Positions 1 to 38,564 of a stretch of 38,564 bases of DNA are shown in pieces. Every line of letters begins with the position of its first letter. Positions within the stretch are counted from its first letter, which is position 1. The position numbers were made by a program, and so were the translations under genes. The stretch spans positions 1-38,564 of the IMG/VR virus record IMGVR_UViG_3300027736_000103; one strand, written 5' to 3'. The notes beneath the pieces are model-generated. The model searched no databases. It had not been told where the DNA came from and worked only from the letters and a program-made list of their open reading frames with translations. The stretch comes from a virus.

Positions 1-9
1 ACAGGCATA

Positions 10-381
10 TCAGCTATAGTTCTTCTTATCCGATTCCTCGGCCAACTTCATCATCTTTTCCTCTTCGGACATTGAATTTTCACCCTCGGCCATGTCTTCC
101 GACTTGTCCTTGGATTCACTTTCGCTCATGGCGTGTTCCACATTAACGTGGGCAATACCATTCTCAATCATGTCAATCGTTCCGGAGAGTTCAACAGAAT
201 CACCTACTTCAGGTGCAACATCTTCGCTTCCATCGTTCATTTCAAACTTGGAAACTGGAAGCATCACCATTCCTGATTTCATCATTTTTTTCATAGGTTT
301 TTCAGATGAAGGAGAAGACGGGGAGGTTTCACCCTCCCCGCCTTTCCGAGGTCCCATACCAATTACTAGCATGGTTCCCAT
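10..381 (-). CDS. small acidic phage protein downstream of capsid (copy 1)
   Basis: A 123-residue protein directly downstream of the major capsid gene (7-base gap), in the position where phages often encode head decoration or other small virion proteins. It has a short hydrophobic start (GTMLVIGMG), a Ser/Pro/Lys linker, a central segment with a VGDSVELSGTI motif that suggests a small beta domain, and a very acidic Ser/Glu/Lys-rich C-terminal tail. I recognise no named family. The copy at 38168 differs at four residues (G/D, E/K, M/A, S/A); the other six base changes are synonymous, which supports real coding. A virion role is inferred from position only. Confidence 0.8.
   Translation of the reverse strand: MGTMLVIGMGPRKGGEGETSPSSPSSEKPMKKMMKSGMVMLPVSKFEMNDGSEDVAPEVGDSVELSGTIDMIENGIAHVNVEHAMSESESKDKSEDMAEGENSMSEEEKMMKLAEESDKKNYS
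319..340 (-). terminator. GC-rich hairpin just downstream of capsid gene
   Basis: On the minus strand a perfect 8-bp stem (CGGGGAGG/CCTCCCCG) encloses a 6-base loop and is followed by a pyrimidine-rich stretch. It lies about 50-70 bases after the capsid stop, inside the 5' part of the next gene. The diverged copy at 38477-38498 keeps the stem exactly and changes two loop bases. It could be a leaky terminator that sets the capsid-to-downstream ratio; without a clean U-tract this is tentative. Confidence 0.45.
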
Positions 382-388
382 TTAATTA

Positions 389-1417
389 TTAGCTGTAGTT
401 GGACTTCGCAACGATGACTCGGAAGAACCGAGGATCGAGTTGCTTGGCAGCGTAGAACGTCTTGAAGGACGCAACGATGCGCTGTCCATACGGGTCGCTC
501 TTGTCAGCGGCATCAAGGATCGTGACCTTCGGAGCGAAGGGCGAGCCAGAGGCTGCGATGGAGGACAAGCTAGGAACACCAAACGCGCCACCACCGAGGA
601 GGACGTTAGCATAGCCGGTGTTAACACCAGTTGTTCCAACGCTGTTTTCAGCGATGCCGGAGGCGGAAGTATTGAAGGTCTGGACGTTAGTCGAGCTTAC
701 GCAACTTACCCCAAACAATTTTCCAATTTCTCCCCGAAAAATTTGATCGGGGGCAGAATAGCTCGACACCTTCAACCAATCATCGTCCTGCTGCAAGTCA
801 CGGATAACGGCAGGATGCGCGACAAGCGCGTAGCCGTCCTTGATCTTGGGAGCGCGAGCAATGAACAACGAAGTCGCACCATCGAGCAAGTCGGTGGCGG
901 TCATTGCGCTGTTAGCAACGGACGAGGTAGCCCAGGTCGTGCCGTTAGTCGTGTTCTGAGCATAACGGTTATACGATTTGGTGGCTACACCGGTTCCGGT
1001 GCTGGTCGAGGAATCCTGCACCAACGCGCGGTGACAGAGTGTGTCAGCGTGGAGGGCGGCATCTTCGCCAAGTTGTTTAGTAGCTTGGGCCAAGTGGGAA
1101 AAAAGTTCGGTGGCCAAAACGACATCGGTGAGGATGATTTTGGAGCCGTACTGTACCAGCGTGGCTTCAACCGAAGACAACGTGAGATCACGCTCGTCAC
1201 CGGAGCTAGGAGTCGTTCCTTCCGACAGAGCGGAGATCGCAGTAATGCTGGGATCACCGAAGCGGAAGAACCGAATGGTTTTGTTTCCACCCGTTTTGGT
1301 CGGGTAGGGTGTTTTCATTGCGAACTGCTCCATTTGGAGGAGCGGGATCGCGCGTTCCAGAAGTGCTTTCGAGAAGTAAGCCTGGAATTGCGCTGAGACT
1401 GAGCCAGTAGTTACCAT
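389..1417 (-). CDS. major capsid protein, N4-gp56 family
   Basis: A 342-residue protein that forms the icosahedral head shell. Its N-terminal part reads like N4-gp56-family capsids (HK97-like fold): a LLERAIPLLQMEQFA segment, then KTIRFFRFG, an ALSEGTTPS loop and an ATLVQYGSKIILTDVV strand. These are followed by the helical segment with LGEDAALHADTL and later the phrase YALVAHPAVIRDL. Length is normal for the family. It lies directly after the probable scaffold gene and before the small acidic gene, the usual head-gene order. An AAGGAT ribosome site precedes the ATG. The last codons recur at the right end of the window (38547-38564). Confidence 0.9.
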   Translation of the reverse strand: MVTTGSVSAQFQAYFSKALLERAIPLLQMEQFAMKTPYPTKTGGNKTIRFFRFGDPSITAISALSEGTTPSSGDERDLTLSSVEATLVQYGSKIILTDVVLATELFSHLAQATKQLGEDAALHADTLCHRALVQDSSTSTGTGVATKSYNRYAQNTTNGTTWATSSVANSAMTATDLLDGATSLFIARAPKIKDGYALVAHPAVIRDLQQDDDWLKVSSYSAPDQIFRGEIGKLFGVSCVSSTNVQTFNTSASGIAENSVGTTGVNTGYANVLLGGGAFGVPSLSSIAASGSPFAPKVTILDAADKSDPYGQRIVASFKTFYAAKQLDPRFFRVIVAKSNYS

Positions 1418-1448
1418 ATAATTAAGTATCCTTGTTTGTTATGACTAC

Positions 1449-2420
1449 TCAACCTCTGTCAACTTCGCTTGCCATCTTCATCAATTCACGTTCCTGCTCA
1501 TCGAGCGTTAGTTCGTGAAAAGCTTTAGTTTTGGCAGGACCTTTGGGTTGTCCAGATGCCGGAGTAGTCGCTTTTCTGAGTTGAGCGAGTTCTCGCTCAT
1601 ACTCTGCAACCTTTTTGGACAAATCGGAGGCGGACTCCGCTTGAAGCTTTACCTTTGCAATTCCAACCGCATCCTTAATCCCAGCTGGATAATTGCGTAG
1701 GATGGCGTGGTTTTGCAACATTTCCGATACGGCTTTATACAAAGTGCTGTTTGAATCTTTAAGTTCCGGATTAGCCTCGACTTCATCAAGAAGATTTTTA
1801 TCCCAGGCAGACTTTAGTTCTGCTTGGGTCTTCTGCTCGATCTCGCGCCTGTCCTCAACTTCGACTTCACCAGCTTTTTGTTCAGCGAGTTTTGCAAGAT
1901 CATCGCGGCCTTCGTCACGATAGCTCTTTGCCGCTTCCCTGTAATCTTCCGCGCTAAACTTGCGATTGCTCGCCTTTGTCTCGCTTTGAGTAGTTTCTGA
2001 AGTCTTCCTTGCCCTTTCAGCCTCGATCTGCTCTCGTTCAGCTTTGATTCTGGCTTTCTCTGCTCGGACATCTTCCCACTCTTTCTCAAGTCGCGACTTT
2101 GCCTTCTCGTAACGGGTAGGCTTCTTTTCGGAAGCCGACTCCGACTTGTCTTCTGAAGGTTGCGTTGTTAAAGAACTTTTATCTTCCTCGGATTTCTCCT
2201 TGGCAGACGAAGCCTCATCCGAGGCCTCTAGTTTTGTTTTTTCGGCTTTTTCAGCAGGCGCGGGTGTCTGCTCGGTATCTCCGCTGGCCTTATCCTCAAC
2301 AGGTGTTTCTACTTTGGCTTTTTCGTCTTCCTTGGGAGTAGGACTAAAGTCCCGTCCTTCGTCAGCCGCTTGCGCCATAGCCAAGACATCCGCCTCGGTC
2401 AGGTTATTTGAATCTGCCAT
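1449..2420 (-). CDS. probable capsid scaffolding protein
   Basis: A 323-residue, highly charged protein rich in Glu, Lys, Ala and Ser, largely predicted helical and coiled coil (residues about 100-150 and 240-290). It has a disordered acidic N-terminal half and a C-terminal region with KAFHELTLDEQERELMKMA. Composition, size and position between portal-side genes and the major capsid gene are those of podophage scaffolds, which assemble inside the procapsid and leave before DNA packaging. No catalytic motif or protease signature is visible. Scaffolds diverge fast, so the call rests on composition and position. Confidence 0.75.
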   Translation of the reverse strand: MADSNNLTEADVLAMAQAADEGRDFSPTPKEDEKAKVETPVEDKASGDTEQTPAPAEKAEKTKLEASDEASSAKEKSEEDKSSLTTQPSEDKSESASEKKPTRYEKAKSRLEKEWEDVRAEKARIKAEREQIEAERARKTSETTQSETKASNRKFSAEDYREAAKSYRDEGRDDLAKLAEQKAGEVEVEDRREIEQKTQAELKSAWDKNLLDEVEANPELKDSNSTLYKAVSEMLQNHAILRNYPAGIKDAVGIAKVKLQAESASDLSKKVAEYERELAQLRKATTPASGQPKGPAKTKAFHELTLDEQERELMKMASEVDRG

Positions 2421-2468
2421 TTTGACCCTTTCTTACACTTGTCGGCAGGGAGTCATTCTGCCTAAAGG

Positions 2469-2792
2469 CTAGTCGACTACTTGTTCATCCGATCCATCCC
2501 CGTAGCCTGGAATGGCGGAGTTGAGTTTTTGGGTTGCAAGCGATTCTAAGGTCGCTACACAACCACGGAAACCTTTAGCATAGCCACAAGCGTCCGCAAG
2601 TGCTTCTGATTTCTTCATTACTGCGGTGCCATTTTGACGTAAAGTTAAGTTTAAAAGAATAAGGCTTAATCGCTTTCCTGTGGGTGTGGAAAGGAATCCT
2701 GTCCATGCTTTCTCGTCCTCGTCTTCCCACTTGGGTTCATCAACCCACTCTTGGTTGCGGATGAACGCCAATGCTGCCTTTAGTTTCCTCAC
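2469..2792 (-). CDS. hypothetical protein in head gene cluster
   Basis: A 107-residue protein of unknown family with a helical middle (KRLSLILLNLTLRQ; SEALADACGYAKGF) and an acidic end (GYGDGSDEQVVD). I chose a GTG start whose bases overlap the stop of the preceding 43-codon gene (GTGA), implying translational coupling. An in-frame TTG 13 codons upstream is possible but has no ribosome site. It lies between the small basic gene and the scaffold gene, so a role in head assembly is possible but unproven. Confidence 0.7.
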   Translation of the reverse strand: MRKLKAALAFIRNQEWVDEPKWEDEDEKAWTGFLSTPTGKRLSLILLNLTLRQNGTAVMKKSEALADACGYAKGFRGCVATLESLATQKLNSAIPGYGDGSDEQVVD

Positions 2793-2920
2793 TCTGAAAA
2801 CCCACCCTTCTTGGCTTTCATCATGCGCCAAATCTTGGGCTTAATGGTTGAGTTCTTCTTGCTTCGGCTTGTGCCAGCCTTACGGCGGGCGTTGATATTG
2901 GCATATAGACCTTTTTTCAT
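2789..2920 (-). CDS. very small basic phage protein (KGLYANI motif)
   Basis: A 43-residue basic protein beginning MKKGLYANINARRKAG and ending KAKKGGFSE. The opening resembles a widespread small phage protein type with KGLxANIxxKRK near the start, known to me from many marine and freshwater phages and of unknown function. It starts 4 bases after the methyltransferase stop and overlaps the next gene by GTGA. Eleven lysines and five arginines suggest nucleic-acid or virion contact, but this is inference. Confidence 0.75.
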   Translation of the reverse strand: MKKGLYANINARRKAGTSRSKKNSTIKPKIWRMMKAKKGGFSE

Positions 2921-2924
2921 TTCG

Positions 2925-3464
2925 CTATTTTACCATATCCTGGCTGTTGGACAGCTTTATCGCCCATGAGTCACCATTGAATAAAGTATAATCCTTATCA
3001 CCAATCTCTTCCTTTAAAGCTTTTTTAACAGATTCCCAACTCCAATCGTGACCAGCCATAATCCCGCCGTCTTTAAGTTTCTTGCGCCAGCATTTTAGGT
3101 CTGCCAGCACGCCTTCATAGCGATGATCTCCGTCAATATAAACAAGATCGCATGATCCATCCTCTACAAATTCAAGCGCATCCAGGCTCTTTCCACGGCT
3201 AAACATCACGTTCTTTAGATCGCATGTGCGCTCTTGGAATGCCTCAAAGACAAACTTCATTGGGCATTGTTGGCTTGCCCTATCGTTAATATCGTATCCG
3301 TTAAGCCAAGGATCTACGGCAAGAACTTCTTTGAAATACTTGGCAAGGACAACTGTTCCCTCACCGCTATACGCACCAATCTCAATTGCCTTACCTATTG
3401 CACCTTGCTCGTTAGCCCACTTGCAAAGTTCTGCCAAGCCTTCCTGCTGGAAGGCATCCCTCAT
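2925..3464 (-). CDS. class I SAM-dependent methyltransferase (Methyltransf_24-like)
   Basis: A 179-residue Rossmann-fold methyltransferase. The SAM-binding motif I is AIEIGAYSGEGT, followed by the acidic strand end VLAVDPW, then DLVYIDGDHRYEGVLADL and GGIMAGHDW. This pattern fits the Methyltransf_24/CmcI-like group, which often acts on sugars, lipids or small molecules. Substrate is unknown. I chose the ATG at 3464, which has GAAGG eight bases upstream; a TTG at 3479 overlapping the portal stop is the alternative. Its place between portal and scaffold is unusual for an enzyme, so it may modify a virion or surface component. Catalytic class is confident, target is not. Confidence 0.85.
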   Translation of the reverse strand: MRDAFQQEGLAELCKWANEQGAIGKAIEIGAYSGEGTVVLAKYFKEVLAVDPWLNGYDINDRASQQCPMKFVFEAFQERTCDLKNVMFSRGKSLDALEFVEDGSCDLVYIDGDHRYEGVLADLKCWRKKLKDGGIMAGHDWSWESVKKALKEEIGDKDYTLFNGDSWAIKLSNSQDMVK

Positions 3465-3475
3465 TACCGGTACCT

Positions 3476-5356
3476 TCAAGCAGGCATCGGACCAGCTGGT
3501 TGGCCTTGCATTGCTTCCGGAGGCAACTGTTGTGCCTGGGCTTTCATTTGGGCCTTGCCTGCATCACGAAGCTGCTTCTGAATAGCGCGGGATGTGTTTG
3601 GATCGACCTGTTCAAGAGCCGCCAAGTGCTGTTGTAAATGTGCCATCAGAACTTGCATTGCACTCTGATCGACCTGTTGCTGCCTTGCTTGAGCCGCCTG
3701 GTTAAATGCGAACAGAACGGATATGTGCGCTTTGTGATCATCGCTAGGTTTGATTGCGACAGGGAATCCTGTAGCAAGCATCGTTGCAATTTCAGTCGCT
3801 TGATCTTCAGCCTGATCGCCAGAGGCTGCGTTCGGATCTTGGAAGAGTCTGCGGACCAGCGATGGATCATCTTGTTCAAGCACAGATTTAACCAGTTCGC
3901 CCTGGTTAACAAAAGGATTATTTTGGAACATCTGCATACGAGCTACCGACTTCTGCAATGCAAACTGCCGATTGATAAAGTCCAATCCACCTTTCGGTTC
4001 GATTGAATATTCATCATGGATACCATCCGGAGGCATAGAGCCTGTTTCCTCGGCATACCGATACATCAAGTCTTTCTTATTGTACTGCGTGTAAAGCGAC
4101 CAGCATTGTTTGAATAGATGGGCAAGACCCATCCGGAACATGCGATTACGAAGGTCACCGGAGGCGGCAGCTTGCGACTGCAATGCTTGAATCTCCGTGG
4201 CAGTCTTTCGATCCGATACCTGGAACTGCGATCCAGCACCGAAGTCAGGATTGCCCATGCGCTGTTCAGACAGCAAACGCTCCTCAAGCATGAGCTTCTG
4301 GAAATCAAATGGAGGTTGGCTGAACTGAACTGGCTTTAATCCCTGTGGCAGGATCTGACCAGGCTGCATCTTCAGATTCGATGTGTTCAACGAGATCGGG
4401 TTCTGTGCTTCGAAAACGGGTCGGTTGGCCAGTTCAACGTAATCGGAGAGGGAGTTCTTTAGTTTATTTAGCAGGTTCTCGTTCGGGAGCAGGATCTCTG
4501 CAACGCCTCTCGGACTGTACCAACCGCCCCCTGTGACCTCATAGGGGAAATCTACAAAAGGAGGTTCGCCGTGACGATACGGCAAAGTGAAAGGCTTACG
4601 GACATCTTCGGTTACGACAAGCGGGCTGTACGTTTCGACCTTCCATCCGTCTTCAGAAGGCGTGTACATCTCCCAAAGAATGATGCGATCATTCTCAGCT
4701 TCCTGAGTAATTCCTTCCCGTCTATAAATCTCATCCTGAATCTCACTTCGTAAGCCCACCGATTTGGAGGGTTTACCAGAAATTGTTTTGATAAATTCCT
4801 CATCCTGCTTGTACAGGGGATTTGCCTTATAGGAATCGACACTTGTCGAGACGATGTGAACGATGAAATCTGCATCCTTAAACTCCTTTGTGTAGGCCGG
4901 AACAATGATGTGGAAAGGATCAATAGCCTCGAAGTCGATGCGCTTCTTGTCCTCATTCCAAATGATCTTCGCAACTCCACGCCCATAGAGCAGGATATTG
5001 TCGATGACGGAAACAATCTCTTTTTGGAAATTTGTTTTCTCACGCATGTTGTAGTCAAACCAACGCTCTGCAGAAACAGTCAGCGGGGTCAACTGCTGGC
5101 GCATCGGAACAAAGCTGGAAAGGATGTCGTTGCCAATTGCGCTATTTACGAAGGATGGCTTCAGCTTCTCAATCGCTGTGTCGATCAACTGAACGTGAAG
5201 GTCGGCGGCGGTAGGCCAAGGCTTGACCTTCCGGCGAACACCAAAGTAGCGAGCCTGGTAAAATAACCGCTGCCGGTTCTCCCATGTCTCGCGCTGATTA
5301 AGCGAGTCAATAATTCTGGAATAATATTCTGTTCTACGGCTGTCTTTGGCGTTCAT
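3476..5356 (-). CDS. portal protein (head-tail connector)
   Basis: A 626-residue protein of portal size, encoded two genes downstream of the large terminase and upstream of scaffold and capsid. Portals form the dodecameric ring at the packaging vertex. Visible features include an N-terminal helical region with WPTAADLHVQLID, a hydrophobic segment IVSVIDNILLYGRGVAKIIW, a central WYSPRGVAEILLP, and the phrase SDRKTATEIQALQSQAAASG, which matches the long-helix wing region of podovirus portals. A Gln/Met-rich helical tail ends the protein. The start overlaps the preceding lipoprotein stop (ATGA). Family membership is inferred from these motifs and position. Confidence 0.85.
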   Translation of the reverse strand: MNAKDSRRTEYYSRIIDSLNQRETWENRQRLFYQARYFGVRRKVKPWPTAADLHVQLIDTAIEKLKPSFVNSAIGNDILSSFVPMRQQLTPLTVSAERWFDYNMREKTNFQKEIVSVIDNILLYGRGVAKIIWNEDKKRIDFEAIDPFHIIVPAYTKEFKDADFIVHIVSTSVDSYKANPLYKQDEEFIKTISGKPSKSVGLRSEIQDEIYRREGITQEAENDRIILWEMYTPSEDGWKVETYSPLVVTEDVRKPFTLPYRHGEPPFVDFPYEVTGGGWYSPRGVAEILLPNENLLNKLKNSLSDYVELANRPVFEAQNPISLNTSNLKMQPGQILPQGLKPVQFSQPPFDFQKLMLEERLLSEQRMGNPDFGAGSQFQVSDRKTATEIQALQSQAAASGDLRNRMFRMGLAHLFKQCWSLYTQYNKKDLMYRYAEETGSMPPDGIHDEYSIEPKGGLDFINRQFALQKSVARMQMFQNNPFVNQGELVKSVLEQDDPSLVRRLFQDPNAASGDQAEDQATEIATMLATGFPVAIKPSDDHKAHISVLFAFNQAAQARQQQVDQSAMQVLMAHLQQHLAALEQVDPNTSRAIQKQLRDAGKAQMKAQAQQLPPEAMQGQPAGPMPA

Positions 5357-5586
5357 TTGTTGCGCTCCACTTTAAGTTCATATGAAAGATCGTTCACAGC
5401 ATTTAAAGCTTTTCTGGCCCACTCACGGGTTCCAGGCGTACCCCTGCGGATTTCAATGTAGGTAGGATCTTTCATCAGTTCCTCAACTATCCCTGTTGTG
5501 TTGGTTACTGGTGTCGTTGTTGCGCAACCACCAAGAGTCACCGCGCAGATCACGCTCAATAGCGTCACGATTATGCTTCCATTCAC
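5353..5586 (-). CDS. small lipoprotein, candidate outer-membrane spanin (Rz1-like)
   Basis: About 77 residues with a GTG start, hydrophobic signal IIVTLLSVICAVTLGGC ending in a lipobox (LGGC), then a short soluble domain TTTPVTNTTGIVEELM. Lipid attachment at the Cys would anchor it in the outer membrane. The start lies inside the preceding gene in another reading frame, the nested arrangement typical of Rz/Rz1 spanin pairs that fuse inner and outer membranes at lysis. The frame is open further upstream to 5679, but only the shorter form has a clean signal peptide. TTG at 5592 is another possible start. It ends with ATGA on the portal start. Confidence 0.7.
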   Translation of the reverse strand: MNGSIIVTLLSVICAVTLGGCATTTPVTNTTGIVEELMKDPTYIEIRRGTPGTREWARKALNAVNDLSYELKVERNK

Positions 5587-5671
5587 CTTCAATGTTCTGG
5601 ACACGTTTCTCGCGCCAGCTAGGGATGAGTCGAAACACGGCTGCGATGATCTCAAGGATTGCACGCAGCAC
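5483..5671 (-). CDS. small protein with N-terminal hydrophobic helix, candidate inner-membrane spanin
   Basis: A 62-residue frame starting with GTG nine bases after the holin-like stop. It begins with a hydrophobic stretch LRAILEIIAAVFRLIPSW, then a charged helical part (REKRVQNIEGEWKHNRDAIE) and a Trp-containing end. The lipoprotein gene starts inside it in another frame. That layout and the holin/terminase neighbours suggest the inner-membrane spanin subunit. It is short for the class, the membrane helix is weak and no ribosome site is clear, so the call is tentative. Confidence 0.5.
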   Translation of the reverse strand: MLRAILEIIAAVFRLIPSWREKRVQNIEGEWKHNRDAIERDLRGDSWWLRNNDTSNQHNRDS

Positions 5672-5679
5672 AAAATCAA

Positions 5680-5850
5680 TTAGTCGATTTTAAGACCAAC
5701 CGACTTTAGAAAATTTACAACTTTTTCAAGAATAGAATCGTCAGCGGGAGTGGGTGTGAGCTTGACGATGATGCGAGCGGAAAGAACGATGCCACCAATA
5801 GCGGCAACGATGCTTGTCCAATTAGCAGTAATCCAGTTCCATACATTCAT
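5680..5850 (-). CDS. probable holin
   Basis: A 56-residue membrane protein: a Trp-rich start (MNVWNWITANWTS), one transmembrane helix IVAAIGGIVLSARIIV, then a soluble tail ending VNFLKSVGLKID. Size and topology fit a small phage holin that permeabilises the inner membrane at the end of infection. The ATG at 5850 is preceded by GGAGG, which is part of the last codons of the large terminase gene, four bases away. The spanin-like pair follows directly, completing a lysis cassette. No canonical endolysin is adjacent. Confidence 0.7.
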   Translation of the reverse strand: MNVWNWITANWTSIVAAIGGIVLSARIIVKLTPTPADDSILEKVVNFLKSVGLKID

Positions 5851-5854
5851 TGTT

Positions 5855-7279
5855 TTATCCTCCAGGGTCAAATCCAGCCATGACGGGGTCGTGTGCCACC
5901 ATCATTTCTTGAAGTGACTTCCAAGTTGGACGCTCTATTTGGAAAGTCAAGTCAAGTCCAACATTTGAGCTACTAAGGCATAATGCCAAAGCGTCCGCCC
6001 TATCCGGTGATGCCAATCCCCTAGCGCGCATTGAATCCTTGGATTCCACGCCTAGCTTGCCTTTGCTGTTTGTGATTGTGCGCCTGCATGTCAATTGGGC
6101 TGTTAAATCCTCGTCTTCTGGCAAGATGATCTCGGCATCCTCGATCTTCTTTGCCATGCCGTACCACATCTCGGCTGACCGGTTGGTATAGGCATTGTTG
6201 TCGTATGCAGACGCGCCAAAGTTGACCCTATTGACAGACCATCCGGATTCCGCCAAGGCATCGCACATGACCATACCCATGCCACTCGCGTCAGCGTAGA
6301 TGTTGTTGGCTTCCAGCCCAGCCTTCTTAAACTCGACTATAAACCTACCTACCGCTGCCATCGTGTCTTTCTCACGCCATGCAATCATTGGCAGAATCTT
6401 GTTGCCATCACTTATGCAAATCACGTTCTGATCGCCTCCGGCAGCAAAGTCTACCCCAGCCTTCCTTACCCCTGGCTTGAATCTAGGTGGTGCATTATAG
6501 CAGTTTTGAAGCTGGTTTAAATTAATGACAAGGCTTTCTGCACCTATGTCGACAAACTCGCCGTAGATCATGGAGCGGGTTAGTGGGTGTTTCTCTCCGT
6601 ACCGCTGGGTTATCTCATCAATCTGCTTCTGCGTTATGTGTGGGCAGTCGAAGGCTGTGACAGCGTGCTTTGACCACATGTTGGCTTCCTTGGTGAATGC
6701 CCTATAAAACGCACCGCTGGTACCTCCAGGGCTGGATGCGATTAACAAGCGGGTTGGTTGACACCGGCTGATGGCCTCGAATAGCGGATCTGCGACAGTC
6801 TTGGCTTCGTCCACTACCATCAGCAATGGGTGATATTCGTGGTCCTCGGCATGCCAACCTTCAGCACGCCCAGGGTCGGTAGCTGAGTAGCCTATAATGC
6901 GTGATGTGTTGCCGTTGGGGTGGAGGTAGCGGATCTCGCCAGATGTGACCTCCCACGCGCCACCAAGCTTGGCAATGTGGTTGCGCAGGCTAGGCCAGAG
7001 TTGGCTTTCGACTTGACGAAAAACGCCTGCGGTTGTTACGGCGATTGAGCGCGGGTAAACCAGCGCATGCCATATCAGAATCGCTGAGATTACTGTGCTT
7101 GTCTTGCCGGAGCCGTTTGCCGCACGCAGGGCTACACGACAGTCTTTAGGCTCAAGATCACGCAGTACCTTTCGTTGCCAATCATACAGATTGATTCCAA
7201 GGACGTTAGCAGCGAATGCGGCTGGTTTGGATAGGTCTTGTAGAATTTCTTCTTGGCTACGTTTAGGAGGCTTTGGCAT
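5855..7279 (-). CDS. terL: terminase large subunit (DNA-packaging ATPase/nuclease)
   Basis: A 474-residue packaging motor subunit. The ATPase domain has a Walker A-type loop AANGSGKTS (residues about 53-61) and a Walker B LLMVVDEA with the catalytic acidic pair near 157-158, followed by the coupling motif SSPGGTSG. The nuclease domain shows the expected acidic residues: AGVDFAAGGDQN (D277), IYADASGMG (D330) and DRADALAL (D426/D429). Length is normal. It follows the small terminase gene after a 61-base gap. Packaging type cannot be fixed from sequence alone. Confidence 0.95.
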   Translation of the reverse strand: MPKPPKRSQEEILQDLSKPAAFAANVLGINLYDWQRKVLRDLEPKDCRVALRAANGSGKTSTVISAILIWHALVYPRSIAVTTAGVFRQVESQLWPSLRNHIAKLGGAWEVTSGEIRYLHPNGNTSRIIGYSATDPGRAEGWHAEDHEYHPLLMVVDEAKTVADPLFEAISRCQPTRLLIASSPGGTSGAFYRAFTKEANMWSKHAVTAFDCPHITQKQIDEITQRYGEKHPLTRSMIYGEFVDIGAESLVINLNQLQNCYNAPPRFKPGVRKAGVDFAAGGDQNVICISDGNKILPMIAWREKDTMAAVGRFIVEFKKAGLEANNIYADASGMGMVMCDALAESGWSVNRVNFGASAYDNNAYTNRSAEMWYGMAKKIEDAEIILPEDEDLTAQLTCRRTITNSKGKLGVESKDSMRARGLASPDRADALALCLSSSNVGLDLTFQIERPTWKSLQEMMVAHDPVMAGFDPGG

Positions 7280-7340
7280 TAGTGTGAGTTAAGACCTCTT
7301 TTTGTTTTGTGCCAGAATAATTTAGGGGGGTATATGCGTA

Positions 7341-7970
7341 TTAAATGGTGGCTGGGGGCTGGGCGGGTGGCGTGGTGGTGTATTTGGCCAAGCTTTCTTT
7401 CCTTGGCTTGCGCCTTCTCATGCTTACTTTTCTAGGTTTAGGAATCTTACCAGGCATTGTGGTTACAATAGTTTGCGTGCCATCTGTCGCACAATAGCTA
7501 TTGTCTCGAATTGGTAGAGCCGGTTTCTCCGCAATTACTTCCGCTTCAATAACTTGTGCCTTTTTTCTTCCAGCAATTCCCGCTAGAAGTTGAGCCAGAT
7601 TACCGCTGATTCCGTGAGTGTGTTCTTGCGTAACTGCCAGGCGTGCAGATGGTTGCGCCCAGTTGTACCCTCTCTCAAGCATCCATGCTTTCGCTTGCCA
7701 CGATTTCTGGCCAGCTAACTCAATATCACGGAGGAGAGACAACTCGTGTTTTTTTCTGGCTGTCTCCACTCTACGAGCAAAATCTGGTTTTCTTTGTGAC
7801 CAAGTGCGAATGGTTGAAGGATTCACGCCGACCAATGCTCCCGCTTTTTCCAAGGTGAAACCAGATCCGCAAGCTGAGATTATTTCCTCGGCAATTTTAT
7901 CGGTGAATATTTCTCGTCCGTTTTTTGACTTTTCAATCGTGGAACCGGATTCCGTTGCGCTTTCGTCCAT
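7341..7970 (-). CDS. terS: terminase small subunit-like DNA-binding protein
   Basis: A 209-residue protein with an N-terminal helix-turn-helix (ISACGSGFTLEKAGALVGVN, then PSTIRTWSQRKPDFARRVE), which is the pattern of phage small terminases that recognise the packaging site. A helical segment with KSWQAKAWMLERGYNW follows, and the C-terminal end is very basic. It is the first gene of the late minus-strand block and lies immediately upstream of the large subunit. Lacking a search, an unrelated HTH regulator remains possible, but position strongly favours terminase. Confidence 0.85.
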   Translation of the reverse strand: MDESATESGSTIEKSKNGREIFTDKIAEEIISACGSGFTLEKAGALVGVNPSTIRTWSQRKPDFARRVETARKKHELSLLRDIELAGQKSWQAKAWMLERGYNWAQPSARLAVTQEHTHGISGNLAQLLAGIAGRKKAQVIEAEVIAEKPALPIRDNSYCATDGTQTIVTTMPGKIPKPRKVSMRRRKPRKESLAKYTTTPPAQPPATI

Positions 7971-7993
7971 AGGTAAAATCTATCATAAAAAAA

Positions 7994-8021
7994 AATATAA
8001 AAAAGATGTTGACGCTTTCAA
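7994..8021 (-). promoter_or_regulatory. candidate sigma70-like promoter for the terminase/late block
   Basis: On the minus strand TTGAAA (8021-8016) is followed after 16 bases by TATATT (7999-7994), within an A/T-rich intergenic stretch. The predicted start site lies about 16 bases before the small-terminase ATG. On the plus strand the same gap contains TTGACG (8009-8014), but no good -10 at the right spacing, so the plus-strand promoter is less clear. Confidence 0.5.
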
Positions 8022-8045
8022 GCCCTTTGGATTAGTCTCTCGCTT

Positions 8046-8306
8046 ATGAGAACACACACACAACTGACGGCCAACCTCCTTGAGGTTGGGAAACGATATT
8101 ACATGAAATCAAACGACACTTTTACCGAAGTGATCTGTGAGGAGATGATCGTGGTAGATCGTGGCTTTTACGGCCAGCCAATCTATCTCATCGCTCGTGC
8201 TTCCGATGGTGAGAAGTTTATGATTACCAGACTACGGAAGGATCACTTCGAGGATGCAAAGGGTCGGAGAGTTGGATTTGTTGAGTTCTCGGAAATTGTC
8301 TCTTAA
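8046..8306 (+). CDS. hypothetical protein, first gene of plus-strand block
   Basis: An 86-residue protein with no recognised family. It looks like a compact beta-rich domain (LLEVGKRYYMK, TFTEVICEEMIVVDRG, QPIYLIARASDGEKFMITRL). Divergent from the terminase operon, it leads a short plus-strand gene set that is probably expressed early. A perfect 8-bp hairpin (8071-8089) lies in its first codons. No ribosome site precedes the first ATG, so initiation may be leaderless, or may occur at the ATG at 8103. Confidence 0.7.
   Translation: MRTHTQLTANLLEVGKRYYMKSNDTFTEVICEEMIVVDRGFYGQPIYLIARASDGEKFMITRLRKDHFEDAKGRRVGFVEFSEIVS
8071..8089 (+). other. perfect short hairpin in 5' coding region
   Basis: CCAACCTC and GAGGTTGG pair perfectly around a 3-base loop, within codons about 9-15 of the first plus-strand gene. 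A hairpin this close to a start could limit translation from the first ATG and expose the second ATG at 8103. It could equally be chance. Confidence 0.3.
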
Positions 8307-8328
8307 CCAAAGAAAGGACACGCATAAA

Positions 8329-8616
8329 ATGGAAACAAACAACATCACAAAAAGAAGTGCTGGAATTAAAAAAGTATGGATCAATATAAAACATGATGAC
8401 TTCAGAGCAGAAGTCCAAGAATTACTTAAACCGGAAGATGGGAAAAGTTTTGTCGTTTGGGTTACTGATTATGTTGCCAATTCGTGGGAGGAGAAATTTG
8501 ATTCTCTTTCCGTGGCCATCGCAAGGGTTGGGTCTTATGTCAAGTGTTCGGAAAATCCGAATCACTGGATGCCCGAGCCTTGGGTTTTCTCTGAAAAGGT
8601 TTTAGAGATTCTATAG
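8329..8616 (+). CDS. hypothetical protein
   Basis: A 95-residue protein of no recognised family: a Lys-rich start (METNNITKRSAGIKKVWIN), then alternating strand and helix segments ending WVFSEKVLEIL. I chose the ATG at 8329 because an AGAAAGGA ribosome site sits seven to ten bases upstream, immediately after the stop of the previous gene. The leader resembles that of the gene at 8721 (both have AACCAAA followed by GAAAGGA), suggesting coordinated translation in the early block. Confidence 0.7.
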   Translation: METNNITKRSAGIKKVWINIKHDDFRAEVQELLKPEDGKSFVVWVTDYVANSWEEKFDSLSVAIARVGSYVKCSENPNHWMPEPWVFSEKVLEIL

Positions 8617-8633
8617 TAAAAAGCTAGGCGATC

Positions 8634-8670
8634 AGACCCCGAACACATCCGCAAAGGTGTGTTTCGGTCT
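8634..8670 (+). other. intergenic hairpin
   Basis: In the 104-base gap between two plus-strand genes, AGACC with AACACA pairs with TGTGTT with GGTCT around a 10-base loop, with a small internal bulge. No U-tract follows, so it is not a classical terminator. It could be an RNA-processing or attenuation element. Confidence 0.4.
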
Positions 8671-8720
8671 GGCCGATAGGCTGGAACAAAAGAAACCAAA
8701 AAGAAAGGAAACGACACACA

Positions 8721-9239
8721 ATGACAACAGAAACAATAGAAAACGACACAAGGAAAGAAAAAGCAGAAGCACGGAAAGCAATCCGTGAAGCAGTAAAGCA
8801 CCAAAAGAGAGTTGATGAAGTAAAGGAACAAGCACAGCTTGAGTCCTTAACCATCACGATCGAATGGAAAAAGAGTCGCACTTGGGGGGCAAATCCTCAC
8901 GCTACTGGTGAGGCGATAACCAAAGACGGATTTAGATTGGTTGGAACGGCAAAGGCCAGCGGTTGCGGATATTGCAAGCGGTCAACTGTTATCGCCGACC
9001 TTTTCAATCAATTCTTGCGTCATAAACTATATGACAAAAAAGTTTTAGCTCGTTTGGCGGTCAAAAAGCCTTACGGAATATCATTGCCAAATGATGATCA
9101 AAAATGGCTTCCTACTTTTGACGGAGGAATCGGCGAGGGCTGTTATCGTAAAATATCGGAAGCAATCGGCGGGACTTGGGAACTCATCACGCATACCGAC
9201 AGTGTGGAAGTTTACCAATACAAGGAGATCAAAAAATGA
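8721..9239 (+). CDS. conserved phage protein of unknown function
   Basis: A 172-residue protein with a charged coiled-coil N-terminus (residues about 8-42) and a compact domain beginning LTITIEWKKSRTWGANPHA, then VGTAKASGCGYCKRST and GGIGEGCYRKISEAIGGTW. I recall the SRTWGANPHA and GxASGCGY motifs from a family scattered in phages and bacterial mobile DNA without assigned function. Conserved Cys and aromatic residues suggest a folded binding domain. An AAAGAAAGGAAA ribosome site precedes the ATG. Its stop overlaps the next start (ATGA). Confidence 0.8.
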   Translation: MTTETIENDTRKEKAEARKAIREAVKHQKRVDEVKEQAQLESLTITIEWKKSRTWGANPHATGEAITKDGFRLVGTAKASGCGYCKRSTVIADLFNQFLRHKLYDKKVLARLAVKKPYGISLPNDDQKWLPTFDGGIGEGCYRKISEAIGGTWELITHTDSVEVYQYKEIKK

Positions 9240-9367
9240 TCTGCTTCTCCATTTACTCTCGATCCGGTTCTTTCGTCTGCCGTTTTGTGGAACGCAGCCG
9301 AGCCGAAATGTGGAGGAAGTTTCACGGCATCCAAGAATATGTAATCAGAAAGGAGGTGTGGGAATGA
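9236..9367 (+). CDS. small hypothetical protein, coupled
   Basis: A 43-residue protein (MICFSIYSRSGSFVCRFVER at the start, ending IRKEVWE). Its start shares ATGA with the preceding stop and has AAGGAG upstream; its stop shares ATGA with the next start. Such double coupling strongly argues that it is translated. No family or membrane segment is recognised. Confidence 0.65.
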   Translation: MICFSIYSRSGSFVCRFVERSRAEMWRKFHGIQEYVIRKEVWE

Positions 9368-9447
9368 ATGTTCCTTATATATTCGCAAACGGACTAGTTT
9401 GCGGGATCGTGCTTGCATCATTTGTGTTCTTCATGGGAAGGAAATAA
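9364..9447 (+). CDS. 27-residue single-pass membrane peptide
   Basis: A tiny protein made almost only of one hydrophobic helix (IFANGLVCGIVLASFVFFMG) with a basic end RK. A strong AGGAGGTG ribosome site lies five bases upstream of the ATG, better than most in this genome, and the start overlaps the previous stop (ATGA). Early membrane peptides of this sort in phages can affect superinfection or host membrane processes, but no function can be assigned. Confidence 0.6.
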   Translation: MNVPYIFANGLVCGIVLASFVFFMGRK

Positions 9448-9449
9448 TC

Positions 9450-9486
9450 CCTCCTCGTTCCACCTCGTAACGGAGGTGGGCGGAGG
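9450..9486 (+). terminator. GC-rich hairpin after the coupled trio
   Basis: Two bases after the stop, CCTCC then CCACCTC (9460-9466) pair with GAGGTGG (9473-9479) then GGAGG around a 6-base loop. The inner 7-bp stem is perfect and the outer stem adds five pairs. No U-run follows, so it may protect mRNA ends or attenuate transcription rather than terminate it cleanly. Confidence 0.45.
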
Positions 9487-9518
9487 ATGGATTCTGGCTC
9501 TCGCCTGGACATCCTAAT

Positions 9519-9576
9519 AAACGGCAGCGCAGCCATCAGCCGGTTGCGTCTTTACAACAAACGGCAGCATAGCCAT
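9519..9576 (+). repeat. two direct repeats with AAACGGCAGC core
   Basis: Two 18-base units (9519-9536 and 9559-9576) spaced 40 bases apart differ at two positions. The core AAACGG recurs at 9693, 9742 and 9761 in and after the following gene. The intergenic stretch 9448-9586 holds only the hairpin and these repeats. They could be iteron-like or protein-binding sites. Confidence 0.5.
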
Positions 9577-9586
9577 AAGGAGATCA

Positions 9587-9769
9587 ATGGACGAAAAAGA
9601 AGTCATAAGAGAATACTTTTCCCGCCTGGGGAAGAGGGGCGGGAGCGTTAAAGGTCCGACCAAGGCAAGGGCATTGTCCAGGGAACACTATCAAACGGTA
9701 GCCCAAGCACAGCGTGAGCGTTGGGATAAGTGGCGGCTTACAAACGGAAAGCCAGCCATCAAACGGTAG
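9587..9769 (+). CDS. small basic protein with GKRGG motif
   Basis: A 60-residue basic helical protein (REYFSRLGKRGGSVKGPTKA, then REHYQTVAQAQRERWDKW). The LGKRGG plus a later RxRW helix resembles a loose group of small phage and plasmid proteins with LGkkGGkar and AxxRW motifs, thought to bind DNA but poorly characterised. An AAGGAG ribosome site precedes the ATG. It is the last plus-strand gene of the block and converges on the minus-strand gene ending one base away. Confidence 0.7.
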   Translation: MDEKEVIREYFSRLGKRGGSVKGPTKARALSREHYQTVAQAQRERWDKWRLTNGKPAIKR

Positions 9770-9770
9770 C

Positions 9771-9971
9771 CTAGCGACCTATACTGCAACAGCAGGCTCG
9801 GTTGCCTAACGGCCTATTAATCGCTGGTAATGGCTCAACCTTAAACTTAACGCTATGCTCTGGCTGTCCTCTACTTACCTTGCCACCAAGACGCTTTCTA
9901 GGCCTATCCTGGCTCGATTTTAGGCTATCCTGATGCCTATTCTTGCCTTCCTTTACTGCCTTACGTCTCAT
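9771..9971 (-). CDS. small basic hypothetical protein
   Basis: A 66-codon frame with no recognised family, basic and low in hydrophobic residues, with Lys/Arg clusters and a Cys triplet near the end (RACCCSIGR). It starts inside the end of the preceding gene (overlap 11 bases) and stops one base from the convergent plus-strand gene. Location at the tail of the block supports coding weakly. The region is rich in short repeats, so it might be non-coding. Confidence 0.4.
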   Translation of the reverse strand: MRRKAVKEGKNRHQDSLKSSQDRPRKRLGGKVSRGQPEHSVKFKVEPLPAINRPLGNRACCCSIGR

Positions 9972-10206
9972 CTACCTCATCCACATCAAAGTCCTTGGGA
10001 ATCGAATCCTTGAGCGATTGTAGGTCCTTCTGATGCTTCCTAAAGAACAACGACAGCCTAGCCACAGCCAAGCTAATCTCCGCCCACTCAGTCTCGAACA
10101 CCTCGAAGCTACAATTGTTCTCCATGTCATTCACAAGCTGGCACAGCAAGCGGAGGACTGCATGCAACTGCGCATTCTCTGCGTGCAGCAGCCGGATATA
10201 CTGCAT
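9961..10206 (-). CDS. small coiled-coil protein
   Basis: About 81 residues, mostly one amphipathic helix (LLHAENAQLHAVLRLLCQLV, then helical to KDLQSLKDSI) with an acidic end DFDVDEVDET. No family is recognised. The frame is open up to a GTG at 10248, but a good extended -10 (TGCTACAAT) lies over that position. The ATG at 10206, with AGG seven bases upstream, is therefore the better start, and GTG at 10230 a leaderless alternative. It follows a structured leader region. Confidence 0.6.
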   Translation of the reverse strand: MQYIRLLHAENAQLHAVLRLLCQLVNDMENNCSFEVFETEWAEISLAVARLSLFFRKHQKDLQSLKDSIPKDFDVDEVDET

Positions 10207-10236
10207 CTTCAGCCTATCTGAGTCTTTCACCTGGTT

Positions 10237-10267
10237 ATTGTAGCACACTGGCTCGCACCCTTTTCAA
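10237..10267 (-). promoter_or_regulatory. candidate extended -10 promoter
   Basis: On the minus strand TGCTACAAT gives an extended -10 (TACAAT at 10242-10237), with TTGAAA (10267-10262) 19 bases upstream. The long spacer is tolerable for an extended -10 site. The start point near 10230 would serve the coiled-coil gene at 10206. Confidence 0.5.
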
Positions 10268-10285
10268 TTAAAAGTGAATCGCACT

Positions 10286-10350
10286 ACGGGAATGAGCGTA
10301 GCGGTAGGGGTAGGACGGACTAAGGAGTCCTACCTCTACATTCCCTCCGT
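10286..10350 (-). ncRNA. long hairpin in the intergenic leader
   Basis: A 13-base arm (10304-10316) pairs with 10327-10339 with one G-U wobble around a 10-base loop. The structure extends outward through GGGAATG/CATTCCC and ACGG/CCGT with an unpaired bulge. It fills much of the 207-base gap between the helicase and coiled-coil genes, just downstream of a possible promoter. It may be a regulatory leader, attenuator or processed small RNA. Function is unknown. Confidence 0.5.
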
Positions 10351-10360
10351 GATTGTCTTT

Positions 10361-10389
10361 CATATATATATATGAGTCTGAATGCTCAA
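10361..10389 (-). promoter_or_regulatory. candidate promoter upstream of the hairpin leader
   Basis: On the minus strand TTGAGC (10389-10384) is followed after 17 bases by TATATG (10366-10361), within an alternating AT palindrome. A predicted start near 10354 places the hairpin at the 5' end of the transcript. Next to it are two copies of AAATGACAG (10391-10410), eleven bases apart, which could bind a regulator. Confidence 0.35.
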
Positions 10390-10413
10390 TAAATGACAGC
10401 GAAATGACAGGAC

Positions 10414-11430
10414 CTAGAAAGTAACTTGGTTGGCAGTATATAAGCCGTTGTCTGATAGTATCTTGTTAGCTTTTGACAGCCTTTTAAGGTGGCGATAGAA
10501 AGTTGACTCAGATACTTCCAGCTTTTCCATGATGTGACGGCATAAATCTCCTGCCAGCCACTCCTTGCTACCCATCTCTGTCAGGAACCTTTTATCGTCA
10601 ACCGCCTTGTGTGCGCCTGGTTTCTTTAGCTTGTCGGGGTTAAGGCTGAAGTTCTGGCGGAACAATGGATATCCCCATTGGACTACGAAGGCATCCATAG
10701 GCGAGAAGTTGCGGAGCGTGACCTCGCAGGTGAAGGTGCGCTCATCCTCCTCGTGAGGTGTGAGAACGACAAGGCTATCGGGGTTACGCGCAAAAACACC
10801 TGACCCGCTGAACCTGTCAATGGCCTCGCTGCCACTCTTATTACCCTTGGAGAAGTGATGTGACAGGATGATTGACAGATTGTGGCGTGTCGCAAGATAT
10901 TCAAACTCGTTCATCAGCTCGCCCATATCTCCAGCGGAGTTTTCATCCCTGGAACCCATCAGCATGTAGTTTGGGTCGAGGATAATCGCTTTGTACCCTC
11001 TCCCCTCAATCTGCTTCTCGATCATGGGGCGGATTAGGGTTAGATCGGCAGCATGCCCTCGCAGGGTCCAAACATCAAAGTCATCGACCTTCCCTTCCAA
11101 TCCCTTCGCCTTGATTACATCCGCCAACCTGTTGCGGAAACTCCATTCTTGGATCTCGAAATTAATAAACAGCACCCTAGCCTGGTGCGTCTGCTGTCCC
11201 CACCAAGGCACACCGGCATGGAGCGACAAGGCAAGGTCAATCAGCGACCATGACTTGTAAGCCTTACTGCCTCCGCCAAGGAGCAACTTGCCACCTCGGT
11301 GCAACATCCCATCAATCAGAACCTGCGGCGCAGGCATGTCTTCACGCACCAACTCTGAATATGATTTGATCGGAGGCCATTCATCCACCGGCTTTGGTTT
11401 CAGTCCTAGTGCTACTGCTGGCTCAATCAT
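10414..11430 (-). CDS. RepA/DnaB-like AAA ATPase, probable replicative helicase
   Basis: A 338-residue RecA-fold ATPase. The Walker A-like loop GGGSKAYKSW is the variant typical of RepA-like phage and plasmid helicases. It is followed by RVLFINFEIQ, a Walker B strand AIILDPNYML, and the sensor-like IILSHHFSKG. The C-terminal 80 residues contain a winged-helix-like segment (MEKLEVSESTFYRHLKRLSK) that may load DNA. The ATG at 11430 is preceded by AAGGAGGGG, and its ATGA overlaps the primase stop. Pairing with the primase points to replication fork start-up. Confidence 0.85.
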   Translation of the reverse strand: MIEPAVALGLKPKPVDEWPPIKSYSELVREDMPAPQVLIDGMLHRGGKLLLGGGSKAYKSWSLIDLALSLHAGVPWWGQQTHQARVLFINFEIQEWSFRNRLADVIKAKGLEGKVDDFDVWTLRGHAADLTLIRPMIEKQIEGRGYKAIILDPNYMLMGSRDENSAGDMGELMNEFEYLATRHNLSIILSHHFSKGNKSGSEAIDRFSGSGVFARNPDSLVVLTPHEEDERTFTCEVTLRNFSPMDAFVVQWGYPLFRQNFSLNPDKLKKPGAHKAVDDKRFLTEMGSKEWLAGDLCRHIMEKLEVSESTFYRHLKRLSKANKILSDNGLYTANQVTF

Positions 11431-12431
11431 TTCCCCTCCTTGCAGAACCATAGAAGGCTCTGTGTTTTGTCTTCTCTTTTTGCCCCTGCCATCCTCACCG
11501 GCTGACTAGGCTTGAATGTTGCAGGATCGCATCCGAGCGGAACAAGAAAAGCTTTTAATTGGTTTTCCCACTCTTGCTTAACCGGACTCTCGAACCATCC
11601 GTGTAAACTCTTACCGGCTGTGTCAACGATTGCGTGCAACTTCATTCGGAATAAGTCGCGCATTAGCTGGAACACCGCGCCCATCTCCGGTTTGGTCAAT
11701 ACATCCGACTCCACGACTAAGTACCGGCGCACCTCCACGTTGTCATTAGCTCTGCTAATAGTTCCAGACTTGAACACGGCTCCGGTTGTAAACTGACCCA
11801 CTGGTTGCGTCAGCTTCATCCAATCCTCTACACGCTGAAAGTTCTTTGGATGGCTTCCGCTATCCTTGACCGCGCCTACCCACACAATGTCATCCGATTT
11901 AAACAGCGACAGAATCCCGTGGTAATCATTAAACCCATCCAACCCTTGCGGACTGCTCTCGTACATATCCGCTGGGTCCCAGCTATAGTGGGTCAAGTAC
12001 CTGGCCTTGTTCGACTCTGCAATCGTTCCGATCCTATCAATGATTTCACTTTCAGCATCCTTCTGGATTACCAATGGCCTTGGTATGCTTGACCCACCCG
12101 ACATAATATTTACCGGCCTGTATAACGGATCATCCAGAATCAACTTGCGCAGTTGCTTGTTTACCAAATCTCTGTGCGCAACGCATGAGGTATGCCAGCA
12201 GAACACGGTGGGAACGTTGTCAATGAAGACTGTGGTATCTCTCACCCTGGTGTGGCTGGTGTGGGTATGCTCCCCTGGACACTTGCACAGCCCGTGGTTC
12301 TCGGACTGCCAATCCACCGACCCGACTACTGATTCAGCTTTTGATTGCGCGTTCATATAAAAAACATCCGGCTTTGTTTCAAGTGGCGACACACATGGAG
12401 GCTCCAGCCGCAGGATCTCCCTGCGTACCAT
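11427..12431 (-). CDS. DNA primase-like protein with zinc-finger motif
   Basis: A 334-residue protein upstream of and coupled to the helicase. The N-terminal part has a possible CHC2-type zinc site (LCKCPGEHTH and FCWHTSC). The C-terminal part reads like archaeo-eukaryotic-type primases of phages: YLVVESDVL with acidic residues, then HAIVDTAGKSLHGWF and QPVRMAGAKR. It would make primers for host polymerase. The first ATG lies 53 bases inside the previous gene; ATG at 12356 is an alternative but neither has a strong ribosome site. The primase family is a motif-based call. Confidence 0.75.
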   Translation of the reverse strand: MVRREILRLEPPCVSPLETKPDVFYMNAQSKAESVVGSVDWQSENHGLCKCPGEHTHTSHTRVRDTTVFIDNVPTVFCWHTSCVAHRDLVNKQLRKLILDDPLYRPVNIMSGGSSIPRPLVIQKDAESEIIDRIGTIAESNKARYLTHYSWDPADMYESSPQGLDGFNDYHGILSLFKSDDIVWVGAVKDSGSHPKNFQRVEDWMKLTQPVGQFTTGAVFKSGTISRANDNVEVRRYLVVESDVLTKPEMGAVFQLMRDLFRMKLHAIVDTAGKSLHGWFESPVKQEWENQLKAFLVPLGCDPATFKPSQPVRMAGAKREDKTQSLLWFCKEGK

Positions 12432-13161
12432 TCGCCGGATTGTTTTCTAGTTTATGAAGTGACTCATAAAGTTTTGTGAGTTGGCTATAGTTGCACCTTG
12501 TGAACCGCTTGTCATCATCAAACATTTTCTCCCATTCGTTTTCATCAAGATCAGTTCCATATCTTTCAATTGTTTCAATAGATTTAGAATCTATTTTATA
12601 CCTAAAGTATCTATAAAAATTGCGCAATTGATGATCTGAAATCTGCTCCTTCAGCCTCGATACCTCAAGCATCTTCTCTGTATTAAGCAATTTCTTTTCA
12701 AGTTCTGTGATCTTGTATGCAAGCCTCCTTGCGTTCCCATGCTTATCTCCACCAATAGTTCGATTGCACTTACTAAGGTAGAACCATTTATTGTGATACT
12801 TGTCACCAACCCTAACTCCCGTCTTGCGTTTGGCGGATGCCTCTACTGCCGGAATAATCCAATACTCATTCAATGGTATTGATACGCATACGATAAAATC
12901 AACTTCCCTTGGGTCATAACTAGCTCGGCTAGTTGAGCATTTATGAACAAGTTTGGAAGTGTGGAATGATGAATATCCAGCAGAATATTTCTGCACAGTT
13001 GCCTTAACCTGGATTCTGTTGATTGACCTATGATCCCATGCGATCAGATCAACCCCGCAATCCACATCTGGTTCGGCTACGTCAAATCCTTTAAGCAGAA
13101 GTTCTGCCTTAACCTTCATCACGCCAGCCGCACCAATCTTTCGATTGGCGTTCTTATCCAT
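12379..13161 (-). CDS. PD-(D/E)XK nuclease-like protein with C-terminal extension
   Basis: A 260-residue protein. Residues about 8-60 match the PDDEXK_5-type endonuclease pattern: a helix with GAAGVMKVKAELLLKGFDV, then DCGVDLIAWD and RIQVKATVQ, giving the D and QxK catalytic set. A later strand carries VDFIVCVSIPLNEYWIIPA. The extension (about residues 150-250) is charged and helical. A paralog-like protein of 127 residues lies at 21553, lacking this extension. It overlaps the zinc-ribbon gene by eight bases. Roles in DNA repair, recombination or host DNA attack are possible. Confidence 0.75.
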   Translation of the reverse strand: MDKNANRKIGAAGVMKVKAELLLKGFDVAEPDVDCGVDLIAWDHRSINRIQVKATVQKYSAGYSSFHTSKLVHKCSTSRASYDPREVDFIVCVSIPLNEYWIIPAVEASAKRKTGVRVGDKYHNKWFYLSKCNRTIGGDKHGNARRLAYKITELEKKLLNTEKMLEVSRLKEQISDHQLRNFYRYFRYKIDSKSIETIERYGTDLDENEWEKMFDDDKRFTRCNYSQLTKLYESLHKLENNPANGTQGDPAAGASMCVAT

Positions 13162-13714
13162 TTGCCTCTATCCCCCGCCTCTCCTGCTCTGCCTTGATAG
13201 CAGCGTCAATCTTTTTGCATTCGGACATAGTGAAGAACTCATCCTTACACTCAGGGCATTGTGTTCTGGTTATGTTGGGTGCGGTGAAAGGCTCGCCGTT
13301 CAGTTTGCAAACCGAATCCATCTTGAGATCGCCAGTAAACTCAATCGTGTTTGACTTGCGACAAGTAGGGCATAGCTCTGCTGGCTTCTTTAATGCCTCC
13401 AATATCCTGTCAACCCTTTCTACTGATTGCCAGGGCAAAATGGTGTGTCTGCACCTAGGGCATCTTTCTAGGTCGAGGTCTTTAATAGTTTCCCCACCTA
13501 TGTGGTAGTCCTCGACTATTGCCTCGTAAGTTCCTTTCCAGCATTCTGCACACAAACCCTTCGGTGGTAGCATCCCATTCTCCATGGCAAGCTCGTCCAT
13601 GCCCTTAAGCATTCTATCCGAAATATCAGAAGGTCCGTCCTCAAGCCAACAATCATCTTGGGTTACGCAAAGCGTGTAGGTTTCCTCGCCCCAACGAAAC
13701 TTTACTTTGTTCAT
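13154..13714 (-). CDS. multi-zinc-ribbon protein
   Basis: A 186-residue protein with four CxxC knuckles: LCAECW, RCPRCRH, LCPTCRK and QCPECKD, likely folding into two or more zinc ribbons. A short beta-rich N-terminus precedes them (VKFRWGEETYTLCVTQ). Such proteins bind nucleic acids or other proteins. No catalytic domain is visible. It overlaps the glycosyltransferase stop by ATGA and the nuclease start by eight bases, so expression is probably linked. A transcription or translation regulator is possible, but not demonstrable here. Confidence 0.7.
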   Translation of the reverse strand: MNKVKFRWGEETYTLCVTQDDCWLEDGPSDISDRMLKGMDELAMENGMLPPKGLCAECWKGTYEAIVEDYHIGGETIKDLDLERCPRCRHTILPWQSVERVDRILEALKKPAELCPTCRKSNTIEFTGDLKMDSVCKLNGEPFTAPNITRTQCPECKDEFFTMSECKKIDAAIKAEQERRGIEANG

Positions 13715-14820
13715 TTCTTCTCCTCCAACTCCATCGCCTTCTTGCTCGCCTCAACAATATCCTCGGCTTTAATATTGCGGAGCGCATTGCACCACATCTG
13801 AGTCTTGGCTGTCTTGTTTGTCGCATCCTTGCACTTGGCCTGAGGCAATCCTGCATGCGGCCTGCATGGGGCATGAGGACATACTTCCGGCTTAAACACC
13901 GACACGTTCAGAGGGTAGAATTGCATTCTGTCAATTGGATCATACGATCCCCACAGCGACACGCACGGCGTATTAAGTCCGGCAGCGATGTGGTTTACAG
14001 AACTATCCGGTGCCACCACAAAGTCTGCGTTGGCCACGATAGGGAACAGCGAGCGGATCGCCTTGGTCGTATTGAACAAGTCAATGACTCTCGGATGATC
14101 GACATGAAAATTGTTGCTATTGTCCAGCCCAATAATCACGGCATGATGTTCGGGGAAAGCTTCCAGCAATGCTAGGACTGCATCCTGCCCCATCTTGGGT
14201 GGGTAGGTGCGAGTAGGTCCGGACGATGAAACGTGGTAGGCAAAATACTTCTCTGGTAACGGCCATTTGCCTAAAGCCTTGATCTCTTCATGGTCTGGTT
14301 CGATTAGGTGAAGCATGGGCTTGCAATACTTCGCCATCGTCTTCTCATCCCACACGCCCATCCACTCGTAGATCCGCTTGTAGCAATTGCCAGGACCAGT
14401 TCCGAGTTTCGTTTCCCCAACCTGACCGCTGAACAAATCGTCCGTGGGTAGGTGCGCATCGTATGAATCCCAAGCCTCTAGGGTGCATGGCAGCGGGTAA
14501 AGCTTTGCGCCTAGTCCTGCATAGAGCGGAAGGTTCCTAGCCGGTGCGTAAACATCGACTATCCCGCCAGACTCCTGCACCAAGTAGTTTACGAATGCAG
14601 TTGCGATCACGGCATCCCCAATCGCTCCAGCCCGATACACAGCTGTCGCTCCGCCTGTTGATCTGCCCTTATAGTACGGCTTGATCTTGTGTGGGCATGG
14701 GATTGAATCTAACCATATCCCACCGGTCAATTCATCTGGAATGACGTAGGTATTGCGAACATGAAGAAGGTTATCATCCACCTTGTGGATTGAATTGGTT
14801 TGGTTTGTCCATAGTTTCAT
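13711..14820 (-). CDS. glycosyltransferase family 9-like (heptosyltransferase-like)
   Basis: A 369-residue GT-B fold enzyme. The N-terminal GAIGDAVIATAFVNYLVQES is the classic start of the ADP-heptose:LPS heptosyltransferase family. The C-terminal half has ADFVVAPDSSVNHIAAGLN and CVSLWGSYDPIDR, the family's sugar-nucleotide site. About 60 residues precede the N-terminal motif, longer than in typical heptosyltransferases. In a phage it could alter host LPS to block superinfection, or glycosylate phage components. It is coupled by ATGA to the methyltransferase upstream. Family is confident; donor and acceptor are not. Confidence 0.85.
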   Translation of the reverse strand: MKLWTNQTNSIHKVDDNLLHVRNTYVIPDELTGGIWLDSIPCPHKIKPYYKGRSTGGATAVYRAGAIGDAVIATAFVNYLVQESGGIVDVYAPARNLPLYAGLGAKLYPLPCTLEAWDSYDAHLPTDDLFSGQVGETKLGTGPGNCYKRIYEWMGVWDEKTMAKYCKPMLHLIEPDHEEIKALGKWPLPEKYFAYHVSSSGPTRTYPPKMGQDAVLALLEAFPEHHAVIIGLDNSNNFHVDHPRVIDLFNTTKAIRSLFPIVANADFVVAPDSSVNHIAAGLNTPCVSLWGSYDPIDRMQFYPLNVSVFKPEVCPHAPCRPHAGLPQAKCKDATNKTAKTQMWCNALRNIKAEDIVEASKKAMELEEKK

Positions 14821-15803
14821 TTGTTATCCTCCATTACTTGGTTGATGCATCTGATGATTTCCGCCGCGACTTGCGGGACGATGGCATTTCCGAGTCCACG
14901 CAGTTTAGCCACTCGGTTGGGTACCCCATGAGCCACGCGACCCACGTTGGGTTCAGGGAGCCATTTACGTGGTTGCCATCCGCCGTCACCACTCTCCCCA
15001 ATGTGTCGACCCTGTTCTTCCCGTCTTTCCTTATCGTTGCCCTCAACTCCCCCGTGTCCTTCCAATCCCGTGCGCTGGCTGTTGGAAACATCACTGACTC
15101 GTTCACCGCTCTCACCAGACATCTGAACCGATTTTCTTTCGGATTCACGTTCGCTGAATTGTCCACCGTTGGTGTCGGCCACATCTTTACCGCAGTTTGA
15201 AGAGTTGCCCCCCACTTCGTTCCGTTGGCTGATGTCCTGCTCTTGCCGTCCTCGCTCACACTTCCGCTCTTTGCTCCCGTGTGTGCTCCCCTCGGACACG
15301 CTGACGGAGTCGGCCATATCTCTGGCGATGATCCAAACTCTGTCTCTTCTGTGCGGCGCGTCGACGGCGCAAGCTGGAATAATGATCGGTTCGACTTCGT
15401 AACCTTGACCTTCCAGATCAGCGCACACCTGGTCGAGTGCCAAATTGACGATCCCAGCAACATTCTCACCAATGATCCAAGCTGGCCTTGCTTCTTGTAT
15501 AACTCGCAACATTTCAGGCCAGAGGTAACGGTTGTCATCCTTGCCTCGTTGCTTGCCTGCGACTGAGAATGGTTGACATGGAAATCCACCTGTGAGAAGA
15601 GTGACTCCTGCGTATAGCTCGCCTCGTACTTCGCGGATGTCTTTGTGACACGGTACTTCGGGCCAATGTTTTTTGAGGACTGCTTGTGCGTATGGCTCGT
15701 TGTCACAGAAGCCAACGGTTCTATATCCATTCCACTTTGCTGCCAAGGCAAATCCTCCGATCCCGCTAAATAAATCGAGATGTGTTTTTTCATTCACTTT
15801 CAC
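14817..15803 (-). CDS. DNA (cytosine-5) methyltransferase
   Basis: A 328-residue enzyme that methylates cytosine C5 in DNA. Motif I is LFSGIGG (residues 11-17), motif IV GGFPCQPFS with catalytic Cys76, motif VI GENVAG (112-117), motif VIII APHRRDRVWI (149-158), and the C-terminal LRGLGNAIVPQVAAEII gives motifs IX-X. The region between (about 165-285), where target recognition should lie, is unusually hydrophilic and Gly/Ser/Glu-rich, apparently because another frame is constrained there. Start is GTG with AAGGA upstream. No cognate restriction enzyme is adjacent, so it is an orphan probably protecting phage DNA. Confidence 0.95.
   Translation of the reverse strand: MKVNEKTHLDLFSGIGGFALAAKWNGYRTVGFCDNEPYAQAVLKKHWPEVPCHKDIREVRGELYAGVTLLTGGFPCQPFSVAGKQRGKDDNRYLWPEMLRVIQEARPAWIIGENVAGIVNLALDQVCADLEGQGYEVEPIIIPACAVDAPHRRDRVWIIARDMADSVSVSEGSTHGSKERKCERGRQEQDISQRNEVGGNSSNCGKDVADTNGGQFSERESERKSVQMSGESGERVSDVSNSQRTGLEGHGGVEGNDKERREEQGRHIGESGDGGWQPRKWLPEPNVGRVAHGVPNRVAKLRGLGNAIVPQVAAEIIRCINQVMEDNK
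14834..15793 (-). CDS. overprinted 319-residue frame inside the methyltransferase gene
   Basis: An open frame of 960 bases in the +1 frame relative to the methyltransferase, covering almost all of it. The translation has FQLAPSTRRTEETEF, then three similar units (IWPTPSA, MWPTPTV, MFPTASARDWKDTG) and LNPTWVAWLMGYPTEWL near the end. I recall WPTP and LNPxWVEWLMG motifs in phage proteins linked to cytosine methylases. Its ATG overlaps the previous gene's stop (ATGA). It lacks a strong ribosome site, so coupling would be needed. It may be a methylase partner, or partly conserved as a shadow of the other frame. Confidence 0.55.
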   Translation of the reverse strand: MKKHISIYLAGSEDLPWQQSGMDIEPLASVTTSHTHKQSSKNIGPKYRVTKTSAKYEASYTQESLFSQVDFHVNHSQSQASNEARMTTVTSGLKCCELYKKQGQLGSLVRMLLGSSIWHSTRCALIWKVKVTKSNRSLFQLAPSTRRTEETEFGSSPEIWPTPSACPRGAHTGAKSGSVSEDGKSRTSANGTKWGATLQTAVKMWPTPTVDNSANVNPKENRFRCLVRAVNESVMFPTASARDWKDTGELRATIRKDGKNRVDTLGRVVTADGNHVNGSLNPTWVAWLMGYPTEWLNCVDSEMPSSRKSRRKSSDASTK

Positions 15804-15969
15804 TTATTTCCTTACACACCAAAGCCGCAGCATCGACCAAGGCAATGATCTGGATAATGTCAATCGCATGTCCGTGGTTCGCGCGATCCCTCTCTACCGC
15901 CAGTTTTCCTCTGGCAGAGAGAAGGATGTCGCACGCCCACTTGAGGCGGTCTTTTGCCTCTACTTCCAT
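15790..15969 (-). CDS. small hypothetical protein upstream of methyltransferase
   Basis: A 59-residue helical protein (MEVEAKDRLKWACDILLSAR, then HGHAIDIIQIIALVDAAALV, ending ISESE). No family recognised. Its start shares the A of TAATG with the previous stop. Its 3' end contains the GTG start of the methyltransferase and overlaps by ATGA the start of the second frame. This tight packing makes it almost certainly translated, and it may set the relative output of the two overlapping frames. Confidence 0.7.
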   Translation of the reverse strand: MEVEAKDRLKWACDILLSARGKLAVERDRANHGHAIDIIQIIALVDAAALVCKEISESE

Positions 15970-16154
15970 TACATTCCGGACCGCATGCGAAATTTGCGAG
16001 GTGACTTGTTGCTCTTGCCAGCAGCCGACAGCGCAATGGCAATCATCTGCTTGCGGGAACGAGGCGTTCCGCCTGCTCCACGCTCTTTACCTTTCTTCTT
16101 ATTGTCCATCGCCAGTTCATGCATGTTCTTCGATACGTCTTTGCCTAGTGGCAT
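15969..16154 (-). CDS. small basic phage protein (DUF6496-like motif)
   Basis: A 61-residue basic protein with a KNMHELAMDNKKKGKER start and the stretch SRKQMIAIALSAAGKSNKS. The combination of a short helix and SRKQxIAIALSxAGKS is familiar from small phage proteins (DUF6496-type), function unknown. A GGAGGT ribosome site lies upstream of the ATG. Its stop overlaps the next start as TAATG. Confidence 0.7.
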   Translation of the reverse strand: MPLGKDVSKNMHELAMDNKKKGKERGAGGTPRSRKQMIAIALSAAGKSNKSPRKFRMRSGM

Positions 16155-16163
16155 TGTGACCTC

Positions 16164-16754
16164 CTATGCTGTTTCTTCACCAACCACATCATCCCATGTG
16201 GCCTGTTCCCCATGCCATACCTGAGACTGCGTCCGCAGCCAATTAGGCTTATCGCCTGGAGTGGTGAAGCTTGATTCTTTCCAAAGGACATTGTTACCAG
16301 GGACCGCTGTGATACGCCCATTGAGAAGTGCGATGAAATGATGTGACTTGGTTTGTTCCGGAGCCATTGAGAATCCATCCCCGTAAGGTTCGGCTGTGAA
16401 CATGTAGCGACCAACCTCCCATGTCTTCCTGCTGGCAATCCATACCCTGCAAGACAATCCCATGAGATAATCGTATTCAATCGTTGTGAAGTTCCAGCCA
16501 AAACAATCCCATCGTTGCGCATCGTTAATGTCCCAATCCATAATTGCAATCTCGCCATGAGCCAAAGCGTGCAATGGCAAGCCTCGGTACAGCGCACCGC
16601 ACTTGAGCATCACAGTGCAACCCCAAGCTCGCCCAGGTACTGCGGTTAGTCCGAACCAAACAGCGTCTTCCAGACCTTGCTTCTGGCCATCAGAGACAAA
16701 CTCCATGTCGCACTTGACATAGAGATGGCGAGGCAGATTAGCAGCGTGGGTCAT
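16164..16754 (-). CDS. conserved phage hypothetical protein
   Basis: A 196-residue protein of no assigned function. It is rich in aromatic residues and looks like a compact alpha/beta or beta fold: WFGLTAVPGRAWGCTVML, LPLHALAHGE, DAQRWDCFGWNF, then YMFTAEPYGDGFSMAPEQTK and KSHHFIALLNGRITA. Several conserved-looking Trp, His and Cys residues could form an active or metal site. I chose the ATG at 16754, whose ATGA overlaps the oxygenase stop; GTG at 16793 is possible. Close coupling to the oxygenase suggests a joint pathway. Confidence 0.75.
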   Translation of the reverse strand: MTHAANLPRHLYVKCDMEFVSDGQKQGLEDAVWFGLTAVPGRAWGCTVMLKCGALYRGLPLHALAHGEIAIMDWDINDAQRWDCFGWNFTTIEYDYLMGLSCRVWIASRKTWEVGRYMFTAEPYGDGFSMAPEQTKSHHFIALLNGRITAVPGNNVLWKESSFTTPGDKPNWLRTQSQVWHGEQATWDDVVGEETA

Positions 16755-17317
16755 CTCCATGCTGATCCTGTAAACCAAGCTACCAACACCCACCTAGTAC
16801 CCCATATCGGAGCACGGGCGCGATGTTCTAGGTAGGACGGGAACCAACATCCGGCTCCCTGTTCTCGGATAAACTGCACGTTGTCGATGTCGGCCTTGAT
16901 CTGCAATCCACCACCCAAATATTCAGAAGGATCGGATAGGTTGACTACTGCCGTAAGTTTCCTGTCGCTTCCGTTGTATAGGTCATAGTGCCACATGAAT
17001 CTCTGGAATGCGTTGTACTTTAGGATCTGTAACTGTTGCACTCCGGTAATATCAAACCTCCAATTATCATCGTTGATAGCCTTGGTAAGCTCATTCATAA
17101 TGTTGTAGATCCATTTATGATGCTGGCTGTTTGGAACCCAGCATGACGAGCACGTTCTGGTGTATGATCTTTTTGTCGTTCCATCCTTGTTCATAACAGC
17201 CGCGCGTTTCATTCCTATGATCTGCGCGTCATCCCGCAACATCATGCATTGCGCCGGAGTGAGAACATATCTGTCAACCGCTGCGCTCATTAACTTCTGT
17301 ATATATTTCTTTTCCAT
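16751..17317 (-). CDS. 2-oxoglutarate/Fe(II)-dependent oxygenase
   Basis: A 188-residue dioxygenase of the PKHD/prolyl-hydroxylase-like type. The iron triad is visible: WHYD gives H110 and D112, LEHRA gives H165, and R175 in GTRWVLVAWF should bind 2-oxoglutarate. The typical strand LTAVVNLSDP and the GGGLQI turn lie between. Such enzymes are common in aquatic phages and hydroxylate proteins, nucleic acids or small molecules; the target is unknown. The ATG at 17317 follows AAAAGGAATTAG and shares TAATG with the membrane peptide gene upstream. Confidence 0.85.
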   Translation of the reverse strand: MEKKYIQKLMSAAVDRYVLTPAQCMMLRDDAQIIGMKRAAVMNKDGTTKRSYTRTCSSCWVPNSQHHKWIYNIMNELTKAINDDNWRFDITGVQQLQILKYNAFQRFMWHYDLYNGSDRKLTAVVNLSDPSEYLGGGLQIKADIDNVQFIREQGAGCWFPSYLEHRARAPIWGTRWVLVAWFTGSAWR

Positions 17318-17457
17318 TATTCTAATTCCTTTTTTATCCAGCAGAACAATGCATAAACACCAAACAACAGGAATGCGAGTAAAGATGCCAGCAGGGACAT
17401 GTAAAGAACAACCCAGCAAGCAACCCATGCAAAATCTGCTATTGCTGTGAGCATCAT
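17317..17457 (-). CDS. 46-residue membrane protein
   Basis: A small protein that is nearly all one long hydrophobic stretch (VACWVVLYMSLLASLLAFLL, then FGVYALFCW) with a basic-acidic tail IKKELE, predicted to span the membrane once or twice. Its start shares ATGA with the gene upstream and its stop shares TAATG with the oxygenase. No function can be assigned. Confidence 0.65.
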   Translation of the reverse strand: MMLTAIADFAWVACWVVLYMSLLASLLAFLLFGVYALFCWIKKELE

Positions 17458-17768
17458 TTTGTATCCTTGAAGACTCGCCTAATCAAAGTCTTGTTGTCAA
17501 TAGGAACACCGGAGGCTCGGCACCAAAACCCAACCGCACCGATCTTAAAATCTCGGATTAACTTCTGGATCTGGTGAACATTCTTGTACTCCTCGCAATC
17601 ACCAAGGAAGAATCTCTTGCCAAGGTTACGGCGCAGGATCTTCATTCCATCAATCACTCCGCGCCGTTGAAGTAACCTGACATCATCAATCGCTCGCTTG
17701 GCAACCTCTCCGGCCAATTGCTGTAGCTTTTCATCGTAGTCTCCCTTGGTAAGATGGGTCGAGCGCAT
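17454..17768 (-). CDS. hypothetical protein
   Basis: A 104-residue, mostly helical and basic protein (AKRAIDDVRLLQRRGVIDGM, later FFLGDCEEYKNVHQIQKLI and ASGVPIDNKTLIRRVF). No family is recognised. It is coupled on both sides: its start overlaps the previous stop (TGATG) and its end overlaps the membrane peptide start (ATGA). It may bind nucleic acid, by composition only. Confidence 0.7.
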   Translation of the reverse strand: MRSTHLTKGDYDEKLQQLAGEVAKRAIDDVRLLQRRGVIDGMKILRRNLGKRFFLGDCEEYKNVHQIQKLIRDFKIGAVGFWCRASGVPIDNKTLIRRVFKDTK

Positions 17769-17992
17769 CAGTATCTCCTCTTGGTTTTCTTCTTGTGATT
17801 CTCAACCCATTTGGCGTACTCGTTCCATAAGAAGGCTGCATTCTGCGCCTGTTGCTTGGTATCAAATATGTCAGTCAGAGGAGGTAAACCATTCGCTGGC
17901 ACAGCCCCTAATAAGCGAGGACCAATCGTGTATCCGGCTGTGGTATGGATGCGCCATTTCCCACATTCGGCAACCACCTTGACTGTGGTCAT
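17768..17992 (-). CDS. hypothetical protein
   Basis: A 74-residue protein beginning with a small beta segment (TTVKVVAECGKWRIHTTAGY) and ending in a helix with a basic tail (WNEYAKWVENHKKKTKRRY). No family recognised. Coupled to the glycosyltransferase stop by ATGA and to the next gene by TGATG, so probably translated as part of the same set. Confidence 0.7.
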   Translation of the reverse strand: MTTVKVVAECGKWRIHTTAGYTIGPRLLGAVPANGLPPLTDIFDTKQQAQNAAFLWNEYAKWVENHKKKTKRRY

Positions 17993-18654
17993 CGACCAAG
18001 CTCCACAAGCTTGGCATCGTCAGACTTAATCTGTTCAATCAATTTAGGCATGTCTCCGGACTGCCCAGCGTAATGAATGCAGTACGCATCCTTGTAGCGG
18101 TCTAGGCCAAAGTGCGATTCTACGCTGGTCATGCAATTGTATGCCGGATCAAGTTCCTGTAGCGGAACATTCCACAAGTGGATCATAATGTTCATCCAGG
18201 TCTGTTCTGCAAAATGGTTTGGCAGCAGTCCAAGCGGAGGCATCGACAGCACACCAGCAGCCTTGGATGAGATCACAAACACGCCTGTGTTGACGTAGAA
18301 CCTTGGATCAATCTGCGCCCCAAACGCGCTGGCAAGTTTCCCCATGTGATACTTGCGATCCAAAAACGCTCCCTCATCAAATGCACAGAACATGTTTACT
18401 TCAGCACCCATATCATCGCAGTCGTTTGCAATCAGAATATCCGAGTCAACAAACGTGATCTGCTCATATCCCTTTGTGGCCATGATGTTCCCAATTGCTG
18501 ACTTGCTATATTGCACCGGCTCGACCAATGGTTTCTCAAGCGCAAGGAAATCAATCTTATGCCTCTTGCAATAAGCCTCCATCCTTGGCCTGGTAAGATC
18601 CAAAACCTTCTTCCAATCATCCCCGAATGCCTGCGTAACTAATGCACGTTTCAT
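17989..18654 (-). CDS. GT-A fold glycosyltransferase
   Basis: A 221-residue nucleotide-sugar transferase-like enzyme. The metal-binding DxD lies in ITFVDSDILI (D70 and D72), followed by FYVNTGVFVISS and, near the end, YNCMTS and CIHYAGQSGD, the usual acceptor and His motifs of GT8-like enzymes. The N-terminus MKRALVTQAFGDDW fits the first strand of this fold. It is the second glycosyltransferase in the same operon as the GT9-like gene, with a different fold, implying a two-step glycan or two targets. Coupled by ATGA on both sides. Confidence 0.75.
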   Translation of the reverse strand: MKRALVTQAFGDDWKKVLDLTRPRMEAYCKRHKIDFLALEKPLVEPVQYSKSAIGNIMATKGYEQITFVDSDILIANDCDDMGAEVNMFCAFDEGAFLDRKYHMGKLASAFGAQIDPRFYVNTGVFVISSKAAGVLSMPPLGLLPNHFAEQTWMNIMIHLWNVPLQELDPAYNCMTSVESHFGLDRYKDAYCIHYAGQSGDMPKLIEQIKSDDAKLVELGR

Positions 18655-18827
18655 TCTTTATTCCTCCGGTTGGGTTTAACTTCTTTCCATACATCAAACT
18701 TTTTATCCATATCGACAGACCAAAGCATGAGAGTTTTATAAAGTCCGTATCCAATTCCAATCTTCATAATGGTACGGCTTGTCATATCACCTAAGCAATA
18801 AAACAACCAAGACAATGCAGCTTTCAT
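18651..18827 (-). CDS. small protein with conserved LGD...W motif
   Basis: A 58-residue protein (LSWLFYCLGDMTSRTIMKIG, then LYKTLMLWSVDMDKKFDVWK). I recognise the pattern WxLGDxxSR...lY...M.WSxDxD...vWK from small proteins found in many phages, function unknown. Two amphipathic or weakly hydrophobic helices suggest membrane association. ATGA overlaps on both sides, and a GGAGG site for the glycosyltransferase lies in its last codons. Confidence 0.75.
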   Translation of the reverse strand: MKAALSWLFYCLGDMTSRTIMKIGIGYGLYKTLMLWSVDMDKKFDVWKEVKPNRRNKE

Positions 18828-19096
18828 TTACCAGCATCAAAATCTTCTTCTGCTTGGCGGCACAGCGCATCATCTGCCTTTTCAAGCAAATCTTTGTCTG
18901 GATTTTTGATGTATTCAGTATCAGTTGAAATTTCAATTTTTGACATAATCACATTGTTGACCACTTGGGCATAGTAATGCTCCCTATATCCAACTGGACC
19001 AATATCCTCTGTAATTGTATCAATCTCTGCGTTTCCATATGCAGTATATTTTTTACCATTGAACTCAAAATCAACTCCTACATCTTCCATAATCAT
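18824..19096 (-). CDS. hypothetical acidic protein
   Basis: A 90-residue acidic protein with a beta-rich beginning (VDFEFNGKKYTAYGNAEIDT) and a helical acidic tail (DDALCRQAEEDFDAGK). No family recognised. Start and stop overlap neighbours by ATGA, and it is probably soluble. An adaptor or inhibitor role is possible only by analogy with other small acidic phage proteins. Confidence 0.65.
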   Translation of the reverse strand: MIMEDVGVDFEFNGKKYTAYGNAEIDTITEDIGPVGYREHYYAQVVNNVIMSKIEISTDTEYIKNPDKDLLEKADDALCRQAEEDFDAGK

Positions 19097-19389
19097 AATC
19101 TTGGTACCTCTTTCTTTATTTGTGCTAACACGAATAGCGACCTTACCAACGCACGCTCCAAGTGGTCAACACTTGTTTCACCATTGTTGTCAGGACATGG
19201 TGAGGATTTGTGAAGTTGCATCTGCGCTGTGGCAAGGTGGCGAATAGCACGCGCAATATGGTAATCGTGCGTAGGCCGATCCTTCTCCAGCCAATCTCCG
19301 TAGGCAGACTTATCCGATCCCTTGCCCATAACACGCCACACAATCTCCTGCGCAGCATTGCCCATCTCTTGGATTGTTGGAGCGTTCAC
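19093..19389 (-). CDS. hypothetical protein with DYHxARAIRHL motif
   Basis: About 98 residues. The core WLEKDRPTHDYHIARAIRHL and DHLERALVRSLFVLAQIKK, with several His and Glu residues in helices, resembles a conserved phage family, reminiscent of all-alpha pyrophosphohydrolase-like proteins (DUF5664-type); this is a recollection, not a search. I chose a GTG start that overlaps the nuclease stop (GTGA); the frame is open 14 codons further upstream to 19431. A nucleotide-pool role would fit the neighbouring replication genes. Confidence 0.6.
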   Translation of the reverse strand: MNAPTIQEMGNAAQEIVWRVMGKGSDKSAYGDWLEKDRPTHDYHIARAIRHLATAQMQLHKSSPCPDNNGETSVDHLERALVRSLFVLAQIKKEVPRL

Positions 19390-20204
19390 AGCTTCATGCC
19401 TGGAGGCGTGTATTGCTTGACCCAAGACCAAACCTTCTGCATCGCGCAGAAAGCTATTCCGGCCTGGTAAAGCTCATCCTCGTCCCAAACCTTCGTCATC
19501 AACTTGGTTGGATCGTTGGATGCTAGGACCACAGATACACAGGCGCACTTAGGATTTTCGCTTGCCGACCTGTAGGCCCAAAGTTGAGCGCAGTCCGTAT
19601 CGTAGAACGGATCGTACTTCGGATTAACCTTTCTGTTCTTTAGGTCGATGATAGCGTCACCCACATTGCGTAGCTTGACGTAGGCATCACACCTGCCCGC
19701 ATACCCTCCGCCGACAAGACCCTTTTCGCACCAGTACGTTTTCTCAATGTTTGCATCGGACCACTTCTTAAAGGTTTCGATATACGGAGCAAGTGTTTCA
19801 TCTCCGGATACGGCTCTTCCGAGTAGGATGTTCTCCATTTCGGTATGCATTTTTGTTCCGTGTTCCGCTGCCTTCCCTGTTGATTCTTTCGAGTCTTTAA
19901 CGACCCTCTTTGCGTAGTCTTCGAGTGTTTCATTTTCCTCCTTTGGCAGCGTCAAGCATGCCATGATTGCCTGTTCGATCTTCCAATTGGTAAGCTGTGG
20001 TTTGTCAAGAATAGATAGGATGCTTGTGACACTAGGGTACAGAAGCATCTTCCTGGCATCGGCCACAGTCGTGTTCCGAAAGTTTCCATTCTTGCCCATA
20101 ATAGTATGGGCGGATTCTCCATTTTCTTTGTACCAATGACCCGCCTGGTCACTGTGGACCAGACGGGTATTGGATGGCTCCTTACTGGTAATAATAAGTG
20201 CCAT
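19386..20204 (-). CDS. RecB/Cas4-like PD-(D/E)XK exonuclease
   Basis: A 272-residue nuclease. An N-terminal block ends YPSVTSILSILDKPQLTNWK. The catalytic region shows GTKMHTEMENILLG (His motif), then GGYAGRCDAYVKL (D) and AIIDLKNRK (DxK), the order of RecB-family nucleases. A helical end with AQLWAYRSA follows, the usual QxxxY-like motif. It lies next to the SSB-like gene, a common phage recombination module. It could process DNA ends in recombination or degrade host DNA. Confidence 0.85.
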   Translation of the reverse strand: MALIITSKEPSNTRLVHSDQAGHWYKENGESAHTIMGKNGNFRNTTVADARKMLLYPSVTSILSILDKPQLTNWKIEQAIMACLTLPKEENETLEDYAKRVVKDSKESTGKAAEHGTKMHTEMENILLGRAVSGDETLAPYIETFKKWSDANIEKTYWCEKGLVGGGYAGRCDAYVKLRNVGDAIIDLKNRKVNPKYDPFYDTDCAQLWAYRSASENPKCACVSVVLASNDPTKLMTKVWDEDELYQAGIAFCAMQKVWSWVKQYTPPGMKL

Positions 20205-20209
20205 ATAAC

Positions 20210-20857
20210 TTAAAACGGTACGTTTTCGCCGTTGCCGTCTTTGTCTCCGATTTTGACAGGACCAGAAGACGATCCGGATGCTCCAAATTCCTTGGATGCG
20301 CGGATCTTATCCTGCAACCATTCTGGCATATCCTTGAACTGACCGCCTTCCTTCTCCTCGATCTCGTAGTACATAAGATCGTTGGTGGTTTTGGCAGGAG
20401 CAGTCATGCCTTTGGGAAGCTTGGAAGCTCCGGCAATCGCGCAGTACTGCCTTCCCTGCTGGCTAGTCTTGTGGATCAATGTCAGCATGGCTGGCTTTCC
20501 AAGAAGGTTCTTCAAGCTGAATGCCTGTAGTTCCTTGGCCGTGAATGTCTGTCCGCGCCATTGTTCCAAGAGTTTCCGCAAGCTGGCTTTCTCGCCAAGG
20601 CTGCGGGTTTGCTCGATGGATACTACCATCGGCTTGGATACCTTGGTACGCTTGCCATTCTCCTCAACCTCGAACTCGTCCGTTTGATCCGGAAGCTCGA
20701 AGGTTAGGCGAACTTTGGGTGAGAACTTTTTTTGTCCTTCCCAATTGGTTTCCTGGTGACCTAGGTCGACCAAGCTGTAAAGAACGCCAACTGTTGCACC
20801 GGCTTCGGGCAACTTGCGTTCCGTGTTCTTTGATGTTTCGCTTAGGGTTAGTGCCAT
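20210..20857 (-). CDS. SSB-like single-stranded DNA-binding protein
   Basis: A 215-residue protein with a beta-rich N-terminal domain (GVLYSLVDLGHQETNWEG, then KVRLTFELPDQ) and the segment SLGEKASLRKLLEQWRGQTF. It then has a Gly/Ser/Lys linker and ends GENVPF. The final acidic-to-hydrophobic PF end is like the tip of bacterial SSB (DIPF), which recruits partner enzymes. The fold pattern matches a common phage family placed beside RecB-like nucleases. An AAGGAGAA ribosome site precedes the ATG. Confidence 0.7.
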   Translation of the reverse strand: MALTLSETSKNTERKLPEAGATVGVLYSLVDLGHQETNWEGQKKFSPKVRLTFELPDQTDEFEVEENGKRTKVSKPMVVSIEQTRSLGEKASLRKLLEQWRGQTFTAKELQAFSLKNLLGKPAMLTLIHKTSQQGRQYCAIAGASKLPKGMTAPAKTTNDLMYYEIEEKEGGQFKDMPEWLQDKIRASKEFGASGSSSGPVKIGDKDGNGENVPF

Positions 20858-20869
20858 GTTATTTCTCCT

Positions 20870-21331
20870 TTATTTATTTGGGTTTTGTATTGGTTGTATG
20901 TATGTCGGGTGAAGTTCGTCTGGCTTTTTAACCCAAAAGCCTCCGCCCACTGCGGTGTGCGTTAAAGCATTGGCATGCTCAATCTCCATGCGAGGAGGAG
21001 CGATTGTTCGCGCAAGTTCACAAATGTCATCGGCTGTCAAAATGACTAACCACTTCTTCTCTCCGTTGCGCCGGAAGAACACCGCTGGGATTTTGCCATT
21101 CGGACAATCGCGCATGGCCTGTTGCATCCATGCTTCCGGCTTTAACTGCTGGCAACGCTTGCCCTCAATGTGAAATGGAAAGTTTTCACAAACCACATCC
21201 CCGCTACCACCCTCCGGATTGCCTGCGTATTGTTGGCTACGGCGAGCCTTCTGCCATCCCTGCTCGCGTAGGTATCCAGCCAACTCCCGCTCTCCCGCTG
21301 CGCCCTTTGCCCTGCTATTGATTTTTCCCAT
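20870..21331 (-). CDS. Holliday junction resolvase-like nuclease
   Basis: A 153-residue PDDEXK-type protein. The start has SRAKGAAGERELAGYLREQG, then RRSQQYAGNPEGGSGDVV (catalytic Asp) and FPFHIEGKR, the E-x-K motif with Gly at the middle position. The pattern fits archaeal-type or phage resolvase/VRR-like enzymes that cut branched DNA before packaging. A Trp/aromatic C-terminus follows. It is the third gene of the block after the second PDDEXK_5-like gene and the small helical gene. Confidence 0.8.
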   Translation of the reverse strand: MGKINSRAKGAAGERELAGYLREQGWQKARRSQQYAGNPEGGSGDVVCENFPFHIEGKRCQQLKPEAWMQQAMRDCPNGKIPAVFFRRNGEKKWLVILTADDICELARTIAPPRMEIEHANALTHTAVGGGFWVKKPDELHPTYIQPIQNPNK

Positions 21332-21376
21332 CCGCTGGTTCTAGCGGAACTACCCATGTCGGGTCAACAACCAAAT

Positions 21377-21556
21377 TTAATTGCGATAATACTTATTAGC
21401 TTCGCTAATATCCCTATTGAACTGGCGCATCATTTCGTAAACAGTCAAACCTTCTTTAATCTCTGGATGCTTGTTCAACCATGCAATTGCCTCATCGAAA
21501 GATTGGACATCCCTCATGGCATCCTCAAACTTTGCCCAGGCTTCTTGTTCTGTCAT
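21377..21556 (-). CDS. small helical protein
   Basis: A 59-residue protein, all-helical by appearance (MTEQEAWAKFEDAMRDV, then EAIAWLNKHPEI and YEMMRQFNRDIS). No family recognised. ATGA overlap with the preceding nuclease stop supports translation. The 45-base gap after it before the resolvase start has nothing notable. Confidence 0.65.
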   Translation of the reverse strand: MTEQEAWAKFEDAMRDVQSFDEAIAWLNKHPEIKEGLTVYEMMRQFNRDISEANKYYRN

Positions 21557-21936
21557 AGGTTATTGAATACTCTCCAGCTTTGACCTGTCGAGGGACAAAG
21601 CTTTGTGGTCAATGTTCTGCACTTGGATATTGGTAATAGCCAGAAAATGTCATCGTGCATTGCCCAGCACGCAACATAATCGACCCCGCTAATCGGCCTC
21701 TTTGGGATATTAAAACCATTGCCAATGGATGTCGTGAACCTGTATTTCGTTCTACCAGGTTCAATCACTTGTGCCGTCTTTACTTGGATGCGGGAGAACT
21801 TTCCGTTCTTTTCTGCCACCAGGTCATAGCCGGAAAAGTCTTCGTATGGCTCAAGCACATTGTAGCCACATCGTAGCAACGCGCCGGTGACGCGAGCCAC
21901 TCCGATTGCACCAACTTGTCGTGAGCCTAATTTCAT
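21553..21936 (-). CDS. PDDEXK_5-like nuclease, first gene of replication block
   Basis: About 127 residues. The domain pattern is GAIGVARVTGALLRCGYNV, then SGYDLVAEKNGKFSRIQVKT with the D...QxK catalytic set, and a later strand VDYVACWAMHDDIFWLLP. It parallels the longer protein at 12379 over its whole length, so the two are probably paralogs. I chose the ATG at 21936 because GGAG lies six bases upstream; ATG at 21948 is in frame. It is the first gene after the candidate block promoter. Confidence 0.75.
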   Translation of the reverse strand: MKLGSRQVGAIGVARVTGALLRCGYNVLEPYEDFSGYDLVAEKNGKFSRIQVKTAQVIEPGRTKYRFTTSIGNGFNIPKRPISGVDYVACWAMHDDIFWLLPISKCRTLTTKLCPSTGQSWRVFNNL

Positions 21937-21959
21937 GCTTGACTCCATTTGGTGGATAC

Positions 21960-21988
21960 TGAATAGTTTTCACATGAAAACAATTCAA
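21960..21988 (-). promoter_or_regulatory. candidate promoter with palindromic operator
   Basis: On the minus strand TTGAAT (21988-21983) and TATTCA (21965-21960) are separated by 17 bases. The spacer is almost entirely filled by a perfect inverted repeat GTTTTCA-CA-TGAAAAC (21966-21981), a typical repressor or activator site. The palindrome also covers the ATG of the plus-strand moron, so one bound protein could affect both genes. The -10 is a weak match. Confidence 0.5.
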
Positions 21989-22348
21989 ATCTTATTGATG
22001 ACGGTTTTGGCTTCGGTTGCATTGGCTGATGATGAGGAAGAAATTAATGATTTTGTAGGTGGAGTCTACAAAGGTTCCGGAACAGTACATACGGCTGGAA
22101 ACGTAATTATGACTGAAGAAGGATTAATATTTAAGTCTGGAAGCAGATTCATTTATCAAGATGGGAGAGTATGTCAGCACGTTGGATCAACATATATTCG
22201 CGAGGATAGTAGTGTTGTTGTTCGCGCTGGTAATGCATTTGTGTCAAATGATGGATTAACTGAAAAAGTTGGCTCTACTTATATTGGCAATGTTAATTCA
22301 TTTACTGCAGGATCTACGATTGTTCGTCAATCCTGGGCAAGTCGTTAA
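21974..22348 (+). CDS. secreted repeat protein (moron)
   Basis: A 124-residue protein with an N-terminal signal peptide (MKTIQILLMTVLASVALA) cleaved before DDEEE, exporting it to the periplasm. The mature part has imperfect repeats, each with a glycine turn and strands: GSRFIYQDGR, GSTYIREDSS, GSTYIGNVNS. That suggests a small beta-solenoid. It is the only plus-strand gene in this part of the genome and its stop shares TTAA with the convergent gene at 22345. This looks like a moron: a self-contained gene possibly altering host envelope. No plus promoter is evident. Confidence 0.7.
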   Translation: MKTIQILLMTVLASVALADDEEEINDFVGGVYKGSGTVHTAGNVIMTEEGLIFKSGSRFIYQDGRVCQHVGSTYIREDSSVVVRAGNAFVSNDGLTEKVGSTYIGNVNSFTAGSTIVRQSWASR

Positions 22349-23061
22349 CCCTGTCCAAAAACAGATAATCTATTTCTAATCCTGGCCTCAAGACCAGGAA
22401 TGAACTTGCGCCGGTTAGGGTCGATTTCGGCTTTTCTATATTCATCCTGCAATTGAGCATCGCTCGCCGCGCGCATTAACGCCTGTGGTTGCACCATTCC
22501 AATTGCCTGCAATGTCTTTGGGCCAAGACCTCCGTCAATTGGAACATTCTGTCCGAGCGTATTTAATCCTTGCTGGATGTATTTCGTTGCACCGCCCATC
22601 CCTCGATTGAACGCAAGATCTTGCGCGAAGGGGCGCATTGCTTCGGGCATTTGTGACACGAATGGGGCTGTATATGCTTTGATATATTCTGCCGCTGCTG
22701 CCGCTCTATCTTGCGCAGGCAACGCTGAGATGGCTTTGAATGCTTCCGGATGGTATTTGTCATTGATTCCAGCTACCTCATAACTTCCACCTTGATCTCC
22801 GGAAGGCAACTTGTAGATGGCAAGATTTCCTTGCTTGTCCTTGCGTCCTTCCCATTCAACTGTCTGGTATGGGTCAGGAAGCCCCTGTTGATCTAGTTGT
22901 GGTTTTGTATTCATAGTTTCTTGTTGCTGCATTTCCTGCATTGGACCCTGTCCAGGCGCGCGGGTATATGCATCAAATTCATTTTTGATCGCATTGTTTG
23001 TCATATCCAAATCAAGTTGATTGAATTTGCTGTATGGATCTTTGATATCAAAAATAGCCAT
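22345..23061 (-). CDS. virion-associated lysozyme-like/peptidoglycan-binding protein
   Basis: A 238-residue protein. After a Gln-rich linker it has LPSGDQGGSYEVAGINDKYH, FAQDLAFNRGMGGATKYIQQ and VPIDGGLGPKTLQAIG. The last resembles the PG_binding_3 half of GH108/TtsA-like muramidases. The expected EGG catalytic motif is not clear; the Glu in SYEVAG is a candidate. It closes the structural block, beside the giant internal protein, so it may open the cell wall during DNA entry, or be the missing endolysin. Start shares TAATG with the upstream stop. Confidence 0.65.
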   Translation of the reverse strand: MAIFDIKDPYSKFNQLDLDMTNNAIKNEFDAYTRAPGQGPMQEMQQQETMNTKPQLDQQGLPDPYQTVEWEGRKDKQGNLAIYKLPSGDQGGSYEVAGINDKYHPEAFKAISALPAQDRAAAAAEYIKAYTAPFVSQMPEAMRPFAQDLAFNRGMGGATKYIQQGLNTLGQNVPIDGGLGPKTLQAIGMVQPQALMRAASDAQLQDEYRKAEIDPNRRKFIPGLEARIRNRLSVFGQG

Positions 23062-26000
23062 TATTGCTCCTGGTTCAAAAGCTCCCTGGTTATCTGCATT
23101 CTTCTTTCAGAGTCTTCTGGCATATTTCTGTAAAGTTCCTTGAGCATTGATCTTCCAACTCTAAATTGCGGAACCTCTCCAGAAATAATAGCGGCTATGT
23201 TCTCCTTGCTTATTCCGCCCCTGCGCATTTCAGAAACAGCTTGATCCTCACTCAACCCCCAAGATAGTGCTGAATTATAAACTTTGCTCATGTCTTTGAA
23301 TGTCTCAATCCTTGCGCGATCCATTTGTTCTGCTCCGCTTGCAAGGACATCGCGATTGGGTGTACCCCTACTTACCAATCCTCCGGTAAACAATCTTGTA
23401 GATTGACCCATAGCATTGTTAAACGACCTGGATTTCTTAAAAAGCTCATCACCAAGATTTAGTTTTTGAACCCTAAATCCTCCAAATGAAGAAACCATTC
23501 CTGGGATAGACGGAACTGGCGCACGAGGGCCAAAGAAAGGATCTGGCTGGCCTTTAATTGCGAAGTAAAGCTGTCGCATGTCTGAAATTGTTCCTGGTTC
23601 GATTGTTCTTCCAAGATATTCACCCCATGCCGCAAGCTTTGCAGCAGGACTTGCCTTTGGATTTACAATTTGAGTGCCGTCAGCGCGCTCATTTTTCATC
23701 ACTCCGGCAAGAGTTTCTGTTGCAATGCTGAACCCAAGGAAGTCACCAAAGAATGTGCCAATGGCCCCAATCAATTTCTTGTCCAATGCATCACCGGACA
23801 TGAATGCATTGATTGGCTGCCTAATAATATCGAAAGGATCAGAATAGGATATATCAATATATGTTACTTCCTGGTTCTTCGGATCATATCCAACCGGAAG
23901 AAGTGTTGCCGATTTCTGGTAACCTGGAGCAAGATTGTTTAATTGCTTGATCTTTTCATATGACCAGCCAAGCGCGTATGCTGCCATCATTTGTGATCCG
24001 AGTGAAATTGTAAGCCCAAGAATATTTCCAATAATTGTGCGCATTCCGTACTTCTCCATGCCAGAAGTCCTCATATCTTCGATTGCACCCTTTATGCTAT
24101 GGTATGAATTTCTTATTCTTTCGGCATTCCACGATATAAAGTTCTTTGCGAATGGATTGGCACGAAAAGCCTTTAGAGCAGGAGGCAATTTTTCGTAAGT
24201 TGCAAACCTATCGTTAACCCAATCTGCCGCTTCAATCTCGGCATCTGCCTCGCTCATCTTCTTTCCTTCCATAAGCGAATTAACCCTATATCTCCAAAGG
24301 GCTATTTTATGGAAATTATCACCCGTGCGATACATAAAGTCCAAGAAGTTTTTAATGTTTGCAGCAGAATCAATTACTTTAGCGGCTGGACCGGAAAGCT
24401 TTCCAAAGAAATTACGCTCAACAAAGTTTTGAATGTCTCCCCTATCAATGGATGCATCTTTCATCAATGCCTCCATTTCATTAAACTTTGCGTTGTTCAT
24501 CACGCCAAGACCAACAGCGCGGCGCAATTGGTTCCTAATTTGTTGGGTATCTCCGGACAATCCGTAATCAGCCATGATCATGGATGTTGTCCTTCCGAAA
24601 TCCTTTCCGGTAAGAAAGTCAAAATTCCCGTTTTGAATTTGAATTGGAATGTTAAATATAAAGTTTCTAGCTTGGCTTCTCAAAGATCCAACTGTCTTGG
24701 ACCATTTGATAATAGTATTTACTTTTGAGAAAGTTGATAGCCCAGGGATGTTTGAAGTGAATGCAACATCAAAATTATTCAATGCTTTCGCAACCATTGG
24801 ATCTGCATAAACGCCATTGAGCGGGGACATTACCTCGCTACCCTTGGGAGCAATTTCTACTGTGTTCGGTGCCGGATAATCAAAGAATAAGCCGGAAGCA
24901 AATCCCTGTTCGCGTAGCTTGGTCAATGTGCGATTATCAACAAAAAGATTAATCTGCTTCATCGCTCCTCTCAAGAAACCAATCCTTGGGTCATCATACT
25001 CGCCCATTAAATACCTAACTTCCTCAGGTATATCTTTGCGCCGTTTCAATCCTGTCAGATCTTTTGATAGTCCATATGATTCCGGATTAAATCTTGCTTT
25101 TTGACCAAGCTCCCTGATTCCTCCCTGTTCAACTATTCTCTGCACCTCGCCCATTAGCCTTTCCATAGGCACAGATTGAGTTTCGTTTATTTTGCGGAGC
25201 CATTCAATTGGAGGTCTTCCTGCTTCTGCCGCATCATCAACCTCCTGCTTGGCTCGGTCTAAAAATTGTCTTCGCACAAAATCAACGCTCTGCGCAAATT
25301 TCTTCTTATCCTTTGCCTCAAGCTTATCCATTGTGAAGTTTTTGTCGTAAAATTTTGCATAATCACGACTCATGTAAGATCCAATATTCCCAAGTACAGT
25401 CTCTCTTTGCCCCTCACTTAAAAGACCAGGTTCATTGACAATCCTGCTTGCGCCTTGGTCGAGGAATGATCTTAATCTTTTTGTGGCTTCAAGAGTCTGC
25501 GGAGGAATTAAAGATGCATCTTCCGTTTCTCCGTACATATACTTCTTGATTGCATTGCTCAATTCCGAAGTGAGATTGCTCGATCCTGTCTCCTTGATTA
25601 AAGCTCTGTTAAAATCACGAATTCTAAATTGAGCCTCATACTGCAATTGAGCCTTGTTGTATTTGGATGCCAAAAGCGTGTCAGCCATGTCGTTTGTGAG
25701 CGCACCGGCTGATGTCATGTAGTTCTTTACTAGTTTAGATACGTCAGTTGAGACGAACCCACCCTCCCCTGCCGATCCACCCATAGGGCGAGGGATGGTT
25801 GGTTTTCCAGCAAGACCTTTTTCTATTTTTTGCCTTACAAGATTTGCAGTTTCTTGATCTGGAGCAACTATATTAGCTTTGATTTTGTTTGGTAATTCTA
25901 TTTGTTCTTGACCTTGCTTTGAAACAATTTCCCCTTCTGCTGCCAACGCCAACCTCTCACCGCTAGGCAACTGCGTCCTTGGCGTGACGATTGGTACTTC

Positions 26001-27332
26001 ACGCACAATATCGCCTTGGAGTCCACGAGTGCTTGGAGCGATTGCATCAGGGTTAATTCCCTGGGATTCTACCGAGAAAACATTCTGTCTTCTTGCGGCA
26101 GGAGTAAGGTCTGTGAACTCAGCCTGGATGTTCGTAGGAATCCCGCGCCGCTGCATCTCTGCTGTGTCAGCCTGCGTACCGCGAACATTCCCGCGAACAC
26201 CGGACTCAGGCAATACATCCGGAGTTACAACAGTTGCCGGTTTCATTGGGCGCGCCTGTGGCTGGCGTGATAGTTCAATCTCTGTGGATGGAGTTGTGGG
26301 CGCAGACGGAAGTGGCTCATAGTATGGCCTAACTTCTACGGGTTGTTCGCCCCGCTGGAACCTTGTCCTATCTAGGACACTTTTTCTGCCTAGATCAACA
26401 GTAGTTCTTTCCGCTCGCTGAACACCTTTTGCTCCTACATTCTGTGCTTCATTAAGAATGTTCTTCCAATCTGCAAACTCTGCCTGAGTTGCAGAACCAT
26501 TCTTTACCCTATAATTAAGATCCTTAAATTCTTCAAAATTATAACCCTTAACTCTTGTGTTCGCATTAAGTCCGGAATAAAGCACGCCAAACAAAGCATC
26601 TGACGCAACTGTACCTGGAGTTACTTCCCCGCCAGTTGCGAGCCTTGCAATTGTACCAACTCCTGCTCCAGAAACTGCTGCTTTCCCAGCATATTTACCC
26701 ATTTCCTCTGCTGCTTTTTTGGCTCCAAGTTCAGCGAATAAAGTTCTTCCGGATGTGTAAAGTTGCTTTGCGCCTATTCCACCAGTAACTGCTGCCGGAG
26801 CTAATTCACCAGCAGTCTCATACCCTGGTGCAAATTTCCCAGCTCTTGCAACATTAGGAACATATTTCTCTAACGCCTTTTCAGCCATGCCACTTGCAGC
26901 AACAGCACCACCAACAGCAAGCGCTGGTGCAAGTACTGGTGCTGATGGACCGGTGGCCGCACCAACAGTAAGCCCAGCAATACCACCCAATACTCCAGCA
27001 GACCCCTTAATTAATCCTGCTGTAGCAGCAGCAGCCTTTACGCTTGCAGGAACATCAACCGCATCTTTATTTACAAAATCATCAATTTGCGCGGCCTGTT
27101 CATCAGTATAGTCAGGAAGCAGGGATGCATATTGTTTTGTTTCTGCACCCCATTGACGTGCAAGGTTAACCTGCTCTGGATATGTTAACTTCTTGTATTC
27201 TTCAGAATCCTTAATTTCGCCCCAGGCAGGCGGTTCTTCCGGCATCGGCGCGGCCTGTGGCTCAATAGGCACTCCGGCCAATTGACGAATCTTATTAGCT
27301 GAAGATAGCTCCGGTACTTGGGCTTCAGCCAT
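23061..27332 (-). CDS. giant internal virion / DNA-ejection protein
   Basis: A 1423-residue protein, by far the largest, of the kind ejected with DNA by T7-like podophages (gp16-like role). A Gly/Ala-rich hydrophobic segment near residues 100-160 (LIKGSAGVLGGIAGLTVGAA) could insert in membrane. A middle region is charged and helical, and LRSQARNFIFNIPIQIQNGN with the following AYALGW segment suggests further membrane contacts, as in large polyvalent-protein-associated domains. It is flanked by internal-protein genes. No lytic transglycosylase motif is obvious. Function is inferred from size, composition and order. Confidence 0.75.
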   Translation of the reverse strand: MAEAQVPELSSANKIRQLAGVPIEPQAAPMPEEPPAWGEIKDSEEYKKLTYPEQVNLARQWGAETKQYASLLPDYTDEQAAQIDDFVNKDAVDVPASVKAAAATAGLIKGSAGVLGGIAGLTVGAATGPSAPVLAPALAVGGAVAASGMAEKALEKYVPNVARAGKFAPGYETAGELAPAAVTGGIGAKQLYTSGRTLFAELGAKKAAEEMGKYAGKAAVSGAGVGTIARLATGGEVTPGTVASDALFGVLYSGLNANTRVKGYNFEEFKDLNYRVKNGSATQAEFADWKNILNEAQNVGAKGVQRAERTTVDLGRKSVLDRTRFQRGEQPVEVRPYYEPLPSAPTTPSTEIELSRQPQARPMKPATVVTPDVLPESGVRGNVRGTQADTAEMQRRGIPTNIQAEFTDLTPAARRQNVFSVESQGINPDAIAPSTRGLQGDIVREVPIVTPRTQLPSGERLALAAEGEIVSKQGQEQIELPNKIKANIVAPDQETANLVRQKIEKGLAGKPTIPRPMGGSAGEGGFVSTDVSKLVKNYMTSAGALTNDMADTLLASKYNKAQLQYEAQFRIRDFNRALIKETGSSNLTSELSNAIKKYMYGETEDASLIPPQTLEATKRLRSFLDQGASRIVNEPGLLSEGQRETVLGNIGSYMSRDYAKFYDKNFTMDKLEAKDKKKFAQSVDFVRRQFLDRAKQEVDDAAEAGRPPIEWLRKINETQSVPMERLMGEVQRIVEQGGIRELGQKARFNPESYGLSKDLTGLKRRKDIPEEVRYLMGEYDDPRIGFLRGAMKQINLFVDNRTLTKLREQGFASGLFFDYPAPNTVEIAPKGSEVMSPLNGVYADPMVAKALNNFDVAFTSNIPGLSTFSKVNTIIKWSKTVGSLRSQARNFIFNIPIQIQNGNFDFLTGKDFGRTTSMIMADYGLSGDTQQIRNQLRRAVGLGVMNNAKFNEMEALMKDASIDRGDIQNFVERNFFGKLSGPAAKVIDSAANIKNFLDFMYRTGDNFHKIALWRYRVNSLMEGKKMSEADAEIEAADWVNDRFATYEKLPPALKAFRANPFAKNFISWNAERIRNSYHSIKGAIEDMRTSGMEKYGMRTIIGNILGLTISLGSQMMAAYALGWSYEKIKQLNNLAPGYQKSATLLPVGYDPKNQEVTYIDISYSDPFDIIRQPINAFMSGDALDKKLIGAIGTFFGDFLGFSIATETLAGVMKNERADGTQIVNPKASPAAKLAAWGEYLGRTIEPGTISDMRQLYFAIKGQPDPFFGPRAPVPSIPGMVSSFGGFRVQKLNLGDELFKKSRSFNNAMGQSTRLFTGGLVSRGTPNRDVLASGAEQMDRARIETFKDMSKVYNSALSWGLSEDQAVSEMRRGGISKENIAAIISGEVPQFRVGRSMLKELYRNMPEDSERRMQITRELLNQEQ

Positions 27333-27333
27333 T

Positions 27334-28125
27334 TTATCTACCTAATCTTGTTTGAATCCAAGTTGGTGCTTTAGACTGTTCTGGTTCTCCAAATACTTTA
27401 TTCAATTGTTTTCTTTGTGCCGGAGGAGTTTTGGGATCGCGCCACATTGCTTCTGCTTGTGAATATGGAATTGGATAGCTTGTCTGCATGTCAGCACTCA
27501 TAATCGTTACATTGCCACGGGATCTTTCTTTTAAAAGAAGATTCCTTGCGTCAGCAGAAGCCATTTTATATGCGGTATCACTATCATATCCTTCCGCCAT
27601 ATATGTATTTGCCGCCCTTGGAACAATGCTTTGATATGTTTGCTCGTAGGCATCACCCATTGCCTGTCCTGCCTGAGGTGCCAATACAGTGCGTTTTACT
27701 CCACCCATATCAATATTGGCAGATGGTAATATTGATTTTTCTCCGGCAAGATAATTTTCAATCGCAGCTTTTCTTGCTTCACCGGCTCGCTTATCAAGAA
27801 GTCTTTGACCTTCTTCTTTGCTCATGTCTAACAAACTTTTGCCAGCAACATTGGGGGTCTTTGAAATGTCAACACCTTCTTCCTTCTGGCGCATTTGCTC
27901 AAGCGCAATTGCATTTTCAGAAGCAATAGAAGCCCTTCCTTGAGGAGTTAGCAATTGATTTTCTTGAATTGCTTTCTGAAGATCAAGTTGTTTTTTCTGC
28001 ATTTCAGAAGCAATCAAATCTGATTTCATTTGCTTTTCTGCTCTGTACGCACGAATACTATCCATCTGCCATGGCAATGGAATAAGCGGATCTTGTGGAT
28101 CTAATCCTAATGCATTAACTGGCAT
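27334..28125 (-). CDS. probable internal virion protein
   Basis: A 263-residue, mostly helical protein (IRAYRAEKQMKSDLIASEMQ, then repeated Gln/Lys/Glu helices) with a segment YMAEGYDSDTAYKMASADAR. No enzyme motif. It begins 3 bases after the previous gene's stop and lies just upstream of the giant ejection protein, so it is probably part of the internal core or ejectosome. The assignment is positional. Confidence 0.6.
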   Translation of the reverse strand: MPVNALGLDPQDPLIPLPWQMDSIRAYRAEKQMKSDLIASEMQKKQLDLQKAIQENQLLTPQGRASIASENAIALEQMRQKEEGVDISKTPNVAGKSLLDMSKEEGQRLLDKRAGEARKAAIENYLAGEKSILPSANIDMGGVKRTVLAPQAGQAMGDAYEQTYQSIVPRAANTYMAEGYDSDTAYKMASADARNLLLKERSRGNVTIMSADMQTSYPIPYSQAEAMWRDPKTPPAQRKQLNKVFGEPEQSKAPTWIQTRLGR

Positions 28126-28128
28126 AAA

Positions 28129-29880
28129 TTACCCTATCTTTCCATCCATCCACTTACGGATAATTGCCTTTATCTTCGGCTTATTGCGGATAGATTCTGC
28201 AATTCTTTCACCATACTTAATATAGAAGTTTCTCAAATTGTCAGATGCTTTAGTTAACATCCACTCTCTAAATTGCAGCCATTTTGGATTGTCTATTCCG
28301 TATACCTCACGGGCTACCCAGCATAATACACCAATTGAAGCTAATCCTCCAGCAGCACCGGCAAGATCCTTAACTCCTCCAGCAAGCGTGGCAAAGTTTT
28401 GGAATCCGTTTGGCTGTCTTGATACTGCTCCAACATAATTTCCATATGTGCTGGAAGCATAATTTGCTTGCGAGCTATAAAGGTTATTGAATGCATTTGT
28501 CAAATCAACAGCCGTACTTGGTTGAGTTGTCTGATAGAAGTTAGCAGCAGTAGTTGGTGCTTGATTAAACTGCCCAGGATTGGCTTGGTTTGCATTGATG
28601 TAGTTCTGGAACTGACTCTGCTGTGCTGCTGTTCTGGCTTGTCCCAAGTTATAAAGCGAAGGACCACCACCAATAAAGTTGGCGGCTGCACCAAGTCGAT
28701 TCTGCTGTAATCCTTCACGCAATGCTAAATCTCTGGCTGCTGCTGCACCGGTTGTCTCTCCGGAACCAAGGAACTGCTGTGCTGCACCATAGCGCGCAAG
28801 CTTCCTAGCCTCTCCCGCTGCGCCGATCTGCGCTGCCTCTTGTACTGCCGGTCCAAAACCAAACACATTACCACGGGCTGTCTGTGCTGCCCTTGCAGCC
28901 TGCTCGTATCCACGCCTTTCCTCGGCACCTAGGGTAGATCCAAGGCGAAGCTGATTGAGTGCTTCCTGTTCAATCGTATTGCGAATATCCTCAGTCTGCT
29001 GTGTAGTCGTTGCGCCAAGAGGCTGAGTTGCCATCTGGCGATATTGACGGCCAAGTCCAACAGCAGTCTTGTAGGACTCTGGATCAATCTGGCGGAGTTG
29101 TTGCGTGGCCTTCTCTTCCGGCAACTGCAAGTATTCACGGAAAGAAGTGATCTGGCTAGATGCCTCTGGAGATCCATAGGCAATAGGCTTAAAATCCTTA
29201 ATCTGATTTGTTGCATCCGTAACCGCGCTCTGCACGCTCGTAAGGTCTGACTTCAATTGATTGACGTAAACTTGGCTTGACTCACGCCGAGCATCACCGG
29301 AAGGAAGTTGGTCTAGCAAGGTCTGCGCTGTATTAAGACGTTCTTGAATTCCCGCGATTTGTGCGTTTCCGCGATCAACAACAGAATTAAGTCTTCCAAT
29401 CTTGCTGTTATTGTAATCGTCCAATATCTGCTGGTCGGATACTTGAAAGTTTAATTTTGTGGACAAATCAGAAGCACCGTAATTTCTGTCAGCGGATAAG
29501 CCAATAGGCGCACCTTGTGGCATCATTTCTGCACCAGGTGGCTGATTCACATAGTTACCCTTACCAGCAAGACCAGCAATCTGTTCAGCAAGAGAGTTTC
29601 TGGTATTTTCCTGGCTAGTAACATCAGCAAGCCTTTGCTCGTATGTCTTTTGAAGATTTGCTATTGATTCGTCTTGCTTCTTTTTAATTATTGCATTTGA
29701 CGCATTGGTTGCTTCAGCAATTGAATTGTATGGATAACTATCCTTTTCCTTATTATATTTGCTTACCTGATTGTCATATCCAGTATATTTTTGTCCGTTC
29801 CAAGATGCTTGACTTATGTTCCCATCAGCATCTACTGAATATCCGTAATACAAACCTGCATTCCTATCAAGAATAGCCAT
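28129..29880 (-). CDS. internal virion protein with conserved CWVAREVYG C-terminus
   Basis: A 583-residue protein. The N-terminal half is coiled coil (helical Gln/Glu/Lys repeats about 55-110 and 160-230). The middle has a Gly/Ala/Gln-rich low-complexity stretch. The C-terminal 65 residues contain a hydrophobic GVLCWVAREVYGIDNPKWLQ, followed by an FREWM and IAESIRNKPKIKAIIRKWMD segment. I recall this end motif from many phage structural proteins next to ejection genes. Role in the internal core or tail is inferred. Confidence 0.65.
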   Translation of the reverse strand: MAILDRNAGLYYGYSVDADGNISQASWNGQKYTGYDNQVSKYNKEKDSYPYNSIAEATNASNAIIKKKQDESIANLQKTYEQRLADVTSQENTRNSLAEQIAGLAGKGNYVNQPPGAEMMPQGAPIGLSADRNYGASDLSTKLNFQVSDQQILDDYNNSKIGRLNSVVDRGNAQIAGIQERLNTAQTLLDQLPSGDARRESSQVYVNQLKSDLTSVQSAVTDATNQIKDFKPIAYGSPEASSQITSFREYLQLPEEKATQQLRQIDPESYKTAVGLGRQYRQMATQPLGATTTQQTEDIRNTIEQEALNQLRLGSTLGAEERRGYEQAARAAQTARGNVFGFGPAVQEAAQIGAAGEARKLARYGAAQQFLGSGETTGAAAARDLALREGLQQNRLGAAANFIGGGPSLYNLGQARTAAQQSQFQNYINANQANPGQFNQAPTTAANFYQTTQPSTAVDLTNAFNNLYSSQANYASSTYGNYVGAVSRQPNGFQNFATLAGGVKDLAGAAGGLASIGVLCWVAREVYGIDNPKWLQFREWMLTKASDNLRNFYIKYGERIAESIRNKPKIKAIIRKWMDGKIG

Positions 29881-29882
29881 GA

Positions 29883-30371
29883 TTATTTAGTCCCCGTGCT
29901 GAAAGTAGGATTTGAAACATTCGTTCCAATCGTGCCGTAAAAATCAACTGGAGGCATCGACCTTGGATTCATTGCTACATTCTGTTCTACGGATTGGAAT
30001 GGTGACGTTCCATAAAGACGCTCAAACTGGCGAGTCATCTGATTGCCAAGACCTCTATTTAGGGCATACGCCTGCGGACTCATTTCGTAGTTCCTGCGCA
30101 ATCCTTCAAGCGTTCTCTGGCCGCCATATTGACGTTCTAATTGGAGTGCGGATAGGGTAGCATTTCTCTGGTCAAGTGCCGAAAGCTGTCCCTCCAAGGC
30201 ACGCTGTTGAGGCATGTACTGGATACGAAGCTTGTTCTCAAGGGCTGCCATCTCTGGAGCCTTTTCAATGTAAGTTTCTACATTCTTCTTGTATGCCTCT
30301 GCATTTGCCTGCGCTACCGCACTAGGATCGGGCGGCGGAGGAGGGGCTGGAATTTTAGGACTTCCACCCAT
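29883..30371 (-). CDS. internal virion protein B-like
   Basis: A 162-residue protein beginning MGGSPKIPAPPPPPDPS, a proline-rich start often seen in T7 gp14-like internal proteins, then a long helix (QANAEAYKKNVETYIEKAPE onward) with a C-terminal flexible part. It is encoded 2 bases after the following upstream gene. The three genes downstream are also internal-protein candidates. The gp14-like role is inferred from composition and location. Confidence 0.6.
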   Translation of the reverse strand: MGGSPKIPAPPPPPDPSAVAQANAEAYKKNVETYIEKAPEMAALENKLRIQYMPQQRALEGQLSALDQRNATLSALQLERQYGGQRTLEGLRRNYEMSPQAYALNRGLGNQMTRQFERLYGTSPFQSVEQNVAMNPRSMPPVDFYGTIGTNVSNPTFSTGTK

Positions 30372-30372
30372 A

Positions 30373-30741
30373 TTAGCGCAATGCCTTTCTCATAAACTTC
30401 ATGTAATCATACTCCTTTGGTTTACCGGAACGATTGAAAGTGATCCGCTTGCGAGGACCAAAACGCTCCAATAGGAGCAACAGCAAGCATCTCAAGGATT
30501 TAGCACCTTTTGAGGAGATCGTCAAGTCCACAAACACATTCTCGCCATCCTCGCTATGCACATAATGGTCAGGCTTTTGCCCATCTTTTACGCACCTAGC
30601 CAATGCTACTCCAGCTATCTCATCTCCATCCCTTACAATCCCAACCATATCCTGCTTCTCAAACCATCCAAACCATTCGGGCAGATTATGCCACATGCCT
30701 TCCGGAACACCGCTTTTCTCAATGTATTCAATCGCTGTCAT
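30373..30741 (-). CDS. acetyltransferase-like small protein
   Basis: A 122-residue alpha/beta protein: an N-terminal helix, strand VGIVRDGDEIAGVALARCV, then VFVDLTISSKGAKSLRCLLL and a helix ending RKRITFNRSGKPKEY. The strand order resembles a reduced GNAT fold like that of T7 gp13-type proteins beside internal genes. No acetyl-CoA loop (RxxGxG) is clear, so activity is doubtful and a structural role is as likely. Confidence 0.5.
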   Translation of the reverse strand: MTAIEYIEKSGVPEGMWHNLPEWFGWFEKQDMVGIVRDGDEIAGVALARCVKDGQKPDHYVHSEDGENVFVDLTISSKGAKSLRCLLLLLLERFGPRKRITFNRSGKPKEYDYMKFMRKALR

Positions 30742-30742
30742 G

Positions 30743-30973
30743 TTACCAGTTTTTGCAAGACCAGTACCTAGCAGTCATTTTGCTCGGAGGATTTGAATCG
30801 CAACCATGCCTAGCTCTAAAACTACGCCTACGATCAGGATTACTCTTCTTGATCTTCATGTCAGGGTCGCCATATCGAATGGTCTTGGACTGACCATTTT
30901 GGCAGGCGCGTACAACAAACTTCTTCCGCTCGCCTGGTGTCCTTCTAGGACTATTGCAAGGCAAGTCACTCAT
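30743..30973 (-). CDS. small phage protein with RARHGCD/TARYWSCK motif
   Basis: A 76-residue very basic protein (MSDLPCNSPRRTPGERKKFV, then RRRSFRARHGCDSNPPSKMT, ending ARYWSCKNW). I recognise this pattern (KARH...aYWSxKvkW) from many aquatic phages, usually between tail-nozzle and internal genes, function unknown. Four cysteines could bind zinc. Its ATGA start overlaps the nozzle gene stop. Confidence 0.75.
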   Translation of the reverse strand: MSDLPCNSPRRTPGERKKFVVRACQNGQSKTIRYGDPDMKIKKSNPDRRRSFRARHGCDSNPPSKMTARYWSCKNW

Positions 30974-32820
30974 ATTGTCTGTTGAATTTGGATTGTATCC
31001 GGATTTGCCGCAGCCGTGATTTGGCGAATTGCCATCTTGTTGGCTGGAGTAGAAATCTTGATATTAAGCAACCGCCACTTCTCGTACTTTCTCAAATCTG
31101 CCGCCAACTTCTTTTTGACTGATGTTGGAAGTATTGCTGGCAACACAAATGGAAGTGTTAATACTGAACTTGAAATGTCAATATTTGACTGAACATCAAT
31201 ATCCCCAACGTCTGTATCTCGCTGAATTGAAATAGTTGCATCATTTGAAAATGAGTTGTCAAAGATAACTTCAAAATGACTTCCGTATTTCAACGAAAAA
31301 GGGTCACCAAAATTAAAGTCTTTAGTGCGAACATATGATTCGTATGTAGTTCCAGCATCTTTATAGTCATCACTTGTAGTTCCAGCTGGAGACTTGTATC
31401 CAGCATACTTCTCAATAATTCCATTTGTCTTCTTGAACATTGCCCTGGAACCTTCTTGATTAAAGTTAGTAAGCGTAAACTGCATTACCTGTGGACTCCA
31501 AGTTCCTTCAAATGCGCCAAGGGCTGTGTTGTAAACCAAAAGCGTGTCGTTGTAATCGTTTGAGCCGGTAGGTATGGCAAGGAAATAGCGGTTGTCATAG
31601 TAAATTGCAGTAGCTACGCGAATAGAGTCCGTATTGATACTCTGAATTACATTCTTAACAACCTCTGAAATTGGTATGCCAACAGAGCTAAAATCGTCCG
31701 CAACAGACCTGACAAGCGACCTAATTCCGTTATCGGATAGGAACAGAATATCACTGCTTACCTGGACTGCTGTTCCGGTTGCAACGCATCCGGTATTGTT
31801 CGAAATGATTGAAACTATCCAATCTGCTCCAGAAGCAGCATCATTTGGAATGTCAACTTGGAATACCCTACGTTTCTTGAATACAATCAGCCTATTCTTG
31901 TAGTATGGTACAACTGCCGTAATCGCATCGCCATCGTCTCCGTTTACAACAATGCTGTTTGTCAGGTCCCATATGGATGGATCAAGAAGATCAGAAGCAT
32001 AAAGTGTGTTTCGGTTAGCTCCAGACCCAACACCAAACAACCTATTTTCAGCATTTACAAGAATCCTCAAATTTGACGGAGGCGGACTGACTGTGGCAGT
32101 AGCCGTAGCACCAGATCCATTCCCAATAATTGTAACTGTTGGCGATCCAAGATATCCAGATCCACCATTAACAACAGTAACTCCAGTAACAGCGCCTCCT
32201 GCAACAGTTGTAATTAACTCTGGCATCGTCCCGCCAAGAGATGGGCCAGCAATAATTGCGGTTGCGCTAGTGTAATTGCTACCTGCTGTTGTTACTGTAA
32301 TAGCCCTTACTTTACCACCCTGCCTTGTTACAGCAGTTCCATCCCAATAATGTAAATCGCTGTCCGAGTCGGATATATACATTTTATCGACAAATTGAGC
32401 AAAAGATGTTTCAACATCTTCTGCAACACTATAACCATCTCTCCATTGATAAGATGCTGAAGACCATGTAGTGCTTGTCGTGTTCCATATAAAATAAGGA
32501 GGGTGAATCGTTGCACTACCATTTGACTCAATGCTGTAAAATCTGCCACCAGTAACAGTAAGCAATTGCTGGTATGCAGATGTTTCGTAATACCGCATTC
32601 CTCCGACTGATGTTACTGCGCTAGTCGCTCCAGTTGCAAAACTTGTTGCGCCTACGCGAGTCTCAAGATTACCCTTTGGAGAAAGGGTCATATTGTACAA
32701 CTCTTGTACTTGGTTCTCGGCTAGTAGGTCAGACTGAAGACCGCTGGCTTGACCACCAGTAAAATTGCGTATTCCGTCAAAGGACAGAACATCGTCCAAA
32801 TTGTCGCTGTAATAAGGCAT
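30970..32820 (-). CDS. tail nozzle / stabilisation protein
   Basis: A 616-residue protein of the T7 gp12-like or phage stabilisation class that forms the lower short tail. The N-terminal part has QVQELYNMTLSPKGNLETRV. The core propeller-like region has NAENRLFGVGSGANRNTLYA and DPSIWDLTNSI, then FLSDNGIRSL. Between residues about 170 and 250 there are two tandem Gly-rich repeats (VVNGGSGYLGSPTVTI and a first copy near AGSNYTSATAII), apparently an inserted beta domain. It overlaps the small basic gene by ATGA. Family by motif and location. Confidence 0.8.
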   Translation of the reverse strand: MPYYSDNLDDVLSFDGIRNFTGGQASGLQSDLLAENQVQELYNMTLSPKGNLETRVGATSFATGATSAVTSVGGMRYYETSAYQQLLTVTGGRFYSIESNGSATIHPPYFIWNTTSTTWSSASYQWRDGYSVAEDVETSFAQFVDKMYISDSDSDLHYWDGTAVTRQGGKVRAITVTTAGSNYTSATAIIAGPSLGGTMPELITTVAGGAVTGVTVVNGGSGYLGSPTVTIIGNGSGATATATVSPPPSNLRILVNAENRLFGVGSGANRNTLYASDLLDPSIWDLTNSIVVNGDDGDAITAVVPYYKNRLIVFKKRRVFQVDIPNDAASGADWIVSIISNNTGCVATGTAVQVSSDILFLSDNGIRSLVRSVADDFSSVGIPISEVVKNVIQSINTDSIRVATAIYYDNRYFLAIPTGSNDYNDTLLVYNTALGAFEGTWSPQVMQFTLTNFNQEGSRAMFKKTNGIIEKYAGYKSPAGTTSDDYKDAGTTYESYVRTKDFNFGDPFSLKYGSHFEVIFDNSFSNDATISIQRDTDVGDIDVQSNIDISSSVLTLPFVLPAILPTSVKKKLAADLRKYEKWRLLNIKISTPANKMAIRQITAAANPDTIQIQQTI

Positions 32821-32829
32821 AAGCCTCCT

Positions 32830-33528
32830 TTACGCTGAGAACATTTCTTCGATTGTTAACTCACCAAGGCTTTGAGGTGTAATCTGCTTAACGCCACCAA
32901 CCTGGCTCAATTCGTAATTAGCCATTAAAGCAAGATCAGCATTAGCAGTCTGTGTGATGGCCTGTGCCTTGGCATATTGACGCTCACGTTCTAGGGCATC
33001 AGAATGCGTCAAGGCAAGAACGAGGTGATGCACATGAGGAAGTCGAAGCTCGTCATCAAGAGCAGCTTGGGATGGAGGAAAGTCAACAATAATATTTGTG
33101 CGAGTAAGGCATTTGAGTTTCTCTACCACTCGCAATGGAGTTGTTCCGGCGGTTTTTAACCTTGGATAAAGGTTTAGTTCTGCAACTCCGCTGCTATTAC
33201 GTCCTGTAAAATGGTATGTATCTGGATCTCCAGTACGATCATCTGAAAGCAATCCTGGGTCTTGACTGATGATTGTTGCTAGATCAATTGGATCAACTTC
33301 CGCATCATTGTATGCAACAGAAAGAGGTGTTTCAACATTTGTCCCTAAAGTAATAAGGCGAGCGGTTCCAACGGAATAGGTGGAGTTTGTTACAGTCTCA
33401 CGCCAAGGCGCAAAGTCCCATACGCGCCGGTAGGCCAAGCTTGCTGCCTTCTGTAAAAATGTAAGCGTGTCCGAGTCGGTCTTTCCAACCTTCTCACCCG
33501 CATATTGGGCGATTTCAGTTAATGTCAT
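32830..33528 (-). CDS. tail tubular protein A-like (head-tail adaptor)
   Basis: A 232-residue protein of gp11-like adaptor size, placed just before the nozzle gene. It starts MTLTEIAQYAGEKVGKTDSD, has RRVWDFAPWRET, and a C-terminal helical part (HVHHLVLALTHSDALERERQ, AKAQAITQTA). In podophages the adaptor ring joins portal to nozzle. Ten bases separate it from the nozzle gene. The name rests on size, order and the helical end. Confidence 0.75.
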   Translation of the reverse strand: MTLTEIAQYAGEKVGKTDSDTLTFLQKAASLAYRRVWDFAPWRETVTNSTYSVGTARLITLGTNVETPLSVAYNDAEVDPIDLATIISQDPGLLSDDRTGDPDTYHFTGRNSSGVAELNLYPRLKTAGTTPLRVVEKLKCLTRTNIIVDFPPSQAALDDELRLPHVHHLVLALTHSDALERERQYAKAQAITQTANADLALMANYELSQVGGVKQITPQSLGELTIEEMFSA

Positions 33529-33531
33529 TTA

Positions 33532-33693
33532 TTACTCTTTGTCTGGAGGAAGCGGAGTGTTGCCTTCGGAAATCCATTTTAGATACTCTTGGTAATCGGT
33601 GTTGGCTGGGTCATTTGGAATATATGCTCCATCAAGAACCCGCAAAATCCCGCTATCAATATCTCCAGAAATTTTTCTTAAAAGTTTATACAT
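33532..33693 (-). CDS. small tail-associated protein with IPxDxxNxDYQxYLxW motif
   Basis: A 53-residue protein. The motif AYIPNDPANTDYQEYLKWIS, then GNTPLPPD, is widespread at the ends of phage fibres or as separate small proteins, possibly an assembly or tip-binding element. I chose the ATG at 33693, one base after the fibre stop; a longer in-frame form would overlap the fibre gene. Confidence 0.7.
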   Translation of the reverse strand: MYKLLRKISGDIDSGILRVLDGAYIPNDPANTDYQEYLKWISEGNTPLPPDKE

Positions 33694-33694
33694 A

Positions 33695-35314
33695 TTAAAG
33701 CTCTGAGTTTCCAGCCAAATAAGCTGTTGCTGAAGTTGCAACAATAATAGAACAAATTCCTGCTACCAAATTTGCAGAACCTTGAGATATTCCACTTGAA
33801 GATCCAATTCCATATTTATATGATGTAAAATTTCCTCCAGAAAAATTTCCTTGAACTGCTGCATTAGAGTTTGATGGGGCAAAATTTGATATGGACGAAA
33901 TCTCAAGAGTTGGAGTTGATCTCATTTCAAATAGCCAAGGCTTAATAATTCCAGCTACGCCTGTTGTACTGAACGCAGACATATTCCCAACTTGTTCATT
34001 ATTTGCAAAACTAAATTTTTGATAATACCTCTGACACAATTCCAACTCAGTTCCAATCGGCCTACGCTCAAAGTCGGTTGCGGTTGAGCCTGCTTCGAGT
34101 TGGACATTGTCAATCGTCCAAGTTCCGCTGGTTTGCGCTCCAACAGTAAACACAATTTCAATTCCAGTAGTTGCGGCTGAAGGAATTGAGATTTGTGCGC
34201 TGTAGGTAGTTAGAGTAGATGTAACCGTAAATGTTCCAGTAGCAATCTGAGTGCGGGTTGGGCTTGCTAGTGTTCCAAAAGCATCAGAAGTGCTGGCGTA
34301 ATAAGCAGTCCAAGTTACGGATGTTAGCAAGCTATTGGCAAGCTGTACTGATAGAGTTGCAGTTGAGCCAGCAAGATCAGTTGTATTTGTGGCTTCAAGT
34401 CTAGTTCCAAATCCAATAGCCGTAACGGATGCCGCTCCAGTAAATCTATAGATAAACTCATTGGGAGCAGTTCCGGCTACACGCTGACCGGTTACATTAG
34501 CACCTGTGCAGTATCCGTAGAAACGATCTACCGAGTAAGCCAATGCAGCAGCAGCGGTAAATGTCTGACTCGCCCCAGCATTCCTCTGATCAATTCGCAT
34601 ATCACCATTGATGATACGATTGCGGAAACCAGTTAATCCACTCGTAATTGCAGCCGTGCCAGTGCTTGTGACTTGACCCTTTGCGTTAATCGCAAGAACC
34701 GGAACAGATGTTGAACCACCATAAGTTCCCAGGGTTGCGCCAGTAGTTCCAAGGGTACCTGTTCCCTGGCTAATCGTAAAGTCTCCAGTAAGCGTTGTAG
34801 ATAGATTGCCAATCGTTCCAGTTGTGCTGTTGAGCGTTGCAACCGTTCCAGATGTAAAGATGCCAGCAGTTCCGGTTGTGGTTCCAGAGGTTAAGGTTGG
34901 AATCAATCCAGTTGTAATCGTTCCGTTAGTAATCGTTGCCGCAGTCGATGTGGTTGTTCCAGCGGTAAGATTTGGAATTGTTCCGGTTGTAATCGTTGCG
35001 CTGGTGCTGACTGTCCGATTGCCAGTAGCCGTACCGTAGGTCAACGCGCCAGTAAGGTTAAGGCTTGTGAATGTTCCAGCAGTAAGTCCGTCATCAATAA
35101 GATTTTGAACTGTTACCTTGCGCGGAGCTAGAGATGCGTCAACGCTGTCTGGAGCGATAAGAAGCAGATCAGCCGTACCAATGGTTGTAATCTCCTGCTG
35201 GTTCTTGATGATCGCAGAATTGACAAGCGCGGTATCGATTAGGTTATGCAGGCCAGCGGCAGTAACAGTGCCGTTGGTGGAAAAAGTCTGCTGACGATTG
35301 ATTATGTTTGCCAT
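33695..35314 (-). CDS. tail fibre / receptor-binding protein
   Basis: A 539-residue fibre-like protein. The N-terminus has SVDASLAPRKVTVQNLIDDG. Residues about 85-215 are a Thr/Gly/Ile-rich repeat shaft (GTIPNLTAGTTT, GLIPTLTSGTTT, GTVATLNSTTG). The motif FRNRIINGDMRIDQRNAG marks the start of a C-terminal beta-sandwich-type domain ending with DNVQLEAGSTATDFERRPIG and ELCQRYYQK, a pairing known from aquatic phage fibres. It probably binds the host. The next gene repeats the shaft design. Confidence 0.75.
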   Translation of the reverse strand: MANIINRQQTFSTNGTVTAAGLHNLIDTALVNSAIIKNQQEITTIGTADLLLIAPDSVDASLAPRKVTVQNLIDDGLTAGTFTSLNLTGALTYGTATGNRTVSTSATITTGTIPNLTAGTTTSTAATITNGTITTGLIPTLTSGTTTGTAGIFTSGTVATLNSTTGTIGNLSTTLTGDFTISQGTGTLGTTGATLGTYGGSTSVPVLAINAKGQVTSTGTAAITSGLTGFRNRIINGDMRIDQRNAGASQTFTAAAALAYSVDRFYGYCTGANVTGQRVAGTAPNEFIYRFTGAASVTAIGFGTRLEATNTTDLAGSTATLSVQLANSLLTSVTWTAYYASTSDAFGTLASPTRTQIATGTFTVTSTLTTYSAQISIPSAATTGIEIVFTVGAQTSGTWTIDNVQLEAGSTATDFERRPIGTELELCQRYYQKFSFANNEQVGNMSAFSTTGVAGIIKPWLFEMRSTPTLEISSISNFAPSNSNAAVQGNFSGGNFTSYKYGIGSSSGISQGSANLVAGICSIIVATSATAYLAGNSEL

Positions 35315-35315
35315 A

Positions 35316-36050
35316 TTAAGCTGTAAACCTCATTGCGGTTGCGTATAGCGTTCCTGCGGGAGTTGTGCCGTGGGAAGTTATATCTGTATTAAGTATTACA
35401 TATCGAATCGTATCTGCTGATTCAACCCTAAACGAAGGAATGAGCCTTTGAGCCAAGGTAGCGTTTGTTCCTGTGCTTGAGCCAATTGATGTAAGCCCAC
35501 CAAAGACGATGTCTCCCAAGGCTGCGCCTGTTACCGCAAATGTTCCTGTTGTAACATTTGATCCCGCTGTAGCCGAGTCTAGGTCTTGGAATGTAGAGCC
35601 AGTAAACGCTGCCGTGCCATAGCTGACAGCAGTAAGTCTTGGACCAGCCGCGCCAACTTTCAGCGTGCCGACTGTTGCAGTGTTCGTTACTGCAAGCGTG
35701 CCAATCGTGGATGTATTTACTGATTCAGTTCCAATCGTGGCTGTTCCTGTAGATGCCGTAAAACTTGTTCCAAATGTCGCTGGGCCAGATACAAATAGAG
35801 TTCCAATCGTTGCCGTTCCAGTTGACGCTGTTAGGTTTGTCCCAAAAGTAACAGCACCAGTAAGGATTGAGGCTCCATCAACCGAGAACGATCCAGTGCT
35901 TTTTACTCCGGATGTGGAAAGTGACAATGCCGAAGAAGTATCATCGCCATCAGTAATAACCTGTAGAGATCCATCAAGACCAGTTGTGCTAAACGTCTTG
36001 ATAAGCTGTCCAAAGCTACTGCTAATCGTTTGTGTTCCAAGTGTGGGCAT
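35316..36050 (-). CDS. tail fibre-like protein with repeat shaft
   Basis: A 244-residue Thr/Gly/Ser-rich protein. It has tandem units FGTNLTASTGTATIGTLFV, FGTSFTASTGTATIGTESV and shorter TIGTLAVTNTATVGTLKV, then a C-terminal globular part with LAQRLIPSFRVESADTIRYV. It shares the Gly-Thr repeat style with the neighbouring fibre and probably forms a beta-rich trimeric stalk. It lies 1 base upstream of that gene. No enzymatic domain is seen. Confidence 0.7.
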   Translation of the reverse strand: MPTLGTQTISSSFGQLIKTFSTTGLDGSLQVITDGDDTSSALSLSTSGVKSTGSFSVDGASILTGAVTFGTNLTASTGTATIGTLFVSGPATFGTSFTASTGTATIGTESVNTSTIGTLAVTNTATVGTLKVGAAGPRLTAVSYGTAAFTGSTFQDLDSATAGSNVTTGTFAVTGAALGDIVFGGLTSIGSSTGTNATLAQRLIPSFRVESADTIRYVILNTDITSHGTTPAGTLYATAMRFTA

Positions 36051-36058
36051 TTAGTCTC

Positions 36059-36286
36059 CTATCCGTTAAAGCGATTTTTAAGTACATCCCAGGCCATTGA
36101 ACATACTAGCCCAATTAAGCCAGCAACAGCCAAAACCCTCGTCCGGAGGTGTTCCAGCGCAGATAATCTATTAGCAACATCCCCGTGGAAAGCAAGTGAC
36201 CTTTCTACCATAGCGTATAATTGAACTTGACGTTCCTCCATTCTGGCAAGTCTGATTTCCAGCTCCCATACTTGCTCTTCACTCAT
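36059..36286 (-). CDS. coiled coil plus C-terminal membrane helix (XhlA-like)
   Basis: A 75-residue protein with an acidic/basic coiled coil (ELEIRLARMEERQVQLYAMV) and a C-terminal membrane helix (VLAVAGLIGLVCSMAWDVL). This topology matches hemolysin XhlA-like phage proteins associated with lysis. Its start shares ATGA with the small lipoprotein gene, giving a second membrane/lipoprotein pair away from the holin cassette. Confidence 0.6.
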   Translation of the reverse strand: MSEEQVWELEIRLARMEERQVQLYAMVERSLAFHGDVANRLSALEHLRTRVLAVAGLIGLVCSMAWDVLKNRFNG

Positions 36287-36414
36287 GGCTTAACCTTGCC
36301 AGCATCTTCGGCTGCACCCATGTCACTATATCGTGGAAGATCGGAATTAGACTGCTTTGGGGGGCAGCAAGATGAAAGCAATAGACACAATAAAATTGGG
36401 TTAATAAATTGCAT
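36283..36414 (-). CDS. 43-residue lipoprotein
   Basis: A small protein with signal MQFINPILLCLLLSSCC containing a lipobox (LSSC), then a short polar part (PPKQSNSDLPRY and DMGAAEDAGKVKP). It overlaps the end of the lectin-like gene by 14 bases and the next gene by ATGA. It could be an outer-membrane spanin partner or a surface lipoprotein. It is tiny, so it needs expression evidence. Confidence 0.6.
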   Translation of the reverse strand: MQFINPILLCLLLSSCCPPKQSNSDLPRYSDMGAAEDAGKVKP

Positions 36415-37144
36415 ATTTTGTATTGAGATACGCCTCAACCTGCTGGCGTTCTGTACCACTTAATTTTCTATTGTAAGATATAATTTCACATAATTTACCA
36501 TAAAAATACTCAAGATAATCTTCCGCATTAAAGTCGTAAAAAGTTCCTATAATAAAACAATTTCCAGAATTATATGTGTTAAGTGAAAGTTGACTAGAGC
36601 CAACAAGAGTGCCATTTGAATAAAGATTTCCATTTGTTCCATCATAATCAGCAGTAGCAATTTTCCATACATTATTTTGGTATGATGGTCCAGCTATGTC
36701 AGCACCATATCCGGCAAGATATGGACTAGAATTTAGACCATCATTTCTTGCTTGTATCATAAAAAATGTTCCAGTATCATTAGCGTCAAGATTGCTCTGT
36801 CCGCATATTGTGTTGGAATCTGTTGCCTCGTTATCAGTATAATAAACAACAAAAAATGTTCTTGCTGCTGATCCGCTAAATACTCCTTGACCTACCATTC
36901 TACTTCCAGCGAAAGCAAGTGCTGGTTTGCCATTTTTTGCATTACTTACAAATGTTGGATTTATTTGTGATGTAGAATTTTTCCCATTTCCACTCTGATC
37001 CGCCCATGCTGCTACATCAGATCCAGAAAGAGTAACACCAGCATCGGCTTTAAGCCATAGGGATAGGCCAGATTTTGGAATTTGTGAAGCACTACCAGTT
37101 TTTCGCAAACTTTGAACCCCAAGTCCTAGTGCTAATCTTGGCAT
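36401..37144 (-). CDS. LamG/concanavalin-like tail protein
   Basis: A 247-residue beta-sandwich protein. The entry GLSLWLKADAGVTL and AAWADQSGNG, then FFVVYYTDNEATDS, and the end EIISYNRKLSGTERQQVEAY form the usual LamG/Laminin_G_3 pattern of carbohydrate-binding domains. It lies between fibre genes and small shaft genes, so it may be a receptor-binding accessory. I chose ATG at 37144; a TTG five codons upstream is also possible. Neither has a strong ribosome site. Confidence 0.75.
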   Translation of the reverse strand: MPRLALGLGVQSLRKTGSASQIPKSGLSLWLKADAGVTLSGSDVAAWADQSGNGKNSTSQINPTFVSNAKNGKPALAFAGSRMVGQGVFSGSAARTFFVVYYTDNEATDSNTICGQSNLDANDTGTFFMIQARNDGLNSSPYLAGYGADIAGPSYQNNVWKIATADYDGTNGNLYSNGTLVGSSQLSLNTYNSGNCFIIGTFYDFNAEDYLEYFYGKLCEIISYNRKLSGTERQQVEAYLNTKYAIY

Positions 37145-37207
37145 ATAATTAAAATTCAATCATCTGCCAATCAATCAATTTAATTGGCTATTTGACTATT
37201 TATAAAA

Positions 37208-37447
37208 TTAACCGGCTTTGTATCCAATTACAGTTCCAGTGCCAGCCGTATAACTGTCAAATTCTCCGTAAATCACATTACCAGATCCAATTGTAATTCC
37301 AGTAAGAGTTCCATCATATCTTCCGCTAATTGAGCTAAACGTGGTATCTGTGAGCATTTGAATTGCCCAATAACCAGGAGTTGCAGTACCCGTGCTACCA
37401 ACGGAAAATCCGTATTGACCTTGAAATTTATCTAATGCTCTTGACAT
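37208..37447 (-). CDS. small beta-rich structural protein (paralog 1)
   Basis: A 79-residue protein with GYWAIQMLTDTTFSSISG, then GTLTGITIGSGNVIYGEF and ending GTVIGYKAG. Such short proteins with Q.L.DT.F and a final AIxYKxG are common near phage fibres and may decorate the tail or head. The gene at 37456 is a likely paralog sharing the STATL/AGVTVYGDI-type second half. Confidence 0.6.
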   Translation of the reverse strand: MSRALDKFQGQYGFSVGSTGTATPGYWAIQMLTDTTFSSISGRYDGTLTGITIGSGNVIYGEFDSYTAGTGTVIGYKAG

Positions 37448-37455
37448 ATTTTTAA

Positions 37456-37692
37456 TTAATCCTTGCGATTGTAAATTGCCATTGCTCCTCCAGTTAAAGC
37501 AACTTGGTCAATGTCACCATAAACGGTTACACCTGCGTTAAATGTTGCTGTGCTTGTTGCTCCACTAATAATAAGTGTAGCCGTTGAAAGCGTAAGAGCA
37601 GTTACTGCATCGTAGCTTCCAGTATTAGTGGAAGCTGACGATGCAATAATTGTCCCAGCATTACCAAGCGTAAGGCGGGATAATAGACGCAT
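37456..37692 (-). CDS. small beta-rich structural protein (paralog 2)
   Basis: A 78-residue protein with ASTNTGSYDAVTALTLSTAT, then FNAGVTVYGDIDQVALTGGA and the end MAIYNRKD. The second half resembles the protein at 37208 (VxYGxxD/FxxxxxxxG...AIYxxK), so the two probably arose by duplication. Its start overlaps the next gene's stop by one base (37692). Confidence 0.6.
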   Translation of the reverse strand: MRLLSRLTLGNAGTIIASSASTNTGSYDAVTALTLSTATLIISGATSTATFNAGVTVYGDIDQVALTGGAMAIYNRKD

Positions 37693-37886
37693 TAAGTGTG
37701 AAGTGCAATCCGGTAGGATGTGCCGTTAAGGGTCACGTTCAAGGACGCAGGGGATGTTGCGACTGTGTTAACAGTGCCACCGCTGGAGCTTGCAGTAAAC
37801 TCAATGACGTTTGTGAAGCCTTGAGCGTCAATACGCACAGCTTTGTTCTTAGCCTTAATTGGGCTTCGATAAAACTCATTACTCAT
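37692..37886 (-). CDS. small hypothetical virion protein
   Basis: A 64-residue protein with a basic start (FYRSPIKAKNKAVRIDAQGF) and a Thr/Ser-rich beta end (SLNVTLNGTSYRIALHT). No family recognised. It lies between capsid-side and fibre genes; a virion role is inferred from location. Confidence 0.55.
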   Translation of the reverse strand: MSNEFYRSPIKAKNKAVRIDAQGFTNVIEFTASSSGGTVNTVATSPASLNVTLNGTSYRIALHT

Positions 37887-37887
37887 T

Positions 37888-38166
37888 TTATTTTCTCCTT
37901 ATAGCCGCACGTTTGATGCTATCTGGCGTGTACTGGCTTCTAAACCTACTGCCAAGCTTTTGTTCTTGGCGGTAGTACCCCTTCATTAAGTTTGTTTGAT
38001 TGACTCCTAGCGGGTTGTCGAGGGGTTCGCCAACCCCCACTAGGGCCAATCTTTGCGGAACTGTGAATCGTTTAAGATAACGAGGGACATAGTCCCTTTC
38101 GGCTACAGCCTTTTCCAGTTCGATAACTTTCCCATTTCTGGTGTCCTCGTACTGGTAAACAGGCAT
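37888..38166 (-). CDS. FmdB-like small phage protein without zinc cysteines
   Basis: A 92-residue protein starting MPVYQYEDTRNGKVIELEKA, which resembles the start of FmdB/CxxC-type regulators (MPxYEYxC) but lacks the CxxC zinc knuckles, followed by a basic helical remainder (GYYRQEQKLGSRFRSQYTPD). It sits next to the repeated small acidic gene and its start codon is duplicated at positions 6-8. Function unknown. Confidence 0.6.
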   Translation of the reverse strand: MPVYQYEDTRNGKVIELEKAVAERDYVPRYLKRFTVPQRLALVGVGEPLDNPLGVNQTNLMKGYYRQEQKLGSRFRSQYTPDSIKRAAIRRK

Positions 38167-38167
38167 A

Positions 38168-38539
38168 TCAGCTATAGTTCTTCTTATCCGATTCCTCGGC
38201 CAACTTCATCATCTTTTCCTCTTCGGACATTGAATTTTCACCCTCGGCCATGTCTTCCGACTTGTCCTTGGATTCACTCTCGCTCATGGCGTGTTCCACA
38301 TTAACGTGGGCAATGCCATTCTCGATCATGTCAATCGTTCCGGAGAGTTCAACAGAATCACCTACTTCCGGTGCAACATCTTCGCTTCCATCGTTCATTT
38401 CGAACTTGGAAACAGGAAGCATCACCATTCCAGCTTTCGCCATTTTTTTCATAGGTTTTTCAGATGAAGGAGAAGACGGGGAGGTTTTATCCTCCCCGCC
38501 TTTCCGAGGTCCCATACCAATTACTAGCATGGTTCCCAT
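38168..38539 (-). CDS. small acidic phage protein (copy 2)
   Basis: A 123-residue protein, the same locus as the copy at 10-381, with four amino-acid differences (GEDKTS versus GEGETS and KMAKAG versus KMMKSG). The last part (MSESESKDKSEDMAEGENSM) is identical. If the contig is circular, only one copy exists per genome and the other is a strain variant. Confidence 0.8.
   Translation of the reverse strand: MGTMLVIGMGPRKGGEDKTSPSSPSSEKPMKKMAKAGMVMLPVSKFEMNDGSEDVAPEVGDSVELSGTIDMIENGIAHVNVEHAMSESESKDKSEDMAEGENSMSEEEKMMKLAEESDKKNYS
38477..38498 (-). terminator. GC-rich hairpin downstream of capsid gene (copy 2)
   Basis: The same perfect 8-bp stem (CGGGGAGG/CCTCCCCG) as at 319-340, with loop bases changed from GTGAAA to ATAAAA on the minus strand. 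The stem is unchanged while two of twelve differences hit the loop, which argues weakly for a selected RNA structure. Confidence 0.4.
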
Positions 38540-38564
38540 TTAATTATTAGCTGTAGTTGGACTT

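Follow-up and report, generated by a model that had tools for sequence, protein, structure and literature searches.

The question raised by this locus is whether a long open frame lying out of register inside a phage cytosine methyltransferase gene encodes a protein of its own, and how such a protein would relate to the enzyme that it overlaps. The window, meaning the whole stretch of DNA analysed, is a 38.6-kb virus record (38,564 nt) with tailed-phage genes (major head protein, portal, terminase, endolysin, and tail fiber). The methyltransferase frame is called M and the overlapping frame W, and their positions are as follows.

14817..15803, minus strand: M, C5 methyltransferase alpha-like subunit, 328 codons, with an alternative start at GTG 15797
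14834..15793, minus strand: W, overlapped beta-like protein, 319 codons, in the +1 frame of M and inside M
15790..15813, minus strand: start region, with AAGGA at 15809-15813, GTG 15803, GTG 15797, and the ATG of W at 15793
15790..15969, minus strand: upstream 59-codon ORF, whose stop TGA overlaps the ATG of W (ATGA)

The initial annotation, made from the sequence alone, had described a 319-codon frame running in +1 through nearly the whole methyltransferase gene. This claim held, and the coordinates, the three repeated units, and the segment LNPTWVAWLMGYP were confirmed. The codon positions of the two frames are related as w1=m2, w2=m3, and w3=next m1. The units IWPTPSA, MWPTPTV, and MFPTASA of W lie opposite MADSVS, VADTNG, and VSDVSN of M, respectively, and LNPTWVAWLMGYP lies opposite EPNVGRVAHGVPNRV of the M frame. 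The ATGA overlap with the stop of the 59-codon ORF and the assignment of a GTG with AAGGA to M also held, the AAGGA being placed 5 nt upstream of GTG 15803. However, because [A/G]TGAATGA recurs at the start region among close relatives, M may instead begin at GTG 15797, 4 nt before the ATG of W. With the two starts this close in the recurring sequence, it can be inferred that a single ribosome-binding site may serve both M and W in this clade. The 59-codon ORF matched no family at a useful E-value in Pfam and phrog profile searches. The gene directly downstream of M (13711-14820, minus strand) matches glycosyltransferase family 9 (PF01075, 2.2e-07), and neighbouring genes at 16164-17428 (minus strand) gave matches to phrog_61, a 2OG-Fe(II) oxygenase family, and to phrog_3704, which carries the label 'ferredoxin'.

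The openness of W was compared with expectation by synonymous shuffling. None of 20,000 shuffles, in which the M protein and its codon usage were held fixed, gave a +1 opening of at least 319 codons (median 96, maximum 286). Across 171 loci, the W region contained 0 stops against 830 expected from synonymous shuffling of M, and the +2 frame contained 2393 against 2391 expected. The zero was partly built in, since the region had been trimmed to the open frame of W, and the information in this test lies in the length of W, how often it recurs, and the +2 control. Residues 1-57 of W, an extension confined to close relatives, give a less conditioned count: 62 of these relatives showed 1 stop against 64 expected (+2 frame, 149 against 152). 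At the other 148 loci the same region held 353 W-frame stops against 258 expected, and W therefore starts later there, near residue 58. The M frame across the W-dominated region had 0 stops against 423 expected, in loci required to have M open. Stop counts overstate the evidence to an unknown degree, as related sequences are non-independent.

The nested arrangement is shared by hundreds of other phages and prophages. W was matched by tblastn in 206 phage records; its homologues are annotated in a few of them (Rani gp51 'g50 internal gene', Lily gp63 'g62 internal gene', and K1ind2 ORF28 'putative Mte8-like protein'), and the regions inspected in E. coli and Enterobacter have an annotation for M alone. 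At the 80 viral loci nearest to W, both frames were open in nearly all and the third frame was broken. The overlapping ORF matched the methyltransferase profile at all 80 bacterial loci selected by W, and in the divergent class (K1ind2 type) W lay in the +1 frame of M at 80/80 loci. An overlapping M was found at 240/240 W-selected loci, about ten of which were frame-disrupted, and no standalone W gene occurred among these 240. Since loci chosen by W could be biased, a set picked by M similarity was added, and 80/80 of its viral loci carry an open W; the M profile itself was built from W-type enzymes. W matched none of 56 canonical C5 methyltransferases from bacterial genomes, and the +1 stops in these 56 genes were at expectation (1181 vs 1197).

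A frame shift inside the overlap was seen in 5 of the 80 W-nearest viral loci (L023, L043, L054, L062, and L063), and M was broken or split in 5 of the 80 W-selected bacterial loci (L121, L134, L135, L138, and L161). In L134 (2790-4089) and L135 (2238-3522), many stops interrupt the M frame past motif VIII, and the ORF of W extends in frame into motif X, giving an AquI-like split. In L054, L062, and L063, a run of 9 or 10 G in the overlap near locus position 3546 shifts the frames: with 9 G (L062), one ORF comprises motifs I-VIII of M and the end of W, and with 10 G (L054 and L063), one ORF comprises the start of W and motif X of M. These shifts may be due to assembly error, slippage, or phase variation.

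Selection was measured using 118 pairs (70-93% identity), in which each change was classed by what it does to the two frames. Over M residues 10-160, omega_M was 0.18 and omega_W was 0.67 (0.56-0.79); over residues 161-322, omega_M was 0.69 and omega_W was 0.51 (0.44-0.59). The +2 frame control gave 1.61 and 1.72 for the two regions, and the +1 frame of the terminase gene in the same phage group gave 1.12 (0.93-1.35); all intervals are bootstraps over codons only. Purifying selection acts on W, and on both frames. The fastest codon position was m3 over M1-160 and again from residue 301 on, and it was m1, the third position of W, in every 20-codon bin of M161-300, although the 221-240 bin was data-poor. 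The switch falls at the borders of the recognition region. At M81-140, where the conserved core of W lies, m3 (=w2) was slowed to 0.13-0.18 vs 0.27-0.30 at M1-60. The codon-position rates and this slowing show a handover of constraint: coding is chiefly in the M frame for motifs I-VIII and X and chiefly in the W frame for the stretch between them, with W under constraint even ahead of motif VIII. The word 'overprinted' fits only the N-terminal half of W; in the recognition region, W behaves as the main frame and M as the shadow.

M passes the criteria for a C5 cytosine methyltransferase, with motifs I-VIII including the PCQ loop and a large-domain fold, and it matches PF00145 (4.8e-43) and phrog_363 (4.8e-78). 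It fails as a complete single chain, as the PF00145 match covers residues 9-207 only and residues 175-292 are disordered. Its parts are listed below.

15324..15782, minus strand: M residues 8-160, motifs I-VIII, catalytic large domain, pLDDT mostly above 85
14928..15281, minus strand: M residues 175-292, linker replacing the recognition domain, pLDDT 35-57, fold not predicted
14856..14897, minus strand: M residues 303-316, motif X LGNAIVPQVAAEII, next helix with pLDDT above 90

The AlphaFold model of M, built with 50 natural sequences, was confident for motifs I-VIII and the motif X helix and showed no secondary structure for residues 175-292. Motif X retains the conserved G305, N306, and P310. 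Foldseek matched M to M.HhaI (E 1.5e-13) with about 165-180 of 327 columns aligned, and both the Pfam and M.HhaI alignments reach the large domain only. As residues 175-292 are unfolded in the model and the Foldseek alignment is partial, M appears to lack the small domain, and it is predicted by the model to have no folded recognition domain. A motif IX pattern was found in 0/210 W-type M proteins, but the pattern is insensitive and detected only 16/56 canonical enzymes.

Comparison of the 319-residue translation with protein databases, which had been suggested initially, matched W to phrog_1008 (2.5e-31; W residues 42-304 to profile positions 14-288 of 329), a family labelled 'DNA methyltransferase'. 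No Pfam or NCBIfam model matched W. Three regions are distinguished.

15356..15622, minus strand: W residues 58-146, conserved core (helix, helix, beta hairpin), pLDDT up to 91
14960..15346, minus strand: W residues 150-278, variable region with WPTP-type modules at 160, 205, and 236
14900..14959, minus strand: W residues 279-298, SLNPTWVAWLMGYPTEWLNC, motif-IX-like end

Conservation in the W profile starts at about residue 58. The WPTP modules number 1-6 per W protein and are spaced about 35 aa apart, and such a variable array would suit a recognition region. The pattern LNPxWVxWLMGxP is present in 79/80 W proteins and is placed between motifs VIII and X, 113 aa-equivalents past motif VIII (canonical 120) and 9 aa-equivalents before motif X (canonical 16). 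In hhalign against canonical C5 methyltransferases, the W end SLNPTWVAWLMGYPTEW aligned best to motif IX RLTPKECQKLQGFPDWF; the match was weak (E 0.052, probability 1%), and the possible likeness is suggestive only and not significant. The AlphaFold model of W alone was poor (mean 58), except for the helix-helix-hairpin core and the terminal helices. Foldseek with this low-confidence model and the W profile against PDB sequences each gave zero matches, and hhalign of W against M's own frame gave nothing.

The conserved GRVAHGVPNRV of M, found in 128/210 W-type proteins vs 0/56 canonical ones, was considered as a pure shadow of LNPxWVxWLMGxP. This reading was toned down because a similar NRVxRLKxxGN segment is separate from LNPxWVxWLMGxP in Rani, L134, and L135, and part of the motif is assigned to M.

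M and W are likely to be two subunits of one DNA cytosine-C5 methyltransferase, with W as a nested beta subunit carrying the recognition region. The data establish the overlap and how widely it is conserved, the selection on each frame, and the handover, and structure prediction indicates that M has no folded recognition domain. Expression, assembly, methylation, and the role of W as a recognition and motif IX subunit are inferred, and no expression or activity data are available. We favour this reading because W is present in 80/80 M-selected loci, always overlaps M, and is absent from canonical enzymes; because omega_W is below 1, compared with the +2-frame and terminase controls; and because the fastest position passes from m3 to m1 (=w3) and back to m3 at the recognition-region borders. 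It is further based on the unfolded residues 175-292 of M, while motifs I-VIII and X fold, on the location of LNPxWVxWLMGxP at the place of motif IX with its best, albeit weak, alignment to that motif, on the W ORF running into motif X in L134 and L135, where M is broken after VIII, and on the fact that split C5 methyltransferases function naturally (M.EcoHK31I and M.AquI; PMC3404938). In the proposed enzyme, M (alpha) would supply SAM binding, the catalytic large domain (I-VIII), and the closing helix (motif X), with an unstructured linker between them. W (beta), read in +1 from its own start, would form the small DNA-recognition domain from its core, variable WPTP array, and motif-IX-like end. 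M would carry the catalytic loop, the contribution of W being to complete the DNA-binding cleft and to define the target, and the assembled enzyme would methylate phage DNA, probably against host restriction. The points against this reading are the non-significant motif IX match, the poor model of W, the empty Foldseek search, and the recognition domain of M.EcoHK31I, which is predicted on alpha, unlike at the W locus.

The proposal in the initial annotation of an overprinted partner protein is supported in a refined form, in which W is probably the methyltransferase's own small domain and not a foreign protein. Stops in the W frame in most homologous methyltransferase genes, or selection on the methyltransferase frame only, would have refuted it. 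Neither was the case, as W is open in the M-selected loci and both frames are selected, W more strictly over the recognition region.

M.EcoHK31I (YGGCCR) is the closest known system, and with the motif IX match weak, the function of W is inferred. It is a two-polypeptide C5 methyltransferase (Lee et al. 1995, described in PMC3404938), in which the large subunit carries motifs I-VIII and X, the small subunit carries motif IX, and the recognition domain is predicted on alpha (PMC3404938). The small gene is reportedly nested out of frame in the large gene. Similarly, M resembles an alpha subunit with I-VIII and X and without IX, and the W gene is nested in another frame. In contrast to M.EcoHK31I, M lacks a folded recognition domain and the constrained variable region is on W; M.EcoHK31I also belongs to a restriction-modification system, whereas no endonuclease was recognised beside M. 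Searches of the E. coli and plasmid collections did not recover the EcoHK31I sequence, and only orphan phage or prophage methyltransferases surfaced. M.AquI (CYCGRG) is a split C5 methyltransferase whose two polypeptides form one enzyme (PMC3404938). L134 and L135 resemble it, being split into I-VIII and then the recognition region, IX, and X; unlike in M.AquI, motif X of the window belongs to M, and the second gene lies within the first. Phrog_1008 and the annotated internal ORFs (Rani gp51, Lily gp63, and K1ind2 ORF28) are W homologues in the same overlapped place, but their labels ('DNA methyltransferase', 'internal gene', 'Mte8-like') come without a function or evidence of selection. ShiLan also has an out-of-frame protein within a phage methylase gene, an HNH endonuclease (PMC11855218), which, unlike W, is a mobile inserted homing endonuclease rather than a conserved partner that extends across the catalytic motifs. 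No paper on the W family or this overlap was found in the open-access literature searched, with most subscription papers outside its scope.

Other explanations were weighed against the two-subunit reading. W could be a real but separate overprinted protein, such as a methylase regulator or an anti-defence factor. It has its own start, a conserved N-terminal core over motifs IV-VIII, and no significant homology to a known recognition domain. We consider this unlikely, however: M has no folded recognition domain and constraint passes to W exactly there, W was never found without M, and W is fused to motif X in L134 and L135. Still less credible is that two programmed frameshifts yield a single chain (M frame for I-VIII, W frame for recognition and IX, M frame for X) without a separate W, which we regard as very unlikely. 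The handover does resemble one coding path changing frame twice, and L062 and L138 read I-VIII and the end of W in one ORF. Nevertheless, constraint on W is evident ahead of the first border (a slowed m3 at M81-140 and an omega_W of 0.67 across M10-160), M remains open through the linker (0 vs 423 stops, in loci required to have M open), and the extension of W to its start is kept open in close relatives.

That the open W frame is an untranslated by-product of the M protein sequence and codon use is all but excluded. Limits on the +1 frame do follow from the conserved motifs of M, and related phages can inherit an opening, but the synonymous shuffles, the +2 frame, the canonical methyltransferases, and the terminase control all speak against it, as do the codon-position rates reversed over M161-300.

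M and W provide a long, strongly supported case of two proteins on one DNA stretch, in which constraint visibly shifts between frames. Should W be the recognition subunit, the annotation of many phage methyltransferases covers only half of the enzyme, specificity predictions would be directed at the wrong frame, and W would be lost from a recoded synthetic version of the annotated gene, which would probably yield an inactive enzyme. The two-subunit reading also offers a testable path among single-chain, split, and nested enzymes. A bolder version, for which we see as much reason to hesitate as to believe, is that a large class of phage C5 methyltransferases, entered in databases as single proteins, has its specificity in a mostly unannotated overlapping gene with a variable WPTP recognition array; the annotated enzyme would be inactive alone, and specificity would evolve in one frame with the other reduced to a linker.

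Some loci showed further variation. In L090 (Komagataeibacter phage phiKX1, 2239-3885), M carries a long additional segment after the end of W and before motif X. The W-type methyltransferase of an E. coli Ec1117 prophage (L338, 2863-4032) is annotated as two incomplete pieces. Five matching copies of the methyltransferase locus (L125-L129) were present on one Roseovarius chromosome.
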